Assembly: GCF_900070365.1 (NCBI RefSeq)
Contig: NZ_LN850107.1
Span: 1,798,001 to 1,862,000 of the forward strand
Length of the DNA stretch: 64,000 nucleotides
Source: Alloactinosynnema sp. L-07
Lineage (GTDB): Bacteria; Actinomycetota; Actinomycetes; Mycobacteriales; Pseudonocardiaceae
Direction of reading: 5' to 3'
Shown: positions 1 to 64,000 of the stretch, one piece after another
Layout of the letters: each line of letters begins with the position of its first letter
Position numbering within the stretch: the first letter of the stretch is position 1
The notes under the pieces: generated by a model
Told to the model about the DNA's origin: nothing
The model's input: the letters and a program-made list of their open reading frames with translations, nothing else
Database searches by the model: none
Made by a program: the position numbers and the translations under genes

Positions 1-23
1 TTCACCAGACGAGAAACCACCAT
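1..23 (-). CDS. start of a gene cut by the left edge
   Basis: On the minus strand an ATG at 23-21 is preceded by AGGAG with six bases between, a good ribosome binding site. Only seven codons are in the window (M V V S R L V), so no function can be given. It reads in the same direction as the PgsBC/NlpC operon and lies about 165 bp past its last gene, with a hairpin between. It could be the next gene of that locus or a new unit. Confidence 0.4.
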
Positions 24-44
24 GACACTCTCCTGTCCGCACAC

Positions 45-69
45 GAACGGTCACCCACCGTGACCGTTC
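45..69 (-). terminator. 9-bp hairpin behind the NlpC/P60 gene
   Basis: Perfect inverted repeat: GAACGGTCA (45-53), 7-base loop, TGACCGTTC (61-69). It lies about 120 bp past the NlpC/P60 stop and 22 bp before the start of the edge gene. No T-tract follows, which is common for actinobacterial terminators, but an operator for the edge gene is equally possible. Confidence 0.4.
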
Positions 70-187
70 TGGAATGCCGATCCTGGTCCCCACCCGCATC
101 GGCTGACAAGGGATGTCAACTGGTCGGCGCAACCGTTGGTCACGGTCTGAGTGAGTAGTCCTTAACGGGGTTCCCGGCGGGCGTCCT

Positions 188-1213
188 TCACAGCCTGCGA
201 GCGGCCCGCCATGACTGAGAGTAATGCCCACCGTCGTCGAGCAGCGACGTGCCGCCGACGTCGCCGAGAGTGGGGCCGTTGATGCGTTCGCGGCTGGAGA
301 TGAAGCGGTGGTGGCCGCCATCGTCCAAGCCGAGGTAGATGCCTGCGTGGTCGAGGGTCTCCGGATCGTCCTCGACCTCGAAGAAGACCAGGTCACCTGG
401 TTGCAGCAGGCCGTAGGCGGTGGCGCGGGCCCCGGTGTTGGGAACGAGTTCGACGCCGGGGCCGTGCTCGGCGATGGCGTAGGCGCGGCGCGGCAGGCCC
501 GGGCCGGGTTCGTTGGTTCCCAGCAGCGGCATCCCCATGCGGTACCCGAAGACCAGCCGGATAAACCCGGAGCAGTCGGCCGCGCCGTAGCGGGACTTGT
601 CCGGTTGCGCGGTCGCGTCGGGGAAAGTCCAGGGCACGCCAAGGTAGTCGTAGAAGTCCGACTGCTCCTTTCGGCCGGTGCCGCTCGACTTGATCGGGCC
701 GAACGACGCGTCGCCGCGGAAGCGGACGTTCTTGGCGTCGCGTTCCTCCGGCGCGTCGATCACGTACTGGGTGGCCACCTCCAGGACGTCCGGGCTGGTG
801 TCGGAGCGGGCGTCGGAGAACCAGGTCTTGAACCATGGGGTGGTCTCGGCGCCCGGTGTCCATGGCTGGGGGACGAGTCGGACCCAGGCGGTCGTCACGA
901 CCTTGGCCCTGGTCGCGGCTTGCTCGGCGAAGGTCCGCTTGGGTCCGGTGAACAGGGCCGTGCGCGCGCCGTCGGTGAGGACCGCGACGGTCGACCCGCC
1001 GTCGCGGACCACGGTGCGGGCAGGGTCGGCCAGCCGCTCGAACGTCAGGGGCTCGACGACGGCCGCCGCGGCACCGGACGTCCCGGTGACCGACATGGGC
1101 CGCGGCGTCGGCCGGGACTCGGTGATGAAGAGCCAACCACCCAGGCACGCGAGCAGCGCGACGGTCGCGCCGCCCCAGAGCCGGGTCCGCAGACGTGTGC
1201 GAGATGCGGTCAC
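188..1213 (-). CDS. exported or membrane-anchored NlpC/P60 peptidase
   Basis: 341 residues. A basic N-terminus and a hydrophobic segment at about residues 12-31 give a signal or anchor, so the enzyme acts outside the membrane. The C-terminal third is an NlpC/P60 cysteine peptidase domain: nucleophile C214 in the motif D-C-S-G-F, and the catalytic His in H-A-G-I-Y-L-G. The family cleaves amide bonds of peptidoglycan peptides; PgdS-type members cleave poly-gamma-glutamate. It is the last gene of the operon with pgsB and pgsC, 15 bp after pgsC, so a role in trimming or releasing the polymer is a reasonable inference. A plain cell-wall endopeptidase is the alternative. The region of about 170 residues between anchor and catalytic domain is not recognised. 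Confidence 0.85.
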   Translation of the reverse strand: MTASRTRLRTRLWGGATVALLACLGGWLFITESRPTPRPMSVTGTSGAAAAVVEPLTFERLADPARTVVRDGGSTVAVLTDGARTALFTGPKRTFAEQAATRAKVVTTAWVRLVPQPWTPGAETTPWFKTWFSDARSDTSPDVLEVATQYVIDAPEERDAKNVRFRGDASFGPIKSSGTGRKEQSDFYDYLGVPWTFPDATAQPDKSRYGAADCSGFIRLVFGYRMGMPLLGTNEPGPGLPRRAYAIAEHGPGVELVPNTGARATAYGLLQPGDLVFFEVEDDPETLDHAGIYLGLDDGGHHRFISSRERINGPTLGDVGGTSLLDDGGHYSQSWRAARRL

Positions 1214-1228
1214 GACGACCCCCTCGGT

Positions 1229-1711
1229 TCAGATGGTGGGGACCAGGCCGGCCAGCACGCCGCTCGCGAGTACCCCGAATCCTGCCGCGCTGACGGTACC
1301 TGTCGCGGCGAGCGTCACCAGAGGGGGCTGTCTGACCAGCTGATACGCGATCAAGCCCGGCACGACGAAGCCAAGCGTCTGGTGGGCGAACAGCAGCGGG
1401 AAGTCCTTCTGGATCAACAGGAACAGCGTTGTCTGGAACAGCACGCCGGTCAGCACGACCGCGGCGAAGAGCCGCTTGCCGTAGAGGATCACCGCGCGCT
1501 GCAGCAGCTTCACCGCGCCGTAGGTGAGGCCGCTCATGATCACCACGATGGCGGCCCTGCGGTAGTCCTCGATCAGGGTCAGCGCCAGCCAGCCCGGGGT
1601 GATCATCCCGCCGGGGGACAGGTTGGTCGTCAGATAGCAGACGAGGGAGAACACCAGGCCGATGGCGAGTCCGAGGGTCGCCACCTCCGGTGCGAGCGTC
1701 GTCGGGTTCAT
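1229..1711 (-). CDS. pgsC: poly-gamma-glutamate synthase subunit PgsC/CapC
   Basis: 160 residues, nearly all hydrophobic with about five membrane segments, close to the roughly 150 residues of Bacillus PgsC/CapC. The early motif N-L-S-P-G-G-M-I-T-P-G-W is characteristic of CapC. PgsC is a membrane subunit of the PgsB-PgsC-PgsA complex that makes and moves poly-gamma-glutamate or related amide polymers. The start is the ATG at 1711, which overlaps the stop of pgsB as ATGA, so the two are translationally coupled. An in-frame upstream extension exists but would run far into pgsB. No PgsA/CapA-like gene is seen in the window. Confidence 0.9.
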   Translation of the reverse strand: MNPTTLAPEVATLGLAIGLVFSLVCYLTTNLSPGGMITPGWLALTLIEDYRRAAIVVIMSGLTYGAVKLLQRAVILYGKRLFAAVVLTGVLFQTTLFLLIQKDFPLLFAHQTLGFVVPGLIAYQLVRQPPLVTLAATGTVSAAGFGVLASGVLAGLVPTI

Positions 1712-3018
1712 GGTCGGTTCCTGGTCCGCACGTTGGTTGGTCCGGGCATGGTGTCGAACAGCCTGCCCCGGATGACCAAGGGCCCACGCGCGGCGGGCAC
1801 TGGCCGATGTGGCTGGGTGACTCGTTTTGGCTGGTCGGCGGGCAGTTCCTCGAGGGCGTCCAACTCCTCCAGCAGCAGCTCGCCCTGGCCGTGGATGTTC
1901 CCCACCGCCACGAGCGCGGCCTCGTCGTCGATCCCCGCCAGGATCGCGGTCAGCAGGTCCGCGGCGGGGCGGGTCCCGCCGAGGTCGACGATCCGGTCCT
2001 GCCACTCGGCGGGGACAGTCTGGCGGGCGCTTCGGGTCGGCTCACCGATGAGCAGCACGCGGTCGGGGTCGATGTCGGCGACGATGGCGCCCATCTGGCC
2101 GTTGCGTTCCACGCGGTCGGGGCGGCAGTTGATCACCAGGTGCAGCGGCCGTTCGATGGCGCCCTGGTCGAGCAGCCGCTGGATGTTCATCAGCGTCGAC
2201 TCCGGGTCGTTGGCGGCGAACACGTTGGCCAGCCGGACAACCTTGCCGTCGCCTGCCAGGTAGCGCTTGACCGACAGCACGCCGGGATCCGGGCGCGCGG
2301 CCCACATGCCTTCCAGCGCCAGGCGCCGGTTGACTCCGAGCAGCGCGGCGACCTCCAGGGCGATGGCGACGTTCTCCTTGAAGGTGACCCAGCTGAACCC
2401 GGCCATCTCCTCGTCGGTCACCGATTCCGGGTCGACCGCGATCAGCTCGCAGTCACGTTTGGCGGCCTCTTCCAGCAAGATGGGCAGCCGCTCCCGCTCG
2501 GCGGTGACGCAGACGCCGCCGTACGGCATGGACCGGCTCAGCGACCGGGCCACGTCGTCGAGGGTCGGGCCCATCTCGGCGAGATGGTCCTCGCGGACGT
2601 TGCACAGCACGCCGATGGTCGACTTGATCAGCTTGGCCTGGTTGATCTCCTGCAGGTCCGGCATGACCGCCATGCACTCGATGACCAGGACGTCCGGCGC
2701 GTAGGCCGCGGCCCGGCGGACGATCCCGATCTGCTCGACGATGTTGGCGATGCCGAACTTGCGGTAGACCGGCTCCTCGCTCCCGTCGGGGTGGATGAAT
2801 CGGGCGGCGGTGCCGGTCGTCTTCGCCGCGGTCACCAGGCCGCCGCCGCGCAAGGCGCCCGCGCACAGCCGGGTGATCGAACTCTTGCCCCGGATGCCGT
2901 TGACCAGCACGCGGTGCTCGATGCGGTTGAGCTGGGCCAGGTGGTTGCGCTGCTCAAGCAGACCCGCGGCGAACAGGCTCATGGTGAGGATGACCATGAC
3001 GACGTAGAGGTAGGTCAT
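1708..3018 (-). CDS. pgsB: poly-gamma-glutamate synthase ligase PgsB/CapB
   Basis: 436 residues (Bacillus PgsB is about 390). An N-terminal membrane helix (residues about 3-21) is followed by a Mur-ligase-like ATP-binding motif N-G-I-R-G-K-S-S at residues 40-47, where K45 should contact phosphate. Further Mur-ligase-like stretches (V-I-E-C-M-A-V-M-P, N-V-R-E-D-H) follow. PgsB is the ATP-dependent amide ligase that forms gamma-glutamyl bonds by way of an acyl phosphate. The gene overlaps both neighbours by four bases. The substrate could be glutamate or another amino acid; the sequence does not settle this. Confidence 0.92.
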   Translation of the reverse strand: MTYLYVVMVILTMSLFAAGLLEQRNHLAQLNRIEHRVLVNGIRGKSSITRLCAGALRGGGLVTAAKTTGTAARFIHPDGSEEPVYRKFGIANIVEQIGIVRRAAAYAPDVLVIECMAVMPDLQEINQAKLIKSTIGVLCNVREDHLAEMGPTLDDVARSLSRSMPYGGVCVTAERERLPILLEEAAKRDCELIAVDPESVTDEEMAGFSWVTFKENVAIALEVAALLGVNRRLALEGMWAARPDPGVLSVKRYLAGDGKVVRLANVFAANDPESTLMNIQRLLDQGAIERPLHLVINCRPDRVERNGQMGAIVADIDPDRVLLIGEPTRSARQTVPAEWQDRIVDLGGTRPAADLLTAILAGIDDEAALVAVGNIHGQGELLLEELDALEELPADQPKRVTQPHRPVPAARGPLVIRGRLFDTMPGPTNVRTRNRP

Positions 3019-5201
3019 CGGCGTCCGCTTGTCACCCGACGGCCGCGGGGTGCGGGCGGGTCGACCGGGCGCATCAGCATCGTCTCCGCGGTGGCCGCGC
3101 CGCGCGGCCTGCGTACCTCGCCCAGCCGGTCGCGCCCCTCGGTGACCGCCTGGCGGCAGATCTCCAGGCAGGCGGCGATGGTGCCGATCTCGTCGTGGCG
3201 CTGCGGGTAGATGACGGTGTCCCGGTCGCCGTCGGCTATCCGATCGGCGGCGGCGGCGAGCCTGCGCAGCGGTTTGATCACCAGGAAGAGATGCCAGCCG
3301 AAGAGCAGCAGCGCCAGCAGCGCCGCTACCAGCGCGACCATCTCGGTGTGCCTGCGCAGGTCGTTGGCGGGAAGCGCCAGGTCCTGCACCGGATGCACGG
3401 ACAGGACGGTCCAGCCGAGCTTGCCCGCGTCGCCGCCGTGGACCGCGGCCGACGCGACGATCGCCTCGGACTCCCCGCCGGACTGGATGTCGGCGACCGT
3501 GTCGCCCCGCTGGGCCAGGGCGATGTTGTCACGCAGGCCCTGGTCGGTCACCTCAGCGAAGGCCACGTAGCCCCCGGTCGCGCTGATCGTGCGGAAGTCG
3601 GCGTCGACGAGGCGGACTCGCCCCGGGGCATGCCTGAGCAGGTCAGCCAGGTGATCGACGTCGAACTCGCCGATCAGGGTGTGGGTTTCGTCGGGCAGGG
3701 GGACGTGGGCGAAGATCACCGGAACGCGGCCGCTGCTGTTCTGCTGGCGGATTCCTTCGCGCCCCGACGCGCGTTCGGCGCTCCGCAGCGGAGTCCGGCC
3801 CGCGTGCGATTGGGCCCCGCCGGACTGGTCGACCAGGTAGACACTGCGGTAACGGGGCTGATCGAGGACCAATTGCCGCGCAGCATCGCGGACCGCGTCC
3901 GGCCCCTCCGCGCCGTGCAGGGTGACCACGGCCGACAGATCGGCAAGGCCGTCGTTGACGCTGCGCCGCAGCGCGTCGGTGGCGCGGCCGGTTTGGTCAC
4001 GCAGGCTGGTGACAAGCACATCGGGAACCCTGGCGGGCTGGTCAGCGGTGGTGACCAGGGTCGTACCCGACCAGGCGAGGATCGCCGCGGCCACGATGGC
4101 CACCGCGACCACGGCGGGCATCCCGCGAACGGCGACCGGGCGGTCCTTGCCCCTTAGTTCGTCGCGGCAGTCCGCGACCGTGGCCGCGATCCGGGTGACC
4201 TCGCGGGTGGGCGCCCGGTGCACCTTGGCGTTGAGGTTGCCGCCCGCGACCGCCAGGATGTCGGCGCGCAGCCGCCGAACTGGCCGGATGAGGAAGACCC
4301 GCAGCACCAGGTACCCGCCGACGCTGATCGCGGCCAGGGCGGCGGCGGGCAGCATGCCCCGGCCTGCCGTGCCTGCGGCATCGGTCGGCGCATTGCCCAC
4401 GGTGACCACCGCGAGGTCGAGCGCGTGCGCCCCACCGGCCGGGGCGACCGCGGCATAGCCGACTGTCGCCTGGATGCCGTCGGTGACCGGACCGAGCAGG
4501 GAGCCCGCCGCACCGGCCGCGGCCTGCCCGGCGCGGGTGATCAGGTCGTCGAGACCGGCGCTGGCGTGCGGCGACCGGCTCGCGGCGACGACCTGTCCGG
4601 TGAGCGTCGTGAGGTGCAGCGCCTGGCCCAGAGCGGGGTCGGCGACGGCGTCCGGCAGCCGAACCGCCGAGGTCACGCTGAGCAGGCGGTCTCCGGGCAA
4701 GGCCACCGTGGTGACCAGCAGCACGTCGCCGTTGCCCGCGACGACTGTGCCGAGGGTGACATCCCGCACATCCCGGCCGACGGCGTTCACGGGGAACTGC
4801 TCGCCGCGGGCGGCCATCAGCGCGCGGGTCGGTCCGCCGAGCACGGCGGCCCCCCGCCAGCGCGACTGGCCCGCGATCTTGTCCAGCAGTGGTTCCACCG
4901 GAGCGTCCGCTCGCTGCTGGGCCGCGGCCAGCCTCAGGTCGCTGATTCCCTGTTTCGCCGAGGCGCCGACGCCTCTCGCGATATCGGCGGCGAGTCGTTC
5001 CTGGGTCTCGATGAAAGCCCGCGGCACGGTGTCGCCGCCGCGATGGTCTAGCAGGATGCCGGTCAGCGCCGCCAAGCCGAGCAGCAGGACGAGGAGACAG
5101 AGAGCTGGGCCGCCGATGTTCGACGGGAACCCGGTCTCCGGGATCTGCCTTTCCAAACTGCGTACCTGTTCAGCGCGCTCAGGGGTGCGCCGTCTGGTCA
5201 C
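3015..5201 (-). CDS. membrane protein with two sensor-HAMP units and no output domain
   Basis: About 728 residues from a GTG at 5201 that has GGAGG just upstream; an in-frame ATG at 5270 has no visible ribosome site. Two successive units are seen. The first is a TM helix near residues 28-50, a cache-like outer region, a second TM near residue 300 (V-G-G-Y-L-V-L-R-V-F-L) and a HAMP stretch (R-P-V-R-R-L-R-A-D-I). The second repeats this pattern: TM, outer region, TM (A-L-L-A-L-L-L-F-G-W-H), HAMP (K-P-L-R-R-L-A-A-A-A). No kinase, cyclase or methyl-accepting domain follows, only a basic tail. It overlaps pgsB by four bases, so it is in the same operon. A role in sensing, or as a structural partner replacing PgsA, is inference. 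Confidence 0.75.
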   Translation of the reverse strand: MTRRRTPERAEQVRSLERQIPETGFPSNIGGPALCLLVLLLGLAALTGILLDHRGGDTVPRAFIETQERLAADIARGVGASAKQGISDLRLAAAQQRADAPVEPLLDKIAGQSRWRGAAVLGGPTRALMAARGEQFPVNAVGRDVRDVTLGTVVAGNGDVLLVTTVALPGDRLLSVTSAVRLPDAVADPALGQALHLTTLTGQVVAASRSPHASAGLDDLITRAGQAAAGAAGSLLGPVTDGIQATVGYAAVAPAGGAHALDLAVVTVGNAPTDAAGTAGRGMLPAAALAAISVGGYLVLRVFLIRPVRRLRADILAVAGGNLNAKVHRAPTREVTRIAATVADCRDELRGKDRPVAVRGMPAVVAVAIVAAAILAWSGTTLVTTADQPARVPDVLVTSLRDQTGRATDALRRSVNDGLADLSAVVTLHGAEGPDAVRDAARQLVLDQPRYRSVYLVDQSGGAQSHAGRTPLRSAERASGREGIRQQNSSGRVPVIFAHVPLPDETHTLIGEFDVDHLADLLRHAPGRVRLVDADFRTISATGGYVAFAEVTDQGLRDNIALAQRGDTVADIQSGGESEAIVASAAVHGGDAGKLGWTVLSVHPVQDLALPANDLRRHTEMVALVAALLALLLFGWHLFLVIKPLRRLAAAADRIADGDRDTVIYPQRHDEIGTIAACLEICRQAVTEGRDRLGEVRRPRGAATAETMLMRPVDPPAPRGRRVTSGRR

Positions 5202-5359
5202 AGACCTCCGCCTTCGATTGCCCCCAGCTGGGTTCGCCGCGCGGCTGACAGCAGCCGACGACTTGCACATTCTGCTACACCCGGCGGCTGGAGTTGCACA
5301 CGCATGGATGACACTGGGCAGGACTGCGAAGGTACTCGACTACTGATAGTGAGATTGGT

Positions 5360-6259
5360 GTGCGACCGCGTGCTGTTTGGGTGGTTCTCCTGTCTCTCGT
5401 GGTCGTGGCCGGATTTCTCGTCGCGCTGGCATGGCGGGACCAACCCGCTGAACCCCTAGGCGAGGAACACGATCTGGACCGGGTGGTCGCGGACTTCGTC
5501 GCAGACCTGTCCGCCGACGCGCCGTACCGGGCGCCGGACCCGGACGAGCGGGCCGCACTCGCGCAGGTGGTGGACCGACTGGCTTCCGGCAGCGCGACCG
5601 AGGTCGCCGACCGGGTCCGCGCCCTCGGGTACGAGACGCGTGAGGGCGTGGACAAGCCCACCGGGCGCCCGTACGTCGTGCTGGCCCACCCGTCCGGCAC
5701 TGAGCGCGCGTGGGGCATGTTCGTGGTCGACCGCTCGCGGTCCGCGCGGGTGATCGTCGAGGTGCCGCATCCCGCATCCGACCTGCGCACCGAGGACATC
5801 GGCCTGGCCTTGTTTCGCCGCGGCCCCGGCGCCGTGCTCGCGGTGTCGGGCACCCACCGGCGAGCCGCGGGCGGCGCCGGTGACGTTGCCCACCGCGCGG
5901 ACTCGATGTTCCACGCCGTGACCGACACGCTCGCGCGGCGAGGTCTGCCGCAGGTGCAGCTGCACGGCTACGACGACGCCTCGCTGCCGGAAGCCGACAT
6001 CGTCATCTCGCCCGGCGCCACCGAGACCACGCCCGCGCTGCGGTCGGCCGCCGAGGGCCTCAGCGGCGCGGGGCTGCGGGTCTGCCAGGCGTGGTCGCAG
6101 CGGTGCGGCGAGCTGGAGGGCAGGCGCAACGAGCAGGGCGTCGCCGCTGCCGAGCACGGTGCGACGTTCGTCCACGTGGAGATGAACGCCACAGTCCGCG
6201 ACGACCGTGACCGATGGGATTCCATCGTGGATGTCCTGGGGGACACCGACTTCGGGTGA
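5360..6259 (+). CDS. exported protein, amidohydrolase-like, function unknown
   Basis: 299 residues from a GTG start. A hydrophobic segment at residues 6-25 is a signal or anchor, so it acts outside the membrane. The body has spaced motifs that recall the N-formylglutamate amidohydrolase / poly-gamma-glutamate hydrolase superfamily: V-P-H-P, a following T-E-D, T-H-R-R, Q-L-H-G-Y-D-D, and H-V-E-M-N near the end; His and acidic residues could bind a metal. It is divergent from the pgsBC operon across fewer than 160 bp, so shared regulation is plausible. The family assignment is by eye from motifs only. A secreted hydrolase acting on the same polymer is an inference. Confidence 0.6.
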   Translation: MRPRAVWVVLLSLVVVAGFLVALAWRDQPAEPLGEEHDLDRVVADFVADLSADAPYRAPDPDERAALAQVVDRLASGSATEVADRVRALGYETREGVDKPTGRPYVVLAHPSGTERAWGMFVVDRSRSARVIVEVPHPASDLRTEDIGLALFRRGPGAVLAVSGTHRRAAGGAGDVAHRADSMFHAVTDTLARRGLPQVQLHGYDDASLPEADIVISPGATETTPALRSAAEGLSGAGLRVCQAWSQRCGELEGRRNEQGVAAAEHGATFVHVEMNATVRDDRDRWDSIVDVLGDTDFG

Positions 6260-6290
6260 TGACCGAGAGCGATAGGAAGGAAGCAATACC

Positions 6291-6434
6291 GTGCGCACAG
6301 CACTGCTCCGACACAAGTGGCGGATCTTCAAGGAGCGCAAGGGAAAGGTGGTCGGCGACGACCCCACCCCCGTCGTACTCGCTCACCACCATGGTCCGGC
6401 GGGCCACGACCGCCTCAGGCCGAGCTGCCGATGA
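6291..6434 (+). CDS. possible 47-residue basic peptide gene
   Basis: A GTG at 6291 with AGGAAGG about ten bases upstream opens a 47-codon frame ending at TGA 6432-6434. The peptide is rich in Lys, Arg and His (L-L-R-H-K-W-R-I-F-K-E-R-K-G-K near the start). It begins 31 bp after the exported amidohydrolase-like gene on the same strand and could share its transcript. No family is recognised, and it may be chance. Confidence 0.3.
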   Translation: MRTALLRHKWRIFKERKGKVVGDDPTPVVLAHHHGPAGHDRLRPSCR

Positions 6435-6514
6435 CCGTGGTGAGCGCAGGGTAGGAGTCGCCCGATAGCGCAAAGGAACGGCCCGTCCGTCCGGCAACCC
6501 CCGATCACCACTAG

Positions 6515-7783
6515 CTAGGGGACGGTCGTCTCGGTCGGGATCGGTTCCCGCTGTTGTCTCAGACCACCGCGTGCCAGCAGGAACGCGGACAGGATGAACA
6601 GCACCGACATGACCGCCAGCAAGACCCGGAAGTCCATCCAGATGATCAGCGCGGCGCCCAACGCGATCGCAGCCGCCTGTGGGATCAGGACCGCCATGTT
6701 CACCGCCGCGTCGACGCGGCCGAGGAGTTCGCCGGGGGTGCGGCGCTGGATCAGGGTCGACTCGCCGACGTTGACCGCCACGACGCCCGCGCCCATCATG
6801 GCCGCGGCGATCAGCACCGCGGGGAGCCAGCCGCTCATGAGCAGTGGGCTGCAGGCCACCGTCATGCCGACGAGACCACAGACCATCAGGCCGCGCTCGC
6901 CCACGCGACGCATCACCGCCGCCGCCACCAGGCCCCCCAGGATCGCGCCGATGCCCGAGGTGGTCTGAACCACGCCGAGGAATGCGGGCGGCTGGTTCAG
7001 ACCTTCGTCGACGACCGCGTACGTCACGCTGCTGAAGATGCCGAACGCGAGCAGAGTGACCACCCCGGCGAGCACCAGCCGGAAGATCTCGGGAGTGCGG
7101 CCGACGAAGCGGGCGCCCGCGGTGAACTCGACCCAGAAGCGTTCACCGGAAGGCACTGGCTTGTCCTCGCGGTGCCGAAGGGCGATCAGGCTGATGGCGG
7201 CGATCAGGAACAGTGCCGCGTCGAGCAGGATCACCGGCGTCGGCCCGACGAAAGTCAGCAGGCCCGCGCCGATCAGCGGGGTGACGATCCGCAGGCCCTG
7301 CTCAGCGATCTGCTGGACGGCGTTCGCCTCCCCGAGCAGTTCATCGGGGGTGACCTGCGGGAGCAGCGCCGCCTGTGTCGACAACCCGAGGCCGCTGAGC
7401 GCCCCGTAGCCGAACATCACGACGTAGATCAGCCACAGTCGGTGCTCGTCGGCCAAGAGCAGCAGGCATACCCAGGCCGCGGAGACCAACTCGGTGTTGA
7501 TCAGCAGTCGACATCGGCGTACCCGATCGACGATCACGCCGCCGATCGGCAGCAACAACAGCCCGCAGATGTAGGCGAAGAATGTCATGCCTGCCGCGCT
7601 GTTGCTGCCGGTGAGCATCTTCACCCAGATGCCCATGCCGAGCCAGAGCACATTGCCACCGGCCAGCGACAGCATTCGCCCGATCAGATACACCCGGGTG
7701 TTGCGGTGGGCGAACAGCGCGCGCATGGCGATCCGCCGCGGCGCACTCTCGGTATCCGCTGCGCGTCCGTCGTCTTGCGTCAA
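6515..7783 (-). CDS. MFS exporter (DHA3/EntS-like)
   Basis: 422 residues with 12 predicted membrane segments. The motif G-G-V-I-V-D-R-V-R-R-C-R after segment 2 is the major-facilitator loop. The overall pattern (R-V-Y-L-I-G-R-M-L-S near the start, T-L-I-Q-R-R-T-P-G-E-L-L-G-R-V in the middle of the second half) is that of the enterobactin-exporter-like drug/proton antiporters often found beside NRPS genes. The start is TTG with GGGGAGG five bases upstream. It stands at the left end of the NRPS region, facing away from it, so export of the peptide or self-resistance is the likely job. An inverted repeat lies just upstream of its start. Confidence 0.88.
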   Translation of the reverse strand: MTQDDGRAADTESAPRRIAMRALFAHRNTRVYLIGRMLSLAGGNVLWLGMGIWVKMLTGSNSAAGMTFFAYICGLLLLPIGGVIVDRVRRCRLLINTELVSAAWVCLLLLADEHRLWLIYVVMFGYGALSGLGLSTQAALLPQVTPDELLGEANAVQQIAEQGLRIVTPLIGAGLLTFVGPTPVILLDAALFLIAAISLIALRHREDKPVPSGERFWVEFTAGARFVGRTPEIFRLVLAGVVTLLAFGIFSSVTYAVVDEGLNQPPAFLGVVQTTSGIGAILGGLVAAAVMRRVGERGLMVCGLVGMTVACSPLLMSGWLPAVLIAAAMMGAGVVAVNVGESTLIQRRTPGELLGRVDAAVNMAVLIPQAAAIALGAALIIWMDFRVLLAVMSVLFILSAFLLARGGLRQQREPIPTETTVP

Positions 7784-7802
7784 CCCGACCTCCCCAGTGG
7801 CA

Positions 7803-7828
7803 CCAATACCGTGATCCGCCCGTATTGG
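7803..7828 (-). promoter_or_regulatory. inverted repeat upstream of the exporter
   Basis: CCAATAC (7803-7809) and GTATTGG (7822-7828) form a perfect 7-bp dyad with 12 bases between. It lies 20-45 bp upstream of the exporter start, where a repressor of an efflux gene would be expected to bind. No regulator gene stands next to it, so the binding protein is unknown. The rest of the 7784-7985 gap is AT-richer than its surroundings and holds no gene I can support. Confidence 0.45.
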
Positions 7829-7985
7829 GGGATCTCAGGGCACGTACGCGCGCCTATTCGGCTTGGCTGCAGGCTCCGCGTCGGCACGCTAGCACTTCGG
7901 TCCCGCGGCTGGGAAGACTCAACGAACTCTTTTGACTTCGGCGCGCGGCAACCCCTATTGATGGTATTTACGATTTCTTAACGCA

Positions 7986-8837
7986 CTATTCTCGGCGATC
8001 TTCCCAGTGGACGTCGTCGTTGAAGAACCAGTCGAGGACAAAGCAGGCCGCCTTCGGATCCGGCAAATGTGATTGGTCTTCGAGGACTTGACGCCGCGCG
8101 TTCGGGATGCTCGCGGCGACCACGTCCGCGGCTTGGTCGTAGAACGCGGGAGGCATCTCGCTCATGCCCAATCGGGCGTCCGCGCGGAGACCGCCGGTGG
8201 CCACCAGAGTCGGCTGTGTGATCTTCTCCAGGCGGTCGGTCGGCGGCCTGCCGTCGCCCGTGCTAGCCGCCTCGTAGGACAAAATGTGCGCGATGGTGGC
8301 CATCCGCTCCCAGTTCGGCGAGCGTCTCGCCGCCGCGATCTGCGTCTCCGAAGCGCCGGAAAATCGCATGGAACAGGCGATCGCGTCACCGCGCCGCCCC
8401 TCGGCGAGTGCCACCCACAGCTGGTCGACGTAGACCTGCCATCGCTGCTGGGTATCGCCCGCCACGCAGTACGGCACCTCGTACACCGCGAGTCGATCGA
8501 TGTCGACGCCGGCCGCCGCGGCTTCCAAGGCGAGGGCACCACCGGAGGAGATCCCGAAGACGTGGGTCGGTCCGCCCCCGTTCTCGGCCCGCGCCACGGC
8601 CGCGATCGCGTCGAGGTCCTCGATCTCGCGTTCCACCGCGTAGGGCAGTGTGTTGCCGCTGTCGCCTCGGCCGCGTCGGTCATAGAAGTACACGGTGAAG
8701 CGTCCCGCCAGTTCGACCGCGAGTGGCGTGTACTCCGAATGGTCCAGGATCCCCGCGCCCACCAGGATGACCGCGGGTCCGTTCCCCATGCGCCGGTAAG
8801 CGATCGGTGTGCCGTCCTCCGAGATGACCCGGCTCAT
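7986..8837 (-). CDS. alpha/beta-hydrolase-fold protein
   Basis: 283 residues from the ATG at 8837. Nucleophile S97 lies in G-I-S-S-G, the oxyanion region is F-Y-D-R-R-G-R-G-D-S at about 51-60, and the late Q-S-H-L-P supplies the catalytic His. These place it with the soluble alpha/beta hydrolases (esterase, haloperoxidase-like or thioesterase-like members). A longer frame reaches upstream to 9080 but crosses the palindromic promoter region and lacks a ribosome site. It is divergent from the methyltransferase fusion gene and may be a tailoring or self-protection hydrolase. The substrate cannot be told from sequence. Confidence 0.8.
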   Translation of the reverse strand: MSRVISEDGTPIAYRRMGNGPAVILVGAGILDHSEYTPLAVELAGRFTVYFYDRRGRGDSGNTLPYAVEREIEDLDAIAAVARAENGGGPTHVFGISSGGALALEAAAAGVDIDRLAVYEVPYCVAGDTQQRWQVYVDQLWVALAEGRRGDAIACSMRFSGASETQIAAARRSPNWERMATIAHILSYEAASTGDGRPPTDRLEKITQPTLVATGGLRADARLGMSEMPPAFYDQAADVVAASIPNARRQVLEDQSHLPDPKAACFVLDWFFNDDVHWEDRRE

Positions 8838-8880
8838 GTGGCTGCGTACCTTTCGTCGACGGACGGATCGACACGATTGC

Positions 8881-8895
8881 TGTCCATAATGGACA
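8881..8895. promoter_or_regulatory. perfect palindrome in the divergent promoter
   Basis: TGTCCAT-A-ATGGACA is a perfect 15-base dyad in the 236-bp gap between the hydrolase and the HTH-methyltransferase gene. A second half-site TGTCCATT is at 8959-8966. The arrangement looks like an operator controlling both directions. The core also belongs to a short palindrome family that recurs inside coding regions elsewhere in the window, so it may have another role. Confidence 0.5.
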
Positions 8896-9073
8896 AAGCG
8901 GTCCCGGGTTGTCGGGCGAAGAAGGCCACTGAGGCAGGCTTCCATATCGCTCATGGCATGTCCATTGTTGCCCGCGCGGCTCGACGGCGGCGTAGGGTCG
9001 GTTGTCATTGACGCGGCGATCGTCGGGGCGCGATCATGCGGATCGTGCCGATCGCGGCGCGGAAGGCGGGCGA

Positions 9074-10165
9074 GTGGCAAACGACACCGCGAGAGATCAG
9101 ACCGGGGAGCAGGCCGTGCTCCTGCTGCGCGCGCTCGCCGACACCGGCTCGGCTCGTGCGACCGACCTGGCCGCCGCAGCGGGCATCCCGGAGGCGCCCG
9201 CGACTCGGCTGCTGTCCAAGTTGGCGGCTCTTGACCTCGTCGAATTCGATCGGGTCACCGCGCTGTACCGACTGGGACCACAGGCTTTGCGGACGGCTGG
9301 TGCGCCGTCCGAGCATCGGGAGGCCCGCGATGTGGTCCACGATGTCGCCGACCGCGCCGGACCGGGGACGAAGGTCAACGACCTCGTCAATCGACTGGTC
9401 ATCGACGTCTGGGATGAGAATCTCCACCAGGGCTACTGGCACTCCGACGACGACGATAGTTCGAACCGGGTGGCGACGGACCGGTTGACGGACCTGGTGA
9501 TCACCCACTCCGACCTGGGTCGGGGCGGTCGGGTGCTCGACATAGGCTGCGGCGTAGGCGTTCCAGCGCTTCGACTCGCCGAGGCGGCGCCGGTCGATGT
9601 CGTCGGCATCTCGAACAACCATTTCCAGATCGACCAGGCGAACCGTCGGGCGGTGGCCGGGGGTGCCGCGCAGCGGGTGCGGTTCGAGTACGCCGACGCA
9701 CTGGATCTGCCGTACGCCGCTGACTCCTTCGACGTGGTATGGATGGTGGAGTGTCTTTCGGCGCTGGATCGGCGGCGGGCTCTCGATGAGGCTCGCCGGG
9801 TGCTTCGGCCTGGTGGGCGGATCGTGCTCACCGACCAGATGCTGACCGGCGTGATGAACGACCAGAACCGCGGCCTCATCGAGGAGTATCTGGCCTCGAC
9901 CGATGCCAGCCTGCTCGACGCCGACGGGTACCGCGCGCTGATCGCTGCGGTGGATTTGGAGGTTGTGACGCTGATCGACATTAGCGAGCACACCAGGAAG
10001 ACCGCCGTCCGAATGATCGAGGCTGTCGACCGTCGTCACGACGAGTTGATCGACCGCCACGGACGGGCGGTCGCACCGCTGTTGGAGATGTTCCGATCTC
10101 CAGTGCCGACGATGGCGGAAATGGGCTATGTCCTGGTTGTCGCAGGCAAACCGACCGGTTCGTAG
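9074..10165 (+). CDS. IclR-type HTH fused to a SAM methyltransferase
   Basis: 363 residues from GTG 9074, chosen for the purine-rich GGAAGGCGGG just upstream; an upstream in-frame start at 9002 lacks one. Residues about 12-75 read as an IclR-family winged helix (A-T-D-L-A-A-A-A-G-I-P, then T-R-L-L-S-K-L). Residues about 110-360 are a class I methyltransferase with SAM motif D-I-G-C-G-V-G at 156-162 and a RebM/GerMIII-like layout (Q-A-N-R-R-A, D-A-L-D-L-P, R-V-L-R-P-G-G). Close relatives methylate sugars, phenols or alpha-keto acids. With ilvE in the cluster, beta-methylation of an alpha-keto acid before transamination is an attractive inference. The N-terminal domain may only dimerise, as in other winged-helix methyltransferases, or it may bind DNA. 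Confidence 0.82.
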   Translation: MANDTARDQTGEQAVLLLRALADTGSARATDLAAAAGIPEAPATRLLSKLAALDLVEFDRVTALYRLGPQALRTAGAPSEHREARDVVHDVADRAGPGTKVNDLVNRLVIDVWDENLHQGYWHSDDDDSSNRVATDRLTDLVITHSDLGRGGRVLDIGCGVGVPALRLAEAAPVDVVGISNNHFQIDQANRRAVAGGAAQRVRFEYADALDLPYAADSFDVVWMVECLSALDRRRALDEARRVLRPGGRIVLTDQMLTGVMNDQNRGLIEEYLASTDASLLDADGYRALIAAVDLEVVTLIDISEHTRKTAVRMIEAVDRRHDELIDRHGRAVAPLLEMFRSPVPTMAEMGYVLVVAGKPTGS

Positions 10166-10373
10166 GGGTCAGTTCCGCCTCGGTGAGAATCCAACTTTCG
10201 TAGCCTTGACAGGCTTCATTACCTGCCCCTAAGTTCGGCGATTTTGGCGACGCGTTCCTTAACGGCAGGACTAAGGGGGGTCACGCTCGATTCATCGCTT
10301 TCTCGATGCAATCGCGATAGCATCGGCGTCGGACCTTGCAGCAAGCTCAACGGAGCCGTGGAGGCCGGATACA
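10166..10373 (+). promoter_or_regulatory. probable promoter region of the NRPS operon
   Basis: This 208-bp gap precedes the first gene of a long co-directional run (mbtH to ilvE) in which no gap exceeds about 70 bp, so the main cluster promoter should lie here. It contains a dyad CGATGC (10304-10309) / GCATCG (10320-10325) and a weaker one, CCTTA / TAAGG, around 10258-10277. Clear -35/-10 boxes cannot be assigned by eye. Confidence 0.4.
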
Positions 10374-10586
10374 GTGTTTGACGATGAGACCGCAACATAC
10401 TTTGTCGTCGTCAACGACGAAGAGCAGTATTCGATCTGGCCTGCTCATCGCGATGTGCCCAATGGATGGCGGACGGTCGGTTCGGCGGGGCCGCGCGAGG
10501 AATGTCTGACCCGGATCGAACAGGTTTGGACGGATATGCGGCCCAAGAGCGTACGCGAAGCGATGCAGCAGAAGTCCGTTCGATAG
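10374..10586 (+). CDS. mbtH: MbtH-like protein
   Basis: 70 residues, the usual size. It has the family signature in order: F-V-V-V-N-D-E-E-Q-Y-S-I-W-P, V-P-N-G-W, G-P-R-E-E-C-L and W-T-D-M-R-P. MbtH-like proteins bind adenylation domains of NRPSs and are often needed for their folding and activity. The start is GTG with GGAGG ten bases upstream. Its stop TAG overlaps the GTG of the DUF885 gene by one base. It is the first gene of the biosynthetic operon and is expected to serve one or more of the four adenylation domains encoded downstream. Confidence 0.97.
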   Translation: MFDDETATYFVVVNDEEQYSIWPAHRDVPNGWRTVGSAGPREECLTRIEQVWTDMRPKSVREAMQQKSVR

Positions 10587-12283
10587 TGGACGGGCTTGTC
10601 CGGCTATCGAGCCAGGTCCGGGAATCCCAACTCGACGGTACGGTCGCCGACGCGGCGATGACGTCGGTGTCCACCGTGGTGGAGCATTTCTTCCGACAGC
10701 ATCCGAGTGTCGCGCGGCGTGCGGGACGACACGAGTTCGACGGCCGACTCCCTGGGGTCGACCGGCGTTCGGTGGATGAGATCGATCGGATGCTGTTCGT
10801 CGCCACGAACCATCTGCAAGCGCTCCCGGAATCGGTGGACCCGGAACTGCGCGCCGATGTGGCCGCGGCGGTGAAGTTGCTCGACCACGAGCGGTTCCGC
10901 GTCGCCGTGCTCGGTCGGGATCGTCCCGGTCCGCTGGACCTGCTCGCCGAGGCCGATGTCGCGGTCTACCTGAGCAGGTCGTACGCCCCGCTCGCCGAGC
11001 GGGTCGACGCATTGGGGGACCACCTCGCCGGACTGCCGGACTTCCTGGCGCGGGCAGGCCGGACACTTGGCGATCGGCTCCCCGCGGGCGAACGTCTGCG
11101 CGGGGTGGAGCAGGCCAGGAGTCAGGCTGTCGGGATCAGGAACGTCGTCCAGGACCTACAGGAGCGTGGTCTGGAACCGGCACGGCCTCGGCTCGCGGCC
11201 ATCGCGTCGAGCGCGGCGGGCGCGTGTGAGCGCTACGCCGCCGCGGTGGCCGAGACGAAGCCCGCCAGGGCGGTTCTGGGGCCGGAGCTGCTCGCCGAGT
11301 TCCTGCGCGCCGCGGAGGGGATCACTCATCCGGTCGCGGACCTGCTCGACGAGGCGGAGGCCGAGGTCGCGGCGGTCCGCTCCGCGCTCGATTCGGCGGC
11401 GGCGAGACTAGGGGTCGGGAATCGGGATGAGGCATATCAGCTCATGGCCCGCAAGTTCTCCGACCGTCCGGTGCTGGAGTCGTTCAAGTCGACCACCGAC
11501 CGACTGGAAGCGTTCTGGCGGCAGCAGGACGTCGTCTCGGTGGTGGCGGCGACACCGCTGCAGCTGCGGCACCCTCAACAGCCGGGCGGATCCGCGGCGG
11601 TCTCGTTCGACGCCGCTGGTCGGCTGGAGCAGGTCACGCAGCCCCACATCGTGTATGTCCCCGTGCTGACCGACTCCCCGGAACAGAACGGGGTGAGTCT
11701 GCGACGGCAGTACTTCAACGACCCCATGCTTGAGATGATCGCCGTGCACGAGGTGTTCGCGGGCCACTACGTGCACGCGGAGGCGTCGCTGCGCGGGCCG
11801 AGTGTGCTCCGCACCTGCCTGCCGTGCTTTCCCGGGATCAGCGAAGGGTGGGCCCACTACGTCGAGGAGCTCGCCATCGAGCACGGGCTCGCCGACGGGA
11901 GACCGCTCATCGAGGTCGCACAGCTGAGGTTCGCGCTGGAGGCCGCGACCCGACTGTTCATCCACCTGTCCGTCCACATGGGACGAATGACCTTCACCGA
12001 AGCGGTCGACCGCGCCATCGCGCTGTGCGGCTGGTCGATGGAGCGAGCCGCCCGCGAGGTCCTGATCGTCGTCTCCGATCCTTTTGGCGCCATGTACACG
12101 CTGGGCAAGCTGCGTATTCGCGAGTGGCGGAAGACGGCCGCCGCGGGCGCGGTGTCGTGGAACCTCAAGGGTTTCCACGATCGACTCCTGCGGGCGGGCC
12201 TCGTCCCGCTGGCCGTGGCATGGCAATACCACCTCGACGGCCAGCGCGATCCGCGATCCGCGTCGGCAAAGGAGAGTCTGTGA
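10586..12283 (+). CDS. DUF885-family metallohydrolase-like protein
   Basis: 565 residues from GTG 10586, which overlaps the mbtH stop; the frame stays open upstream but only inside mbtH. The C-terminal half has the DUF885 signature: H388-E389-V-F-A-G-H394-Y-V-H397, followed by E420-G-W-A-H-Y-V-E-E. This is a zincin-like metal site (HExxxGH plus a downstream Glu). Many DUF885 proteins are exported, but no signal peptide is seen here, so it is probably cytoplasmic. Members are presumed peptidases. The N-terminal half is helical and unrecognised. Its place between mbtH and the FGE-like gene, with coupled starts, makes a role in this pathway (hydrolysis, or a non-hydrolytic metal reaction) likely but undefined. 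Confidence 0.82.
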   Translation: MDGLVRLSSQVRESQLDGTVADAAMTSVSTVVEHFFRQHPSVARRAGRHEFDGRLPGVDRRSVDEIDRMLFVATNHLQALPESVDPELRADVAAAVKLLDHERFRVAVLGRDRPGPLDLLAEADVAVYLSRSYAPLAERVDALGDHLAGLPDFLARAGRTLGDRLPAGERLRGVEQARSQAVGIRNVVQDLQERGLEPARPRLAAIASSAAGACERYAAAVAETKPARAVLGPELLAEFLRAAEGITHPVADLLDEAEAEVAAVRSALDSAAARLGVGNRDEAYQLMARKFSDRPVLESFKSTTDRLEAFWRQQDVVSVVAATPLQLRHPQQPGGSAAVSFDAAGRLEQVTQPHIVYVPVLTDSPEQNGVSLRRQYFNDPMLEMIAVHEVFAGHYVHAEASLRGPSVLRTCLPCFPGISEGWAHYVEELAIEHGLADGRPLIEVAQLRFALEAATRLFIHLSVHMGRMTFTEAVDRAIALCGWSMERAAREVLIVVSDPFGAMYTLGKLRIREWRKTAAAGAVSWNLKGFHDRLLRAGLVPLAVAWQYHLDGQRDPRSASAKESL

Positions 12284-13128
12284 CCAACATGAAGAGTGAG
12301 CCCGCCGTCGCCGCGGACCTGGGAGCAGGCGACTGGGTGGCCATTCCTGGTGGACCGTTCATCATGGGATCCGACGAGGTCAGGCCGGATGGCAGGCCGC
12401 TGGCCGCGTCGCCGCGGCACACCGTCGATGTCGATTCCTTCCGGATAGCGCGGAGTCCGGTCTCGGTGGCCGAGTTCGCCCGGTTCGTCGACGAGACGTC
12501 CTATGTGACCACCGCGGAACGCTCCGGGCGAAGCTGGGTGTGGATCGGTACCGAGGACAAGGACATGATCCCGGACCAGGAACACCTGTGGATCAATCTC
12601 GACGGCGCGACCTGGCGGGCCCCCCGGGGACCCGGATCGGACATCGCCGACAAGGCGGACCATCCCGTGACCAACGTCAGCCATCGTGACGCCATCGCCT
12701 ACTGCGAGTGGTCCGGCACCAGGCTGCCCACTGAGGCCGAGTGGGAGAAGGCCGCGCGCGGCACCGACGGCAGGAACTACGCGTGGGGCGACACACCGCC
12801 GACGGCGACGGTCTGCAACCACTCCATGAACGTCCGCGACACCACTCCCATTGGGGCCTACCCCGACGCGGCCGGGCCGTACGGAGTGCACGACGTGGCC
12901 GGGAATGTCTGGGAGATCATGGGAACCGGGTGGCACCGGTACCCGTTCGACAAGGACAAAAGCCCACAGACCATCGTGACCAAGTTCGGCACCGTCGAAC
13001 TGGGCACCATCCGCGGGGGCTCGTTCTACAACAACTTCGATCCGCGTGGTGTGGCCGTCTGGGTGCGGACCTACATCTTGTTGGACTACAGCTGTTACGA
13101 CATGGGTTTCCGGGTGTGCGCCTGCTGA
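12280..13128 (+). CDS. FGE/SUMF1-fold protein without the FGE cysteine pair
   Basis: 282 residues. The start GTG overlaps the DUF885 stop (GTGA). Hallmarks of the formylglycine-generating-enzyme fold are clear: I-P-G-G-P-F-I-M-G-S-D-E near residue 28, R-L-P-T-E-A-E-W-E-K-A-A-R-G, G-P-Y-G-V-H-D-V-A-G-N-V-W-E, R245-G-G-S-F, and a final M-G-F-R-V. In true FGE two Cys after the G-G-S motif bind copper and the substrate; here that stretch reads Y-N-N-F-D-P-R-G-V and holds no Cys. No sulfatase gene is near, and there is no DinB-type iron domain as in EgtB. It is therefore a fold relative probably recruited for a different oxidation or binding step in the peptide pathway. Several Cys near the C-terminus (S-C-Y-D, V-C-A-C) are notable. 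Confidence 0.85.
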   Translation: MTNMKSEPAVAADLGAGDWVAIPGGPFIMGSDEVRPDGRPLAASPRHTVDVDSFRIARSPVSVAEFARFVDETSYVTTAERSGRSWVWIGTEDKDMIPDQEHLWINLDGATWRAPRGPGSDIADKADHPVTNVSHRDAIAYCEWSGTRLPTEAEWEKAARGTDGRNYAWGDTPPTATVCNHSMNVRDTTPIGAYPDAAGPYGVHDVAGNVWEIMGTGWHRYPFDKDKSPQTIVTKFGTVELGTIRGGSFYNNFDPRGVAVWVRTYILLDYSCYDMGFRVCAC

Positions 13129-13168
13129 GTTCCGCCGGTCGGCATCGTACTGGGGAGGGGGGTGTGTG

Positions 13169-14161
13169 ATGGACAGCGTGTTGTGGAACCGGATCGAGCT
13201 CGTGTCCCGCGAGTTCCCCGAGACGGAGACGGTCCAGCTCGCGCACGAGCGGCTGCGCCTGTTCGTCAAGATGGAGACGACCAACCCGAGCGGCAGCGCG
13301 AAGGACCGCTCGGCGTACTGGATTCTTCGCGAGGCCGTGCGACGCGGCGACATCACCCGCGACACCACCGTCGTAGAGTCCTCCTCCGGGAACTTCGCCC
13401 TCTCGATGGCGCTGTTCTGCGGTCGTCTCGGTGTCAGGTTCATCCCGGTCATCGACCCGAACGTCAACACTTCGACCGAGACTGTCCTGCGCCGCTCTTG
13501 TGCCAGGGTCGAGAAAGTGGCGAGGATCGACCGGACGGGCGGATACCTGCTCAGCCGACTCGACCGGGTCGCCGAACTCCTGGCCGAGATCGAGGACGGG
13601 TACTGGCCGAACCAGTACGCGAACATCGATGGCGCGCAGGCACACTACGAGCTCACCGGACGCGAGCTGGTCGCGTCGCTCGGCGACATCGATTACCTGT
13701 TCGTCGGGGTCGGGTCGGGCGCGATGATCGCGGGACTGTCGCAGCGGGTCGCGGAACTGTCCACCGATGTCACCGTCGTCGCGGTGGACGTGGCGGGATC
13801 AGTCATCTTCGGCGGAGAGCCGCGGCGTCGCCACATTCCCGGGATCGGTTCCAGTATCCGATCGCCGCTGGTCGACAAGGCGATGATCTCCGACGTCGTC
13901 GTCGTCTCGGAGCGGGAGGAGGTCGCGGGCTGTCATGACCTGCTCCGCGACCACGGCATCTACGCGGGCGGATCGACGGGATGTGTGTACGCCGCGATCA
14001 ACCGGTACTTCGAGGGATACCGCGGCCCGCCGCCGGTGGTCGCGTTCCTGTGCGCCGATCGCGGCGAGCCCTATCGGGACACGATCTACGACGACAGTTG
14101 GGTAGCGCGGACCCTCATGCCCGACCGTGAGGTCCGCGACAGGAGTGCGTCCGCCACATGA
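13169..14161 (+). CDS. sbnA: SbnA-like PLP enzyme for 2,3-diaminopropionate
   Basis: 330 residues, cysteine-synthase fold. K45 in P-S-G-S-A-K-D-R should hold PLP, the substrate loop is E-S-S-S-G-N-F, and the phosphate-binding loop is G-V-G-S-G. The set matches SbnA, which joins O-phosphoserine and glutamate into N-(2-amino-2-carboxyethyl)-glutamate. Its partner SbnB, which releases L-2,3-diaminopropionate oxidatively, is encoded at 39783-40808, so the full pathway is present but split to the two ends of the cluster. The start is ATG with GGGGAGGGG about eight bases upstream. The stop overlaps the next gene as ATGA. Confidence 0.93.
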   Translation: MDSVLWNRIELVSREFPETETVQLAHERLRLFVKMETTNPSGSAKDRSAYWILREAVRRGDITRDTTVVESSSGNFALSMALFCGRLGVRFIPVIDPNVNTSTETVLRRSCARVEKVARIDRTGGYLLSRLDRVAELLAEIEDGYWPNQYANIDGAQAHYELTGRELVASLGDIDYLFVGVGSGAMIAGLSQRVAELSTDVTVVAVDVAGSVIFGGEPRRRHIPGIGSSIRSPLVDKAMISDVVVVSEREEVAGCHDLLRDHGIYAGGSTGCVYAAINRYFEGYRGPPPVVAFLCADRGEPYRDTIYDDSWVARTLMPDREVRDRSASAT

Positions 14162-15369
14162 AGGGGAGCAGAGTGGCCACACGGGCGGCGACGTGGACCG
14201 ACCCGCCCGCCGACGAGGCGGGCGTCGTCGCCTGGCTGCGCGAGATGTGCGACAGCGGTTCGATTCGGCACGACCCCAACGGCGACTGGCACATCTTCGG
14301 GTACGCGGACGTGCTGGACGCCCTGTCGAACCACGCCGCGTTCTCCAACGCCGTGGTCGGGCCGCCGCCCGAGGACTCCCCGATGAACCTGTACCGGACC
14401 GGCAACCTCTCGTGGATGGACCCGCCGCGGCATCGGCAGTTGCGCGCGCTGGTGAACCGCGTCTTCACCCCTCGCTACGTGGCGGGTCTGGAACCCATGG
14501 TCATCGCCACGGTCGAGGAGTTCCTGGACAAGATCCGATCCGCGGACCGGATCGCGTACGTGGAGGAGTACGCCGCACCTGTCGTCTCGACCGTGATCGC
14601 CAGGATGGTGGGGATCCCGCCCGGCGGCACCCGCCTGTTCCGGCAGTGGTCGAAGGACTTGATGGCCCTCGCCGACCCGGAGACGACGAACGACGGGCTG
14701 CAGACCGTCTTCACCAACACCCAGGTCATCGGCCTGTACCTGCGCGAGTTCATCCAGAAACGGCGCCGCGATCCGCGCGATGACCTCACCAGCGGGCTGA
14801 TCGCCGCCGAGGTGGACGGCGAACGGCTGGACGACGCCGAGATCGCGGGCCTCATCGCGCACCTGCTCGCCACCGGGCAGGCGGCCACGCTGACCTTGGT
14901 CAATGCCGTCATCTGCCTCGATCAGCACCCGGCCGCCACGGCCAGGCTGCGGTCGGACCCGACCCTGCTCGGCACCACCGTCGAGGAGGTGATGCGGTTC
15001 CGCAACCAGACCACCCGACTCACCCGGCGCACCGTCGAGGACGTTTCAATCGGGGGGCACGTCATTCCCGCCGGGCAGTCGGTGTCGATCTGGCTCGCGG
15101 CGGCCAACCGCGACCCGCGAGCGTTCCCGGACCCGGACACCTTCGACATCGAGCGCGCACCCAATCCGCACCTTGCCCTCGGGCACGGAATTCACTACTG
15201 CCTAGGGACTTCCCTCGCCCGCATGGAAATCGGGATCGCACTCGATCGGCTGCTGAGGGAAACCCGACATTTCTCGGTGGACTACGCGACCAGCAGGCTG
15301 CTCGATCCCCGCCAGATGTTCGGGGCGAACGAGATTTCCCTCAGGGTCGACTGGCTCGATCCGCGATGA
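14158..15369 (+). CDS. cytochrome P450 (first of two)
   Basis: 403 residues. The heme-ligand motif is L-G-H-G-I-H-Y-C-L-G with C348; the usual Phe at the start of the motif is Leu. The K-helix E-E-V-M-R-F-R is present. The I-helix reads A-T-G-Q-A-A-T (238-244): the usual acid-alcohol pair (E/D-T) is replaced by Ala-Ala, which hints at unusual oxygen activation or substrate-assisted protonation, as seen in some carrier-protein-bound P450s. The ATG overlaps the sbnA stop; a GTG at 14173 with GGGGAG five bases upstream is an alternative start. It probably oxidises a carrier-bound residue or the finished peptide. Confidence 0.92.
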   Translation: MKGSRVATRAATWTDPPADEAGVVAWLREMCDSGSIRHDPNGDWHIFGYADVLDALSNHAAFSNAVVGPPPEDSPMNLYRTGNLSWMDPPRHRQLRALVNRVFTPRYVAGLEPMVIATVEEFLDKIRSADRIAYVEEYAAPVVSTVIARMVGIPPGGTRLFRQWSKDLMALADPETTNDGLQTVFTNTQVIGLYLREFIQKRRRDPRDDLTSGLIAAEVDGERLDDAEIAGLIAHLLATGQAATLTLVNAVICLDQHPAATARLRSDPTLLGTTVEEVMRFRNQTTRLTRRTVEDVSIGGHVIPAGQSVSIWLAAANRDPRAFPDPDTFDIERAPNPHLALGHGIHYCLGTSLARMEIGIALDRLLRETRHFSVDYATSRLLDPRQMFGANEISLRVDWLDPR

Positions 15370-15409
15370 CCTCGTCGAACCGTGTGTGGCGCGGAGCAGG
15401 GGAGCGACC

Positions 15410-18400
15410 ATGACCGATGACCTCTTGTCCCGGCTGCGGGCGCACGCCGACGCGGATCCGGCTCGCGTCGCGCTGTCGTTCGCCGCCGCGGGCCCGGACC
15501 GGGTCGACCTCTCCTACGGCGAACTCGTCGAGCGGACACAGGCGATGGCCAGGACCCTCGCGAGCAGACTCGAACGAGGTGAGCGCGCGCTTCTGCTGCT
15601 GCCGAGCGTGCCCGAGTTCGCAGTGTCGTTCCTGGGGTGTCTCGCCGCGGGCGTGATCGCGGTCCCGGTGCCAATCCCGGTCGACGAATCCGCGCGGCGG
15701 CGGGTGCTCAACGTCGCGCGCGACTGCTCGGTCTCGGTGATCGTATCGCTGTCGGTCATCCACGACTTCGCGGCGGCGGGCCCACCCGAGATCCGGGGGC
15801 TGTGCGAGTCCTACGACTGGCTGCTGGTCGACAGGCTCGATGAGGCCGGGCCGTCCCGCCGACTCCCGACGAACTCCGCCGCGGACATCGCGTTCCTGCA
15901 GTACACCTCCGGGTCGACGAGCACGCCGCGCGGGGTGATGGTCTCGCATGGCGCGCTGATGAGCAACGAAGCGGCGATCAAGGAGTCGTTCGGAGTCACT
16001 CGCGAGTCCACGATCGTCAGCTGGTTGCCGCTGCACCACGACATGGGCTTGATCGGCGCCATGCTGCAGCCGCTCTACGCGGGCGGTCGCGGCGTCATCC
16101 TCGATCCGCTGTCGTTCGTGCGGCGGCCCGCGAGCTGGCTCGAAGTGATCTCCGCGGAGCGCGCGGACATCAGCGGGGGACCGAACTTCGCCTACGACAT
16201 GTGCACCCGCAAGGTCACCGCGGCGGAGAAGTCCGGATTGGACCTGTCGAGCTGGCGGGTGGCGTTCAACGGAGCCGCCCAAGTGTACCCGCGCACGATG
16301 CGGGCGTTCAGCGAAGCCTTCCGCGACACCGGTTTCCGGCCGTCTGCCCACCTGCCGTGCTACGGACTGGCCGAGGCGACACTGCTCGTGACGAGCACCG
16401 GACCCGCGACCCCGAGTACTAGCCGGTCGTTCTCCGTGGCATCCCTGGAATCGGGTTTGGCGACCGAGGCCAAGGCCGATGCCCGAGAACTGGTGACCTA
16501 CCCGCTGCCGACGCACACGACGGTCCGCGTGGTCGACCCGGTCACCCTGACGCCGGTCGGCGACGGGCGGTCCGGGGAGATCCTGGTCGCCGGGGACAGC
16601 AACGGCTCGGGCTACTGGGGCGATCCGGCGGGCGGCGCGGCCACCTTCGGTGTGCTTGTCGAAGGGGCAGGCCCGTTCCTGCGGACCGGTGACCTCGGCT
16701 TCCGCCACGACGGCGGGCTGTACATCGAGGGCCGTGCCAAGGATCTCGTGGTCCATCGTGGCCGCAACCTTTACCCCGAGGACCTTGAAGCGGATATCTC
16801 GTTGTGCGACAAGGACATCCGGTCGGGCTGCGGCGCCGTCCTCGGTGTGGAGCACGACGGGGACGAAGCGGTGGTCGTGTGCCAGGAGGTTCGTGACGGC
16901 ACCTCCCCGGACCGCTATCCGGACATCGTCGCGCACGTGCGCGAGACGCTGTCCAGCGTCCACGCGGTCACCGCCCGCACCGTGGTCCTGCTCGCGCCCC
17001 GCACGATCACCAAGACCTCCAGCGGGAAGGTCCAGCGGCACGCGGCGAAGCGGCGGTTCCTCGCGGGCGAACTTCCGGCCCTGTTCTCGAACACGGTCGA
17101 ACCCGCGACGGACGGTATGTCCACAGTGGCGAGCAGGCTCGGCGGCACGTACGCCCGTGCCGATGGCGCGGCCAAGGTGGAGATGCTGACCCTCGCGCTG
17201 TGTGAACACCTCCACGAGGTTCTCGGTCTCACGGCGCGGCCGAGCGGCGACGAGTCGTTGGCCGCGCTCGGCGCGGACTCCGTACTCGCCGTGCAACTCC
17301 AGTACGAGGTGGAGGAAGCCCTCGGGGTCACTCTGCGCCCCAGTGCGACGCTGCGAGCCGCGTCGGTGCGCGACCTCGCCCACGCCGCGGTCGAGTCCTG
17401 TTCCTCGGCACCGATGGTGTCGCACCCCGACGACGTCGCCTATGAGCTGACCGCGGCCCAGCAGGCGTTGTGGTTTCTGCAGCGTGCGACTCCCGACAGC
17501 TTCGACTACAACGTCACCCGCGCCTTCCGCCTCACCGGCCACGTGGACGTCGACGCGGTCTCGGCCGCGCTCGGCGCGGTGGTGCGGCGGCACCCCAGCC
17601 TGCGGCTCGCCGTGGTCGGCACCGACGGTGTGCCCCGCGGCGTCGTCCACGACGAGCGTGCCGCGAAGGTCGACCTTGTCGACGGCAGGCATTGGACTGG
17701 CGATGAGGAATCGGCCTGGTACCGGACGTTCGCGACGACACCGTTCGACCTCGCGACCGAACCGTTGCTGCGCTGCGCGTTGGTACGCCGGGCGGGCGAC
17801 TGGCTGCTGGTGCTGTCGCTGCACCACATCGTGTGCGACATGTCGTCGCTCGCGATCATCGTCGCCGAGATCACCGGCCTGCCCCAGCCGTCGGCACGGG
17901 TCTCACCCGCGAAGCGCGAGGCCGCGGTGCTCGCCGAGCGCGGCGCCGAACTCGCCGAGTACTGGCGGACCGAACTCGGCGGCGATCTGCCCAGACTCGC
18001 TCTTCCCCAGCCAGGCCGCGCGGAGCCCGGCATCGGCGAGTCCTTGGCCTTCACCGCCGACCCGGAACTGACCAGGGCGCTGACGAGGTTCGCCAGGGAG
18101 TCCGGGCTCACCCTGCACAACGTGCTGCTCGCCGCCTACCAGGTTCTTTTGCACCGCCTCACCGGCCAACCCGACGTCGTGATCGGGGTCCCTGCCTCCG
18201 GCCGCGGCGACCGCGTGCTCGCCACCTGGGTCGGCTACCTGGTCAACGTCGTCCCGATTCGGTCGACGTTCACCCCGGGCCTCGGGTTCGCCGGATTCGC
18301 CGAGCGGACCCAGCGCGGCGTCCTCGACGCGCTCGACCACCAGGACTTGCCGCTGTCGCACATCACGCGGTTGGTGAACCCGGACCGCGACACCGCGACC

Positions 18401-21400
18401 TCGACCGTCTTCCAGGCGATGTTCGCCTACTACGCGCGCGGCCAGGACGCCATGGCCGCGGTGATGGGTGACCCGGACGCGGCCCTGCCATGGGACGGGT
18501 GCACCCTGCACGGCCATCCGGTCCCGGACCACACGACCCAGGCCGAGGTGTGCCTCAACGTCGCGGTCCGACAGGACGCGCTCGTATTCGAACTGCAGCA
18601 CGACAAGGGAAAGGTGTCGCGCGCCCAGGCGGCGCAGATCGCGGCGACGTACCAGACGCTGCTGGCCGCGATCGCCGAGCGACCGGGAACCACCGTGCGC
18701 TCGCTGCCGCTGCTCAGTGCCGACGAGGTCAGCGTGCGGGTCGGGGACAGCGCGGGTCCAGTCGTCGCGCGACCGACCCACTACCTGGACTCCTTCGAGC
18801 TGATGGTCGACCGGTTCCCGGATGTGATCGCCGCCGACGACGGCGTGGTGCGCGCGACCTACGCCGAACTGGACGAGCGCGCCAACCACGTCGCGGCCGT
18901 GTTGCGCGCACGAGGTGTGGGCGTCGACACCAACGTCGTGGTGAGTGCGCGGCGGTCGGTCGACTATCTGGTGGCCCTGCTCGGCATCCACAAGGCTGAC
19001 GGTTGTTACGTACCGGTCAGTCCGGTCGAGGCGCCGTTGCGAGCGGGCGCCATGGTGGCCGCCGTCGACGCCGCCGCGACCATCGCCGACGCGACCGGAC
19101 GTGGGCTGTTGCCCGACGCGCTCGACCTCGCGGAGCTGACAGCGGGGCGGAGCGTGCTGCGGCCCGCGCGGGTCAGCCCCGCTCAAGGGGCTGCCTACAT
19201 CATCCACACCTCCGGGTCGACCGGGACGCCGAAGGCCGCGGTGTCCACCAACGGCGGCGTGACCAACCACCTGTGGCAGATGGTGGAGTACTTCGACCTC
19301 GGCCCGGCGGACTGCGTCGCGCAGACCGGGCCGGTGTCGTTCGACGTCTCCGTTTGGCAACTGCTGACCCCACTGGTGATCGGCGCGCGGGTTCGGATCA
19401 TCCCGGAGCCCACGTCGCTGTCGCCCGCCGGACTCCTCGGGGCGACGCTGGAGGGCGGGGTGACCCTGCTCGAACTGGTGCCGTCCGCGGTGGCCGCTCT
19501 GCTCGACGCCGGGCTCGCGCGGTCCCACGGCGCGCTCCGCGTCATGATCGCCACCGGCGAGGCACTGACCCCCGACCTCCCGCGCCGGTGGCGCCGCGAG
19601 CTCCCGGACATGCCGCTCTACAACGCTTACGGACCCTGCGAGTGCACCGACGACGTCAGCATCGGGCTGAGCGCCTTCGGGCCGGACGCGGACACGTCGA
19701 CCTCCATCGGCAGGCCGCTGACGAACACCTCGATGTACCTGCTTGACGCCGACATGGTGCCGACGCCCCTCGGCGTGGCGGGTGCGCTGTGCGTCGGCGG
19801 TGCCGGAGTCGGGCGCGGCTACCTCGGCGACCCCCGGCGCACCGCCGCGGCGTTCCTCCCCGACCCGTGGTCGGCTGTGCCCGGTGCCCGGATGTACCAC
19901 ACCGGCGATCTGGCCAGGACCACGGCGCGGGGTGACGTCGAATTCCTCGGCCGATCCGACACCCAGATCAAGATCCGCGGCCTGCGCATCGAGGCGGGCG
20001 AGGTGGAGGCGGCACTGCGCGAGTGCGCGGACATCGCCGACGCGGCGGTGAAGGTCGAACATGGTGTCGCGGGCGGATTCCTGGTGGGCTACCTCGTCTT
20101 CGGGGAGTCCGACGAGACCAGGGTGCTGACCCCGGCCGAGGACGAACGGGTCCGCGCGGCCCTCGCCAGGCGGCTGCCCCGGCACATGATCCCCACGGTG
20201 CTCGTTCAGGTTCCGCCGCTGCCGCGCTCGGGCAACGGCAAGACCGACTACCAGGCGTTGTCCTACGTCGCGGCGGCCCCGGCTCCGGAGTCGGACCCCG
20301 ATAGCTTCGACGATCCGCTGTCCGCGGCCGTCCGGGCCATCTGGTGCGGTCTGCTCGACCGCGACACCGTGCGCTGGAACGACAGTTTCTTCGAACTGGG
20401 CGGCCATTCGCTACTGGCGCTGGCGATGATCGACAGGGTTGAGCAGCGCCTGGGGGTGCGGCTGGGTGTCGACTCGGTGTTCACCCATCCCCGGTTGAGC
20501 GGCTTCGTCGAACTCGTTCGGCTGGCGGACCCGGCCACTCCCGGCCGCGACCGGGTACCAGTGGATCCCGGTGTGCCGGTGCCTGCCAGTGCCGCGCAGA
20601 AGCGGTTCTGGTTCCTGCGCGAGATCGACCGGGGGCGGCCGACCTACAACATGCCCGGTGTGCTGCGGATGCGCGGCGCCCTGGATGAGGACGTGCTGGG
20701 GGCGGCGCTACGCGAGGTGCTGGCCCGCCACCCGGTGCTGCTGGCCCGCTTCGCCGAGCACGACGGCGCGCTGACCTGGACGCCCGGCTCGGTCGAGGAG
20801 TTCACCCTGTCGCGGCTGGATCTGCGCGGCCCGGTGGCGGAGTTCGGCGACGAGGTGTTCGACCGGGTGATGGCCGACGAAGCGAACACGGTCGCGGACC
20901 TGCGCCGGGAATTCCCGTTCCGGGCCCTGTTGGCCAGGCTCGGCCAGAAGGACTGGGGCCTGTTCGTCGTCATCGACCACATCGTCTGCGACGGCTGGTC
21001 GCTCACGGTGTTCCTGACCGATCTGGCGCACGCCTACAACCGCGGGGTCCGGGGCGACGCGCGACCGCTACCGGAGATCGAGTACGGATTCGCGGACTAC
21101 TGCCACGACGAGCAGGCATGGCGGGTGCTGCGTGATCCGGCGCAGGTCGAGGCGCTGTGGCGCGGCGTCGCGACCGGACCGGTGTCGCTCTCGTCGCTGC
21201 CCACCCGACCAGTGGGTTCTTCCGGAGCGGGTCGGCACACCCGATGGATCGCCGACGATTCCGCCGACGCGATCCGCGACCTCGCCCGCCGGACCGGGCT
21301 GACCCCGTACATGGTCTTCGCGACCGCTCTGTCCACTGTGGTGCACAGCGGGTCGGCGGACCGGGAGACAGTGCTGCTCGGCGTGCTGATTGCCCAGCGG

Positions 21401-21892
21401 GACCGTCCCGAGCTGCGGGCCGTCGTCGGCCCGCTGCTCTCGGTGTCGGTCCTCGCGGTCGAACTGGCCATGGGCGACACCGGGGCCGAGGCGCTGCGCT
21501 CGGCCAGGGACGGGGCCCTGCGGGCCTACCGGTCGGCGCACATCCCGTTGCCGGAACTCACCCGGCTGCTCCCGCCCGCGCCCGGTGGCGACGGCTCCCC
21601 GTTCGAGATCATGTTGATCATGCAGCCCGCCGATGTCGCGGCCGAGTTCGACGGGATCAGCACCGAACTCGCCGACGTCGACACCGACGCCGCTCCCTAT
21701 CCGCTGACGGTCGACATCGAGGAGCGCGACGGCGGCTACCGCGTGTCGTACCGGTACGCGGCCGACCGGTACGACCCCGACGACGTCGAGGCCATGGCCG
21801 AGCGCGTGCACGCCGTGCTCCGCACGATCACCACCCACACCGACAACACGCTGGACGAGCTCCGTTCGTCGACATCAGCCGAGAGGAACTGA
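15410..21892 (+). CDS. NRPS: FAAL-T-C-A-T-C, lipid-loading first protein
   Basis: 2160 residues. Order: fatty-acyl-AMP ligase (about 1-560; Q-Y-T-S-G-S-T-S-T-P-R-G), carrier S624 in L-G-A-D-S, condensation domain (H805-H-I-V-C-D810), adenylation domain (about 1120-1620; Y-I-I-H-T-S-G-S-T-G-T-P-K), carrier S1667 in G-G-H-S, and a second condensation domain in which the first His is Asp (D1856-H-I-V-C-D-G). The FAAL activates a fatty acid, and the first C acylates residue one. The specificity residues of A1, read by hand against GrsA, are D-V-W-E-I-T-A-D-D-K. The acidic positions (E, D, D) suggest a basic side chain such as diaminopropionate; this is inference. The ATG at 15410 has AGGGGAG six bases upstream. 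The missing thioesterase and the terminal C show that the chain continues on the next protein. Confidence 0.95.
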   Translation: MTDDLLSRLRAHADADPARVALSFAAAGPDRVDLSYGELVERTQAMARTLASRLERGERALLLLPSVPEFAVSFLGCLAAGVIAVPVPIPVDESARRRVLNVARDCSVSVIVSLSVIHDFAAAGPPEIRGLCESYDWLLVDRLDEAGPSRRLPTNSAADIAFLQYTSGSTSTPRGVMVSHGALMSNEAAIKESFGVTRESTIVSWLPLHHDMGLIGAMLQPLYAGGRGVILDPLSFVRRPASWLEVISAERADISGGPNFAYDMCTRKVTAAEKSGLDLSSWRVAFNGAAQVYPRTMRAFSEAFRDTGFRPSAHLPCYGLAEATLLVTSTGPATPSTSRSFSVASLESGLATEAKADARELVTYPLPTHTTVRVVDPVTLTPVGDGRSGEILVAGDSNGSGYWGDPAGGAATFGVLVEGAGPFLRTGDLGFRHDGGLYIEGRAKDLVVHRGRNLYPEDLEADISLCDKDIRSGCGAVLGVEHDGDEAVVVCQEVRDGTSPDRYPDIVAHVRETLSSVHAVTARTVVLLAPRTITKTSSGKVQRHAAKRRFLAGELPALFSNTVEPATDGMSTVASRLGGTYARADGAAKVEMLTLALCEHLHEVLGLTARPSGDESLAALGADSVLAVQLQYEVEEALGVTLRPSATLRAASVRDLAHAAVESCSSAPMVSHPDDVAYELTAAQQALWFLQRATPDSFDYNVTRAFRLTGHVDVDAVSAALGAVVRRHPSLRLAVVGTDGVPRGVVHDERAAKVDLVDGRHWTGDEESAWYRTFATTPFDLATEPLLRCALVRRAGDWLLVLSLHHIVCDMSSLAIIVAEITGLPQPSARVSPAKREAAVLAERGAELAEYWRTELGGDLPRLALPQPGRAEPGIGESLAFTADPELTRALTRFARESGLTLHNVLLAAYQVLLHRLTGQPDVVIGVPASGRGDRVLATWVGYLVNVVPIRSTFTPGLGFAGFAERTQRGVLDALDHQDLPLSHITRLVNPDRDTATSTVFQAMFAYYARGQDAMAAVMGDPDAALPWDGCTLHGHPVPDHTTQAEVCLNVAVRQDALVFELQHDKGKVSRAQAAQIAATYQTLLAAIAERPGTTVRSLPLLSADEVSVRVGDSAGPVVARPTHYLDSFELMVDRFPDVIAADDGVVRATYAELDERANHVAAVLRARGVGVDTNVVVSARRSVDYLVALLGIHKADGCYVPVSPVEAPLRAGAMVAAVDAAATIADATGRGLLPDALDLAELTAGRSVLRPARVSPAQGAAYIIHTSGSTGTPKAAVSTNGGVTNHLWQMVEYFDLGPADCVAQTGPVSFDVSVWQLLTPLVIGARVRIIPEPTSLSPAGLLGATLEGGVTLLELVPSAVAALLDAGLARSHGALRVMIATGEALTPDLPRRWRRELPDMPLYNAYGPCECTDDVSIGLSAFGPDADTSTSIGRPLTNTSMYLLDADMVPTPLGVAGALCVGGAGVGRGYLGDPRRTAAAFLPDPWSAVPGARMYHTGDLARTTARGDVEFLGRSDTQIKIRGLRIEAGEVEAALRECADIADAAVKVEHGVAGGFLVGYLVFGESDETRVLTPAEDERVRAALARRLPRHMIPTVLVQVPPLPRSGNGKTDYQALSYVAAAPAPESDPDSFDDPLSAAVRAIWCGLLDRDTVRWNDSFFELGGHSLLALAMIDRVEQRLGVRLGVDSVFTHPRLSGFVELVRLADPATPGRDRVPVDPGVPVPASAAQKRFWFLREIDRGRPTYNMPGVLRMRGALDEDVLGAALREVLARHPVLLARFAEHDGALTWTPGSVEEFTLSRLDLRGPVAEFGDEVFDRVMADEANTVADLRREFPFRALLARLGQKDWGLFVVIDHIVCDGWSLTVFLTDLAHAYNRGVRGDARPLPEIEYGFADYCHDEQAWRVLRDPAQVEALWRGVATGPVSLSSLPTRPVGSSGAGRHTRWIADDSADAIRDLARRTGLTPYMVFATALSTVVHSGSADRETVLLGVLIAQRDRPELRAVVGPLLSVSVLAVELAMGDTGAEALRSARDGALRAYRSAHIPLPELTRLLPPAPGGDGSPFEIMLIMQPADVAAEFDGISTELADVDTDAAPYPLTVDIEERDGGYRVSYRYAADRYDPDDVEAMAERVHAVLRTITTHTDNTLDELRSSTSAERN

Positions 21893-21897
21893 GAACG

Positions 21898-24800
21898 ATG
21901 TCCCAGGACATGCCCGCTCTGTTCGCGGCCCGACTGGCGGCGAACCCGGACGCTTTGGCTGTCGTGGACGACAAGTCGAGTCGCTCGTACGCCGAAATCG
22001 ACGCCGAGTCCGCCGGGTACGCCGCCGCGTTGGCCCGCCACGGTGTCGGCCGCGAGACCGTGGTGGCGATTGTGGCCGACCGAGGTCCCCAGTACGTCGC
22101 GATGGTGCTCGGCGTCCTGCGCGCGGGCGCCGCGTTCATGCCGGTCGAGCCCAGTACACCGCCGCGCCGGGCGCTTGGGATGTGCGCGGCCGCGCGTGCC
22201 CGTGTGCTGATGGTCCAGCCGGGCCACGAAGCCTATGCCGCGGACCTGGTCGACGGAACCGACCGGGTGGTGCTCACCGCGGACGCGCACCTCGACGGCC
22301 CGGCGGGCGAGCCGGTGGCGCGCGACCCGGAGGGCCTCGCGTACGTGATCTTCACCTCCGGTTCGACCGGGACGCCGAAGGGCGCGATGGTCGTCGATGG
22401 CGGGATGGACAACCACATCGCGGCCAAAGTGCTCGACCTGGGACTCGGCGGCGGCGATGTCGTCGGACTGACCGCGCCGCTGTCGTTCGACATCTCGGTC
22501 TGGCAAAGCCTGACGTCGCTGACCGTCGGCGGGTCGGTGGCGGTCGCGTCACCAGTGAATCTCTCCGAGCCCGTCGAACTGGTCGGGTGGGTCCAGCGGC
22601 ACGGCGTCACGGTTCTGGAGATCGTGCCGTCCTTCCTGGCCGTCCTCGTCGACGAACTGGGCCGCGACGCGGCCCTGCGGTCGGCACTGGGGTCGCTGCG
22701 CTTCCTGGTGGCCACGGGGGAGGCGTTGCCCGCCGAGCTGGCGCGGCGCTGGTACGAGCATTGCCCGGACATCGTGGTCGTGAACGCCTACGGCCCGACC
22801 GAGTGCTCCGACGACGTCACCCACCACGTGGTCACCGCGGCGGAGTGCGGGTCGAGGGCCTGGCCCCCGATCGGCAGGGAGATCATTAACACCCGCGTGT
22901 ACGTCGTGGACTCCGAGGGCCGGGAGATCGACGGCGACGGAGAGTTGCTCGTCGGCGGGCGTGGGGTGGGACGCGGCTACATCGGCGATCCGGTTCGCAC
23001 CGCGCTCGCGTTCGTGCCGGACCACCTCTCGGGAGCGGCGGGCGAACGCCTGTACCGCACCGGTGACCGCGGCAGCCGGGCCGCGGACGGCACGATCGAC
23101 TTCCACGGCAGGCGTGATCGCCAGGTCAAGGTGCGTGGCCACCGGGTCGAGCTGGGCGACGTCGAATCGGAGCTGCTGCGGGTTCCCGGGGTGCTCGCCG
23201 CCGCGTGCGTGTTCTCCCTCGGCAAGCTGCACGCGTTCGTGACAATCGCCGCCGGATCGGCCGCCGACCACATCCTCGACGCTGTCCGCGCGTCCGCACC
23301 GAAGTACCTCGTGCCCCACGAGGTGACCGTCCTCGACCGGATGCCGACGAACACCGCGGGAAAGGTCGACCACCGCGCACTGCGGGATCGGGTTGTCGGC
23401 CCGGTGACCACGCGGGCACCCGCGGACGACACGGATCCCGCCGCGGTCCGCGCGCTGGTCGCCGACGTCCTTGACGTGGCCGAGATCGGGGCCGACGACG
23501 ACTTCTTCGCCGCGGGCGGCGATTCGCTGCGCGCGATGACGTTGGTCTCGTTGGCTCGCGAACGGTTCGCCGCCGACGGCGCGCAGTTGCGCGGGTTCCT
23601 CGCCGACCCGACACCGCGCGGGCTGCTCGCGGTGCTGCGGGCGGCGCGCGCGGCGCCCCCGCCCGTGCATACCGAACCCGCGACCGGGGCGCTTTCCTCC
23701 GGGCAGGAACGGCTCTGGTTTCTCGAACAGCTCAACCCCCGCAAGAAGCCGCTGCTCATCCGCCTGGAACTCACCCTGCGCGGTGCCCTGGACCCGCGGG
23801 CACTGCAACACGCGGTCGACGCTGTGGTGGCCCGGCACGAGCCGCTGCGCACGGTCTTCACCCAGGAACGCGGCGTGCCGCGCGCGACAGTGTGGCCAGA
23901 GGCGAAGGTGACGGTGAACCTCGCCGAACCCGGCGCCGACCTGGTGTCCGACGTGGTTGACAGCGCCGGGCTGTCCGCTCGTACCGGGCAGCCGCCGCTG
24001 ATGGCGGTGGGCCTGGCAAGGGTCGCGGCCGACCACCACGTCCTGGTGATCGTCCTGCATCACCTGGTGGCGGACGGGTGGACACTCGCGGTCCTGCGTT
24101 CGGAGATCGCTCGCTACTACCAGCGGTGGGTCGATGGTCAACCCGAGGTGCCGATGCCGCGGACCACGTTCACCCGCTACGTCGGCGAGGAACGCCGGTG
24201 GCTGGCGGGCCCCGATGCCGAGCAGGCCCAGCGGTACTGGACCGAACAGCTCGCCGGTGCCGCGCCCACCATCGACCTGCCCCTGGACCGGCCGCGCCCG
24301 GCGAAGCCGGACTACGCGACGAACTGTGTCGTCGTCGAGCTGACCGAGGCCGAGACCAGCGCGTTGGTGGCTACCGCGCGGGCGATGAAAGCCACCCCGT
24401 TCATGGCCGCGATGGCCGCGTTCTACGCAGTGCTCCGCGAGCTGACCGCGACGGCCGACCTGGTGATCGGGATCGACTCGGTCAACCGGTCATGGCCGGA
24501 CAGCGAGGAACTCATCGGCACGTTCGTCAACCAGCTCCCGGTCCGGCTGACCGCGCAGGAGGACACCCCGACGTTCGGCGACCTGCTCAAACTGGCGCGG
24601 CGGCAGCTGCTCGGCGCCTACGAGCACGACCGGCTGCCGTTCCACAAGATCGTGGCCGCGGTCAACCCGCCGCGCCGGGCCGGGCGGTTCCCCCTGTTCC
24701 AGGTCAAGCTCACCCACCAGAGTGCTTGGCAGGGCGCGATCCAGCTGCCCAACATCGAGGTGATGCCGAGCGAGATCTCGGACCCGGTGATGGACGCCGA

Positions 24801-24981
24801 TCTGATGCTCGACATCACCGGAGAATCCGACCGGCTCCGACTCGAACTGCTCTACCTGCCAGAACTGCTCGACGAGGACACCGCCGCCGCCTGGGTCGAG
24901 GCGATCGCCGGTGTCCTGCGCGCGGGCGCGGGCGATCCGGACACCGTGGTCGCGCCCGTGGTCGCGCGAGACCGGAGGTGA
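21898..24981 (+). CDS. NRPS: A-T-C
   Basis: 1027 residues, beginning five bases after the previous stop with GAGAGG upstream. The adenylation domain occupies about 1-490 (F-T-S-G-S-T-G-T-P-K-G; A10 lysine in N-T-A-G-K-V-D-H), the carrier has S543 in A-G-G-D-S-L, and the condensation domain has H721-H-L-V-A-D726-G. Specificity residues read by hand: D198-I-W-E-V-T-A-D-D-K, almost the same as A1 of the preceding protein, so the two modules probably take the same or a very similar, probably basic, amino acid. There is no N-terminal C because the preceding protein ends in one. The C-terminal C would pass the chain to the free carrier encoded next or directly to the following synthetase. Confidence 0.95.
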   Translation: MSQDMPALFAARLAANPDALAVVDDKSSRSYAEIDAESAGYAAALARHGVGRETVVAIVADRGPQYVAMVLGVLRAGAAFMPVEPSTPPRRALGMCAAARARVLMVQPGHEAYAADLVDGTDRVVLTADAHLDGPAGEPVARDPEGLAYVIFTSGSTGTPKGAMVVDGGMDNHIAAKVLDLGLGGGDVVGLTAPLSFDISVWQSLTSLTVGGSVAVASPVNLSEPVELVGWVQRHGVTVLEIVPSFLAVLVDELGRDAALRSALGSLRFLVATGEALPAELARRWYEHCPDIVVVNAYGPTECSDDVTHHVVTAAECGSRAWPPIGREIINTRVYVVDSEGREIDGDGELLVGGRGVGRGYIGDPVRTALAFVPDHLSGAAGERLYRTGDRGSRAADGTIDFHGRRDRQVKVRGHRVELGDVESELLRVPGVLAAACVFSLGKLHAFVTIAAGSAADHILDAVRASAPKYLVPHEVTVLDRMPTNTAGKVDHRALRDRVVGPVTTRAPADDTDPAAVRALVADVLDVAEIGADDDFFAAGGDSLRAMTLVSLARERFAADGAQLRGFLADPTPRGLLAVLRAARAAPPPVHTEPATGALSSGQERLWFLEQLNPRKKPLLIRLELTLRGALDPRALQHAVDAVVARHEPLRTVFTQERGVPRATVWPEAKVTVNLAEPGADLVSDVVDSAGLSARTGQPPLMAVGLARVAADHHVLVIVLHHLVADGWTLAVLRSEIARYYQRWVDGQPEVPMPRTTFTRYVGEERRWLAGPDAEQAQRYWTEQLAGAAPTIDLPLDRPRPAKPDYATNCVVVELTEAETSALVATARAMKATPFMAAMAAFYAVLRELTATADLVIGIDSVNRSWPDSEELIGTFVNQLPVRLTAQEDTPTFGDLLKLARRQLLGAYEHDRLPFHKIVAAVNPPRRAGRFPLFQVKLTHQSAWQGAIQLPNIEVMPSEISDPVMDADLMLDITGESDRLRLELLYLPELLDEDTAAAWVEAIAGVLRAGAGDPDTVVAPVVARDRR

Positions 24982-24985
24982 GGCG

Positions 24986-25309
24986 ATGGACCCCTTGACA
25001 ACGCAGTCCGAGCGCAAGCCGGAGCTGATCGAACCGCGGACGCCGACCGAGAAACTGGTCGCGGAGGTGTGGTGTGAACTGCTGGAGGTCGACGCGGTCG
25101 ACGTGACCGAGGACTTCTTCGAGCTGGGCGGGCATTCGCTGTTGGCGGTGCAGGTGGTGTTCCAGCTGTCGGACCGCACGGGCGTCGAACTGGAACTGGA
25201 GGAGTTCTTCGACCTCGGCACCATCGAGGAGGTCGCCGCCCAGTTGGACCGGACCGGGGCGGCCGGGGCCGGGCTCGACACCACCGAGGTCTACGAGGGG
25301 GAGCTGTGA
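24986..25309 (+). CDS. free-standing peptidyl carrier protein
   Basis: 107 residues with one carrier domain: F-F-E-L-G-G-H-S51-L-L, where S51 takes phosphopantetheine. About 25 residues before the domain and about 20 after it are probably flexible linkers. The ATG at 24986 has GGAGGTG upstream, and the stop overlaps the GTG of the next NRPS gene. It sits between a protein ending in C and one starting with TubC-C, so it can act as the acceptor carrier for the former and the donor for the latter. It has no adenylation domain of its own and must be charged in trans. Confidence 0.92.
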   Translation: MDPLTTQSERKPELIEPRTPTEKLVAEVWCELLEVDAVDVTEDFFELGGHSLLAVQVVFQLSDRTGVELELEEFFDLGTIEEVAAQLDRTGAAGAGLDTTEVYEGEL

Positions 25310-28300
25310 GCGCCCTCGACCTGCTGCGGCGCCTGGACGACCTCGGTGTCGGCCTCACGCTGACCGGGGACCGGATCAAGTACCGCGGGGTGGGCGATCG
25401 CCTCCCGCCGGATCTGCTGGCCGAGATGAAGCAACACCGCGACGAACTCGTCTCGCTGCTGACCCGGCGAGCACTGGTGCGGTGGCCGCCCGACCGCGAC
25501 GGCGCCGACGACCAGGTTCGCAGTGGTCCGCTGACCAGGGCGCAGCAGAGCCTGTGGGCGACCGACTACTTCCTGGACGACGGCACCTACAACCTGTGCG
25601 GCGCGTTGCGCCTGCGCGGAACGCTCGATGAGGTCGCCTTCGCCGCCGCGCTCGACGACCTACACCGCAGGCACCCGTCGCTGCGGACCGTGTTCCGAGT
25701 GGAGCACGGCGAGCCGAGTCAAGTCGTGCTGCCCCACGTCAGGACACCGGTCGAGGTCGAGGATCGCACCGGATCCGGGACCGCTCTCGCCGAATGCGTC
25801 GAGGACTGCGCCCGCCTCGCGGACCGCAAGCTCGCGCTGGACACCGTGCCACCGGTGCGCATGCGCCTGCACCGCCTCGCCGAGGACGACCACGTCTTCT
25901 TCGTCGTGCTGCACCACGTCATCGCCGACGGTTACTCGATTGGTGTCCTGCTGCGGGACTTGGCGCGCTGCTACAACGCCCGGCTGGATGACCCGTCCGC
26001 CGCGCCGCCCGCGGGCGGGCCGGACATGCTCGACTACGCCCGGTGGGAGCGCGACCGGCTCCGCTACGCCGATCTCGGCGCGGCCCGGCGGTACTGGCAG
26101 GACCGGCTCGACGGTGCGGCCTTCGGCGCGCTGCCCCTGCCGCCCGCCGTCGACCAGGCGCGATCGGACCGCGGTGGCGCCCACATCACGGTCGTGGACG
26201 CGACCGTGACCGCGCACGTGCGGCGACTTGTGACGGCGACCCGGTCGAGCGCGTTCCTCGTCGTCTCGGCCGCCGTGGCGTCCGTGCTGTCCCGCTACAC
26301 CGGCCGCGACGACCTGGTCGTCGGGATGCCGGTGGCCCGGCGCGATCGTGACGGGCTGGGGGACCTGGTCGGCCTGCTGCTCGACATGGTGCCGGTCCGG
26401 CTCGATCTTGGCGACGGCCCAAGTTTCCTCGACCTGGTCAAGCGGACCAGGACCGCGGTCTACGGCGCGGTGGGCAACGCCGTGACCTCGACCGAGATCA
26501 CCGCGGGCGGCAACGAGAAGGCGTTGTACAACGTCATCCTCACCGACCTCGGCACCGAGCTGCCCGAGCCGCGATTCCGCGGTCTGGACGCGCGTCACCT
26601 ACCGGTGCCGCAGGTCGGCGCGAAGTACGACATGAACTTCCTGATCCGCGACGACGGCGACACCCTGACCGTCGAGGTCGAGTTCGACCGGCGCGCGGTG
26701 CGCGAATCGGACGTCGCCGCCATGACGGCGATGATCAACCGGATCATCGCGCTCGGCGCGGCGAAACCGGCTGCCAGGGTGGCCGATCTCGCCGCGGCGC
26801 CGTTCGGCGCTGCGGGTGCGGGTGCGGTGGGCGCCCCGGCCCCCTGGTCGCCGGGTGCGGGGGACTCACTGGTCAGCCGCCTCGCCGAGACGGCGCGGGT
26901 GCGCGCCGACGCGGTCGCCATCAGCGACGCGGGTCGATCACTGTCCTATCGAGACCTCGCTCGTCTGGTCGACCACGTGGCACGCGGGCTTCGCCGAGAC
27001 GGCCTGGGGGAGGGCGACATCGTCGCGGTCTCGCTGCCGCGCGGCATCGACCTCGTGGTCGCCATCATCGGCGTCATGGCAGGCGGCGCCGCTGTTCTGG
27101 TGCTGGACGACTCCTGGCCGCGGGCCCGGGTCGACCGCGTCCTGGCCGACTCCGGCGCGCGCCTGATCATCGGGCAGCGGCCCGACGGTGACCAGCCGGG
27201 TGAGTGGAGCACCGTGGCCCAGCTGGCCGAGTCGGGGTCGACCGCCGCGCCCGGTCGACCAGTGCCGTCGCACGCGACCGCGTACGTGATCTACACGTCG
27301 GGTTCGACCGGGCAGCCCAAGGGGGTACACGTCACCCACCGCAACCTGCTCAGCCTGCTGGGTGCCACCGCGGGCCCGTACGGTCTGGGCGCCGACGACA
27401 CGTGGACGCTGTTCCACGCCTGCTCCTTCGACGTCTCGATGTACGAGCTCTTCGGCTGCCTGCTGCACGGTGGCCGACTGGTCATCGTTCCACAATGGAC
27501 AACCCGGGAACCGGAGGCGTTCGCCGAGCTGCTGCGCGCCGAACGGGTCACCGTCCTGAGCCAGACACCCTCCGCGCTGTCGGTGATGCTCCCGGCGATC
27601 GTCCGGAACCCGGCCGCGGCCGAGCACATCCGCTACGTCCTGTTCGCCGGTGAGGCGCTCGACCGGGGGCTGGTCGACCAGTGGTACCAGGCGGTCGGCG
27701 ACCGGGCGCAGCTCGTCAACATGTACGGCATCACCGAGACCACCGTGCACGCGTCGTGGCGGTGGTTGCGGCCGGACGACGTCGAGACCGCCGAGTCCGA
27801 CGTCGGCGTCCCGTTGCCCGGCACGTCGCTGTACCTGTTGCACGACAACGGAACCGCCGTACTCGACCGGTGTGTCGGGGAGATCTACGTCGGGGGTCCG
27901 CAGGTGAGTGCCGGCTATGTCGGCAGGCCGAGGGACACGGCCCTGCGCTTCCCGCCCGATCCGTTCAGCCCGGTTCCTGGCGCCCGCATGTATCGCTCCG
28001 GCGATCTCGGCAGACGCAACGGGCTCAGCCTGGCGTACCTGGGCAGGCGCGACGACCAGGTGCAGGTCAACGGATTCCGGGTCGAACTGCGCGAGATCGA
28101 GGAAGCGCTGGCCGCGCAGCCCGGTGTCATCGTCGCGGGCGCCGCGGTTGCCACGGCAGGCGGCAATGGGTCCCGTATCGTGGCGATGGTCGTGGTGCGG
28201 GCCCAGTCGGCGCTCACCGGGGCGGACCTGGTCCAGGCGGTGCGCACGGTCCTGCCCCGCTACATGGTCCCGCACGTGGTCACCATCGTGGACGAGTTGC

Positions 28301-31300
28301 CGTTGACCAACAACGGAAAGCTCGACCGGGCCGCGGTGGCCGCGGGCACCGCGACGAGCAGGCCCGGCCCGGTCGTGTCCGCGCCACCGGAGAACGCGAC
28401 GCAGGCGCTGCTGCTGGAGCTGTTTCGCGAAGTGCTGGCGGACGAGTCCGTCACGACCGCGGGCGACTTCTTCGACCTGGGCGGCGATTCGATGCACGCC
28501 ATCCGGCTCGTCGGCCTCGCCCGCGACCGCGGCCTGCGGTTCACCGTGCGCGACGTCTATGCCGCCCCGGATCTCATTCGGCTCGCCGAGCGCGCCGTGC
28601 CCGACATCGCCGACGCGCCCGCCGGACGCGCGCCGTTCGCCCTGCTTCCCGCCGGGCTCGCCGGGTCGTTCGCCGACGACGTCGAGGACGCCTATCCGAT
28701 GACGGCGATGCAGTCCGGGATGATCTATCACCAGGAACTCGCGCCAGGCGCACGGGTCTACCACATCATGCTCAGCTACCGCGTGCGCGGACGGATGGAC
28801 CCCGAGGCGTTCCGTTCGGCGGCGCAGGCGGTCACCGACGCCCACCCGGTGCTGCGCACGAGCTTCGACCTGGCCAACGCCAACGGCCCGGTCCAGCGCG
28901 TCCACACCGGAATCGAGGTCCCGGTGCGGTTCGAGGATATCCGGCTGCTCGATCAGGACGGCCAGGCGGCCAGGATCCAGCGGGTGGTGGAGACCGAGAC
29001 CGCGAGCGACTTCGACCTCGCCGAGCCGCCGCTGTTCCGGCTCGTAGTCCTGACGACGTCCGATGACGACTATCAGTTGATCTTCACCCACCACCACGCC
29101 ATCCTTGACGGCTGGTCGGTGAACATCTTCTTCGAGGACCTGCACTCCCATTACGTCGAACGGCTCTACGGCGGCATCGCAGGCCCGGTTCCGGCGCCAC
29201 GCAGCACATTCGCCGACTACGTGGCGTTGGAACAGCGTGCCGTCGACGATCCTGCCCACCAGCGGTTCTGGCGCGCGCGGACATCGTCGTCGGCCCCGCT
29301 GATCGCCCCGGACCGGGCCGTGGCGCCGGTCATGCGGCAGTTCCACGTGAACTTCCCCGGCACGATCGGGGAACTGCGGACCGTCGCCGCCACGGTGGGC
29401 GTCCCGCTCAAGGCGTTGCTGTGTGCCGCGCATGTCCGCGTCGTGTCGTGGCTGACCGGGCACCAGGAGGTGGCCACCAGTCTCGTCTTCGCGAGCCGCC
29501 CGGAGGAGCAGGACGCGGACCGCCTGCTCGGGCTGTTCCTCAACCAGCTCCCGATGCGGATCCGGCTCGTCGACCAGAGTTGGGCCGAGCTGGCCAGGCA
29601 GGTGCACAGCGAGGAGATGGCGATGATGAGCCATCGCTGGTACCCGAACGCCGCGATCCAGGCCCACCACGGGTCTCGGCCGATCTTCGACTCCAGCTTC
29701 AATTTCACCGACTACCACACGACCCGCAGGCTCGTCAGCGACGGCACGCTCGACTTCGCCGACGCCGACGAGCTGGAGTCCACCCACTACGCCTACGGCT
29801 CGAACTACACCGTCGACTTGCGGACCAACGAACTCAGAGCGCTCCTGGAATACGACGAGGCCGCGCTGCCGCGCCCGACGCTGGCGCTCGCCGCGCAGGC
29901 ACACCGCGCCGTGCTGGCGGCGATCATCGCCGATGCGGACGCACCGCTGCGCGACACCGTGTTGCCCGGTGCGGCCGACCTCGCCCGGTTGGTCGACGCC
30001 GAGCGGGTCGGGCCGGGACCGGCCGCGGCTCCCGCGGCGCCGCCCCCGGAGACCATCGTGCGCGGCGAGTCCGCGGTGCTGGAGCACAGTGTGCGCGAGG
30101 TGTGGGCCGAGGTGCTCGGCGCGGGCGACTACGACGCGACGACCGGCTTCTTCGACTCCGGCGGCGACTCGCTGACCGCGATGCAGGTGGTCAGCAGGCT
30201 CCGCGCCCGGCACGGCACGCTCTCGATGGGCACGTTCATGGCCTCGCCCACGATCGCCGACGTCGCGGGCGCGTTGGCGGCCGCGCGACCGATCGCGTCC
30301 ACGATGATCGAACGACCGACCATCCATGATGAACCGCGCCGCTACCCCCTCTCGCGCGCGCAGCACCAGATGTGGCTGGTCGCCGGTCAACTTCCCGGGA
30401 TCGCCCTGTTCGGCATGCCCGGCGCGCTGCGGGCGGACGGACCACTCGACATCGACGTGCTCGAACGGACCTTCGCCGCGCTCGTCCGGCGGCACGAAGC
30501 CCTCCGCACGCGCATCGTGGACACCGATACCGGCCCGGTACAGGTGGTCGAACCGCACGCGGTGCTCGGGATCGACGCGGTGGACCTGCGCGCCGAGCCA
30601 GATCCGGCCGCGCGGTGCGAGCGGATGATGCTGGCCGCGGTGCGGGAACCGATGGACCTGGCGAGCGCACCGCTACTGCGGGTGATCGTCTTCCGGCTCG
30701 CCGACGACCAACACGTGATCTACCTGAACATCCACCACATCGTCAGCGACGGCTGGTCGCTCACCCTGCTGCTGACCGAGTCCGCGCGGACCTACCGGGC
30801 GTTGGCCGCGGGGGAGACGCTGGACCCTCGCGTGCCCCTGGGCAGCGGCGCGCTGGCCGAGAGGGCAGCGCTGGCGGCGGACTCGCCCGACGCCGAACGC
30901 CACCGCGCGTACTGGCTGGATCAGCTCGCGCCGCCGTGGTCCGCTCTCACCGACACGCCGACCAGTCGATTCACGGTGGGGGAGGAGGCGGGCTTCGTCC
31001 AGCGTCTCCGGTCGGCCTACCGGACGGTCCGGTTGGACGCGGCGGTGGTCGAATCGGTACGAGACGGCGCGCACAGGCACGGCCTGACGGAGTTCATGGT
31101 CGTGTTGAGCGCTTTCGCGGCCACGCTGCGGTCGTGGAGCGACCAGGACGACATCCGCGTCGCGACCGTGATGGCCAATCGCACCCAGCCGGGCACGGAG
31201 GAGATCGTCGGTCTGCTGGCGAACACCATCGTCCTGCGGATGCGCATCGGGGCCGATGCCGATCCGGTCGAGGTGGCCAAGCAGGCGGGCCGGGTGACCA

Positions 31301-31671
31301 TCGACGCGTTCGACAACCAGGAACTCCCGTTCGAGGACGTCCTGGAGTCGATGGAGTCGGCCTATCCCAAGGCGGAACGCACCGGCCCGGTGTTCGAGGT
31401 GATGCTGGTCGTGCAGGAAGAGACTCCGGAGGTGGCCCCGGACGACGGCCTCACCTTCGCGCCGTATCAGACCCGGCGCGACGTCCTTGGCACCCCAATC
31501 GCCGCGACGACCTCGGAGTTCATCCTCGGCGTGTCCCCGGCTTCCGGCGGACTGCGACTGACCCTGCAGTACAAGCCCGCCACAACGGACGAGGCGGTCG
31601 CGGCCGACCTGCTCGATGACATCGCCGCCGCGGTGGCGGCGACGGCACTGGCCCTGCGGGAGGCCCCGTGA
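25306..31671 (+). CDS. NRPS: TubC-C-A-T-C-T-C with one A-less module
   Basis: 2121 residues. A TubC-type docking domain (1-55, L-L-R-R-L-D-D-L-G-V) is followed by a C domain (H203-H-V-I-A-D208-G), an A domain (about 520-1020; Y-I-Y-T-S-G-S-T-G-Q-P-K-G), a carrier (S1062 in G-G-D-S-M), a second C (H1263-H-A-I-L-D1268-G), a second carrier (S1622 in G-G-D-S-L) and a third C (H1810-H-I-V-S-D1815-G). Hand-read code of the A domain: D709-V-Y-S-L-A-M-V-H-K. I cannot match it to one amino acid with confidence; the final M-V-H-K resembles Thr-type pockets. The second carrier has no A domain in cis. No epimerase or thioesterase is seen. The closing C expects another module, supplied by the A-T protein at 34142. 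Confidence 0.95.
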   Translation: MSALDLLRRLDDLGVGLTLTGDRIKYRGVGDRLPPDLLAEMKQHRDELVSLLTRRALVRWPPDRDGADDQVRSGPLTRAQQSLWATDYFLDDGTYNLCGALRLRGTLDEVAFAAALDDLHRRHPSLRTVFRVEHGEPSQVVLPHVRTPVEVEDRTGSGTALAECVEDCARLADRKLALDTVPPVRMRLHRLAEDDHVFFVVLHHVIADGYSIGVLLRDLARCYNARLDDPSAAPPAGGPDMLDYARWERDRLRYADLGAARRYWQDRLDGAAFGALPLPPAVDQARSDRGGAHITVVDATVTAHVRRLVTATRSSAFLVVSAAVASVLSRYTGRDDLVVGMPVARRDRDGLGDLVGLLLDMVPVRLDLGDGPSFLDLVKRTRTAVYGAVGNAVTSTEITAGGNEKALYNVILTDLGTELPEPRFRGLDARHLPVPQVGAKYDMNFLIRDDGDTLTVEVEFDRRAVRESDVAAMTAMINRIIALGAAKPAARVADLAAAPFGAAGAGAVGAPAPWSPGAGDSLVSRLAETARVRADAVAISDAGRSLSYRDLARLVDHVARGLRRDGLGEGDIVAVSLPRGIDLVVAIIGVMAGGAAVLVLDDSWPRARVDRVLADSGARLIIGQRPDGDQPGEWSTVAQLAESGSTAAPGRPVPSHATAYVIYTSGSTGQPKGVHVTHRNLLSLLGATAGPYGLGADDTWTLFHACSFDVSMYELFGCLLHGGRLVIVPQWTTREPEAFAELLRAERVTVLSQTPSALSVMLPAIVRNPAAAEHIRYVLFAGEALDRGLVDQWYQAVGDRAQLVNMYGITETTVHASWRWLRPDDVETAESDVGVPLPGTSLYLLHDNGTAVLDRCVGEIYVGGPQVSAGYVGRPRDTALRFPPDPFSPVPGARMYRSGDLGRRNGLSLAYLGRRDDQVQVNGFRVELREIEEALAAQPGVIVAGAAVATAGGNGSRIVAMVVVRAQSALTGADLVQAVRTVLPRYMVPHVVTIVDELPLTNNGKLDRAAVAAGTATSRPGPVVSAPPENATQALLLELFREVLADESVTTAGDFFDLGGDSMHAIRLVGLARDRGLRFTVRDVYAAPDLIRLAERAVPDIADAPAGRAPFALLPAGLAGSFADDVEDAYPMTAMQSGMIYHQELAPGARVYHIMLSYRVRGRMDPEAFRSAAQAVTDAHPVLRTSFDLANANGPVQRVHTGIEVPVRFEDIRLLDQDGQAARIQRVVETETASDFDLAEPPLFRLVVLTTSDDDYQLIFTHHHAILDGWSVNIFFEDLHSHYVERLYGGIAGPVPAPRSTFADYVALEQRAVDDPAHQRFWRARTSSSAPLIAPDRAVAPVMRQFHVNFPGTIGELRTVAATVGVPLKALLCAAHVRVVSWLTGHQEVATSLVFASRPEEQDADRLLGLFLNQLPMRIRLVDQSWAELARQVHSEEMAMMSHRWYPNAAIQAHHGSRPIFDSSFNFTDYHTTRRLVSDGTLDFADADELESTHYAYGSNYTVDLRTNELRALLEYDEAALPRPTLALAAQAHRAVLAAIIADADAPLRDTVLPGAADLARLVDAERVGPGPAAAPAAPPPETIVRGESAVLEHSVREVWAEVLGAGDYDATTGFFDSGGDSLTAMQVVSRLRARHGTLSMGTFMASPTIADVAGALAAARPIASTMIERPTIHDEPRRYPLSRAQHQMWLVAGQLPGIALFGMPGALRADGPLDIDVLERTFAALVRRHEALRTRIVDTDTGPVQVVEPHAVLGIDAVDLRAEPDPAARCERMMLAAVREPMDLASAPLLRVIVFRLADDQHVIYLNIHHIVSDGWSLTLLLTESARTYRALAAGETLDPRVPLGSGALAERAALAADSPDAERHRAYWLDQLAPPWSALTDTPTSRFTVGEEAGFVQRLRSAYRTVRLDAAVVESVRDGAHRHGLTEFMVVLSAFAATLRSWSDQDDIRVATVMANRTQPGTEEIVGLLANTIVLRMRIGADADPVEVAKQAGRVTIDAFDNQELPFEDVLESMESAYPKAERTGPVFEVMLVVQEETPEVAPDDGLTFAPYQTRRDVLGTPIAATTSEFILGVSPASGGLRLTLQYKPATTDEAVAADLLDDIAAAVAATALALREAP

Positions 31672-31726
31672 GCAAGTGTCACCGGGCGTCCGCGAGCTGC
31701 GGCACGGAGCCCGCGAGGGGGCGCCC

Positions 31727-34087
31727 GTGAGCCAGTGCGTGGTCCACCGGGTGCGCTACCGCCGCCTGTGGCGGCTCCCCTCGGTCAAGGCGATCGGCAC
31801 GGCGGCGATCGCGGCCGCCATCGCCGCCTTGGCGAGCGCCCTGTTTGCTCCATTGTGGACAGGCGGCGTGGTGCTCGTGGTCGCCGCGGCCGGGATCGCG
31901 GTGTACGTCGGGACTCGTCGTGACCGCATCGCGATCGAGATCAGGATGGCGCGTGCCTTGACGGGCTCCGCCGGGCGGTGTTCCGGCGACGTAGCCGTGC
32001 CGGGCCTGAGCGCCGAGGTGCGGGCGGTGTCGATGCCGGACGGCGTCACCCGGATCGACGCGGACTCCTGGCTGGACGCGGTGCGGGCACTGGGGTACGT
32101 GATGGGCCGCGATCGCGGCTTCCAGATGGACCTGTTGCGGCGCACCGCCTCCGGTCGCCTCGCGGAGGTGTGGGGTCGCACGGCGTTGCCGTCGGATCGA
32201 CGCTACCGGGCGTTGGGGCTGACCCGGGTCGCCGACCTCGCCGCGGAGTCCCTGGCCACACCGGAAAGGGAGTTGCTGACCGCGTTCAGCGCCGGGGTCG
32301 ACGCGGCGTGGTCCAGCCACGGGGCGCCGTTCGAATGCCGGTTCCTGTCCTACCGGCCGCGGCCGTGGACGGTCCAAGACAGCCTGGTGATCGCGTTGTA
32401 CCTGTTCCACGGGCTGTCCTGGAACGAACGGGCCAAGCGCGCGGAGGCCGTCGTGCGGCGCGCGCTGCCCGACGACGCCGCATGCTTCTTCCTGCCGGAC
32501 GACGCGGGTGCCCGGCCGCCTCTGCCCGCGGATCTGGCCCGCCTGCGTTCCTCGACCGCCGACGCCGACGTGATCGAAGTCGACAGCGCGGTCCCCGGCT
32601 CCAACTGCTGGGTCAAGGGCGGCCAGGACGGCCCGGTGCTGGCGTGCGATCTCCATCTCGCGCTCGCTATGCCGAACCTGCTCTACGAGGTCGATATGAG
32701 CTGGCCGGGCACCCGGTTGCGCGGCCTTGCCGCGCCTGGTCTGCCCGCGGTGCTCACCGGTACCAACGGACGCGTCGTCTGGGGCGTCACCAACCTCACC
32801 GCGGACGTGCTCGACCTGGTCACGGCAGGCGGCGACCTCGTCACCGACACCGAGCGCATCCGGGTCCGCGGCCGGGAGGACGCGGTCGTCGACCAGACTT
32901 GGGACGGCACGATGCCCGTGTCCGCCGAACCGCTGCTGGGCGAGAAGATCGCGGTCCGGTGGGCCGGACACGATGTGCGCGGCTGCGACCTGAGATTCCA
33001 GCGGCTCGCCCACGTGTCCACTGTGGAGCAGGGCATCATGGTGCTCGACGACGCGGACGGCATCGCGCTCAACGTCCTGCTCGCGGACGAGTCCGGGCGG
33101 ATGGCGCACCTCGCGACCGGACTGCTTCCCCGCCGACCGGCGGGCGAGCAGGGTGTCGCGCACGGCCACCTCGCGGGCTCGCAGCGACCGAAGCTGGTCG
33201 ACCCGGAGTCGGGCATCCTGGTGTCGGCGAACGACGCCGCGCTGCCCGAACACCCGTTCCGCATCGGCTACGACCTCGACCCCGGCCATCGCGCCAGGCG
33301 GGCACGCCAGGTGCTCACCGAGACCAAGGACACCGGACTCGCCGCCCTGCGAGCACTTCAACACGACCTGGCGGCGGACGTCTACCTGCCATATCGCGAC
33401 TTTGCGGTGTCCGCCCTCGCCGACCGAGACGCCGCGACCGCGGACCTGCTTGGGCAGTGGGACGGGCGGGCGGACGCGGGGTCCCGCGCGTTCGCGATCC
33501 TGGTGCGACTGCGTGAGCTCCTCGCCCAGCGCGTCTTGGCGCCCTACCTGTCGGTGTGCCGCGACCACGACCCGGGTTTCCAGTACCCGTTCCGGTCCTT
33601 CGACCGGCCGCTGCTGGCGATCCTGGCCGCGGGTGATCGCGCCCTGCTCCCCGCGGACGTCACCCGCGACGATCTCGTGGCGGGATGCGTCGCACAGGCG
33701 ATGGCCGACCTCAGGGGCCGGACCGGCACGTCCCAGCCGTCGTGGGGACAGCTCAACTCGGTGGGACTGGCCCATCCCCTCTCGGGGCTCGCGCCGTGGT
33801 CGGCTCCACTGCTCGACATCGCCCCAAAACCCGAGCCGGGATGTCTGTACAGCGTCCGGACGTGCGTCCCCGGCTTCGCCGCCGTCGGCCGTGCGGTGCT
33901 GTCGCCGGGGGCGGGCGGTGTCGCCGCGTTCGAGACACCCGGCGGGCAGTCCGGCCATCCGCTGAGCGCGCGGTACGGCGACCGGCACAGCCAGTGGTCC
34001 AGCGGGAGCCCGCGAGCCGGAAGACAGTCCCGCACGGGTTGCGCCTTCGCGCTGCGACCGACGAATGCGGGAAGTGAAGACCAGTGA
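31727..34087 (+). CDS. membrane-anchored penicillin-acylase-family Ntn hydrolase
   Basis: 786 residues from GTG 31727 (GAGGGGG upstream; an earlier in-frame GTG at 31676 is possible). Two hydrophobic segments at about residues 20-62 anchor it. The body is a penicillin amidase: autoprocessing site P-G-S292-N-C-W, where S292 becomes the N-terminal nucleophile, and the late motif G-G-Q-S-G-H-P-L-S with a following Q-W. PvdQ and related enzymes remove the fatty acyl group from lipopeptide precursors outside the cytoplasm. With a FAAL starter in the same operon, deacylation of the exported product is the natural inference. Hydrolytic resistance, or another amide-bond step such as release, is also possible. 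Length and both motifs fit an intact enzyme. Confidence 0.92.
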   Translation: MSQCVVHRVRYRRLWRLPSVKAIGTAAIAAAIAALASALFAPLWTGGVVLVVAAAGIAVYVGTRRDRIAIEIRMARALTGSAGRCSGDVAVPGLSAEVRAVSMPDGVTRIDADSWLDAVRALGYVMGRDRGFQMDLLRRTASGRLAEVWGRTALPSDRRYRALGLTRVADLAAESLATPERELLTAFSAGVDAAWSSHGAPFECRFLSYRPRPWTVQDSLVIALYLFHGLSWNERAKRAEAVVRRALPDDAACFFLPDDAGARPPLPADLARLRSSTADADVIEVDSAVPGSNCWVKGGQDGPVLACDLHLALAMPNLLYEVDMSWPGTRLRGLAAPGLPAVLTGTNGRVVWGVTNLTADVLDLVTAGGDLVTDTERIRVRGREDAVVDQTWDGTMPVSAEPLLGEKIAVRWAGHDVRGCDLRFQRLAHVSTVEQGIMVLDDADGIALNVLLADESGRMAHLATGLLPRRPAGEQGVAHGHLAGSQRPKLVDPESGILVSANDAALPEHPFRIGYDLDPGHRARRARQVLTETKDTGLAALRALQHDLAADVYLPYRDFAVSALADRDAATADLLGQWDGRADAGSRAFAILVRLRELLAQRVLAPYLSVCRDHDPGFQYPFRSFDRPLLAILAAGDRALLPADVTRDDLVAGCVAQAMADLRGRTGTSQPSWGQLNSVGLAHPLSGLAPWSAPLLDIAPKPEPGCLYSVRTCVPGFAAVGRAVLSPGAGGVAAFETPGGQSGHPLSARYGDRHSQWSSGSPRAGRQSRTGCAFALRPTNAGSEDQ

Positions 34088-34141
34088 ACAGGATCGGTCG
34101 CCCATCGGCGCTGGCCGCTCGGGTAGAGGAGATGAGTTCGG

Positions 34142-35953
34142 ATGAGTGACTGGCGAAGCGCGACCATCACCGAGTTGTTCGACGAGCAGGTGCGGTGCCG
34201 CCCGGACAAGACCGCCGTGCGGTTCCTGGACGAGGACATGACCTACGCCCAACTCGACCAGGCGGCCGACAACCTCGCCCGCCACCTGCGGACGCTCGGC
34301 GTGGACACCGAAGGCATCGTCGGGGTGTGTGTCGAGCGTTCGTTCGAGATGATCGTCGCGCTGCTCGGCATCCTGAAGGCGGGCGCGGCCTACCTGCCGC
34401 TGCACCCGGACGAACCCGCCGAGCGGTTCCGGTACATGCTCGACCAGGCCGACGCCCGTGTCCTGCTGACCCACGAGCGGTTGGCGGGTCGATTGCCGGA
34501 CGTCGACGCGACGGTGCTCAGCCTCGACGGCGGCGAACTGCCCGCGGCCGACGACAGCGGGCCGCTCGACCCCGGTACGTCAGCCGACAGCCTCGCCTAC
34601 GTTTGCTACACCTCCGGGTCGACGGGCAAGCCGAAGGGCGTCACCGTGCCGCATCGGGGCGTCGTGCGGCTCATCCAGGACGGCGACTACGCCGAACTCG
34701 GCCCGGACGAGACGATCATGCAGCTCTGCGCGCTCACCTTCGACCCGGCGACCTTCGAGATCTGGGGGGCGCTGCTCAACGGCGGAACCCTGGTCGTGTA
34801 CCAGCCCGGTCCGCTGTCGCTGTCCGAGTTGGGCGACAGTCTGCAGCGGGAGAAGGTCACCACCTTGTGGCTGACGACCGGATTGTTCCACCGCATGGTC
34901 GACGGCCAGCTCGACGGCATCGGTGGCCTGCGTCAGCTCCTGGCGGGCGGCGATGTGCTCTCGCCGACGCACATCAACAGTGTCCGGCGCACGCATCCGG
35001 ACATCCGGCTCGTCAACGGGTACGGGCCGACGGAGAACACGTGCTTCACGACCTGCCACACCGTCACCGACCTCGTCGAGGACACCGTCCCGATCGGCCG
35101 GGCGATCACCGACACCCTGGTCTACATCCTCGACGAGGATCTGGTTCCGGTCCCCGACGGCGAGTGGGGCGACCTGTACACGGCGGGCGCCGGGCTGGCC
35201 CGTGGCTACCTCGGCAGGCCGCGGTTGACCGCCGAACGGTTCGTGCCCGACCCGTTCCGGTCCGGCGAGCGCATGTACAGCATCGGTGACGTGGTCCGGC
35301 GCGGCGTTGACGGGGCGCTTGAGTTCCGCGGCCGCCGCGACGACCAGGTCAAGGTCGGTGGCTACCGGGTGGAACTCGGCGAGATAGTGGCCGCGGTAGC
35401 CGGTCAGCCGGGGGTGAAGGAGGCCGTCGTAGTCGTTCGCCACGCCGAGTCGACCGGAGAGAAGTCCCTGGTCGCCTACGTCGTGCCGGAGGACGGTGCG
35501 GACGACCTGCTCGCCAAGCTGCGCCTGGCCCTGCACCAACGGCTGCCCCGGCACATGATCCCCTCCGCCATCGTGTTCATGGCCGAGTTCCCGTTGACGC
35601 GCAACGGGAAAGTCGACCGTGCCGCGCTTCCCGCCCCTGACCAGTCGCCCCGCGACGTGGACACCGACTATGTGCCGCCGCGCACACCGGTCGAGGCCCT
35701 GCTCGCCGATCTGTGGTCCGACGCGCTCGCGGTCAAGGACGTCGGTGTGCACGACGACTTCTTCGAACTGGGCGGCAACTCGCTGCTCGCGGCGGATCTG
35801 TTGGTCCAGATGCGGGGAGCGCTCTCAGCCGAAATGCCAGGCTCCCGACTGTTCTTCGAGAACGCGACGGTGGCAGGCCTCGCCGAGCTGGTCGACAAGG
35901 GGGGCAGCCAGGCAGGCGAGGGTCTCCCCGAGCGGGAAGGGCCCGCGGCCTGA
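34142..35953 (+). CDS. NRPS A-T didomain
   Basis: 603 residues: an adenylation domain (about 1-510; C-Y-T-S-G-S-T-G-K-P-K-G, A10 lysine in T-R-N-G-K-V-D) and a carrier with S547 in E-L-G-G-N-S-L-L. Hand-read code D201-P-F-W-L-G-G-C-F-K, close to the valine/aliphatic type D-A-F-W-I-G-G-T-F-K. It can be the last module, serving the closing C of the preceding synthetase, or a separate loading unit whose bound amino acid is oxidised by the next-encoded P450 and then moved to a carrier lacking an A domain. The branched-chain aminotransferase nearby agrees with an aliphatic substrate. No thioesterase follows the carrier. Confidence 0.94.
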   Translation: MSDWRSATITELFDEQVRCRPDKTAVRFLDEDMTYAQLDQAADNLARHLRTLGVDTEGIVGVCVERSFEMIVALLGILKAGAAYLPLHPDEPAERFRYMLDQADARVLLTHERLAGRLPDVDATVLSLDGGELPAADDSGPLDPGTSADSLAYVCYTSGSTGKPKGVTVPHRGVVRLIQDGDYAELGPDETIMQLCALTFDPATFEIWGALLNGGTLVVYQPGPLSLSELGDSLQREKVTTLWLTTGLFHRMVDGQLDGIGGLRQLLAGGDVLSPTHINSVRRTHPDIRLVNGYGPTENTCFTTCHTVTDLVEDTVPIGRAITDTLVYILDEDLVPVPDGEWGDLYTAGAGLARGYLGRPRLTAERFVPDPFRSGERMYSIGDVVRRGVDGALEFRGRRDDQVKVGGYRVELGEIVAAVAGQPGVKEAVVVVRHAESTGEKSLVAYVVPEDGADDLLAKLRLALHQRLPRHMIPSAIVFMAEFPLTRNGKVDRAALPAPDQSPRDVDTDYVPPRTPVEALLADLWSDALAVKDVGVHDDFFELGGNSLLAADLLVQMRGALSAEMPGSRLFFENATVAGLAELVDKGGSQAGEGLPEREGPAA

Positions 35954-36023
35954 GCGCCCCCGCACTGATCACCGAACTGCTTGCCGCGACACCGACAACG
36001 TTTACCCACTGGAGGGACGACCG

Positions 36024-37280
36024 ATGAAACTGACCCGGCCAACAGGACAGGAGCCCATCGACCTGGACACCGTCGACCTGGTTGACCCTGCCCTGCACGG
36101 CGAAGGCGACCCCCATGCCATCTGGCACGCCATGCGCGAACGCGACCCGGTGCACTGGCAGTGGGTCGCCCCCGGGCTCGGCTTCTGGTCGGCGACCAAG
36201 TTCGACCACGTCACCCGCGTGCTCCGCGACCACCACGTGTTCACCTCCGAGCACGGCACCCTGCTCAACCTGCTCGGCAAGAAAGACCCGGCCAGCGGCC
36301 AACAGCTGCCCGCGACCGACCCACCGAAGCACACGAGGATGCGGTCCCCGATCCAGCGCGCTCTCAACGGCAAGATCCTCGAATGGAAGCGCGAGTCCAT
36401 CCGCCAGGAGATCAAGACCCTGCTGGCCGAGGTCGTCGACGGGGAGCCGTTCGACTTCGCCGAGCTGACCGGCAAGATCCCGATGGCGGTCACCGGGACG
36501 CTGATGGGCCTCGACCGCGAGGACTGGCCACGCCTCACCTACCTCACCAGCCAGGCAATCGCGCCCGACGATCCCGAGTTCATCAGGCCGGAGGGCGGCA
36601 AGGCGACGCTTCAGCGCGCGCACCGTGAGCTGTTCGCGTCGTTCGAGGACTCCGTGGCGCGGCGCAAGGGCGACGGCGACGGCGACCTCATCGACATCCT
36701 GCGCACCATGGAGCTGGAGGACGGCCGCAAACTGCGCCAGGGCGAGATCGTGTCCAACTGCTACAGCCTGCTGCTCGGCGCGAACGTGACCACCCCGCAC
36801 GTCCCCAACGCGGCCATCGTCGAGCTGATGGACGACGGCAAGTACGCGGACTGGGCCGATCACCCGGAACTGCTCGACAGCGGCATCGAGGAAGCGCTGC
36901 GCTGGAGTTCGCCCGCCAGTCACTTCATGCGCTACGCCAAGGTCGACGTCCAGCTCGGTGCCACCACGATCAAGGCGGGGGAGCCGGTCGCCGCGTGGCT
37001 CGGGTCGGCGAACCGCGACAGCGACGTCTTCCCCGACCCGTACCGGTTCGACGTGCGGCGCACGCCCGCGGAACGCAACCTGGCCTTCGGTGTCGGTCCG
37101 CACTACTGCGTCGGACACGCGGTCGCCAGGATCAGCCTGCGCGAGTTCTTCGAGGAGCTGTTCGACCAGTTCGACGGCTTCGAATCCGGCGGTGAGCCCG
37201 AGCACCTGCATTCCAACTTCATCGCGGGCATGAAACACCTGCCGCTCGTGGCGACCCGTCGCAGCGCGGTCAGGGGTTGA
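36024..37280 (+). CDS. cytochrome P450 of the carrier-bound beta-hydroxylase type
   Basis: 418 residues. Heme motif F-G-V-G-P-H-Y-C362-V-G. The I-helix is L-L-G-A-N254-V-T-T-P-H, a pattern I associate with NRPS-tethered amino acid beta-hydroxylases of the NovI/NikQ/CYP163 kind; the acidic residue before Thr is Val here. It follows the A-T didomain by 70 bp, with GGAGGG seven bases before the ATG, which suggests hydroxylation of the aminoacyl group held on that carrier. Valine-type residues would give a beta-hydroxyvaline-like unit. This is inference from family and position; action on the finished peptide is the alternative. Confidence 0.92.
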   Translation: MKLTRPTGQEPIDLDTVDLVDPALHGEGDPHAIWHAMRERDPVHWQWVAPGLGFWSATKFDHVTRVLRDHHVFTSEHGTLLNLLGKKDPASGQQLPATDPPKHTRMRSPIQRALNGKILEWKRESIRQEIKTLLAEVVDGEPFDFAELTGKIPMAVTGTLMGLDREDWPRLTYLTSQAIAPDDPEFIRPEGGKATLQRAHRELFASFEDSVARRKGDGDGDLIDILRTMELEDGRKLRQGEIVSNCYSLLLGANVTTPHVPNAAIVELMDDGKYADWADHPELLDSGIEEALRWSSPASHFMRYAKVDVQLGATTIKAGEPVAAWLGSANRDSDVFPDPYRFDVRRTPAERNLAFGVGPHYCVGHAVARISLREFFEELFDQFDGFESGGEPEHLHSNFIAGMKHLPLVATRRSAVRG

Positions 37281-37317
37281 TCGTGGCGGGAACCGAGACG
37301 TCGAAGGCGGGGCACAG

Positions 37318-38418
37318 ATGACAACCAGCACGTCCTTCGCCGAGGTCGCGAACCCGGCTCCGGCGACACCGGAGCACCTCGCCGAGGTGTTGGCCGATCC
37401 GAGGTTCGGCAAGTACTTCACCGACCACATGGTGACGATCGAGTTCACCCCGGAACGTGGCTGGCACAACGCCACGGTCGGTCCCCACCAGCCGTTGACG
37501 CTATCGCCGTGTGCCGCGGTCCTGCACTACGGGCAAGCCGTCTTTGAGGGGCTCAAGGCCTACCGTCGGCTCGACGGGTCGGTCGCGAGCTTCCGACCAG
37601 AAGAGAACGCGACTCGGTTTCGGGCCTCGGCGCGGCGGCTGGCGATGCCGGAGTTGCCCGATGAGCTGTTCCTGGCTTCGTTGAGCGCGCTCGTCGCACG
37701 CGACGAGCGGTGGGTCCCGCACGCGGAGGAACACTCGCTGTACCTGCGGCCGTTGATGATCTCGACCTCGGCCGACCTGCTGGTGACCCCGGCGCGGGAC
37801 TACCTGTTCGTCCTGGTCGCCTCGCCCGCGGGCGCCTACTACCCCGGTGGGGTAACACCGGTGACCGTCTGGTTGTCGCACGAGTACTCGCGTGCCGCGC
37901 CCGGCGGCACCGGGTCCGCCAAGTGCGCGGGGAACTACGCGGGGGCGTTTGTCGCACAGCGGCAGGCCGTTGAGGCGGGCTGTGACCAGGTCGTCTGGCT
38001 GGACGCGGTGGACCGCGGCCGGGTCGAGGAGATGGGGGTGAACAACCTGTTCTTCGTGTTCGGCTCCGGCCCCGACGCGCGGGTGGTCACCCCGGGGTTG
38101 ACCGGATCGCTGCTACCCGGGATCACCCGCGACTCCGTGCTGCGGTTGGCGGGCGACCTCGGCTACCGCGTCGAGGAGCGCGCGGTGTCCACCGCGGAAT
38201 GGGAGCGGGCGGCTCGATCCGGTGACCTGACCGAGGTCTTCGCCTGCGGTACCGCCGCGGTGATCACCCCGGTGGGGACGGTGAAACACGCGGGCGGTCA
38301 GTTCGTCGTCGGCGGCCACCAGCCGGGGCCGGTCACCCTGCGTCTGCGTCGGCGACTCACCGCGATCCACCGAGGTTCGGCCCCCGACCCCTACGATTGG
38401 ATGTGCCGACTCTGCTGA
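37318..38418 (+). CDS. ilvE: branched-chain amino acid aminotransferase
   Basis: 366 residues, a full-length fold-type IV PLP enzyme. K202 in S-A-K-C-A-G-N-Y-A binds PLP; L-H-Y-G-Q-A-V-F-E-G-L-K-A-Y and E-M-G-V-N-N-L-F-F are family signatures. It exchanges amino groups between branched keto acids and glutamate. In a biosynthetic cluster it probably supplies a dedicated building block, for example by transaminating a keto acid that the methyltransferase at 9074 has beta-methylated, as GlmT/IlvE do for 3-methylglutamate, or by supplying the aliphatic residue of the A-T protein. It ends the rightward biosynthetic run, 41 bp from the convergent thioesterase gene. Confidence 0.95.
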   Translation: MTTSTSFAEVANPAPATPEHLAEVLADPRFGKYFTDHMVTIEFTPERGWHNATVGPHQPLTLSPCAAVLHYGQAVFEGLKAYRRLDGSVASFRPEENATRFRASARRLAMPELPDELFLASLSALVARDERWVPHAEEHSLYLRPLMISTSADLLVTPARDYLFVLVASPAGAYYPGGVTPVTVWLSHEYSRAAPGGTGSAKCAGNYAGAFVAQRQAVEAGCDQVVWLDAVDRGRVEEMGVNNLFFVFGSGPDARVVTPGLTGSLLPGITRDSVLRLAGDLGYRVEERAVSTAEWERAARSGDLTEVFACGTAAVITPVGTVKHAGGQFVVGGHQPGPVTLRLRRRLTAIHRGSAPDPYDWMCRLC

Positions 38419-38459
38419 ATTGAACCCGCTATTGCATCGAAGCGGCACGCCGTTGCCGG

Positions 38460-39239
38460 TCAGGCGTCTCCCGGTGTGGGCGTTGCGGTTTTGTCCGTCA
38501 TGTCGAGCTCGATTTCCGTGAGCAGCTCGGCGGGTGCGTCGAGAAACTCGAAGTGGCCGCCGTCCAACAGGGCGTAGCGGCAGTCGTCCGACGACTTCAG
38601 CCAGCCGCCCATGAGCTGTATCGGAATCTCCGGATCGTCGGCCCAACCGATCGCCGTGATTCCGCAGGGCAGTCGCAATGGGGCATCCACGTGATAGCGC
38701 TTGTTCGCCTCGATATCATTCACGAGAAGTTCGAGACCCATTTCTATCAGCGATCCGTTCGGTTCGCCGCCCAGGCTCGTTATTATCGTGGCCAGTTCGT
38801 CCCTGAGTCCGTCGGAATTCATTTCCAGCAGTCTGCCGTATGGCCCGTCGTGCGGGGCGACCTGAGAGGAGACGAATACTCTGCGCGGCACCGGGAGTCC
38901 GGCCGCGTCGAGTTGGCGGGTCAATTCCACCCCGGGCAGCGCGCCGCCGCAGTGCCCGAAGAAGGCGAACGGTGTGTCCAGGTAGGGCGCAAGGTCCTCG
39001 ACCAGTGCCGCGGCGAGCGCCTCGTAGGTCTCATAGTGTGCGTCCCGGATGCGGTTTTGCCTGCTCGGAGGCTGGATCAGGCACACCTCGACGTGGCCGA
39101 TCCAGCGCGGCCACCGCTGGTACATCGATGCTCCGCAGCCCGAGTACGGGAAGCAGAACAGCCGTGCCGCCGCGTCCGGGTCCGGCCTTCGCAGCAGTGA
39201 GCGCGGTTTTTTCGGACGAGTGGGTGACGGGGTGGTCAT
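38460..39239 (-). CDS. type II thioesterase with Cys in place of Ser
   Basis: 259 residues, RifR/GrsT-like external thioesterase: L-F-C-F-P-Y-S-G-C-G-A near the start, nucleophile elbow G-H-C97-G-G, D-D-P-E-I-P for the acid and D-G-G-H-F-E-F-L for the His. Such enzymes usually clear wrong acyl groups from carriers and have G-H-S-M/L-G; here the nucleophile is Cys, as in some release thioesterases that close strained rings. With no cis thioesterase in the assembly line, this protein may serve in release or in acyl shuttling between carriers. It runs opposite to the operon, has no good ribosome site, and is less GC-rich than its neighbours. Confidence 0.9.
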   Translation of the reverse strand: MTTPSPTRPKKPRSLLRRPDPDAAARLFCFPYSGCGASMYQRWPRWIGHVEVCLIQPPSRQNRIRDAHYETYEALAAALVEDLAPYLDTPFAFFGHCGGALPGVELTRQLDAAGLPVPRRVFVSSQVAPHDGPYGRLLEMNSDGLRDELATIITSLGGEPNGSLIEMGLELLVNDIEANKRYHVDAPLRLPCGITAIGWADDPEIPIQLMGGWLKSSDDCRYALLDGGHFEFLDAPAELLTEIELDMTDKTATPTPGDA

Positions 39240-39263
39240 ATCGCAATGCTATTCACGCGGTCG

Positions 39264-39284
39264 TTGAACGGCAAGCCCGTTCAA
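39264..39284 (-). promoter_or_regulatory. dyad upstream of the thioesterase gene
   Basis: TTGAACGG (39264-39271), five bases, CCGTTCAA (39277-39284): a perfect 8-bp dyad 25-45 bp before the thioesterase ATG, where an operator overlapping the promoter would lie. It also directly abuts the larger hairpin that follows the peptide gene. Confidence 0.4.
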
Positions 39285-39288
39285 TAAC

Positions 39289-39336
39289 GCTCGGGCTCGA
39301 TCGGGAGTCAACGTGGACACCCGATCGAGCCCGAGC
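39289..39336 (-). terminator. strong hairpin after the 46-residue peptide gene
   Basis: A perfect 17-bp stem, 39289-39305 pairing with 39320-39336, encloses a 14-base loop. The stem is GC-rich (GCTCGGGC... in the left arm). It begins 18 bp past the stop of the leftward peptide gene and lies before the thioesterase promoter, so it should end or attenuate the peptide transcript. No T-tract is present. Confidence 0.75.
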
Positions 39337-39354
39337 TACCGTACTACTGGAAGA

Positions 39355-39495
39355 CTAGCGCGCGAGGACCTCGTTCGTCCCGTACACGACGTCGTCGTCC
39401 AACTTGGCGAGCATGTCCCGCAATTCCTCGGGGTCGAGCGCCTTGAGCTCGTCGGTGTCGATGAGCTGGGCGAGGAGATTCTGCGGATTCTTCAT
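39355..39495 (-). CDS. 46-residue peptide of unknown function
   Basis: The ATG at 39495 has GGGAGGG four to five bases upstream, one of the best ribosome sites in the window. The peptide begins M-K-N-P-Q-N-L-L-A-Q-L-I and is rich in Leu, Asp and Glu, with an amphipathic middle (D-P-E-E-L-R-D-M-L-A-K-L-D-D-D) and a short neutral end (Y-G-T-N-E-V-L-A-R). The shape (acidic helical leader, small tail) recalls RiPP precursors, but it could equally be a small acidic adaptor or regulator. It has its own hairpin terminator and a dyad in its promoter region, so it seems to be a separate unit inside the NRPS cluster. No RiPP maturase is seen nearby. Confidence 0.7.
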   Translation of the reverse strand: MKNPQNLLAQLIDTDELKALDPEELRDMLAKLDDDVVYGTNEVLAR

Positions 39496-39514
39496 ATACC
39501 CTCCCTGAGTACGC

Positions 39515-39533
39515 GCCACCTTAAAAGGGTGGC
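39515..39533 (-). promoter_or_regulatory. dyad upstream of the 46-residue peptide gene
   Basis: GCCACC (39515-39520) and GGTGGC (39528-39533) flank an AT-rich TTAAAAG centre. The site lies 20-38 bp before the ATG of the peptide gene and in the roughly 290-bp gap shared with sbnB, so it could control either. The remaining gap up to 39782 shows no supported gene. Confidence 0.4.
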
Positions 39534-39782
39534 AATGTATCAAAGTAGAGGCGGGCGAGTCCTTGTGTCAACAGTGTCGCCTCGTGTCGTCGAGGGTCTC
39601 ACGGTCTCGGGCGAAAGGTGCGGACGGAGCCCACGCGATGATATGCTGGCCGGTAGTTCGGGCGCGGAATTCCTCGGGTTTCGGCAGGCGGCATAGCGGC
39701 CGTCCCGACCGCTCTCGGATTCCGCGGTGGGGTAGTTCGCGGGTGCGATCAATTGTCCGGAGTGTCACTGGAGGGGCGTGCG

Positions 39783-40808
39783 ATGTCGGTCGGCCGGGAT
39801 GCGCTGTTGTACCTCGACGAGGCGCGGGTGGCCGAGTTGTGCGGGACCGTCGATCCGCTGCGAGTCGTCGCCGACGCGTTCCAAGCGGTTCGTGAGGGCC
39901 GCGCCGCGGTCACGCCTGAGGCGGCGCTGCGGTGGACCGCTCCGGACGGCACGGCCGCGCGCAGCCTGATCCTGCCCGCTCGCCATGTCGACTCATACGG
40001 TTGCAAGATCATCAACGCGTGTCTTGGGAACGTCGACCGCGGTCTGCCGCGCGCGGACGGGCTTATCGTGCTCTTCGATCCCGACACCGCGGCTCCCGTG
40101 TGTCTGATGGATGCCGGGCACATCAGCGCACTGCGCACGGCCGCGGTGTCGGTCGCCGCCGTCGGGGCGGTCCTTGACCTGTCCGACATCCGCCGCGTGG
40201 CCTTCCTAGGTTGTGGCCGCCAGTCGCGCACCCACCTCGACCTTCTCGGCTCCCGCTGTCCACTTTCGGCCGTGACGGTCTACGACACCGAACCCCAGCG
40301 GGCGGTGTTGTTCGCCAAGCAGGCCAAGTTGTCGCTACCCGAGGTCACGATCGACATCGCCGACACAGCGGAGGCCGCGGTCCGCTCCGCCCCCCTCACC
40401 ATCGCGGCGACGACCACCACTACCGCCTACGTCCGGCCCGAGTGGCTTCCCGACGGCGCGACCTTCGTCAACGTCTCCCTCGACGACGCCACTGAGGACC
40501 TACTTCTCGGCTGCGACCACCTTTTCGTCGACGACTGGACCCTCGTCAGCGACGACGACACCCGCCTGCTCGGCAGACTCGCCCGGGCAGGCCGGGTTGC
40601 CGGACCCGACCAGGTCCCGCCCCCCGGCGCCAGAAACATCGACGCGGAGTTCGCCACCCTGCTCGCAGGCGCGTACCAGCGCCCGATCGCGAAGACCGAC
40701 CGGGTGGTCATCAATCCCTTCGGCATGGGCGTCCACGACATCGCACTCGCCGCTCACGTCTACGCCGCCGCACGGTCCGGCGACACGGGCGTCCGACTGC
40801 CTCGGTAG
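39783..40808 (+). CDS. sbnB: SbnB-like 2,3-diaminopropionate dehydrogenase
   Basis: 341 residues, ornithine-cyclodeaminase/mu-crystallin fold with an NAD-binding segment (V-A-F-L-G-C-G-R-Q-S) in the middle and the substrate region M-D-A-G-H-I-S-A-L-R-T-A-A. SbnB oxidises the SbnA product to L-2,3-diaminopropionate, 2-oxoglutarate and NADH. With sbnA at 13169 it makes the diaminopropionate supply complete. The ATG at 39783 has GGAGGGG six bases upstream; a TTG at 39753 is in frame but poorer. It is the right-hand boundary gene of the cluster and probably has its own promoter, since the two genes on its left run the other way. Confidence 0.93.
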   Translation: MSVGRDALLYLDEARVAELCGTVDPLRVVADAFQAVREGRAAVTPEAALRWTAPDGTAARSLILPARHVDSYGCKIINACLGNVDRGLPRADGLIVLFDPDTAAPVCLMDAGHISALRTAAVSVAAVGAVLDLSDIRRVAFLGCGRQSRTHLDLLGSRCPLSAVTVYDTEPQRAVLFAKQAKLSLPEVTIDIADTAEAAVRSAPLTIAATTTTTAYVRPEWLPDGATFVNVSLDDATEDLLLGCDHLFVDDWTLVSDDDTRLLGRLARAGRVAGPDQVPPPGARNIDAEFATLLAGAYQRPIAKTDRVVINPFGMGVHDIALAAHVYAAARSGDTGVRLPR

Positions 40809-40967
40809 CTTTGAGGTTCCACCGCGAAAACCGGACGTCCTGATCCGCTCGCTTGGATCCGAGGCGGGAGAGCCTGGTGCAGGCGCTGACCGTGTAACGG
40901 TCGTACTGGTCAACACGACGCCCGGTGTGCAGGCGCCGCGGGAAGGGGTCCGGAGAGGAAGTTCCCC

Positions 40968-41357
40968 ATGAAGAAGCTAATGCTCGTTCTCACCGCGGTG
41001 GCGACGTTACTCCTGGGTAACCTCATAGTCGCGCCTGCTGCTTCGGCCACCGTCCACGAGATCGTCGCGCAATGGTGCTCTGGCAAGGCTCCGCTTGACC
41101 CCGCGGGGTTGAGCCGCCCGGGAAGCAAGAACTTCGCCCAGCCCTTGTTCGCAGGCGGTGTGGTTTCCATCCATCCGTACGCGGACGGCCTTCTCGTCGA
41201 CTTCGACTTCGACCGGCCGCAGACAAAGATCGTCCCAACAGGACAGATCATCCTAGTGGACACGTTGCCCGACGGTACCAAGCTCTACCTGGAGGCGTTC
41301 ACCCTGGACCCGAACTTCCCGGCCTTCGCCAACTGCCCGGCGCTGGCGAACCTATAG
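40968..41357 (+). CDS. small secreted protein, unknown
   Basis: 129 residues. M-K-K, a hydrophobic core and an A-S-A-T cleavage region (about residue 27) make a Sec signal peptide, so the mature protein of about 100 residues is secreted. It contains two Cys (W-C-S-G and N-C-P-A), which may form one disulfide. The ATG has GGAGAGGAAG upstream. No domain is recognised. It stands alone between the NRPS cluster and the BNR-repeat gene. Confidence 0.75.
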   Translation: MKKLMLVLTAVATLLLGNLIVAPAASATVHEIVAQWCSGKAPLDPAGLSRPGSKNFAQPLFAGGVVSIHPYADGLLVDFDFDRPQTKIVPTGQIILVDTLPDGTKLYLEAFTLDPNFPAFANCPALANL

Positions 41358-41623
41358 CCGGAGGGCCCGCGCAATCGACCTTGCCGAGATCGAAGAGCGG
41401 ATAGACATTGGCCGGACTGCCCGACCCTGGCGTGAACACGCCGAACCGATTGATCCGCGTCGCAGATCCTGTCCAGCGGGGGTGCAGGCCTGCCTGATCC
41501 CGATCGAGCGGTGCGGACCAACGGCTGAGCCGTCCAACAGATCGTGACCCGGCGTAACACTGGGCATCCCCCGATCGAGTCACAAGGAGAAGGGGGAAAC
41601 CTTTCGGAAGGGGCGAAGGCCCA

Positions 41624-43186
41624 ATGCCACAGCGAACCCTGACCATCTCACTCGCGCTCGTCTCCGTCATCGGACTCACCGCCGCGCCCGCCGGGGCCGC
41701 CGTCGCTGCGTTGAGCCAGGCCAGCGGTCCGAGCCCGTTCGCGCCGAACTGCCATGGCGCACCGCAGAACGGCACCCTGTTCGTCGGGTCGGAAGTCGAG
41801 CCGTGGATCGACCTCAACCCGACGAACCCGGCCAACCTCATCGGCGTCTACCAGCAGGACCGCTTCTCCAGCGGCGGCGCCAGCGGGTTGGGCACCAGCG
41901 TGTCGACCAACGGGGGCGGCAGCTGGACCCAGGTCGCGGGCCCGACGTTCTCGCGCTGCTCCGGGGCGGCCGCGGGCAGCGTCGGCGACTACGAGCGCGC
42001 CACCGACCCGTGGGTCACGTTCGGGCCCGACGGACACGCCTACCAGATGAGCCTGTCGTTCAACGACACCCGCGACCTGGCCAACGCGATGCTGGTCAGC
42101 GAGTCGCTCGACGGCGGGATGACGTGGGGTACGCCGATCGAGTTGATCCGCGACACCAACCCGCATGTGTTCAACGACAAGAACTCCATGACGGCCGATC
42201 AGACGTCCGCGAACCACGTCTACGGCATCTGGGACCGGCTGGTGTTCCCCAACGAACGCGCGGGCGGAAAGTCGTTCCTGACCGCGGCGGCCTTCCGTGG
42301 GCCGACATACTTCACCCGCACGACCAACGGCGGCGCGAGCTGGGAGCCCGCGCGCAACATCTTCGATCCCGGCCAGAACGACCAGACCATCGGCAACCAG
42401 ATCTCGGTGACCGGTGAAGGCGACCTGGTCAACATCATGACGGTGTTCCGCAACGACAACGGCGAAGGCCGCAAGGGCGGCACGATCTCGGTGCTGCGGT
42501 CCGAGGACAAGGGCGCCGCCTGGTCCGGCGAGATCGTCGTCGACCGGCTCGGCACGGTGGGCGTCAGAGATCCGCGTGACGGCGCGCCCGTGCGGACCGG
42601 CGACATCATCCCGTCGATCGCCACCGACGAGCGGGTGGGCCACGACGAGGTGTACGCGGTGTGGCAGGACGCCCGGTGGACCGGCTTCCAGAACGATGGG
42701 ATCGCGTTCTCCAAGTCCACCGACGGCGGCCTGACGTGGACCCCCGCGGTCCGGATCAACGCCGTGGCGTCGACACAGGCGTTCACCCCGGCCATCGAGG
42801 TCGACGACCAGGGCAACATCGCCGTGCTGCACTACGACTTCCGCAACGACACGGTCTCCGGCACCCCGCTGCTGACCGACGCCTGGATCCTGCGCTCGTC
42901 CAACGGCGGCGCGACCTGGAGCGAGGAACGCGTCACCCCGACGTCGTTCGACATGCGTCAGGCTCCGTTCGCTCGCGGCTTCTTTGTCGGCGACTACATC
43001 GGCCTGGGCGCGACGGGAGCGACGTTCAAGCCGTTCTTCACCCAGTCGAACCCGGCGACAGACACCTTCTCCACCACGGTGTCCGCGCCGTTCCCGCCCG
43101 CGACGATCGTCCCGGAGCCTTCACCCGCCGGGTTGAACGCATCAGCGTTCGCGTCATTGCACCGCGGCAGGCCCGCGCCCGCGTAG
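41624..43186 (+). CDS. exported BNR/Asp-box (sialidase-like) protein
   Basis: 520 residues with a signal peptide ending near A-P-A-G-A-A. Six Asp-box motifs are visible (S-T-N-G-G-G-S-W, S-L-D-G-G-M-T-W, T-T-N-G-G-A-S-W, S-E-D-K-G-A-A-W, S-T-D-G-G-L-T-W, S-S-N-G-G-A-T-W), the mark of a six-bladed sialidase-type beta-propeller. Asp-boxes are structural; the arginine triad of true sialidases cannot be confirmed by eye. It is therefore a secreted propeller, perhaps a glycoside hydrolase or a binding protein. It is single-gene and followed at once by a strong hairpin. Confidence 0.85.
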   Translation: MPQRTLTISLALVSVIGLTAAPAGAAVAALSQASGPSPFAPNCHGAPQNGTLFVGSEVEPWIDLNPTNPANLIGVYQQDRFSSGGASGLGTSVSTNGGGSWTQVAGPTFSRCSGAAAGSVGDYERATDPWVTFGPDGHAYQMSLSFNDTRDLANAMLVSESLDGGMTWGTPIELIRDTNPHVFNDKNSMTADQTSANHVYGIWDRLVFPNERAGGKSFLTAAAFRGPTYFTRTTNGGASWEPARNIFDPGQNDQTIGNQISVTGEGDLVNIMTVFRNDNGEGRKGGTISVLRSEDKGAAWSGEIVVDRLGTVGVRDPRDGAPVRTGDIIPSIATDERVGHDEVYAVWQDARWTGFQNDGIAFSKSTDGGLTWTPAVRINAVASTQAFTPAIEVDDQGNIAVLHYDFRNDTVSGTPLLTDAWILRSSNGGATWSEERVTPTSFDMRQAPFARGFFVGDYIGLGATGATFKPFFTQSNPATDTFSTTVSAPFPPATIVPEPSPAGLNASAFASLHRGRPAPA

Positions 43187-43191
43187 GAGTC

Positions 43192-43235
43192 TGACCCGAG
43201 CCGTGGACCGGCGCTCCGGTTCACGGCTCGGGTCA
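43192..43235 (+). terminator. terminator of the BNR-repeat gene
   Basis: A 14-bp perfect outer stem (43192-43205 with 43222-43235), a G-T pair, a further 5-bp inner stem (ACCGG/CCGGT) and a 4-base loop give a 20-bp hairpin starting six bases after the stop codon. Confidence 0.85.
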
Positions 43236-43239
43236 CCAC

Positions 43240-43545
43240 TTGATGGTTCCGGTCCAAGCGGCCATCGAGGCGGGAGCGAATCCGGCCGCGTTGGTTGACG
43301 CGATCAATAGCAGGCAGGCGGAGTTCGACGTGGCGTGTGAGGAACTGGCGAGAACGCCATCGGCCCGCGCGGTCGGCCGCGCCGAGATCGAGGCGTGGGT
43401 GGTCATGGTGGGCGAGATGGCCGTGGGGCTGGACCGCGCGGATCCCGCCAAGCTGCAGATGTTCTACGAGGCGGTGAGCTTGGAGATACTCCACGACGCC
43501 GAAGGCCGGACAGTCGATGTGACCATCCGGCGTCCAGTTCGCAGG
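43240..43545 (+). pseudogene. remnant of a serine recombinase C-terminus (copy 1)
   Basis: The reading frame gives the tail of the large serine recombinases common in actinobacteria: A-A-I-E-A-G-A-N-P-A-A-L-V-D-A-I-N, then E-F-D-V-A-C-E-E-L, and G-L-D-R-A-D-P-A-K-L-Q-M-F-Y-E-A-V. The catalytic N-terminal domain and DNA-binding parts are missing; the frame opens directly after the terminator of the previous gene. From 43254 the DNA is nearly identical to 59429-59690, in the same orientation. The two copies are thus fragments of one recombinase type, left at either end of a 16-kb block. Confidence 0.8.
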
Positions 43546-43609
43546 CCGACCCCGAATCGGCGAATCGGCAGCCCATCTCGCTCGAGTCCGCCGCGCGGTC
43601 TGAGGACGG

Positions 43610-44941
43610 TCAGGCCATGCTGAATTTCTCGGCGTGCATCTGCGAGCTCGGCACCTTGATCGCGCGGAGGCTGCTCAGCACCGACGAGGTCATCGCGGGC
43701 GGGCCGCACACGTAGATGTCGCGTTCGGCGATGTCGGGGACCAGGGCACGGAGACTGTCGGGCTCGAATGGACGGGCGCCGTCCTTGGTCCGGCCGGTGA
43801 GCAGGTGCAGCCTGCCGCCGTTGGTCCCGATCAGGTGCCGGACCTCGTCGAGCAGCACCGCGTCGCTCTCGTCGCGCACGCGGTACAGCACCACGACGTC
43901 CGCGGTCGACCGCTCCTCCAGCAAGGCGCGGATGGGGGTGATCCCGACGCCGCCAGCGATCAGCAGCGTGCCGGGGCGGGTCCGCTGCAGCGACGTGAAC
44001 GCGCCATACGGGCCCTCCATGAACACCCGGGTCCCGACCGGGACATGCCGCAGGCCCGCGCTGGCCGTGCCGACCGCTTTGGCGGTCAGCCGGAAGGAAC
44101 GGCCGTCCGGCGCGGCGGACAACGAGAACGGGTTTGCCAGCCACCAGTGGTTGTGCCCGGGGAACCGCCAGATGAAGAACTGGCCCGCCCTGGCCGGAAG
44201 CCGGTCGAGGTCGCGGCCGGTGACGTACACCGACGCCACGTTGTCCGACTCGGGAACCACGGCCTGAACCCGGAACTGGTGTCTCGCGTTGCGCCAGAGC
44301 GGCACCGCGATCCGCCCTGTGACCAGGGAGCCGACAGCGAGGATCCACAGCGCCCACCAGTACACGGTGGCGAACGTGGACGACTTGAACGTCGTCGTCT
44401 CAAGGAGTTGGTGGACGAACGCCACCGAGATCGCCAGGTACACCAGCAGGTGTAGGGCGTGCCACGTCTCGTAGCGCAGCTTGCTGCGGACCGACCGCAG
44501 GGAGATAGCCGCGACCGCGACGATCGTGGCGGCGGCGATCATGCCCAGCAGCGACGCGGGCACCCCGGCCAGCGCGAGGAAGGTCCGCCCCATCGACGCG
44601 TTGTCCAGCGTCGCGTAGCCGAGCACGATCAGCGTGGCGTGGGTGAGGATGGCCCAGAGCAGGGTGAAACCGGTCCACCGGTGCCACACCGTCAGCCGGT
44701 CCATCCCGATGCGGCGGTCCAACCACGGCAGCCGGGCGACCAGGAGCATTTGAAACATCATCAGCAGGGCCGCATGCAGGCCGACGAACTTGGCCACGGT
44801 GAGGATTGAGTTCTTGCCGGTGCCGCTCGTGATGAACAGGACTTCGACAGCTCCCAGGTTGACCAGCACAAACGCCCACATGGCCCACCGCGCCTGAACA
44901 ACCGGGGGCACGGAGCGCCGGACTTGGGGCCTCGTCGCCAT
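43610..44941 (-). CDS. ferric-reductase-like flavoprotein oxidoreductase
   Basis: 443 residues. The N-terminal half has about six membrane segments with His residues in H-R-W-T-G-F, T-H-A-T, H-A-L-H and F-V-H-Q, fitting bis-heme binding as in ferric reductase / NADPH oxidase-like proteins. The C-terminal half is a ferredoxin-NADP reductase module: F-A-D-binding N-P-F-S-L-S, G-V-G-I-T-P-I-R and V-C-G-P-P-A-M-T for NAD(P)H. It moves electrons across the membrane to iron or another acceptor. Its stop lies only about 65 bp beyond the recombinase remnant. No siderophore genes are adjacent, and the true acceptor is unknown. Confidence 0.9.
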   Translation of the reverse strand: MATRPQVRRSVPPVVQARWAMWAFVLVNLGAVEVLFITSGTGKNSILTVAKFVGLHAALLMMFQMLLVARLPWLDRRIGMDRLTVWHRWTGFTLLWAILTHATLIVLGYATLDNASMGRTFLALAGVPASLLGMIAAATIVAVAAISLRSVRSKLRYETWHALHLLVYLAISVAFVHQLLETTTFKSSTFATVYWWALWILAVGSLVTGRIAVPLWRNARHQFRVQAVVPESDNVASVYVTGRDLDRLPARAGQFFIWRFPGHNHWWLANPFSLSAAPDGRSFRLTAKAVGTASAGLRHVPVGTRVFMEGPYGAFTSLQRTRPGTLLIAGGVGITPIRALLEERSTADVVVLYRVRDESDAVLLDEVRHLIGTNGGRLHLLTGRTKDGARPFEPDSLRALVPDIAERDIYVCGPPAMTSSVLSSLRAIKVPSSQMHAEKFSMA

Positions 44942-45741
44942 GGTCGCCGCCTCTCGTCGTTCGGGGGTGGCGCCTTGCCGTCTCTACGGGTGGAGGCAGC
45001 GCCGGGCACATTGGCGTGACGGGCTGTGCGCGCCCGCGCACCAAATCATCCCTTCCCGAAGCGGTTGGCGCTGTCCAGCGCCACGAACGCGACCAGGATG
45101 GCCCCGAAAGACCGGCATCGCCCACCCATCGCCGCCGCGACCACTACGAACGCTCCACATCACCGCTGTGGCGGGAGTTCACGGCCCAGTCAGGTGAGTC
45201 GCGTCAGTCCACGCGCACCGAGTGCGGGGCATCCGTAAGTCGTGCGCGACGCACAGGTCGTCGAGGGTGGTGCGGAGCCCGGTGAGGATCTCGCGGATGC
45301 TGTCCGCGTCGACGCCTTCCCCCGATGGCGCAGCGGCTCATCGCGATACAGGGCTGGCTGCCGCGGACGGCGTCAGCCAGGGACTGTGACCGACCTACGG
45401 CCGGGGCTCCCGACGTGGCCGGCTTTCCCGGCTATTTGAGCCGGGTACGGGGCGGTGGACGCCACCGAGTTCGCCCAGCGGCTGGCCGCGTCCGTCACCG
45501 AGGACGGCCTGCCCGCCGAGTTCGCGGCTCGGCGGCCTGATCAGTTTGTCCGGCCATCTTGGTCCTGTGCGCTCGACGTGGCGGCGGTCCGACCTCCTCC
45601 CTCCCGCTGACCAGGCGTTATACGCGGTTTAAACGCCGTGGCAACGCCTTGCGGCCACGTTCTCCTGGTTGACCCGGGTGGGGCTCGCGCTGGTGAGGGG
45701 TCACCGCGAGCCCTCCCGACCCCACCGGAAGGGACGGACTC
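44942..45741. other. 800-bp gap with coding-like fragments
   Basis: No intact gene is supported. Short stretches look like gene debris. On the minus strand about 45048-45145 ends ...F-G-A-I-L-V-A-F-V-A-L-D-S-A-N-R-F-G-K-G-stop, and about 45200-45310 reads A-D-S-I-R-E-I-L-T-G-L-R-T-T-L-D-D-L. On the plus strand a GTG at 45455 opens 51 codons (D-A-T-E-F-A-Q-R-L-A-A-S-V-T-E-D) to 45610. The last 130 bp should hold the promoter of the LamG/RHS pair. Confidence 0.4.
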
Positions 45742-48480
45742 ATGCAGCGACAACTGGTTCACCGGTCAAGGCCGCGACGCAGATCCTGGGGGTTGGCGGT
45801 GGTGGCGGCCTTGGTCGGATCGCTCGCGACGCCAGTCATCGCCGACGCCGCGCCCGCGTGTGCCGCGGAGACGGCGACGCGCGCCGCGGCGCTGGCGATG
45901 GCGGCCCGGTGCGGACATGACGTCGAGGTCGCGCCTGCGGTCTCGGAGACCTCGCGGGTCACGGTCCGCCCGGACGGGATCTCGGTGCTGGAGCAGCACA
46001 TCGTGCCGGTCCGGGTCCGGCGGGGCGACCGGTGGGTCGGGGTCGACACGCGGCTGAAGGCCGGGTCGGACGGCTCGGTTGCGCCGCTGGCGGCTGCGGT
46101 CGGGCTGGAGTTCGGCAAGGGGGGCGCCGATCCGCTCGTGCGGATGACCACCGACGGCGGCACGATCGAGCTGCGGTGGCCGTCGCCGCTGCCCGCGCCG
46201 GTCGTGGAGGGGGACACCGCGGTCTACCGGTCCGTGCTGCCGGGGGTCGACCTGCGGATGCGGGCGACAGCTGCCGGGTTCGGGCAGGTGCTGGTCGTCA
46301 GGAACGCCGAGGCGGCGGCGAACCCGGCACTGCGGGCGTTGGATTACCGGCTGACGATGAACGGCGTGACCGCGGTCAACCGCGCCGATGGGGGGATCGA
46401 CTTCACCGGCAAGGCGGGCGCGGTCGTCGCCTCGACGGCGCCCGGGCTGATGTGGGACTCGTCGGGCGCCGACCGGTCGACGGCGCGGGGTCCGGGCGAG
46501 ACGGCCAGGACGGCGGCGGTGTCGGCCGCCGTGTCGGGAGCGACGCTGCGGGTGGTGCCGGATGCGGGTCTGTTGACCGCGCGGGACGTGGCGTTCCCGC
46601 TGTACGTCGACCCCCCGTTCGACGCGACCCGGCAGAAGTGGGCGTACGCGCGGAGCACGAACTCCAACAACAACGACGGTATCGCCCGGGTCGGCGCGTC
46701 ACCGGACGGCGGCGGCACCTACCGGTCGTTCTTCGAGATGCAGCTCGGCGCGATCGCGGGCCAGAACATCGTCGACGCCCGCGTCTACACGACGCTGACG
46801 CACTCGTCGGCGTGCGCCGCCACGCCGGTCAGCCTGTACGCCACCGCGGACTTCCCGTCCAGCGTCGCCAACGGCACCCGGACCACGTGGTCGCCCGCGC
46901 TGCACGAGTGGCTCGACGAGCAGTGGGGCAACGCGAACGAGGCAGGTGGCTGCGGCTACATCCAGCCCGACAAGCCCATGGAATTCGGTGGGCCAGCGTT
47001 GACAGGTCACGTCCAGTACGCGGTCAATCAGTACTGGTCCTTCACGACGCTTGGCTTGTCGACCCGCCGCCAGAACGGCACCGGCGAGTCGACCACCAGC
47101 TACTGGAAGAAGTTCTACCCGAGCACCTTCAGGATGACGGTCTGGTACAACAACCCCCCGAACGAGCCGTCCGCCCGACCGTTCAGCGCGAGCGAGTGCT
47201 ACCAGGCGTGCACGAACCCGGCCGTCGTCCGGGTCACCCAGCCCCGGCTGCCGGTGTCCGTGGCCGACCCGCAGAACGGGTCCCTGGTGCACACCGACTT
47301 CGAAGTCCGCGCGCAGGCGTCGGACACCGCCACCCTGGTGACCTCCGGGCGCTCGGGGCCCACCGCCACGCCGGGCAACACCGACTGGCAGGTGCCCGCT
47401 GGGGCGCTCGCCGACGGCGGCACCTACCACTGGCGGGCGCGCAGCGTCGACGAGATGAACATGCCAGGCCCATGGACCCCGTTCCAGCAGCTCACCGTTG
47501 ACAAGGCCGCGCCGGCGCCCGCTGCGGTGAACTCGGCGCAGTACCCGTCCGGCCGGTGGGGGGCCGTCGTCGGCACGCCCGGCACGTTCACCCTCCAGAC
47601 CGGTTCACCCGACGTCGCCAACTACGCGTGGAGCATCGACGGCGGCTCGGTGACCACGGTCGCGGCGACGCCGGGCGGCCCGACCAGCGTCGGGGTCACC
47701 CCCGCGTTCGATATGGCGCACACGTTCTCCGTGGTGACCCGCGACCGCGCGGGCAACACGTCGACCTCGTCGTACGCCTACCGGGTCCGGCCCCGGCCGG
47801 ACCGCTGCTGGCTGTGGACGCTGCACGACGCCACCGCCGCGGATACCGGCAAGGCCGAGTGCTCGCCCGCTGACACCACCATCACCCCGGCGAACGGCAC
47901 CCCGGCGGGCGGGGTGACCTTCGGCCCCGGGTACACCGGCAACGCCGCCGAGCTCAACGGCACGTCCGGCCAGGTGCACACCGCGCTGCCGGTGCTGGAC
48001 AACGCCGCCAGCTTCACTGTGATGGCGTGGGTGCGGCTGGACGCGGCCGGGGTGTCCCGAACCGCGGTCAGCCAGGACGGTGTCACCGTGTCCGCGTTCG
48101 CCCTCCGCTACGACCCCGCGGCCAACGCGGGCGCGGGCGGCTGGTGCTTCACCGCCGCGAGCTCCGACGCCGCGGGCGCTGACACCAGCGCGTGCACAAC
48201 CCAGACCCCGGTCGTGGGTCAGTGGACCCACATCGCGGGCACACGGGACACCGTCACCGGCAAGATCCGCGCGTTCGCAATGGGCGATCCGCAGAGCTGT
48301 GGCGGCGAGATGGCCGAAGCCGACTTCGTGGGCTCGTGGTCGGCGAGCGGGAGGTTCGCGATCGGGCGCGGGCGCACCGGCGGTGCCGAGGCCGGCTTCT
48401 GGGCGGGCGGCGTGGACGACGTGCGGGCGCACCAGCGAGTGCTGTCGGCGTCGGAGATCTGCCAGCAGGCCGTGAAGTAG
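45742..48480 (+). CDS. secreted LamG-domain protein paired with the RHS protein
   Basis: 912 residues with a long basic signal peptide cleaved near A-D-A-A-P-A. The N-terminal 300 residues resemble the prefix found in actinobacterial RHS-associated secreted proteins. A beta-rich DNRLRE-like region follows (D-P-P-F-D-A-T, residues about 290-480), then a fibronectin-like part. The C-terminus is a concanavalin-like LamG domain (about 715-905: F-T-V-M-A-W-V-R-L-D, W-T-H-I-A-G-T, D-D-V-R-A-H-Q-R-V-L-S). The stop is 27 bp before the RHS gene, so the two form an operon. LamG domains bind sugars or proteins, so an adhesive or presenting role for the RHS partner is an inference. Confidence 0.85.
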   Translation: MQRQLVHRSRPRRRSWGLAVVAALVGSLATPVIADAAPACAAETATRAAALAMAARCGHDVEVAPAVSETSRVTVRPDGISVLEQHIVPVRVRRGDRWVGVDTRLKAGSDGSVAPLAAAVGLEFGKGGADPLVRMTTDGGTIELRWPSPLPAPVVEGDTAVYRSVLPGVDLRMRATAAGFGQVLVVRNAEAAANPALRALDYRLTMNGVTAVNRADGGIDFTGKAGAVVASTAPGLMWDSSGADRSTARGPGETARTAAVSAAVSGATLRVVPDAGLLTARDVAFPLYVDPPFDATRQKWAYARSTNSNNNDGIARVGASPDGGGTYRSFFEMQLGAIAGQNIVDARVYTTLTHSSACAATPVSLYATADFPSSVANGTRTTWSPALHEWLDEQWGNANEAGGCGYIQPDKPMEFGGPALTGHVQYAVNQYWSFTTLGLSTRRQNGTGESTTSYWKKFYPSTFRMTVWYNNPPNEPSARPFSASECYQACTNPAVVRVTQPRLPVSVADPQNGSLVHTDFEVRAQASDTATLVTSGRSGPTATPGNTDWQVPAGALADGGTYHWRARSVDEMNMPGPWTPFQQLTVDKAAPAPAAVNSAQYPSGRWGAVVGTPGTFTLQTGSPDVANYAWSIDGGSVTTVAATPGGPTSVGVTPAFDMAHTFSVVTRDRAGNTSTSSYAYRVRPRPDRCWLWTLHDATAADTGKAECSPADTTITPANGTPAGGVTFGPGYTGNAAELNGTSGQVHTALPVLDNAASFTVMAWVRLDAAGVSRTAVSQDGVTVSAFALRYDPAANAGAGGWCFTAASSDAAGADTSACTTQTPVVGQWTHIAGTRDTVTGKIRAFAMGDPQSCGGEMAEADFVGSWSASGRFAIGRGRTGGAEAGFWAGGVDDVRAHQRVLSASEICQQAVK

Positions 48481-48507
48481 CCCCCACCGAGACCCTGGAG
48501 TGATCGC

Positions 48508-51500
48508 ATGAGCTTCCGCACCGGAACACGGTGGCGCCCCCTGGCGCTCCCGGCCGTGCTCGCCCTGGCGTTGGCGGCCGTTCAGCCCGCCATCGCCGAA
48601 CCGAAGGCGGCCCCGTGGGCCGCGCCTGCCGCGCCGCAGGTGACGGGCGTCCCGGCGCCCGATTCGGTCGCCCGCGTCACACGTCCGGCGTGGACAGCGG
48701 ACGGCAAGGTCGTGCGTGGCGCGCGGCCGGTGACCTGGCCCGCCGGGGAAGCCGCTGTCGAGTTGGCCACGGTGCCGACCGAGGGCGGCCGGGGCGGCCG
48801 CTCCAGCGGCCGGGTCCGCGCAGGCGATCTCCCGGTCGTCCTGTCCAGCGCCGCGTCCGCGAAAATGCGGGTGGCCGTGCACGACCGCGCGACCGCGGCG
48901 CGGCTCGGTGTCGACGGGCTCGTGCTGTCCGTCGGCCGGGCCGACGGCGGGTCCGGTCCGGTGACGGTCGGCGTCGACACCCGTGGCTTCGCCGCCGCGT
49001 TCGGCGGCGACTGGGGGTCGCGGCTGCGGCTGGTCGCCCTCCCGTCGTGTGCGCTGACCAGCCCGGATCGGGCCGACTGCCGCACCGCCCGGCCCGTGCC
49101 GGGCGGAACTGTAGATCCGGGCGGGACGGTGTCGGGCACGGTGCCGCTGGGCGCCGACCGCGCGGTCCTCGCCGTCGAGGCCGGGCCGTCCGGGGATAAC
49201 GGCGACTACACCGCGACCCCGCTGACCCAGTCCGGCACGTGGAACGTCGGGCCGCAGACCGGTGACTTCAGCTGGTCGACGGCGTTGCGGACGCCGCCGT
49301 CCAACGGTGGCCCGGCGCCCGCCCTGTCGGTGGCCTACTCGTCGGGGTCGGTCGACGGGCGCACCAGCACCTCGAACAACCAGGGTGGCTGGGTCGGCGA
49401 CGGCTGGTCGCTGTGGTCGGGGTTCATCGAGCGCAAGTACACCTCGTGCGCCGAGGACAACCCGTCCCACAAGACCGGCGACCAGTGCTGGCGCGGCGCC
49501 AACGCGACCCTGTCGATGAACGGGCACGCCGGTGAGCTGATCGACTCCGGGACGCCGAACGTGTGGCGGCTGAAGCGAGACGACGGAACCCGCGTCGAAC
49601 GGCTCACCGACACCACCCGCGGCAACGGCGACGACGACGGCGAGTACTGGAAGGTCACCACGACCGACGGCAGCCAGCATTTCTTCGGCGCCCACAAGCA
49701 GCCGAACTGGTCTGACGGCAAGCCGGTGACCGACTCGGTGTGGACGGTTCCGGTGTACGGGAACAACGCGGGCGAACCCTGTCACCAGGCGACGTTCGCT
49801 GCCTCGTGGTGCCGCCAGGCGTGGCGGTGGAACCTCGACTATGTCGTCGACCCGCACGGCAACACCATGACCTTCTTCTACGGCAAGGAAACCGGCGCCT
49901 ATGGCCGGGACAACACCCCGTCACAGCGCACCGACTACACCCGAGGCGGCTGGGTCGACCGGATCGAGTACGGGACCAGGCAGGGGTCGGAGGTGAGCTC
50001 CGTCGCGCCCGCGGTCGTGCGGTTCCAGACCGCCGAACGCTGTCTGTCCGGGTGCTGGTCGGGTACCCCGTGGACGTCGGCCGCGGTGACCGCGGCCTGG
50101 CCGGACACCCCGTGGGACCAGCACTGCGCCGCCGCGCCGTGCACCGGCAAGACCGCGCCGACGTTCTGGTCCGCGCGCAGGCTCACCGCCGTCACCACCC
50201 AGGTGCGGACCGCCGCGGGCGGCTACCGGGACGTCGAGTCCTGGTCGCTGCGCCACGAATTCCTCAACGCAGGTGACAACGAGGGCTCCCCACTGTGGTT
50301 GCGGGGCCTGACCAAGACCGGCCACGTCGGAACGGCGGTGTCCGATCCGGAGATCGTGTTCAACCCGGGCGCCGAGCCGCTGCCGAACCGCGTCGACGGC
50401 CCCGCGGACGGCCGCACCAGCCTGACCAGGTTCCGGATCAAGGCGATCACCAACGAGTCGGGCGGCCAGGTCACCGTCGCCTACTCCGGCCCGGACTGCA
50501 CCCGCGCGACCCTGCCCGACCCGGCGACCAACACCAGGCGGTGCATGCCGCAGTACTACAGCCCGAGCGGGACACCGACCCTGGACTGGTTCCACAAGTA
50601 CGTGGTCACCAGCGTCACCTTGCACGACACCACCGCCGACGGCACGAACGCACCGTCCAATCCGGACCAGACGACGTCCTACGACTACCTCGACGCCCCA
50701 GCTTGGCACCACACCGACGATGAGCTCACCAAGACCGAGCACCGGACGTGGGGTGACTGGCGCGGCTACGGCCGCGTGCTGACCCGCACCGGCGCGACCG
50801 GCGCGCAGACCGCGGTCGAGACCCGGTACCTGCGCGGCATGGACGGCGACAAGCAGGCTGGCGGCACTCGGGACGTGTGGGTGGCCGACACCTGGGGCGG
50901 CACCGTCGAGGACCACGAGTCCCTCAACGGGTTCACCCGCCAGACGATCACGTTCAACGGGCCGGGCGGCGCGGAGGTGTCGTCCACCGTCAACGATCCC
51001 TGGCGCGCGGGCCCGACCGCGACCAGGACCCGCGACGGTGTGACCACCACCGCCTGGCGCACCGGTGTCGGCGTCGCGAAGACCCGGACGCCGCTGGCCG
51101 CGGGCGGGTTCCGCACCTCCGGCAGCACCACGGTGCGTGACGAGCACGCCTTCCCGGTGACGGTCACCGACCATGGCGATCTCGCGAACGCGGGCGACGA
51201 GACGTGTACCCGCACGGCCTACGCGCGCGACGAGACCCGGGGGATGCTCGACAAGGTGGCGTCGGTCGAGACACTGGCGGGCACGTGCGACGCCGCGTCC
51301 ACCCCGCCGATGCCGTCGACGGTGCTGGCGAGGACACGCAACCACTACGACGACGCGGCGACGGTCGGCGTCCCGCCGACGAAGGGAGATCTCACCAAGG
51401 TCGAGGAACTGGACCGGTGGTCGGGCTCGACGCCGACGTACGTGACCGCGACGACCTCCGCCTACGACGCGAACGGCCGGGTCGTCGAGACCCGCGACGG

Positions 51501-54500
51501 GCTCAACCGGGCGAAGAAAACCGCGTACACCACCGACACCGCGACCGGGCTGGTGACCGCCAAGACCGAGACCAACGCGCTCGGCCACGTGACGGTCACC
51601 AGCTACGAGCCCGCGTGGCGGTCCCCGGTGAAGGTCACCGATCCGAACGGCGCCGTCGCCGAGCTCACCTACGACGGGCTCGGCAGGCTCACCGCGGTGT
51701 GGAAGCCGGGCCGGTCCCGCTCGCTGAGCCCGAGTCTGCGGTTCGCCTACCTGTCGCGGTCTTCCGGCGGGCCGTCGGCGATCACCACCGAGACGCTACT
51801 CCCGACCGGCACGGGGTACCGCGCGAGCGTGTCCCTGCTCGACGGGTTCCTGCGGCCCCGGCAGACCCAGGAGCAGGCCACCGGCGGCGGGCGTGCGGTC
51901 ACCGACACCCTGCACGACGCCGCGGGCCGGGTCGAGCGGAAGACCGCGCCGTACTACGACTCGACCAATTCCCCCGTGTCGGCCAACCTCGCCGCGCCCG
52001 CCGGGGAGGTCCCGTCGGTCACCCGCACCGAGTACGACGGCGCGGGCAGGGTCACAGCGGCGATCCTGCTCGGCGCAGGCGCGGCGAAGTGGCGCACCAC
52101 AACCGTCCACAATGGAGAGCGGGTGAGCACGGTGCCGCCGAAGGGCGGCACGGCGACCACGGTGATCTCCGACGTGGACGGCAACACCACCGCACTGCGC
52201 CAGTACACGGCGGCCGCGTCGGTCGGCGGGGACGACCCGGGGACCTACGACGAGACCCGGTACAGCTACACGCTGACCGGCAAACTCGGCTCGGTCACCG
52301 ACCCCGCTAGCAACACATGGACCTACGGCTACGACCTGCGGGGCCGCCAGATCAGCGCCGGTGACCCGGACAAGGGCCCGACCACGTCGGCGTTCGACGC
52401 GGCCGGGCAGCTGGTGGCCACAACCGCCCCGTACGGCACCACGACCTCGCGCCTGGCGTACACCTACGACGCCCTGGGCCGCAAGACATCGGTGCGCGAG
52501 AACTCGGACACCGGGCCCGTGCGCTCCGCGTGGACCTACGACGCGACGCCGATCGGGTCCGGGCCGCAGTTGGCCAAGGGCAGGCCGAGCTCGTCGACGC
52601 GCTACGCGGGAACAGCGGCGTACACCACCCGGGTCGACTCGTACGACCCGGCGGGACGGGCCACGTCGAACTCGGTGGTCCTGCCACCGGAGGAGTCCGA
52701 CCTGTGCGCGGCGCCCGCGCCGAACCCGTGCGCGTACACGACACCGGTCACCTACCGGGCCAACGGCGACGTCGCGACCACGACGATGCCCGCGGCGGCG
52801 GACCTGCCCGCGGAGAAGCTGACGCTCGGCTACACCGACGTCGGCAGCCCGGGCACCCTGCTGTCCCCGGCGCAGATCTACGTGTACTCGGTCGGGTACG
52901 ACAAGCTGGGCCACCTGACCCAGCGGCAGTTCGGCGCGTACGGCTCCAGGCTCGTCCAGAGCTTCGCCTTCGACGAGCAGACCTCGCGCCTGGCGGGCGT
53001 GACCGCCGTGCCCGAGGCCCGCGACGAGGTGCTGGACCTGGCGTACACCTACGACGACACGGGCAACCTCGAGTCAGTGGCGGACACCTCTGGTGCGCAG
53101 GCCGCCGACCGGCAGTGCTTCCAGTTCGACCACCTGCGGCGGCTCACCGAGGCGTGGACCCCGGCAGCGGCCTGCGCGGCGGACCGGTCGGTCGCCACGC
53201 TCGGCGGACCGGCACCGTACTGGCACAGCTGGACCTTCGACGTGACCGGCAACCGGAAGAGCGAGACCCGGCACGCCACGACCGACACCGTCGTCGGCTA
53301 CCAGTACCCCGACCCCGGGCAGCCCCGGCCGCACGCGGTCACCCGGGTCACCGCGACCGGCGGGCAGGTCTGGGACCGCACCTACCGGTACGACAACGCG
53401 GGCAACCTCACCGAACGGCCGACCGGCACGGCGACCCAGACACTGAGCTGGGATGTCGAGGGGCACCTGGCGTCGACCGGCGGCGCCACCCGCACGGTGT
53501 ACGACACCGATGGCACCCGGCTCGTGCGGGTCGACGCGGACGGCGCCAAGACGCTGTACCTGCCGGGTGGCACTGAGATCCGGGCGAAGGGCGGGGTGCG
53601 CTCGGCCAAGCGCCACTACGTCCACGCAGGCACGACGGTGGCACTGCGCACGGGGGCGGGTGTCCAGTGGCTGCTGAGCGACCACCACGGCACCGCCCAG
53701 GTGGCGGTCGACGCGACCACCCTGGCCGCGACGCGGAGCCGGACCACGCCCTACGGCGAGGACCGCGCGACGGCGGCGGGCTGGCCGACGGCACTGGATC
53801 GCGGGTTCGTCGGCGGCACAAAGGATCCGACGGGGCTGACCCACATCGGGGCCCGCGAGTACGACCCGGCGCTCGGCCGGTTCATCTCGGTGGACCCGGT
53901 GATCGACCCGAAGGACCCGCAACAGCTCAACGCCTACGCCTACGCAGGCAACAACCCGGTGTCGTTCAGCGACCCCGACGGCCTCCGGGCGGTGGACGAC
54001 TTCGGCGGCAGCGGATCGGCCCAACCGTCGATCAAGCCGTATCACCCGGTCCTCCGCCCGGCGAGAGGTGTCCACTGGTTCTCCCGCCTCAACCAATTCG
54101 GTCAGGGGACCTCCAGCGTGATCTCGGCATGGAACTACGCGGCGGACGGGGCTGGCGGCCTCGGGTACGCGTTGTCCGCGCACAGCTACATGCTCAGCGG
54201 GGCCACGCCGAAGGGCTTGATCAACCGCATGTCCTGGGGAATCACGCGTGCCCTGTCGACCGTCGAGGATCTCAGGGTGCCGGACGCCACCGGCAAGCTG
54301 TACAACCCGATGAAGTCAGCGGGCGGATCCCTGATGAACGCGACCCGCGGGACAGGGTGGAAGGAGGTCGCCCGCGGGCTGGGCAGCTCGGCACGTGAAG
54401 GGGCGCTGAAGCGGTTCGGTCTTGTCGGCAACATCGCCGACGCCGGGTTCGGCTTCGTCGAGGACATCCACGATGGCGCCGATCCCTTGGAAGCGGGGGT

Positions 54501-54720
54501 GAAGGCGGCGTTCAAGCTCGGCGGGTCGATCGCGGGCGCCGCGGCCGGGGCGTCGGTCGGGACCGCGCTGTGCGGCGGTGTCCCGATTTGCGGCGTGATC
54601 GGCGGCGCCATCGGCGGCAAGCTGGGCGGCGACCTCGGCGGGTTCATCGGCGAGAAGGCCGCGCCGGTGATCTCCAACGGGCTCAAGGCGGCTGGCCGGA
54701 CGCTCTGCTTCTGGTGCTAG
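48508..54720 (+). CDS. secreted RHS/YD-repeat protein with a Gly-rich C-terminal domain
   Basis: 2070 residues with a Sec signal (A-L-A-A-V-Q-P-A-I-A). At least nine YD-type repeats (Y-D-G-L-G-R-L, Y-D-L-R-G-R, Y-D-A-L-G-R-K, Y-D-D-T-G-N-L and others) fill about residues 980-1640. The RHS core motif A-R-E-Y-D-P-A-L-G-R-F-I-S-V-D-P with N-P-V-S-F-S-D-P-D-G lies near residues 1785-1825. RHS shells enclose and deliver C-terminal toxins. Here the last 240 residues are variable, and their end is a Gly/Ala-rich glycine-zipper stretch (G-G-S-I-A-G-A-A-A-G-A-S, G-G-A-I-G-G-K-L-G-G) that could insert in membranes. No known nuclease motif and no immunity gene are seen downstream. Confidence 0.9.
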   Translation: MSFRTGTRWRPLALPAVLALALAAVQPAIAEPKAAPWAAPAAPQVTGVPAPDSVARVTRPAWTADGKVVRGARPVTWPAGEAAVELATVPTEGGRGGRSSGRVRAGDLPVVLSSAASAKMRVAVHDRATAARLGVDGLVLSVGRADGGSGPVTVGVDTRGFAAAFGGDWGSRLRLVALPSCALTSPDRADCRTARPVPGGTVDPGGTVSGTVPLGADRAVLAVEAGPSGDNGDYTATPLTQSGTWNVGPQTGDFSWSTALRTPPSNGGPAPALSVAYSSGSVDGRTSTSNNQGGWVGDGWSLWSGFIERKYTSCAEDNPSHKTGDQCWRGANATLSMNGHAGELIDSGTPNVWRLKRDDGTRVERLTDTTRGNGDDDGEYWKVTTTDGSQHFFGAHKQPNWSDGKPVTDSVWTVPVYGNNAGEPCHQATFAASWCRQAWRWNLDYVVDPHGNTMTFFYGKETGAYGRDNTPSQRTDYTRGGWVDRIEYGTRQGSEVSSVAPAVVRFQTAERCLSGCWSGTPWTSAAVTAAWPDTPWDQHCAAAPCTGKTAPTFWSARRLTAVTTQVRTAAGGYRDVESWSLRHEFLNAGDNEGSPLWLRGLTKTGHVGTAVSDPEIVFNPGAEPLPNRVDGPADGRTSLTRFRIKAITNESGGQVTVAYSGPDCTRATLPDPATNTRRCMPQYYSPSGTPTLDWFHKYVVTSVTLHDTTADGTNAPSNPDQTTSYDYLDAPAWHHTDDELTKTEHRTWGDWRGYGRVLTRTGATGAQTAVETRYLRGMDGDKQAGGTRDVWVADTWGGTVEDHESLNGFTRQTITFNGPGGAEVSSTVNDPWRAGPTATRTRDGVTTTAWRTGVGVAKTRTPLAAGGFRTSGSTTVRDEHAFPVTVTDHGDLANAGDETCTRTAYARDETRGMLDKVASVETLAGTCDAASTPPMPSTVLARTRNHYDDAATVGVPPTKGDLTKVEELDRWSGSTPTYVTATTSAYDANGRVVETRDGLNRAKKTAYTTDTATGLVTAKTETNALGHVTVTSYEPAWRSPVKVTDPNGAVAELTYDGLGRLTAVWKPGRSRSLSPSLRFAYLSRSSGGPSAITTETLLPTGTGYRASVSLLDGFLRPRQTQEQATGGGRAVTDTLHDAAGRVERKTAPYYDSTNSPVSANLAAPAGEVPSVTRTEYDGAGRVTAAILLGAGAAKWRTTTVHNGERVSTVPPKGGTATTVISDVDGNTTALRQYTAAASVGGDDPGTYDETRYSYTLTGKLGSVTDPASNTWTYGYDLRGRQISAGDPDKGPTTSAFDAAGQLVATTAPYGTTTSRLAYTYDALGRKTSVRENSDTGPVRSAWTYDATPIGSGPQLAKGRPSSSTRYAGTAAYTTRVDSYDPAGRATSNSVVLPPEESDLCAAPAPNPCAYTTPVTYRANGDVATTTMPAAADLPAEKLTLGYTDVGSPGTLLSPAQIYVYSVGYDKLGHLTQRQFGAYGSRLVQSFAFDEQTSRLAGVTAVPEARDEVLDLAYTYDDTGNLESVADTSGAQAADRQCFQFDHLRRLTEAWTPAAACAADRSVATLGGPAPYWHSWTFDVTGNRKSETRHATTDTVVGYQYPDPGQPRPHAVTRVTATGGQVWDRTYRYDNAGNLTERPTGTATQTLSWDVEGHLASTGGATRTVYDTDGTRLVRVDADGAKTLYLPGGTEIRAKGGVRSAKRHYVHAGTTVALRTGAGVQWLLSDHHGTAQVAVDATTLAATRSRTTPYGEDRATAAGWPTALDRGFVGGTKDPTGLTHIGAREYDPALGRFISVDPVIDPKDPQQLNAYAYAGNNPVSFSDPDGLRAVDDFGGSGSAQPSIKPYHPVLRPARGVHWFSRLNQFGQGTSSVISAWNYAADGAGGLGYALSAHSYMLSGATPKGLINRMSWGITRALSTVEDLRVPDATGKLYNPMKSAGGSLMNATRGTGWKEVARGLGSSAREGALKRFGLVGNIADAGFGFVEDIHDGADPLEAGVKAAFKLGGSIAGAAAGASVGTALCGGVPICGVIGGAIGGKLGGDLGGFIGEKAAPVISNGLKAAGRTLCFWC

Positions 54721-54726
54721 TCCGGT

Positions 54727-54762
54727 GTGGAGGGCAGGTCGGCGGTCCGGCGTGCCCTCCAC
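54727..54762 (+). terminator. terminator of the LamG/RHS operon
   Basis: GTGGAGGGCA (54727-54736) pairs perfectly with TGCCCTCCAC (54753-54762) across a 16-base loop, starting six bases after the RHS stop. Confidence 0.8.
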
Positions 54763-54812
54763 CCATCAGGCCGATTGCCGGCGGCGCCGCGAGATCGATA
54801 TGGTCTGCGGCT

Positions 54813-57800
54813 GTGCGATTCGGAGTCCTGGGGCCCCTCGCCGTCCAGGTACGCGCCAAGGATGTCGATCTTCGGTCCGCCAAGCAGCGCATCCTGCTGG
54901 CGCGGCTGCTCGCCAGCGCGAACCGCGCGGTGTCCCCACAATTGCTGGTCGAAGCCCTGTGGGAGACGCCGCCCGCGTCCGCCACCGACAACCTCCGGGT
55001 GTACATCTACCAGTTGCGGCGCGCGCTCGGCGACAACGCCCGGATCACCCACGGCCCGGAGGGCTACGCGCTCACGGTCCGTCCCGGGGAGCTGGACGTG
55101 GACCGCTTCGCCGAACGGGTCGCGGCCGGGATGGCCGCCCTCGACCAGGATGCTCCGGCGCTGGCGGCGACCGAGCTGGCCGCCGCGCTCGCCGAATGGC
55201 GCGGCCCGGCGTACGGCGAGCTCGCCGAACACCCCACGGTGCGGCCCACCGCGATGGCGCTCGACGAGCAACGGGTCCGCGCGGTGGAACTGCGGATCGA
55301 CGCCGACCTCCGGACCGGCCGTCACGCCGAGGTGATCGGCGAACTGGTAGCGGAGACCGGCGCCCACCCGTTCCGCGAGCACCTGCACGCGCAGTTGATG
55401 ACCGCGCTCGCCCTGGCCGGGCGCCAGGCGGAGGCGCTCGATGTGTACCGGCGGGTCCGGGCGATGCTGGTGGACGAACTGGGTGTCGAACCAGGACCGG
55501 CGCTGCGCGATCTCCACGCCAGGCTGCTGCGCGGCGAGGCGGCGCCGGCGGCGCGGGCCGCGCCGATGGCGGGGTCTACCGCCACCGCCAGCGGCTGCCC
55601 CTACCTCGGGCTGCTCGCGTATCAGGCCGAACACCGGTCGGTGTACTTCGGCCGCGCCGAACTCCTCGAGCGCGTGCTGGCGAAGGTGGAACGTCAGGAC
55701 GTCGTTGCCGTGATCGGCGCGTCCGGCAGCGGGAAGTCGTCCCTGCTGCGGGCCGGGCTCGTCGGGCGCCGGGTGGACGACCCGGCGTGGCGCGCCGTGG
55801 TGCTGACCCCGACGAGGTCCCCGCTCGACGCCCTCGCGAAGGCATTGTCCGACCTGTCCGGCAGGCCCGCAGGCGACCTTGCCGCCGACCTGCGCGCCGA
55901 CCCGGCCACGTGCTACGTCACCGTCCGGACCGCGCTCGCCGACGGCTCTCCCGACACGCGCCTGCTGCTGGTCGTCGACCAGGTGGAGGAGCTGTTCACG
56001 CTCAGCCCGCCCTCGGACGACCGCGACCGGTTCATCGCGGCTGTGCTCGACGCCGCCGTCGGACCCGACCGCCGCGTGAAGGTGGTGCTCGGCGTGCGCG
56101 CCGACTTCATCGGCGCGCTCACCGGCAGCGCGGCGCTGTTCGACGCGCTCGGCGAGGACGGCACCCTGCTGGTCGGCCCGGTCTCCCGGGCCGACCTGCG
56201 CGAGATCATCCTGATGCCCGCGCGGCGGGCCGGGGTGAGCGTGGACGCCGACCTGCTGGCGACCATGCAGGCCGACCTCGGCGACGTCGCCGGGCCACTG
56301 CCGTTGCTGTCTCACGCGCTGCGCCAGACCTGGCACAACCGGGCGGGCGACGCCATGACCCTGGCCGCCTACCAGGCCAGCGGTGGGGTGCGCGGGGCGA
56401 TCGCGATGACGGCGGAACGGCTCTACGAGGGCTGCGACGCAGGCGAGCGGGCCGCCGTCCGGCGGATCTTCCTGCGGCTGACCGCGCTGGGCGAGGGCAC
56501 CGACGACACCAGCCGCCCGATCCAGCGCGCCGAGTTGGCCGGGCTGGCCGCGCCGGAGGTCATCGACGGCGTCCTCGACCGGCTGGTGCGCGAGCGCCTG
56601 GTCGTCGTCGGGGAACACACCATCGCGGTGGCCCACGAGGCGGTGATCAACGCCTGGCCGCGCCTGCACCGGTGGCTCGGCGACGACCGGGCCGACCTCG
56701 TAGTGCACCGCAGGCTCACCGTCGCCGCGCATACCTGGCGGGAGCTCGACGAGGACACCGACGCCCTCTACCGCGGCGCGCAGCAGCTGACCGCGGCGGC
56801 GTGGGCCGAACGGCATGCCGCCGAGTGCAACGAGGTCGAGCGCGCGTTCCTCCTGGCCGGGCAGGATCTCGCCGACCGCGAACTGGTCGCGGCCCGGCGC
56901 CGGGCCCGCCAGCTCAAGCGGTTCGTCACCGCGCTCGCGCTGCTGCTCGTGGTCGCCACCGTCGCCGCGGTGGTGGCCGTGGTGAAGGGCCGCGAGGCGG
57001 GCGACCGGGAGGCGGTCGAGCTGGCGCACCGCGTGGCGGGCATCGCGACCGGCATGATCGGCGACGCCCCGGACACCGCGGGCCTGCTCGCCATCGAGGC
57101 CTACCGGATCCACCCGGACCCGGACACCCTCGGCGCGCTGCTGAGCACGTCGGCCGCCGCCCATCGGCGCATCGACCTCAACGCGGACGGCCGTTCGGTG
57201 TACGGCGCCGCCCTCAGCCCCGACGGCCGGACCGTCGCGTCGGCCGACGTGGACGGCGCGATACGGCTGTGGGACATCGCCGGGCGCGAGCTCGCCGGGG
57301 AACTCGTCGACCTGCGGACAGCCATGCCTGACGCGAGCGCGCGAGAAGTGATCTTCGACCGCACTGGCGGTCTGCTGGCCGGACTGACCCGCGCCCAAAC
57401 CGTCGGGCCGAGCGAGGGCATGATGGTCGTGTGGGACCTCGTGACCCGCGAGGCGGTGTTCCAGCAGCGCTTCGAATCGGTCGGGACGACGATGGCGTTC
57501 AGCCGCGACGGCACCACCCTCGCGGTCGGGACGGGGGCGGGCGTCGTCGAGGTCTGGGACGTCCGCACCAGGTCGAAACGGGAGCTGGCAGGTGACGGCG
57601 AGCCGATCCGGGGGGTCGCGATCAGCCCGACCGGGGCGTACCTGGTGTCCAGCGACGGGAAGACGCCGCCGGTGCTGTGGGACCTGCCGGGCGGCAGGCG
57701 GCTCGCGACCGTGGAAGACCCGGACGCCACCACGGTCGCGTTCGACTCCGTCACCGACACGTTCATCACGTCGGCGCAGCTGCGGGGCGTCCGCGCGTGG

Positions 57801-59039
57801 CGGGTGACCGGCGGCCACGTCGAGCCGCTGTCGCGGCTGCCCGCGCAGCCTTCCATGGCGTGGGACGTGTCCGAACCGGTGGGCGACCGGATCGCCGTCG
57901 TCGACGAGAACGGCAAGGTCGCGGTGTGGGACCTGGTCCGGGGGCAGGTGCTGGCCGCCCACGACGACCGTGGCCGGGTGGAGGCCCGCTCCGTTGTGCT
58001 GGGCCAGGACGGCTCCACGCTGGTGTCGGCGGGGCTGGGCCAGACCATCGTGGTCCGGCGCGGCGCGGTCCCCGGTTTTGGCGGACACGGCGAGGCAGTC
58101 AGCTCGCTCGCGATCAGTCCCGACGGCGAGACCATCGCCTCCGGCGGCTACGACCGCGTGGTACGCCTGTGGAATCGCGACGGCGACCTGGTCCGGCTGC
58201 TGGTGCCGGAGGGCGGTGACCGGATCGAAGGGGTCGCGTTCAGCCCGGACGGGGCGCATGTCATCGCGGTCGGCCGTGACCACACGATCACCAAGTGGGT
58301 GACGGCCACCGGAAAGGTGGAGCGGTCACGCCTCTACAGCGGGCTCGGCGCCACCACCGACCTCGCGATCGCGCCCGACGGCCGCACCCTGGTGACCACC
58401 TCCGGGATCCGCTTCCGGTTCAACCTCACCGACCTGAGCGACGCGCCGTTGCCCGGCCCGCCGTGGATCGCCGCCGCCGCGGCCTTCGCTCCATCGGGCG
58501 ACCTCGTGTCCACTGACCCGTCCGGCAGTCTGATGGTCTGGAACGGTCGCACCGACACCCAGCGGCACCGCGTCAAAACCGGCCAGGGCTCGGTGCACGA
58601 CGTCGCGGTCAGCTCCGACGGAGCATCGGTCGCCACTGCTGGTGCCGATCGCACGGTACGGGTGTGGGACAGCGCCACCGGAGCTCAGCGCGCCGAGTTC
58701 GCGTGCGCCGTCGCCGCGGCGGAGACGGTCGCCTTCTCCCTCGCAGGCGACCGCGTCGCCGCCGCGTGCGCCGACCGCACGATCACCGTGTGGGACCTCG
58801 CCACGGGCACCCGGATCACCACGCTCACCGGCCACTCGGCCCGGATCCGCGCCCTTCTGTTCCTCCCCGGCGGCGACCTCCTCTCCGCCGCCGACGACAC
58901 GCGGATCATCCGCTGGCCGCTGTCGCCGGACACCGCCCGCGCCCGCATCTGTGACGAAGTTGCCCGAGACCTCACGGAAGCGGAGTGGCACGCCAGCATC
59001 GGCACGGAGACCCCGCACCCGATCTGCGCGACCGCGTAG
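54813..59039 (+). CDS. SARP/BTAD-STAND NTPase-WD40 regulator
   Basis: 1408 residues from GTG 54813; upstream in-frame codons run into the RHS gene. Order: OmpR-type winged helix (about 1-90, F-G-V-L-G-P-L), bacterial transcriptional activation domain (about 95-245), P-loop NTPase (G302-A-S-G-S-G-K-S-S, with D-Q-V-E-E-L-F as Walker-B-like acid), a hydrophobic segment at about 703-728 that could cross the membrane, and a C-terminal propeller of WD-type repeats (L-W-D-I, V-W-D-L, V-W-D-S and others, about 790-1390). Such proteins are actinobacterial SARP-type activators with a signal-sensing propeller. The target could be the neighbouring genes, but nothing in the sequence proves it. It follows the RHS terminator by about 50 bp. 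Confidence 0.9.
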   Translation: MRFGVLGPLAVQVRAKDVDLRSAKQRILLARLLASANRAVSPQLLVEALWETPPASATDNLRVYIYQLRRALGDNARITHGPEGYALTVRPGELDVDRFAERVAAGMAALDQDAPALAATELAAALAEWRGPAYGELAEHPTVRPTAMALDEQRVRAVELRIDADLRTGRHAEVIGELVAETGAHPFREHLHAQLMTALALAGRQAEALDVYRRVRAMLVDELGVEPGPALRDLHARLLRGEAAPAARAAPMAGSTATASGCPYLGLLAYQAEHRSVYFGRAELLERVLAKVERQDVVAVIGASGSGKSSLLRAGLVGRRVDDPAWRAVVLTPTRSPLDALAKALSDLSGRPAGDLAADLRADPATCYVTVRTALADGSPDTRLLLVVDQVEELFTLSPPSDDRDRFIAAVLDAAVGPDRRVKVVLGVRADFIGALTGSAALFDALGEDGTLLVGPVSRADLREIILMPARRAGVSVDADLLATMQADLGDVAGPLPLLSHALRQTWHNRAGDAMTLAAYQASGGVRGAIAMTAERLYEGCDAGERAAVRRIFLRLTALGEGTDDTSRPIQRAELAGLAAPEVIDGVLDRLVRERLVVVGEHTIAVAHEAVINAWPRLHRWLGDDRADLVVHRRLTVAAHTWRELDEDTDALYRGAQQLTAAAWAERHAAECNEVERAFLLAGQDLADRELVAARRRARQLKRFVTALALLLVVATVAAVVAVVKGREAGDREAVELAHRVAGIATGMIGDAPDTAGLLAIEAYRIHPDPDTLGALLSTSAAAHRRIDLNADGRSVYGAALSPDGRTVASADVDGAIRLWDIAGRELAGELVDLRTAMPDASAREVIFDRTGGLLAGLTRAQTVGPSEGMMVVWDLVTREAVFQQRFESVGTTMAFSRDGTTLAVGTGAGVVEVWDVRTRSKRELAGDGEPIRGVAISPTGAYLVSSDGKTPPVLWDLPGGRRLATVEDPDATTVAFDSVTDTFITSAQLRGVRAWRVTGGHVEPLSRLPAQPSMAWDVSEPVGDRIAVVDENGKVAVWDLVRGQVLAAHDDRGRVEARSVVLGQDGSTLVSAGLGQTIVVRRGAVPGFGGHGEAVSSLAISPDGETIASGGYDRVVRLWNRDGDLVRLLVPEGGDRIEGVAFSPDGAHVIAVGRDHTITKWVTATGKVERSRLYSGLGATTDLAIAPDGRTLVTTSGIRFRFNLTDLSDAPLPGPPWIAAAAAFAPSGDLVSTDPSGSLMVWNGRTDTQRHRVKTGQGSVHDVAVSSDGASVATAGADRTVRVWDSATGAQRAEFACAVAAAETVAFSLAGDRVAAACADRTITVWDLATGTRITTLTGHSARIRALLFLPGGDLLSAADDTRIIRWPLSPDTARARICDEVARDLTEAEWHASIGTETPHPICATA

Positions 59040-59351
59040 CGCCCGCGCACGGCAGTCAACGTGATGGTGTCACCGCGACGCCGTGGCAGCCGCGGTGTGG
59101 CTCGACCCAGGGGGCGCCGCCCTCGGCTGGCCACGCCGCCGCCCCATGTGATCGACTACCCGTCGGCGACCAGCGTGCACCCGGTGCACGCGGCGATGGA
59201 GAATCCGCCGCGCCCGCCGCGCTGGCGGCCCAGGCCACCGGCCACGCCCAGGAAACGATCACCAACTACCTGGCGTAACGACCGGGCCGACCCAGCTGTC
59301 GTCTCTGGACTAGCCACGGGTACTGGGCCCAGCCTGTCGGCGTCGCGGGCG
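59040..59351 (+). other. gap with degenerate coding remains
   Basis: No gene is supported. The stretch before 59279 ends in a frame reading A-Q-A-T-G-H-A-Q-E-T-I-T-N-Y-L-A-stop, which looks like the tail of a lost protein. It leads directly into the recombinase remnant. Confidence 0.35.
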
Positions 59352-59690
59352 GACCGAGTACGCAGCAGGTTCAGGCTGCGCAGAAACGCAAGCAGGGACG
59401 CTCAGACACGGCTGGGGCGGTTGCAAGCGGCCATTGATGCAGCGAATCCGGCCCCGTTGGTTGACGCGATCAATCGCGCAGGAGGAGTTCGACGTGGCGT
59501 GTGAGGAACTGGCGAGAACGCCATCGGCCCGTGCGGTCGGCCACGCCGAGATCACGGCGTGGGTGGACATGGTGGGCGAGATGGCCGTGGGCTGGACCGC
59601 GCGGATCCCGCCAAGCTGCAAATGTTCTACGAGGCCGTGAGCTTGGAGATGCCCTACAACGCCGAGGCCGGACAGTCAATGTGACCATCC
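59352..59690 (+). pseudogene. frameshifted serine recombinase C-terminus (copy 2)
   Basis: The same recombinase tail as at 43240 but split over three frames. R-L-Q-A-A-I-D-A-A-N-P-A-P-L-V-D-A-I-N is in one frame. After about 59472, E-E-F-D-V-A-C-E-E-L...M-V-G-E-M-A-V-G continues in a second. After about 59593, D-R-A-D-P-A-K-L-Q-M-F-Y-E-A-V is in a third. At least two indels therefore disable it. Near-identity to copy 1 in the same direction makes the pair a 240-bp direct repeat bracketing 16 kb. Confidence 0.8.
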
Positions 59691-59734
59691 GGTCTGCAGG
59701 TAGAGTGCGCCATTCCGTTACCCGGAAAGGCTCA

Positions 59735-60301
59735 ATGGCTCGGCAGGATATTCGCAAGGGAGAACGTGGCCGAGACCGTGAAGGCTTTCGTAGGCTCTCA
59801 GGGCGGCGTGAGCGAACGGGAGACCGGGAATCGGCGAAGGCGCGGCTGGCGGACGCTGAGGCGCGATTGCGGCGGTTCCAGGAGGCGTTCGCTGCCGGTA
59901 TCGACCCGATGGCGGTAATGGAGCCGATGAACCAGGCCGAGGCAGAGCGGGTGAGCGCGCGAGCCGAACTGGACAACGCACCAGCGCCCACCTTGATCAC
60001 AGCCGCCGAGGTCCATTCAATGATCGATTCACTCGGTGACGTGGCGTCGGCGCTATCCGGGACCGACCTGGACGCGCTGGCTGACCTGTACCGAAGTGCC
60101 CAGCTAGAGCTACGGTACGAAAACGCAGAAGAGGCCGCCTACGTGGCAGCCTCTGTGCGGGTGAATAGTGAGTGTCCGAGGACGGACTTGCGCACTAACC
60201 ACAACTCTGAGTCTGACCTCATGATCAAAGGTACCTGTCCCAGTGAGTTCCGCCTGGGACACCAACGAGCGGGATGCAGGACATCCGCTCATAGCTCCTG
60301 A
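59735..60301 (+). pseudogene. remnant of a second serine recombinase tail
   Basis: An ATG at 59735 opens a frame whose middle (about 59830-60165) matches the coiled-coil end of a different actinobacterial serine recombinase: A-R-L-A-D-A-E-A-R-L-R-R-F-Q-E-A-F, A-G-I-D-P-M-A-V-M-E, and L-A-D-L-Y-R-S-A-Q-L-E-L-R-Y. No catalytic domain is present, and the last 40 codons read as unrelated sequence. The expressed product, if any, would not be a recombinase. It marks another old integration event at the edge of the low-GC block. Confidence 0.7.
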
Positions 60302-60355
60302 CCTGCCGGTCTGACCGGTGGACACGTAGCCGAACCTGTCCCAGGGAGAAGAGGT

Positions 60356-60532
60356 ATGCGCCAGGGGCGGATGGTGGCGTATGCACCGACGCACTTGGAC
60401 AGCCTGTGGCGCAGTGACCAGGTGAATCGGCCGGGGCGGCGTGTCTGTCTCCGCGTGCGCACACTGATCGGTGCGACGCACAACAAGACTTCCCGATGGG
60501 GACTGACCTATCCGAGTTTGGCGTTGCGCTAA
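60356..60532 (+). CDS. possible 58-residue basic protein
   Basis: The ATG at 60356 has AGGGAGAAGAGG just upstream and opens 58 codons to TAA 60530-60532. The peptide is rich in Arg and Thr (R-P-G-R-R-V-C-L-R-V-R-T) and has no recognised family. It lies between recombinase remnants and the NACHT gene, so it may be debris. The gap 60533-60761 contains no supported gene and should carry the NACHT promoter. Confidence 0.3.
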   Translation: MRQGRMVAYAPTHLDSLWRSDQVNRPGRRVCLRVRTLIGATHNKTSRWGLTYPSLALR

Positions 60533-60761
60533 CGAAGGCTTCCAAGTCGTCGGATTCCGTCGTGAACCCTAATCGGCCTGATGTGGATCTCCTTGCAAGA
60601 CCGTGGTTCGACCCGTCTGTACCCCTGCTCCGGCCCCGATCGGCTACGGCCTACTTGCCACACTGCGACAGTGCAACCACGCCCAGTAACAACAAGGCCG
60701 GCCGTGACGATGCACGTACGACGCGTCACCTTGCGCGTGTTTACAGAGGAGCTGATCGAGC

Positions 60762-63700
60762 ATGGATTCAGGCGGCGAAGCTGCAGTGCAGCGAGGCGTC
60801 ACGTACAATTACGAAGCCCTGCTCGATGAGCACTTTCAACACTTAGTGCAAACCCTCCTTCTTGCGGAATTTCCTGGCCTCCAATGCTTGCCCGTTGGAA
60901 TGCCAGACGGTGGCAGAGATGCATTTACCCGCGGCGGTATTGTCGCCCAAGTAAAATTCGCTCGAAATCCTTCAAAAATTGACGATCCGTTTGGGTGGTT
61001 CAAGAAGGCGATCGCTGGAGAAAAGGCCAAGCTTGAAAATCTCGTCCAACGGGGAATGCAGCGATACATCTTCGTATGCAATATTCCGGGAACGTCCCAC
61101 CTGGATGCGGGGCTGATCGACAAGGCGAACAAATATCTCGATGAGAACCTGGATGTGCCGAGCCAATGTCTATGGCGCGACGATCTAGATAGGCGTCTCG
61201 ATAGAGCTTACGACGTAAAACTAAGATTCCCACACCTTCTAAATGGTCCAGATTTTCTCAGATTGATGTGGGAATCGCCGAATAATGAGTCTCTTTCTAG
61301 GCGTCGGGCGACCATCGAGGCGTATCTGCGCACGCAATACCTAACAGATGACACGCTTCGATTCAAGCAAGTCGAAATGCTAACTACGAAGCTGTTCGAT
61401 CTGTATATCGATGTGCCGATTCGACCTGTATCTAGCGCCAGTGAGCGCCAGATGCTAACACAGAAGGATGGGCCACGGCCCCTTTCGGTGCCCGAGCAAA
61501 TTGCAGCTATGGTTGGTGGGCGCGCAACTGGCGGCCGTACAGGGCACGAAGTTTTTGACTCAACCAGGGCTACTTGGGCCGGAGCTGCGGAGTTGATGTC
61601 CGATCAACTTCAGCTTGAGCATGTTAGGCGGGTCGTTGTCGAGGGCGCGCCCGGTCAAGGAAAGACCACGCTTAGTCAGTATCTCGCGCAGATTCAACGA
61701 GCTCGCTATCTCGGGAAGGTGGATGCCCTGGAGGGGCTTCCAGCACAACATACGATTGGTCCAACGTTCCTGCCATTCAAACTCGAACTGCGAGACCTCT
61801 CTCATTGGCTAACCGGATTGGATCCCTGGGATCCCGATACATCGACACGGCACAATGAGATTCCTTCCTTGGAATCTGCTCTTGCGGCACATGTAAGGCG
61901 CTATTCGGGAGGTTCCAGGTTCGATGTCGATGACCTCCGGGCATTGCTGAGTGAGACTCCTGCCCTAATTATGCTGGACGCGCTTGACGAAGTGGCTGAT
62001 CTTAACGATCGGAAGAAGGTTGTAGCAGAAATCGAAGCCGCTTCAGAGCGCCTTGATTCCCCGGCAGGAAGGAATGTCGTTCTTGTAACCAGCCGTCCTA
62101 CAGCAATATCCAATGCGCCAAGAATCGATCGAACGCTGTTTGTTCACTACAACCTGCAGCCAATCGAACCACGTTTAGCGCTTTCGTACGCAAAGCGATG
62201 GTCTGCCGCAAGAGGTCTCACGACGCGCGACTCTGCGGAGCTGCAAACAATCCTGCAAAGCAAGCTCGACTCCACACACATGGCGGAGCTGGCGAAGAAC
62301 ACGATGCAGCTCACAATCTTGCTGAGCCTGGTGTTGTCTCGTGGGAGTAGTTTGCCAGACAAGAGGACGGAGTTGTATAGCTCGTACCTCGACCTATTCA
62401 TGAGTAGAGAGTCCGACAAGAGTTTGGACGTACGGGATAACAGGCCACTAATTCTGGATCTCCATGGATATCTTGCTTATCAACTCCACGCAAAGGCAGA
62501 GGGCCAGCGGACGACTGGCCGGATCAGTACAGATGAGCTGCGAGAGCAAGTCGCCGAATATCTTCGCAACGAGGGGCACAGCTCTGATCTTGCCAGTCGA
62601 CTGTTTGATGCCGTAGTCCAGCGTGTGGTCGCAATCGTGTCCAGAGTCGAGGGCACGTTTGAGTTTGAGGTACAACCACTTCGCGAGTATTTCGCGGCAA
62701 GGCATTTGTATCAAACCGCTCCCTATTCACCGACAGGCAAGGAGCGAAAGGGAACCAAGCCCGACCGATTTGATGGGATTGCACCGAATCCATATTGGAT
62801 GAATGTCACGCGATTCTATGGAGGCTTCTTCTCGAAAGGTGAGATCCTAGATCTGGCACATCGAGTTTGTGATCTCATCCAATGCTCGGATGGCGCCTTC
62901 GACTTTTATCCGCGCAGATTAGCTTTGGCTCTGTTGCAGGACTGGGTGTTCTCACAGGTGCCTCCGGCTGTGAAGATGGTTGTGGAAGCGCTACTCGATG
63001 ACACCGGAATGGTGTGGGCGTCGAGCCTAAAGGCGGACCATCGGATCGAGTCGTACCTGCAGACCGAGACGGACGATTTTCGGCTATGGCCGGAGGGAGG
63101 TGGCGCAGAGTATGCAAGGGATCTGATCTGGAAGCGCATCATTTCTGATAGCGCAGATGACTGGTGCATGATCTGGTGTTCCCTAATGTTGTCCGTCGAC
63201 AATCGTGACAATATCCACGCCAGATGGACTCATCACTTCCATTCGTTGAAATCGATGAAGGCGCGAACAAGGTGGGCTCAGGTCGCGGAGTTCTTGCAGC
63301 TCATCCACAGGCTATCTGCTGTTGAGTACTCGGACCTGTTGTGTATAGAAGCCGAACGGAGTCTTGGAGTTAGGGCACTAGCGCTGCGGGGCAACGAAGA
63401 GCACTTCAGATTTCTTCTCGCGGAACATCAGCACGCGTTTGTTAAGGCTGTTTTGGGATTCGGCGGAGTTCGGCCTATCGAATTTTCCCGAGACAGGAAT
63501 AGTAGTCTTAATAACCTTCTAATTTTGTCGCATCCTTATGTTTGGGGACGGCAGTTCAGAATGCATTTGGCCGGTGAGATATCTAGCATGGCGAAGACGT
63601 CGGTCGAGCCATTTGCTGCTCCAATTTCAACACTTGCGGGGTCGTTGCAAGGTGACATTGAGCACTCGCTTGAGCCGTGGGAGCGCGCCATCGATTCGCT

Positions 63701-64000
63701 AGAAGGTATCTTTGGCCGGACATTGACGACTATTGAGCTTAGCTGCACTGCTGCCGCGATCGTGTCTGCAACTGAGCGAGGGCAGGGTGCGTCACATTTG
63801 GTAAACGAGGAGTCGGTTTCACTACCAAGGCGGTTTCGATATGCGAGGCGTCAGGGGAACAAATCTTCATGGTGGAAGGCTCAATTTGAGCGGATTGCAA
63901 GTCTGGACGATGCTCAAGTCTGGCTGCTTGGAATTCTCACATGGGCGTCACCATCTGTGGTCATAGATTGTTTGGCATCTATTAATAGGGCAATTGGCAA
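60762..64000 (+). CDS. PD-(D/E)xK nuclease-NACHT NTPase (NLR-like defence protein), cut at right edge
   Basis: The frame from ATG 60762 is open for more than 1079 codons to the window end; an in-frame TGA at 60753 fixes the ATG as the first start. N-terminus: D49-G-G-R-D53 and Q63-V-K65, the D...QxK core of Mrr-like PD-(D/E)xK nucleases. Centre: P-loop G295-A-P-G-Q-G-K301-T-T, Walker B L-D406-A-L-D-E410, and S-R-P-T plus Q-P-I-E-P as in NACHT domains. The remaining 500 or so residues contain no recognised repeat. The layout is that of bacterial bNACHT/Avs-type STAND proteins, which sense phage proteins and trigger a nuclease. GC content and codon use (many A/T third positions, TTA and AGA/AGG codons) differ sharply from the rest of the window, showing recent transfer. 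A membrane or TPR sensor part may lie beyond the edge. Confidence 0.88.
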   Translation, partial: MDSGGEAAVQRGVTYNYEALLDEHFQHLVQTLLLAEFPGLQCLPVGMPDGGRDAFTRGGIVAQVKFARNPSKIDDPFGWFKKAIAGEKAKLENLVQRGMQRYIFVCNIPGTSHLDAGLIDKANKYLDENLDVPSQCLWRDDLDRRLDRAYDVKLRFPHLLNGPDFLRLMWESPNNESLSRRRATIEAYLRTQYLTDDTLRFKQVEMLTTKLFDLYIDVPIRPVSSASERQMLTQKDGPRPLSVPEQIAAMVGGRATGGRTGHEVFDSTRATWAGAAELMSDQLQLEHVRRVVVEGAPGQGKTTLSQYLAQIQRARYLGKVDALEGLPAQHTIGPTFLPFKLELRDLSHWLTGLDPWDPDTSTRHNEIPSLESALAAHVRRYSGGSRFDVDDLRALLSETPALIMLDALDEVADLNDRKKVVAEIEAASERLDSPAGRNVVLVTSRPTAISNAPRIDRTLFVHYNLQPIEPRLALSYAKRWSAARGLTTRDSAELQTILQSKLDSTHMAELAKNTMQLTILLSLVLSRGSSLPDKRTELYSSYLDLFMSRESDKSLDVRDNRPLILDLHGYLAYQLHAKAEGQRTTGRISTDELREQVAEYLRNEGHSSDLASRLFDAVVQRVVAIVSRVEGTFEFEVQPLREYFAARHLYQTAPYSPTGKERKGTKPDRFDGIAPNPYWMNVTRFYGGFFSKGEILDLAHRVCDLIQCSDGAFDFYPRRLALALLQDWVFSQVPPAVKMVVEALLDDTGMVWASSLKADHRIESYLQTETDDFRLWPEGGGAEYARDLIWKRIISDSADDWCMIWCSLMLSVDNRDNIHARWTHHFHSLKSMKARTRWAQVAEFLQLIHRLSAVEYSDLLCIEAERSLGVRALALRGNEEHFRFLLAEHQHAFVKAVLGFGGVRPIEFSRDRNSSLNNLLILSHPYVWGRQFRMHLAGEISSMAKTSVEPFAAPISTLAGSLQGDIEHSLEPWERAIDSLEGIFGRTLTTIELSCTAAAIVSATERGQGASHLVNEESVSLPRRFRYARRQGNKSSWWKAQFERIASLDDAQVWLLGILTWASPSVVIDCLASINRAIG

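Follow-up and report, generated by a model that had tools for sequence, protein, structure and literature searches.

A nuclease-NACHT-solenoid gene at the edge of a genomic window of Alloactinosynnema sp. L-07: a probable one-gene NLR-like immune receptor in a putative serine-integrase element

At the right-hand edge of the window (by which we mean the whole 64,000-nucleotide stretch analysed, G000:C1:1798001-1862000 of the 7.4-Mb single-contig genome of Alloactinosynnema sp. L-07), an open reading frame runs without a stop on the + strand from 60762 to 63998. When the flanking DNA is added, the frame closes with a normal stop at genome position 1862526, 526 bases past the window, to give a nuclease-NACHT-solenoid gene (60762..64000 within the window, +) of 1254 codons, with 175 amino acids encoded beyond the edge. 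The single open frame of the original prediction thus stays open as a complete 1254-aa gene, and the early frameshift or stop past the edge that would have spoken against the prediction is absent; the presence of a conserved C-terminal pair, W1251-F1252 (found in 71/72 and 65/71 aligned sequences, respectively), also indicates that the gene is full-length. A likely ribosome-binding site, GAGGAG, is read from the sequence at 60746..60751 (+), 10 bases ahead of the ATG; a start at codon 13, where the relatives begin, is ruled out, as codon 13 is GTC and the ATG has this Shine-Dalgarno-like sequence upstream. The base composition is foreign, as had been claimed: the gene has a GC content of 0.531 (GC3 0.545), set against a mean of 0.702 (sd 0.022) and a minimum of 0.653 in 113 same-length windows taken from positions 1-60000.

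The encoded protein can be divided (all on the + strand) into a PD-(D/E)XK (Mrr-like) nuclease (60804..61256; residues 15-165), a linker domain that is retained in effector-exchanged relatives (61257..61616; residues 166-285), a NACHT NTPase with helical and winged-helix parts (61617..62741; residues 286-660), an HD2-like helical part (62742..63041; residues 661-760), and an all-helical solenoid, the presumed sensor (63042..64000; residues 761-1254, the last 175 lying outside the window). The motifs sit where they were first placed, namely D49-G-G-R-D53 (60906-60920) and Q63-V-K65 (60948-60956) in the nuclease, and in the NTPase Walker A, G295-A-P-G-Q-G-K301-T-T303 (residues 295-303, 61644-61670), and Walker B, which includes L405-D-A-L-D-E410 (residues 404-410, 61971-61991). 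Across an alignment of 72 rows (the query plus the 71 of 80 genome-scan relatives with a frame of at least 1150 aa; gaps not counted), D49 is kept in 69/70 and D53 in 70/70, whilst Q63, K65, E87, K301, D409 and E410 are each found in 72/72; this near-invariance places the occurrence of the motifs far from chance and, together with the domain order, upholds both the nuclease-NACHT architecture and the NLR-like design proposed originally.

The D...(D/E/Q)-x-K site falls on an alpha-beta-beta-beta-alpha-beta core in the secondary structure of the predicted model, and the nuclease is accordingly a prediction from sequence and model. An hhalign comparison of this region with Mrr_cat stretches (10 of the 12 listed) gives an E-value of 5.7e-9; the Pfam model Mrr_cat (PF04471) has no row for the protein and none in its genome, and we therefore assign the domain to the PD-(D/E)XK superfamily and not to Mrr_cat itself. 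Neither the nuclease nor the solenoid of ~490 aa has a Pfam match. The NACHT module carries both Walker motifs, as do the NLR-like NACHT (STAND)/bNACHT proteins, and is flanked, as an architecture, by an N-terminal effector and a C-terminal sensor (from the nuclease profile, the solenoid model and effector exchange). Animal NACHT NLRs (NOD2, NLRC4, NLRP3) provide the best structural rows for the predicted NACHT module, a result still compatible with an Avs relationship; where these have CARD/PYD heads, the window gene has a nuclease. The original prediction recognised no repeat in the C-terminal part, which is now confidently predicted by the model to be an all-helical solenoid, and no leucine-rich-repeat protein appears among the structural rows listed for it.

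Avs (AVAST) proteins follow a tripartite logic of effector head, STAND NTPase and repeat-type sensor, a layout that they have in common with the window gene. In the proposed check against Avs profiles, the 1079 of 1254 residues scanned (the part within the window) drew five weak PADLOC hits (E 0.002 to 0.03), none to an Avs model, and no convincing match to any PADLOC system. Avs are named in PMC10907252, and the fusion of Mrr and NACHT as such was noted in 2007 (PMC1913061). The closest description is that of bNACHT25 and bNACHT32 (clade 6), likewise single genes with an N-terminal PD-(D/E)XK nuclease, a central NACHT and a C-terminal sensor, whose nuclease head degrades DNA during infection and whose defence is abolished by D48A (PMC12169576); the catalytic aspartate lies near residue 50 in both cases, D48 there and D49/D53 here. 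By description, the two appear to differ in that bNACHT25/32 have an NCH1 domain where the window gene has its ~490-aa solenoid; our Pfam scan of the protein returned no NCH1 row, from a library that may lack an NCH1 model. Similarly likened by description are the STAND proteins of the P4 satellite hotspot, with TIR, SIR2 or Mrr_cat heads (PMC9122126), which share the STAND core, C-terminal repeats, an exchangeable effector and mobile carriage, in another host group and on another element.

Two pieces of serine integrase lie just to the left of the gene. The nearer is a C-terminal remnant (59813..60130, +; 44% to residues 397-502 of the integrase discussed below) that probably comes from another, and we infer earlier, element; the second (59424..59692, +), also C-terminal, has 91% DNA identity to 43255-43530, which is itself 37% to residues 419-499 of the same integrase. 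The ‘two decayed recombinases’ of the original prediction are thus there as C-terminal pieces. The integrase of the element that carries the gene lies ~11 kb to the right, and all three remnants (59424-60130 and 43255-43530) are most readily taken for what other elements left behind at a site of this type. The 91%-identical pair stands 16 kb apart, which suggests repeated insertions framing the block between. Directly left of the remnants is a second STAND-type gene, a fusion of BTAD, an nSTAND1 NTPase and WD40 repeats (54570-59039, +), preceded by a 2070-aa RHS/YD-repeat protein (48508-54720, +; RHS_repeat 50 bits), a class whose C-terminal domain is often variable.

The gene itself looks to be placed in a putative mobile element. 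Its left, attL-like end is a 24-bp motif at 60172..60195 (+), right after the nearer remnant, with a partner at L003 39-62 (genome 1875039-1875062) at the 3' end of an integrase frame; the motif occurs once in the window and once in L003, and the chance figures for these places (0.04 and 0.02) carry no independent weight, the motif having been defined from the two copies. Rightward of the NACHT gene, and beyond the window, come in turn two paralogues of ~450-530 aa, a small gene of HTH-like type, one for an FtsK-like protein and lastly the serine integrase (Recombinase 61 bits, Resolvase 36 bits). The paralogues form an inverted pair (L002:10700-12125, +, and 12461-14056, -), mostly without a Pfam family over their length (one has a Pfam HTH match, the other none), and in our own reading carry a Nudix-like motif, one that was unmatched in every library searched. 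The FtsK-like protein scores 21.4 bits with FtsK_SpoIIIE (cut-off 24) and 84 bits with a PHROG FtsK/SpoIIIE-like family, and matches PADLOC SspH and mad8 over its FtsK-type region.

Further right lies a second, 5'-truncated copy of trxB (L003:1577-2507, +), with 92% DNA identity to the intact gene at G000:C1:5841585; trxB was rejected as the insertion site, since DNA comparison found no other piece of the intact trxB locus in the region. Some 16 kb right of the element end is a 796-aa AAA ATPase (L003:15970-18360, -; AriA 57, GajA 42 and Old 40 bits). That the receptor is itself a degenerate, inactive passenger of element decay might be suspected in a neighbourhood of integrase remnants and truncated trxB; since the frame is unbroken, the catalytic residues and Walker motifs are kept and the C-terminal end is present, we regard this as scarcely credible.

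The motif as an element end could be tested independently, because two other genomes, G268 and G098, carry it with one or two mismatches at both ends of an element in which a NACHT relative (37-40% and 60% identical, respectively) adjoins the integrase. Their integrases are 84% identical to that of the window element over the N-terminal two thirds and 49-51% in the remainder, and in both genomes the integrase-side copy of the motif forms the 3' end of a gene for tRNA-Leu(GAG). Between outer motif ends the elements measure 16.9 kb (window), 17.1 kb (G268) and 7.8 kb (G098). That of G268 also has counterparts of the FtsK (67%), of the two paralogues (54%, 65%) and of the small gene (62%), arranged and oriented alike, but its NACHT gene is reversed relative to that of the window; that of G098 comprises an integrase, a regulator that combines HTH and DUF5753 domains, and the NACHT gene. 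The paralogue pair is found additionally beside a Planosporangium relative (L018). A motif pattern broadened to take in both versions, scanned over 96 loci, was otherwise found only in L080, within tRNA-Leu(GAG), and the reversed pattern in none of the 96. A record in IMG/VR (IMGVR_UViG_2808606522_000002, L162) has integrase and NACHT match figures equal to those of the G098 element, which may thus have been miscalled as viral. A search for a phage trigger by association gave no match in the phage collection.

The two flanks of the G098 element were each looked for in 60 genomes of the genus, one of them G098 itself, and are directly adjacent, with 0 extra bases, in five, showing that the G098 insertion is real and precise. 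Between the same flanks lie 17-23 kb in G200, G277, G319, G321 and G328, and 25-120 kb (by subtraction from listed rows) in G331, G333, G349 and G353, such that the 3' end of tRNA-Leu(GAG) (L122 4858-4942 and its counterparts in the genus), as read from these genomes, is a crowded insertion site. In the genome of the window the full-length tRNA-Leu(GAG) match (96%) is ~280 kb from the element, and the right end of the element has only a 22-bp match to the tRNA 3' end, with a score equalled elsewhere in the genome; the target here may be a tRNA remnant, and some actinomycete integrative and conjugative elements (AICEs) do use such remnants (PMC3218068). The integrase and FtsK-like translocase that mark an AICE are both present in the window element, and AICEs of the Mycobacterium group likewise pair a serine integrase with an FtsK-like translocase (as in the window and G268) and target the 3' end of tRNA-Leu (as in the two relatives), use of tRNA genes by serine integrases being called rare in the same article (PMC3218068). 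They differ from the window element, which besides its short tRNA-end match has no Rep family match (RepSA, RepAM, Prim-Pol) among its scanned ORFs.

These elements bring in another reading, namely that the receptor chiefly protects its carrier from other conjugative elements or plasmids, and less from phages, for instance through recognition of some transfer or replication protein that is conserved among them. The gene adjoins the left end in all three elements, though all were found through the NACHT gene; the tRNA-Leu(GAG) site is crowded, as its 17-23 kb inserts show; and the Nudix-like paralogues, if our reading of them holds, recall the pSAM2 Nudix protein Pif, which confers conjugal immunity (PMC3218068). 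Against this, most relatives are not seen in this type of element, its integrase being matched in two of 98 scanned loci (L122, and L121, the window's own) and its FtsK in four (L023, L128, L016 and L123, the last two at 25% identity and probably the same genome), and the experimentally studied bNACHT25/32 respond to phage (PMC12169576); we consider immunity between elements unlikely to be the chief role.

The family is patchily distributed. It is found in full in one of 16 genomes of the genus (the window's own), ten others matching within residues 285-658 only; at family level about 14 of 297 genomes, counted from the matches listed, match over both nuclease and NACHT (eight with one long stretch, one of these with an internal stop; five over two separate stretches; and G137, which is 31% identical), and in G200 and G273 the matches start only at residue 83-86. 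The family reaches into 11 bacterial phyla, certain of which are represented by metagenome-assembled genomes alone, and one Arenicellales chromosome (OY282380.1; L058, L061) has two full-length members ~17.6 kb apart. A host switch for programmed death or development in filamentous bacteria, independent of invaders, would suit the many actinomycetes and cyanobacteria among the carriers, and one article treats apoptotic pathways together with the NTP-dependent conflict systems found in multicellular prokaryotes (PMC7159879); we think it very improbable, given the patchy presence, the carriage on elements and plasmids, and the relatives in Pseudomonadota, Bacillota and Bacteroidota.

Clustering of the neighbours at 80 loci and at L002, with ORFs called by a crude method, found no family in more than six loci and hence no conserved partner gene; clusters of four and three loci probably represent fragments into which the NACHT gene had been split. 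Amongst annotated plasmid neighbourhoods (11 of 28 records examined, with no control set), four of ten have a defence-annotated gene within 4-6 kb: Abi (R. fascians), Abi and HsdR (Arthrobacter ANT_H40), SIR2 (R. qingshengii) and Lit (K. variicola, where the L120 protein lies near a Lit-family phage exclusion gene). This is suggestive of a defence context, and goes part of the way towards the ‘defence island’ that had been expected; inside the element itself, PADLOC scans of two other proteins recognised no further defence gene.

A different kind of evidence comes from the ends of the protein, which appear to be exchangeable. Four of the 28 plasmid records with relatives (Arthrobacter pAL1, M. 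lentiflavum, Arthrobacter ANT_H40 and R. qingshengii) are annotated ‘HNH endonuclease’ and match only from residue 174-182 on; the four match the profiles for linker (37-43 bits), NACHT (361-384), HD2 (51-59) and solenoid (44-131, the lowest being the short, 891-aa pAL1 protein), and leave the PD-(D/E)XK profile unmatched. Pfam HNH_2 is found in all four, above cut-off in two. In PADLOC, the HNH head from M. lentiflavum scores 87 bits with endonuclease effectors and 82 bits with SAVED_HNH, profiles that we take to represent the CBASS HNH-SAVED effectors (Cap5); the likeness to CBASS is confined to these sister proteins, the window gene having a PD-(D/E)XK head. In 320 sequences (the 120 top-ranking proteins out of 473 and the 120 top-ranking out of 271, from one query per head type, plus 80 of 141 loci), 197 match the PD-(D/E)XK profile, 115 the HNH profile and eight, which look N-terminally truncated, neither; these counts are not a census, as they cover these selections only, the query is included, some proteins recur between lists and the two profiles derive in part from the same sequences.

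In a tree of the NACHT part with 107 rows (80 PD-(D/E)XK, covering 11 phyla; 26 HNH, being a sample of the second list and the four plasmid proteins; and K. variicola), the HNH rows all fall on one side of one branch (support 90/99), so that a single exchange of heads suffices. The K. variicola plasmid protein (NZ_CP044049.1, 3524-7486; 1320 aa) scores 31 bits with the nuclease profile and 125 bits with the NACHT profile and leaves those for linker, HD2 part and solenoid unmatched, so the C-terminal end can differ too. Such modularity is the pattern expected of immune STAND proteins, and is in our view the strongest computational argument for the nuclease as effector.

Synthesising what was computed here (intact gene, domain order, catalytic residues, predicted NLR-type NACHT fold and solenoid, effector exchange and placement in a putative element), we propose that the locus probably encodes an NLR-like immune receptor of the STAND/NACHT kind, complete in a single gene, which travels as cargo of a serine-integrase element and would mount a nuclease-based abortive response to an invader; a role as an anti-virus alarm is likely because the gene sits in a mobile-looking element and its family is spread over many bacterial phyla. 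At rest, the NACHT module would hold nucleotide and the N-terminal nuclease would be kept inactive. The solenoid would then bind an invader-derived protein, most likely from a phage, or a host protein altered by infection, such that the trigger might be either a phage protein bound directly or a ‘guarded’ host process, as with DnaJ in bNACHT25. This event would allow the NACHT module to swap nucleotide and oligomerise, bringing together nuclease domains that would cut DNA, so that the infected cell stops or dies ahead of phage spread; oligomerisation, cleavage, abortive outcome and phage trigger are all proposed by analogy with bNACHT25/32 and NLR biology.

Whilst the design is already known, a limited literature search, which was without the core bNACHT and Avs papers, met no description of the family, its sensor or its carriage by tRNA-Leu elements. 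More tentatively, and as a possibility that we do not favour over narrower ones, these proteins could form a pan-bacterial branch of NLR-like receptors in its own right, marked by a large helical sensor peculiar to it and by swappable PD-(D/E)XK and CBASS-type HNH heads, which in actinomycetes would be a main cargo of small tRNA-Leu serine-integrase elements (such as the 7.8-kb one): transmissible immune units that would keep phages and rival elements away from the host and from the attachment site. What the locus offers is a single-gene NLR-like family of 11 phyla, with a nuclease and a sensor that have no Pfam match and, for the window protein, no convincing counterpart in PADLOC. Two unrelated DNase heads, naturally swapped on one NACHT-sensor body, give a clean handle on effector switching in NLR-like proteins and on the target of the sensor, and the small element is a defined unit with which the spread of immune genes can be tested.
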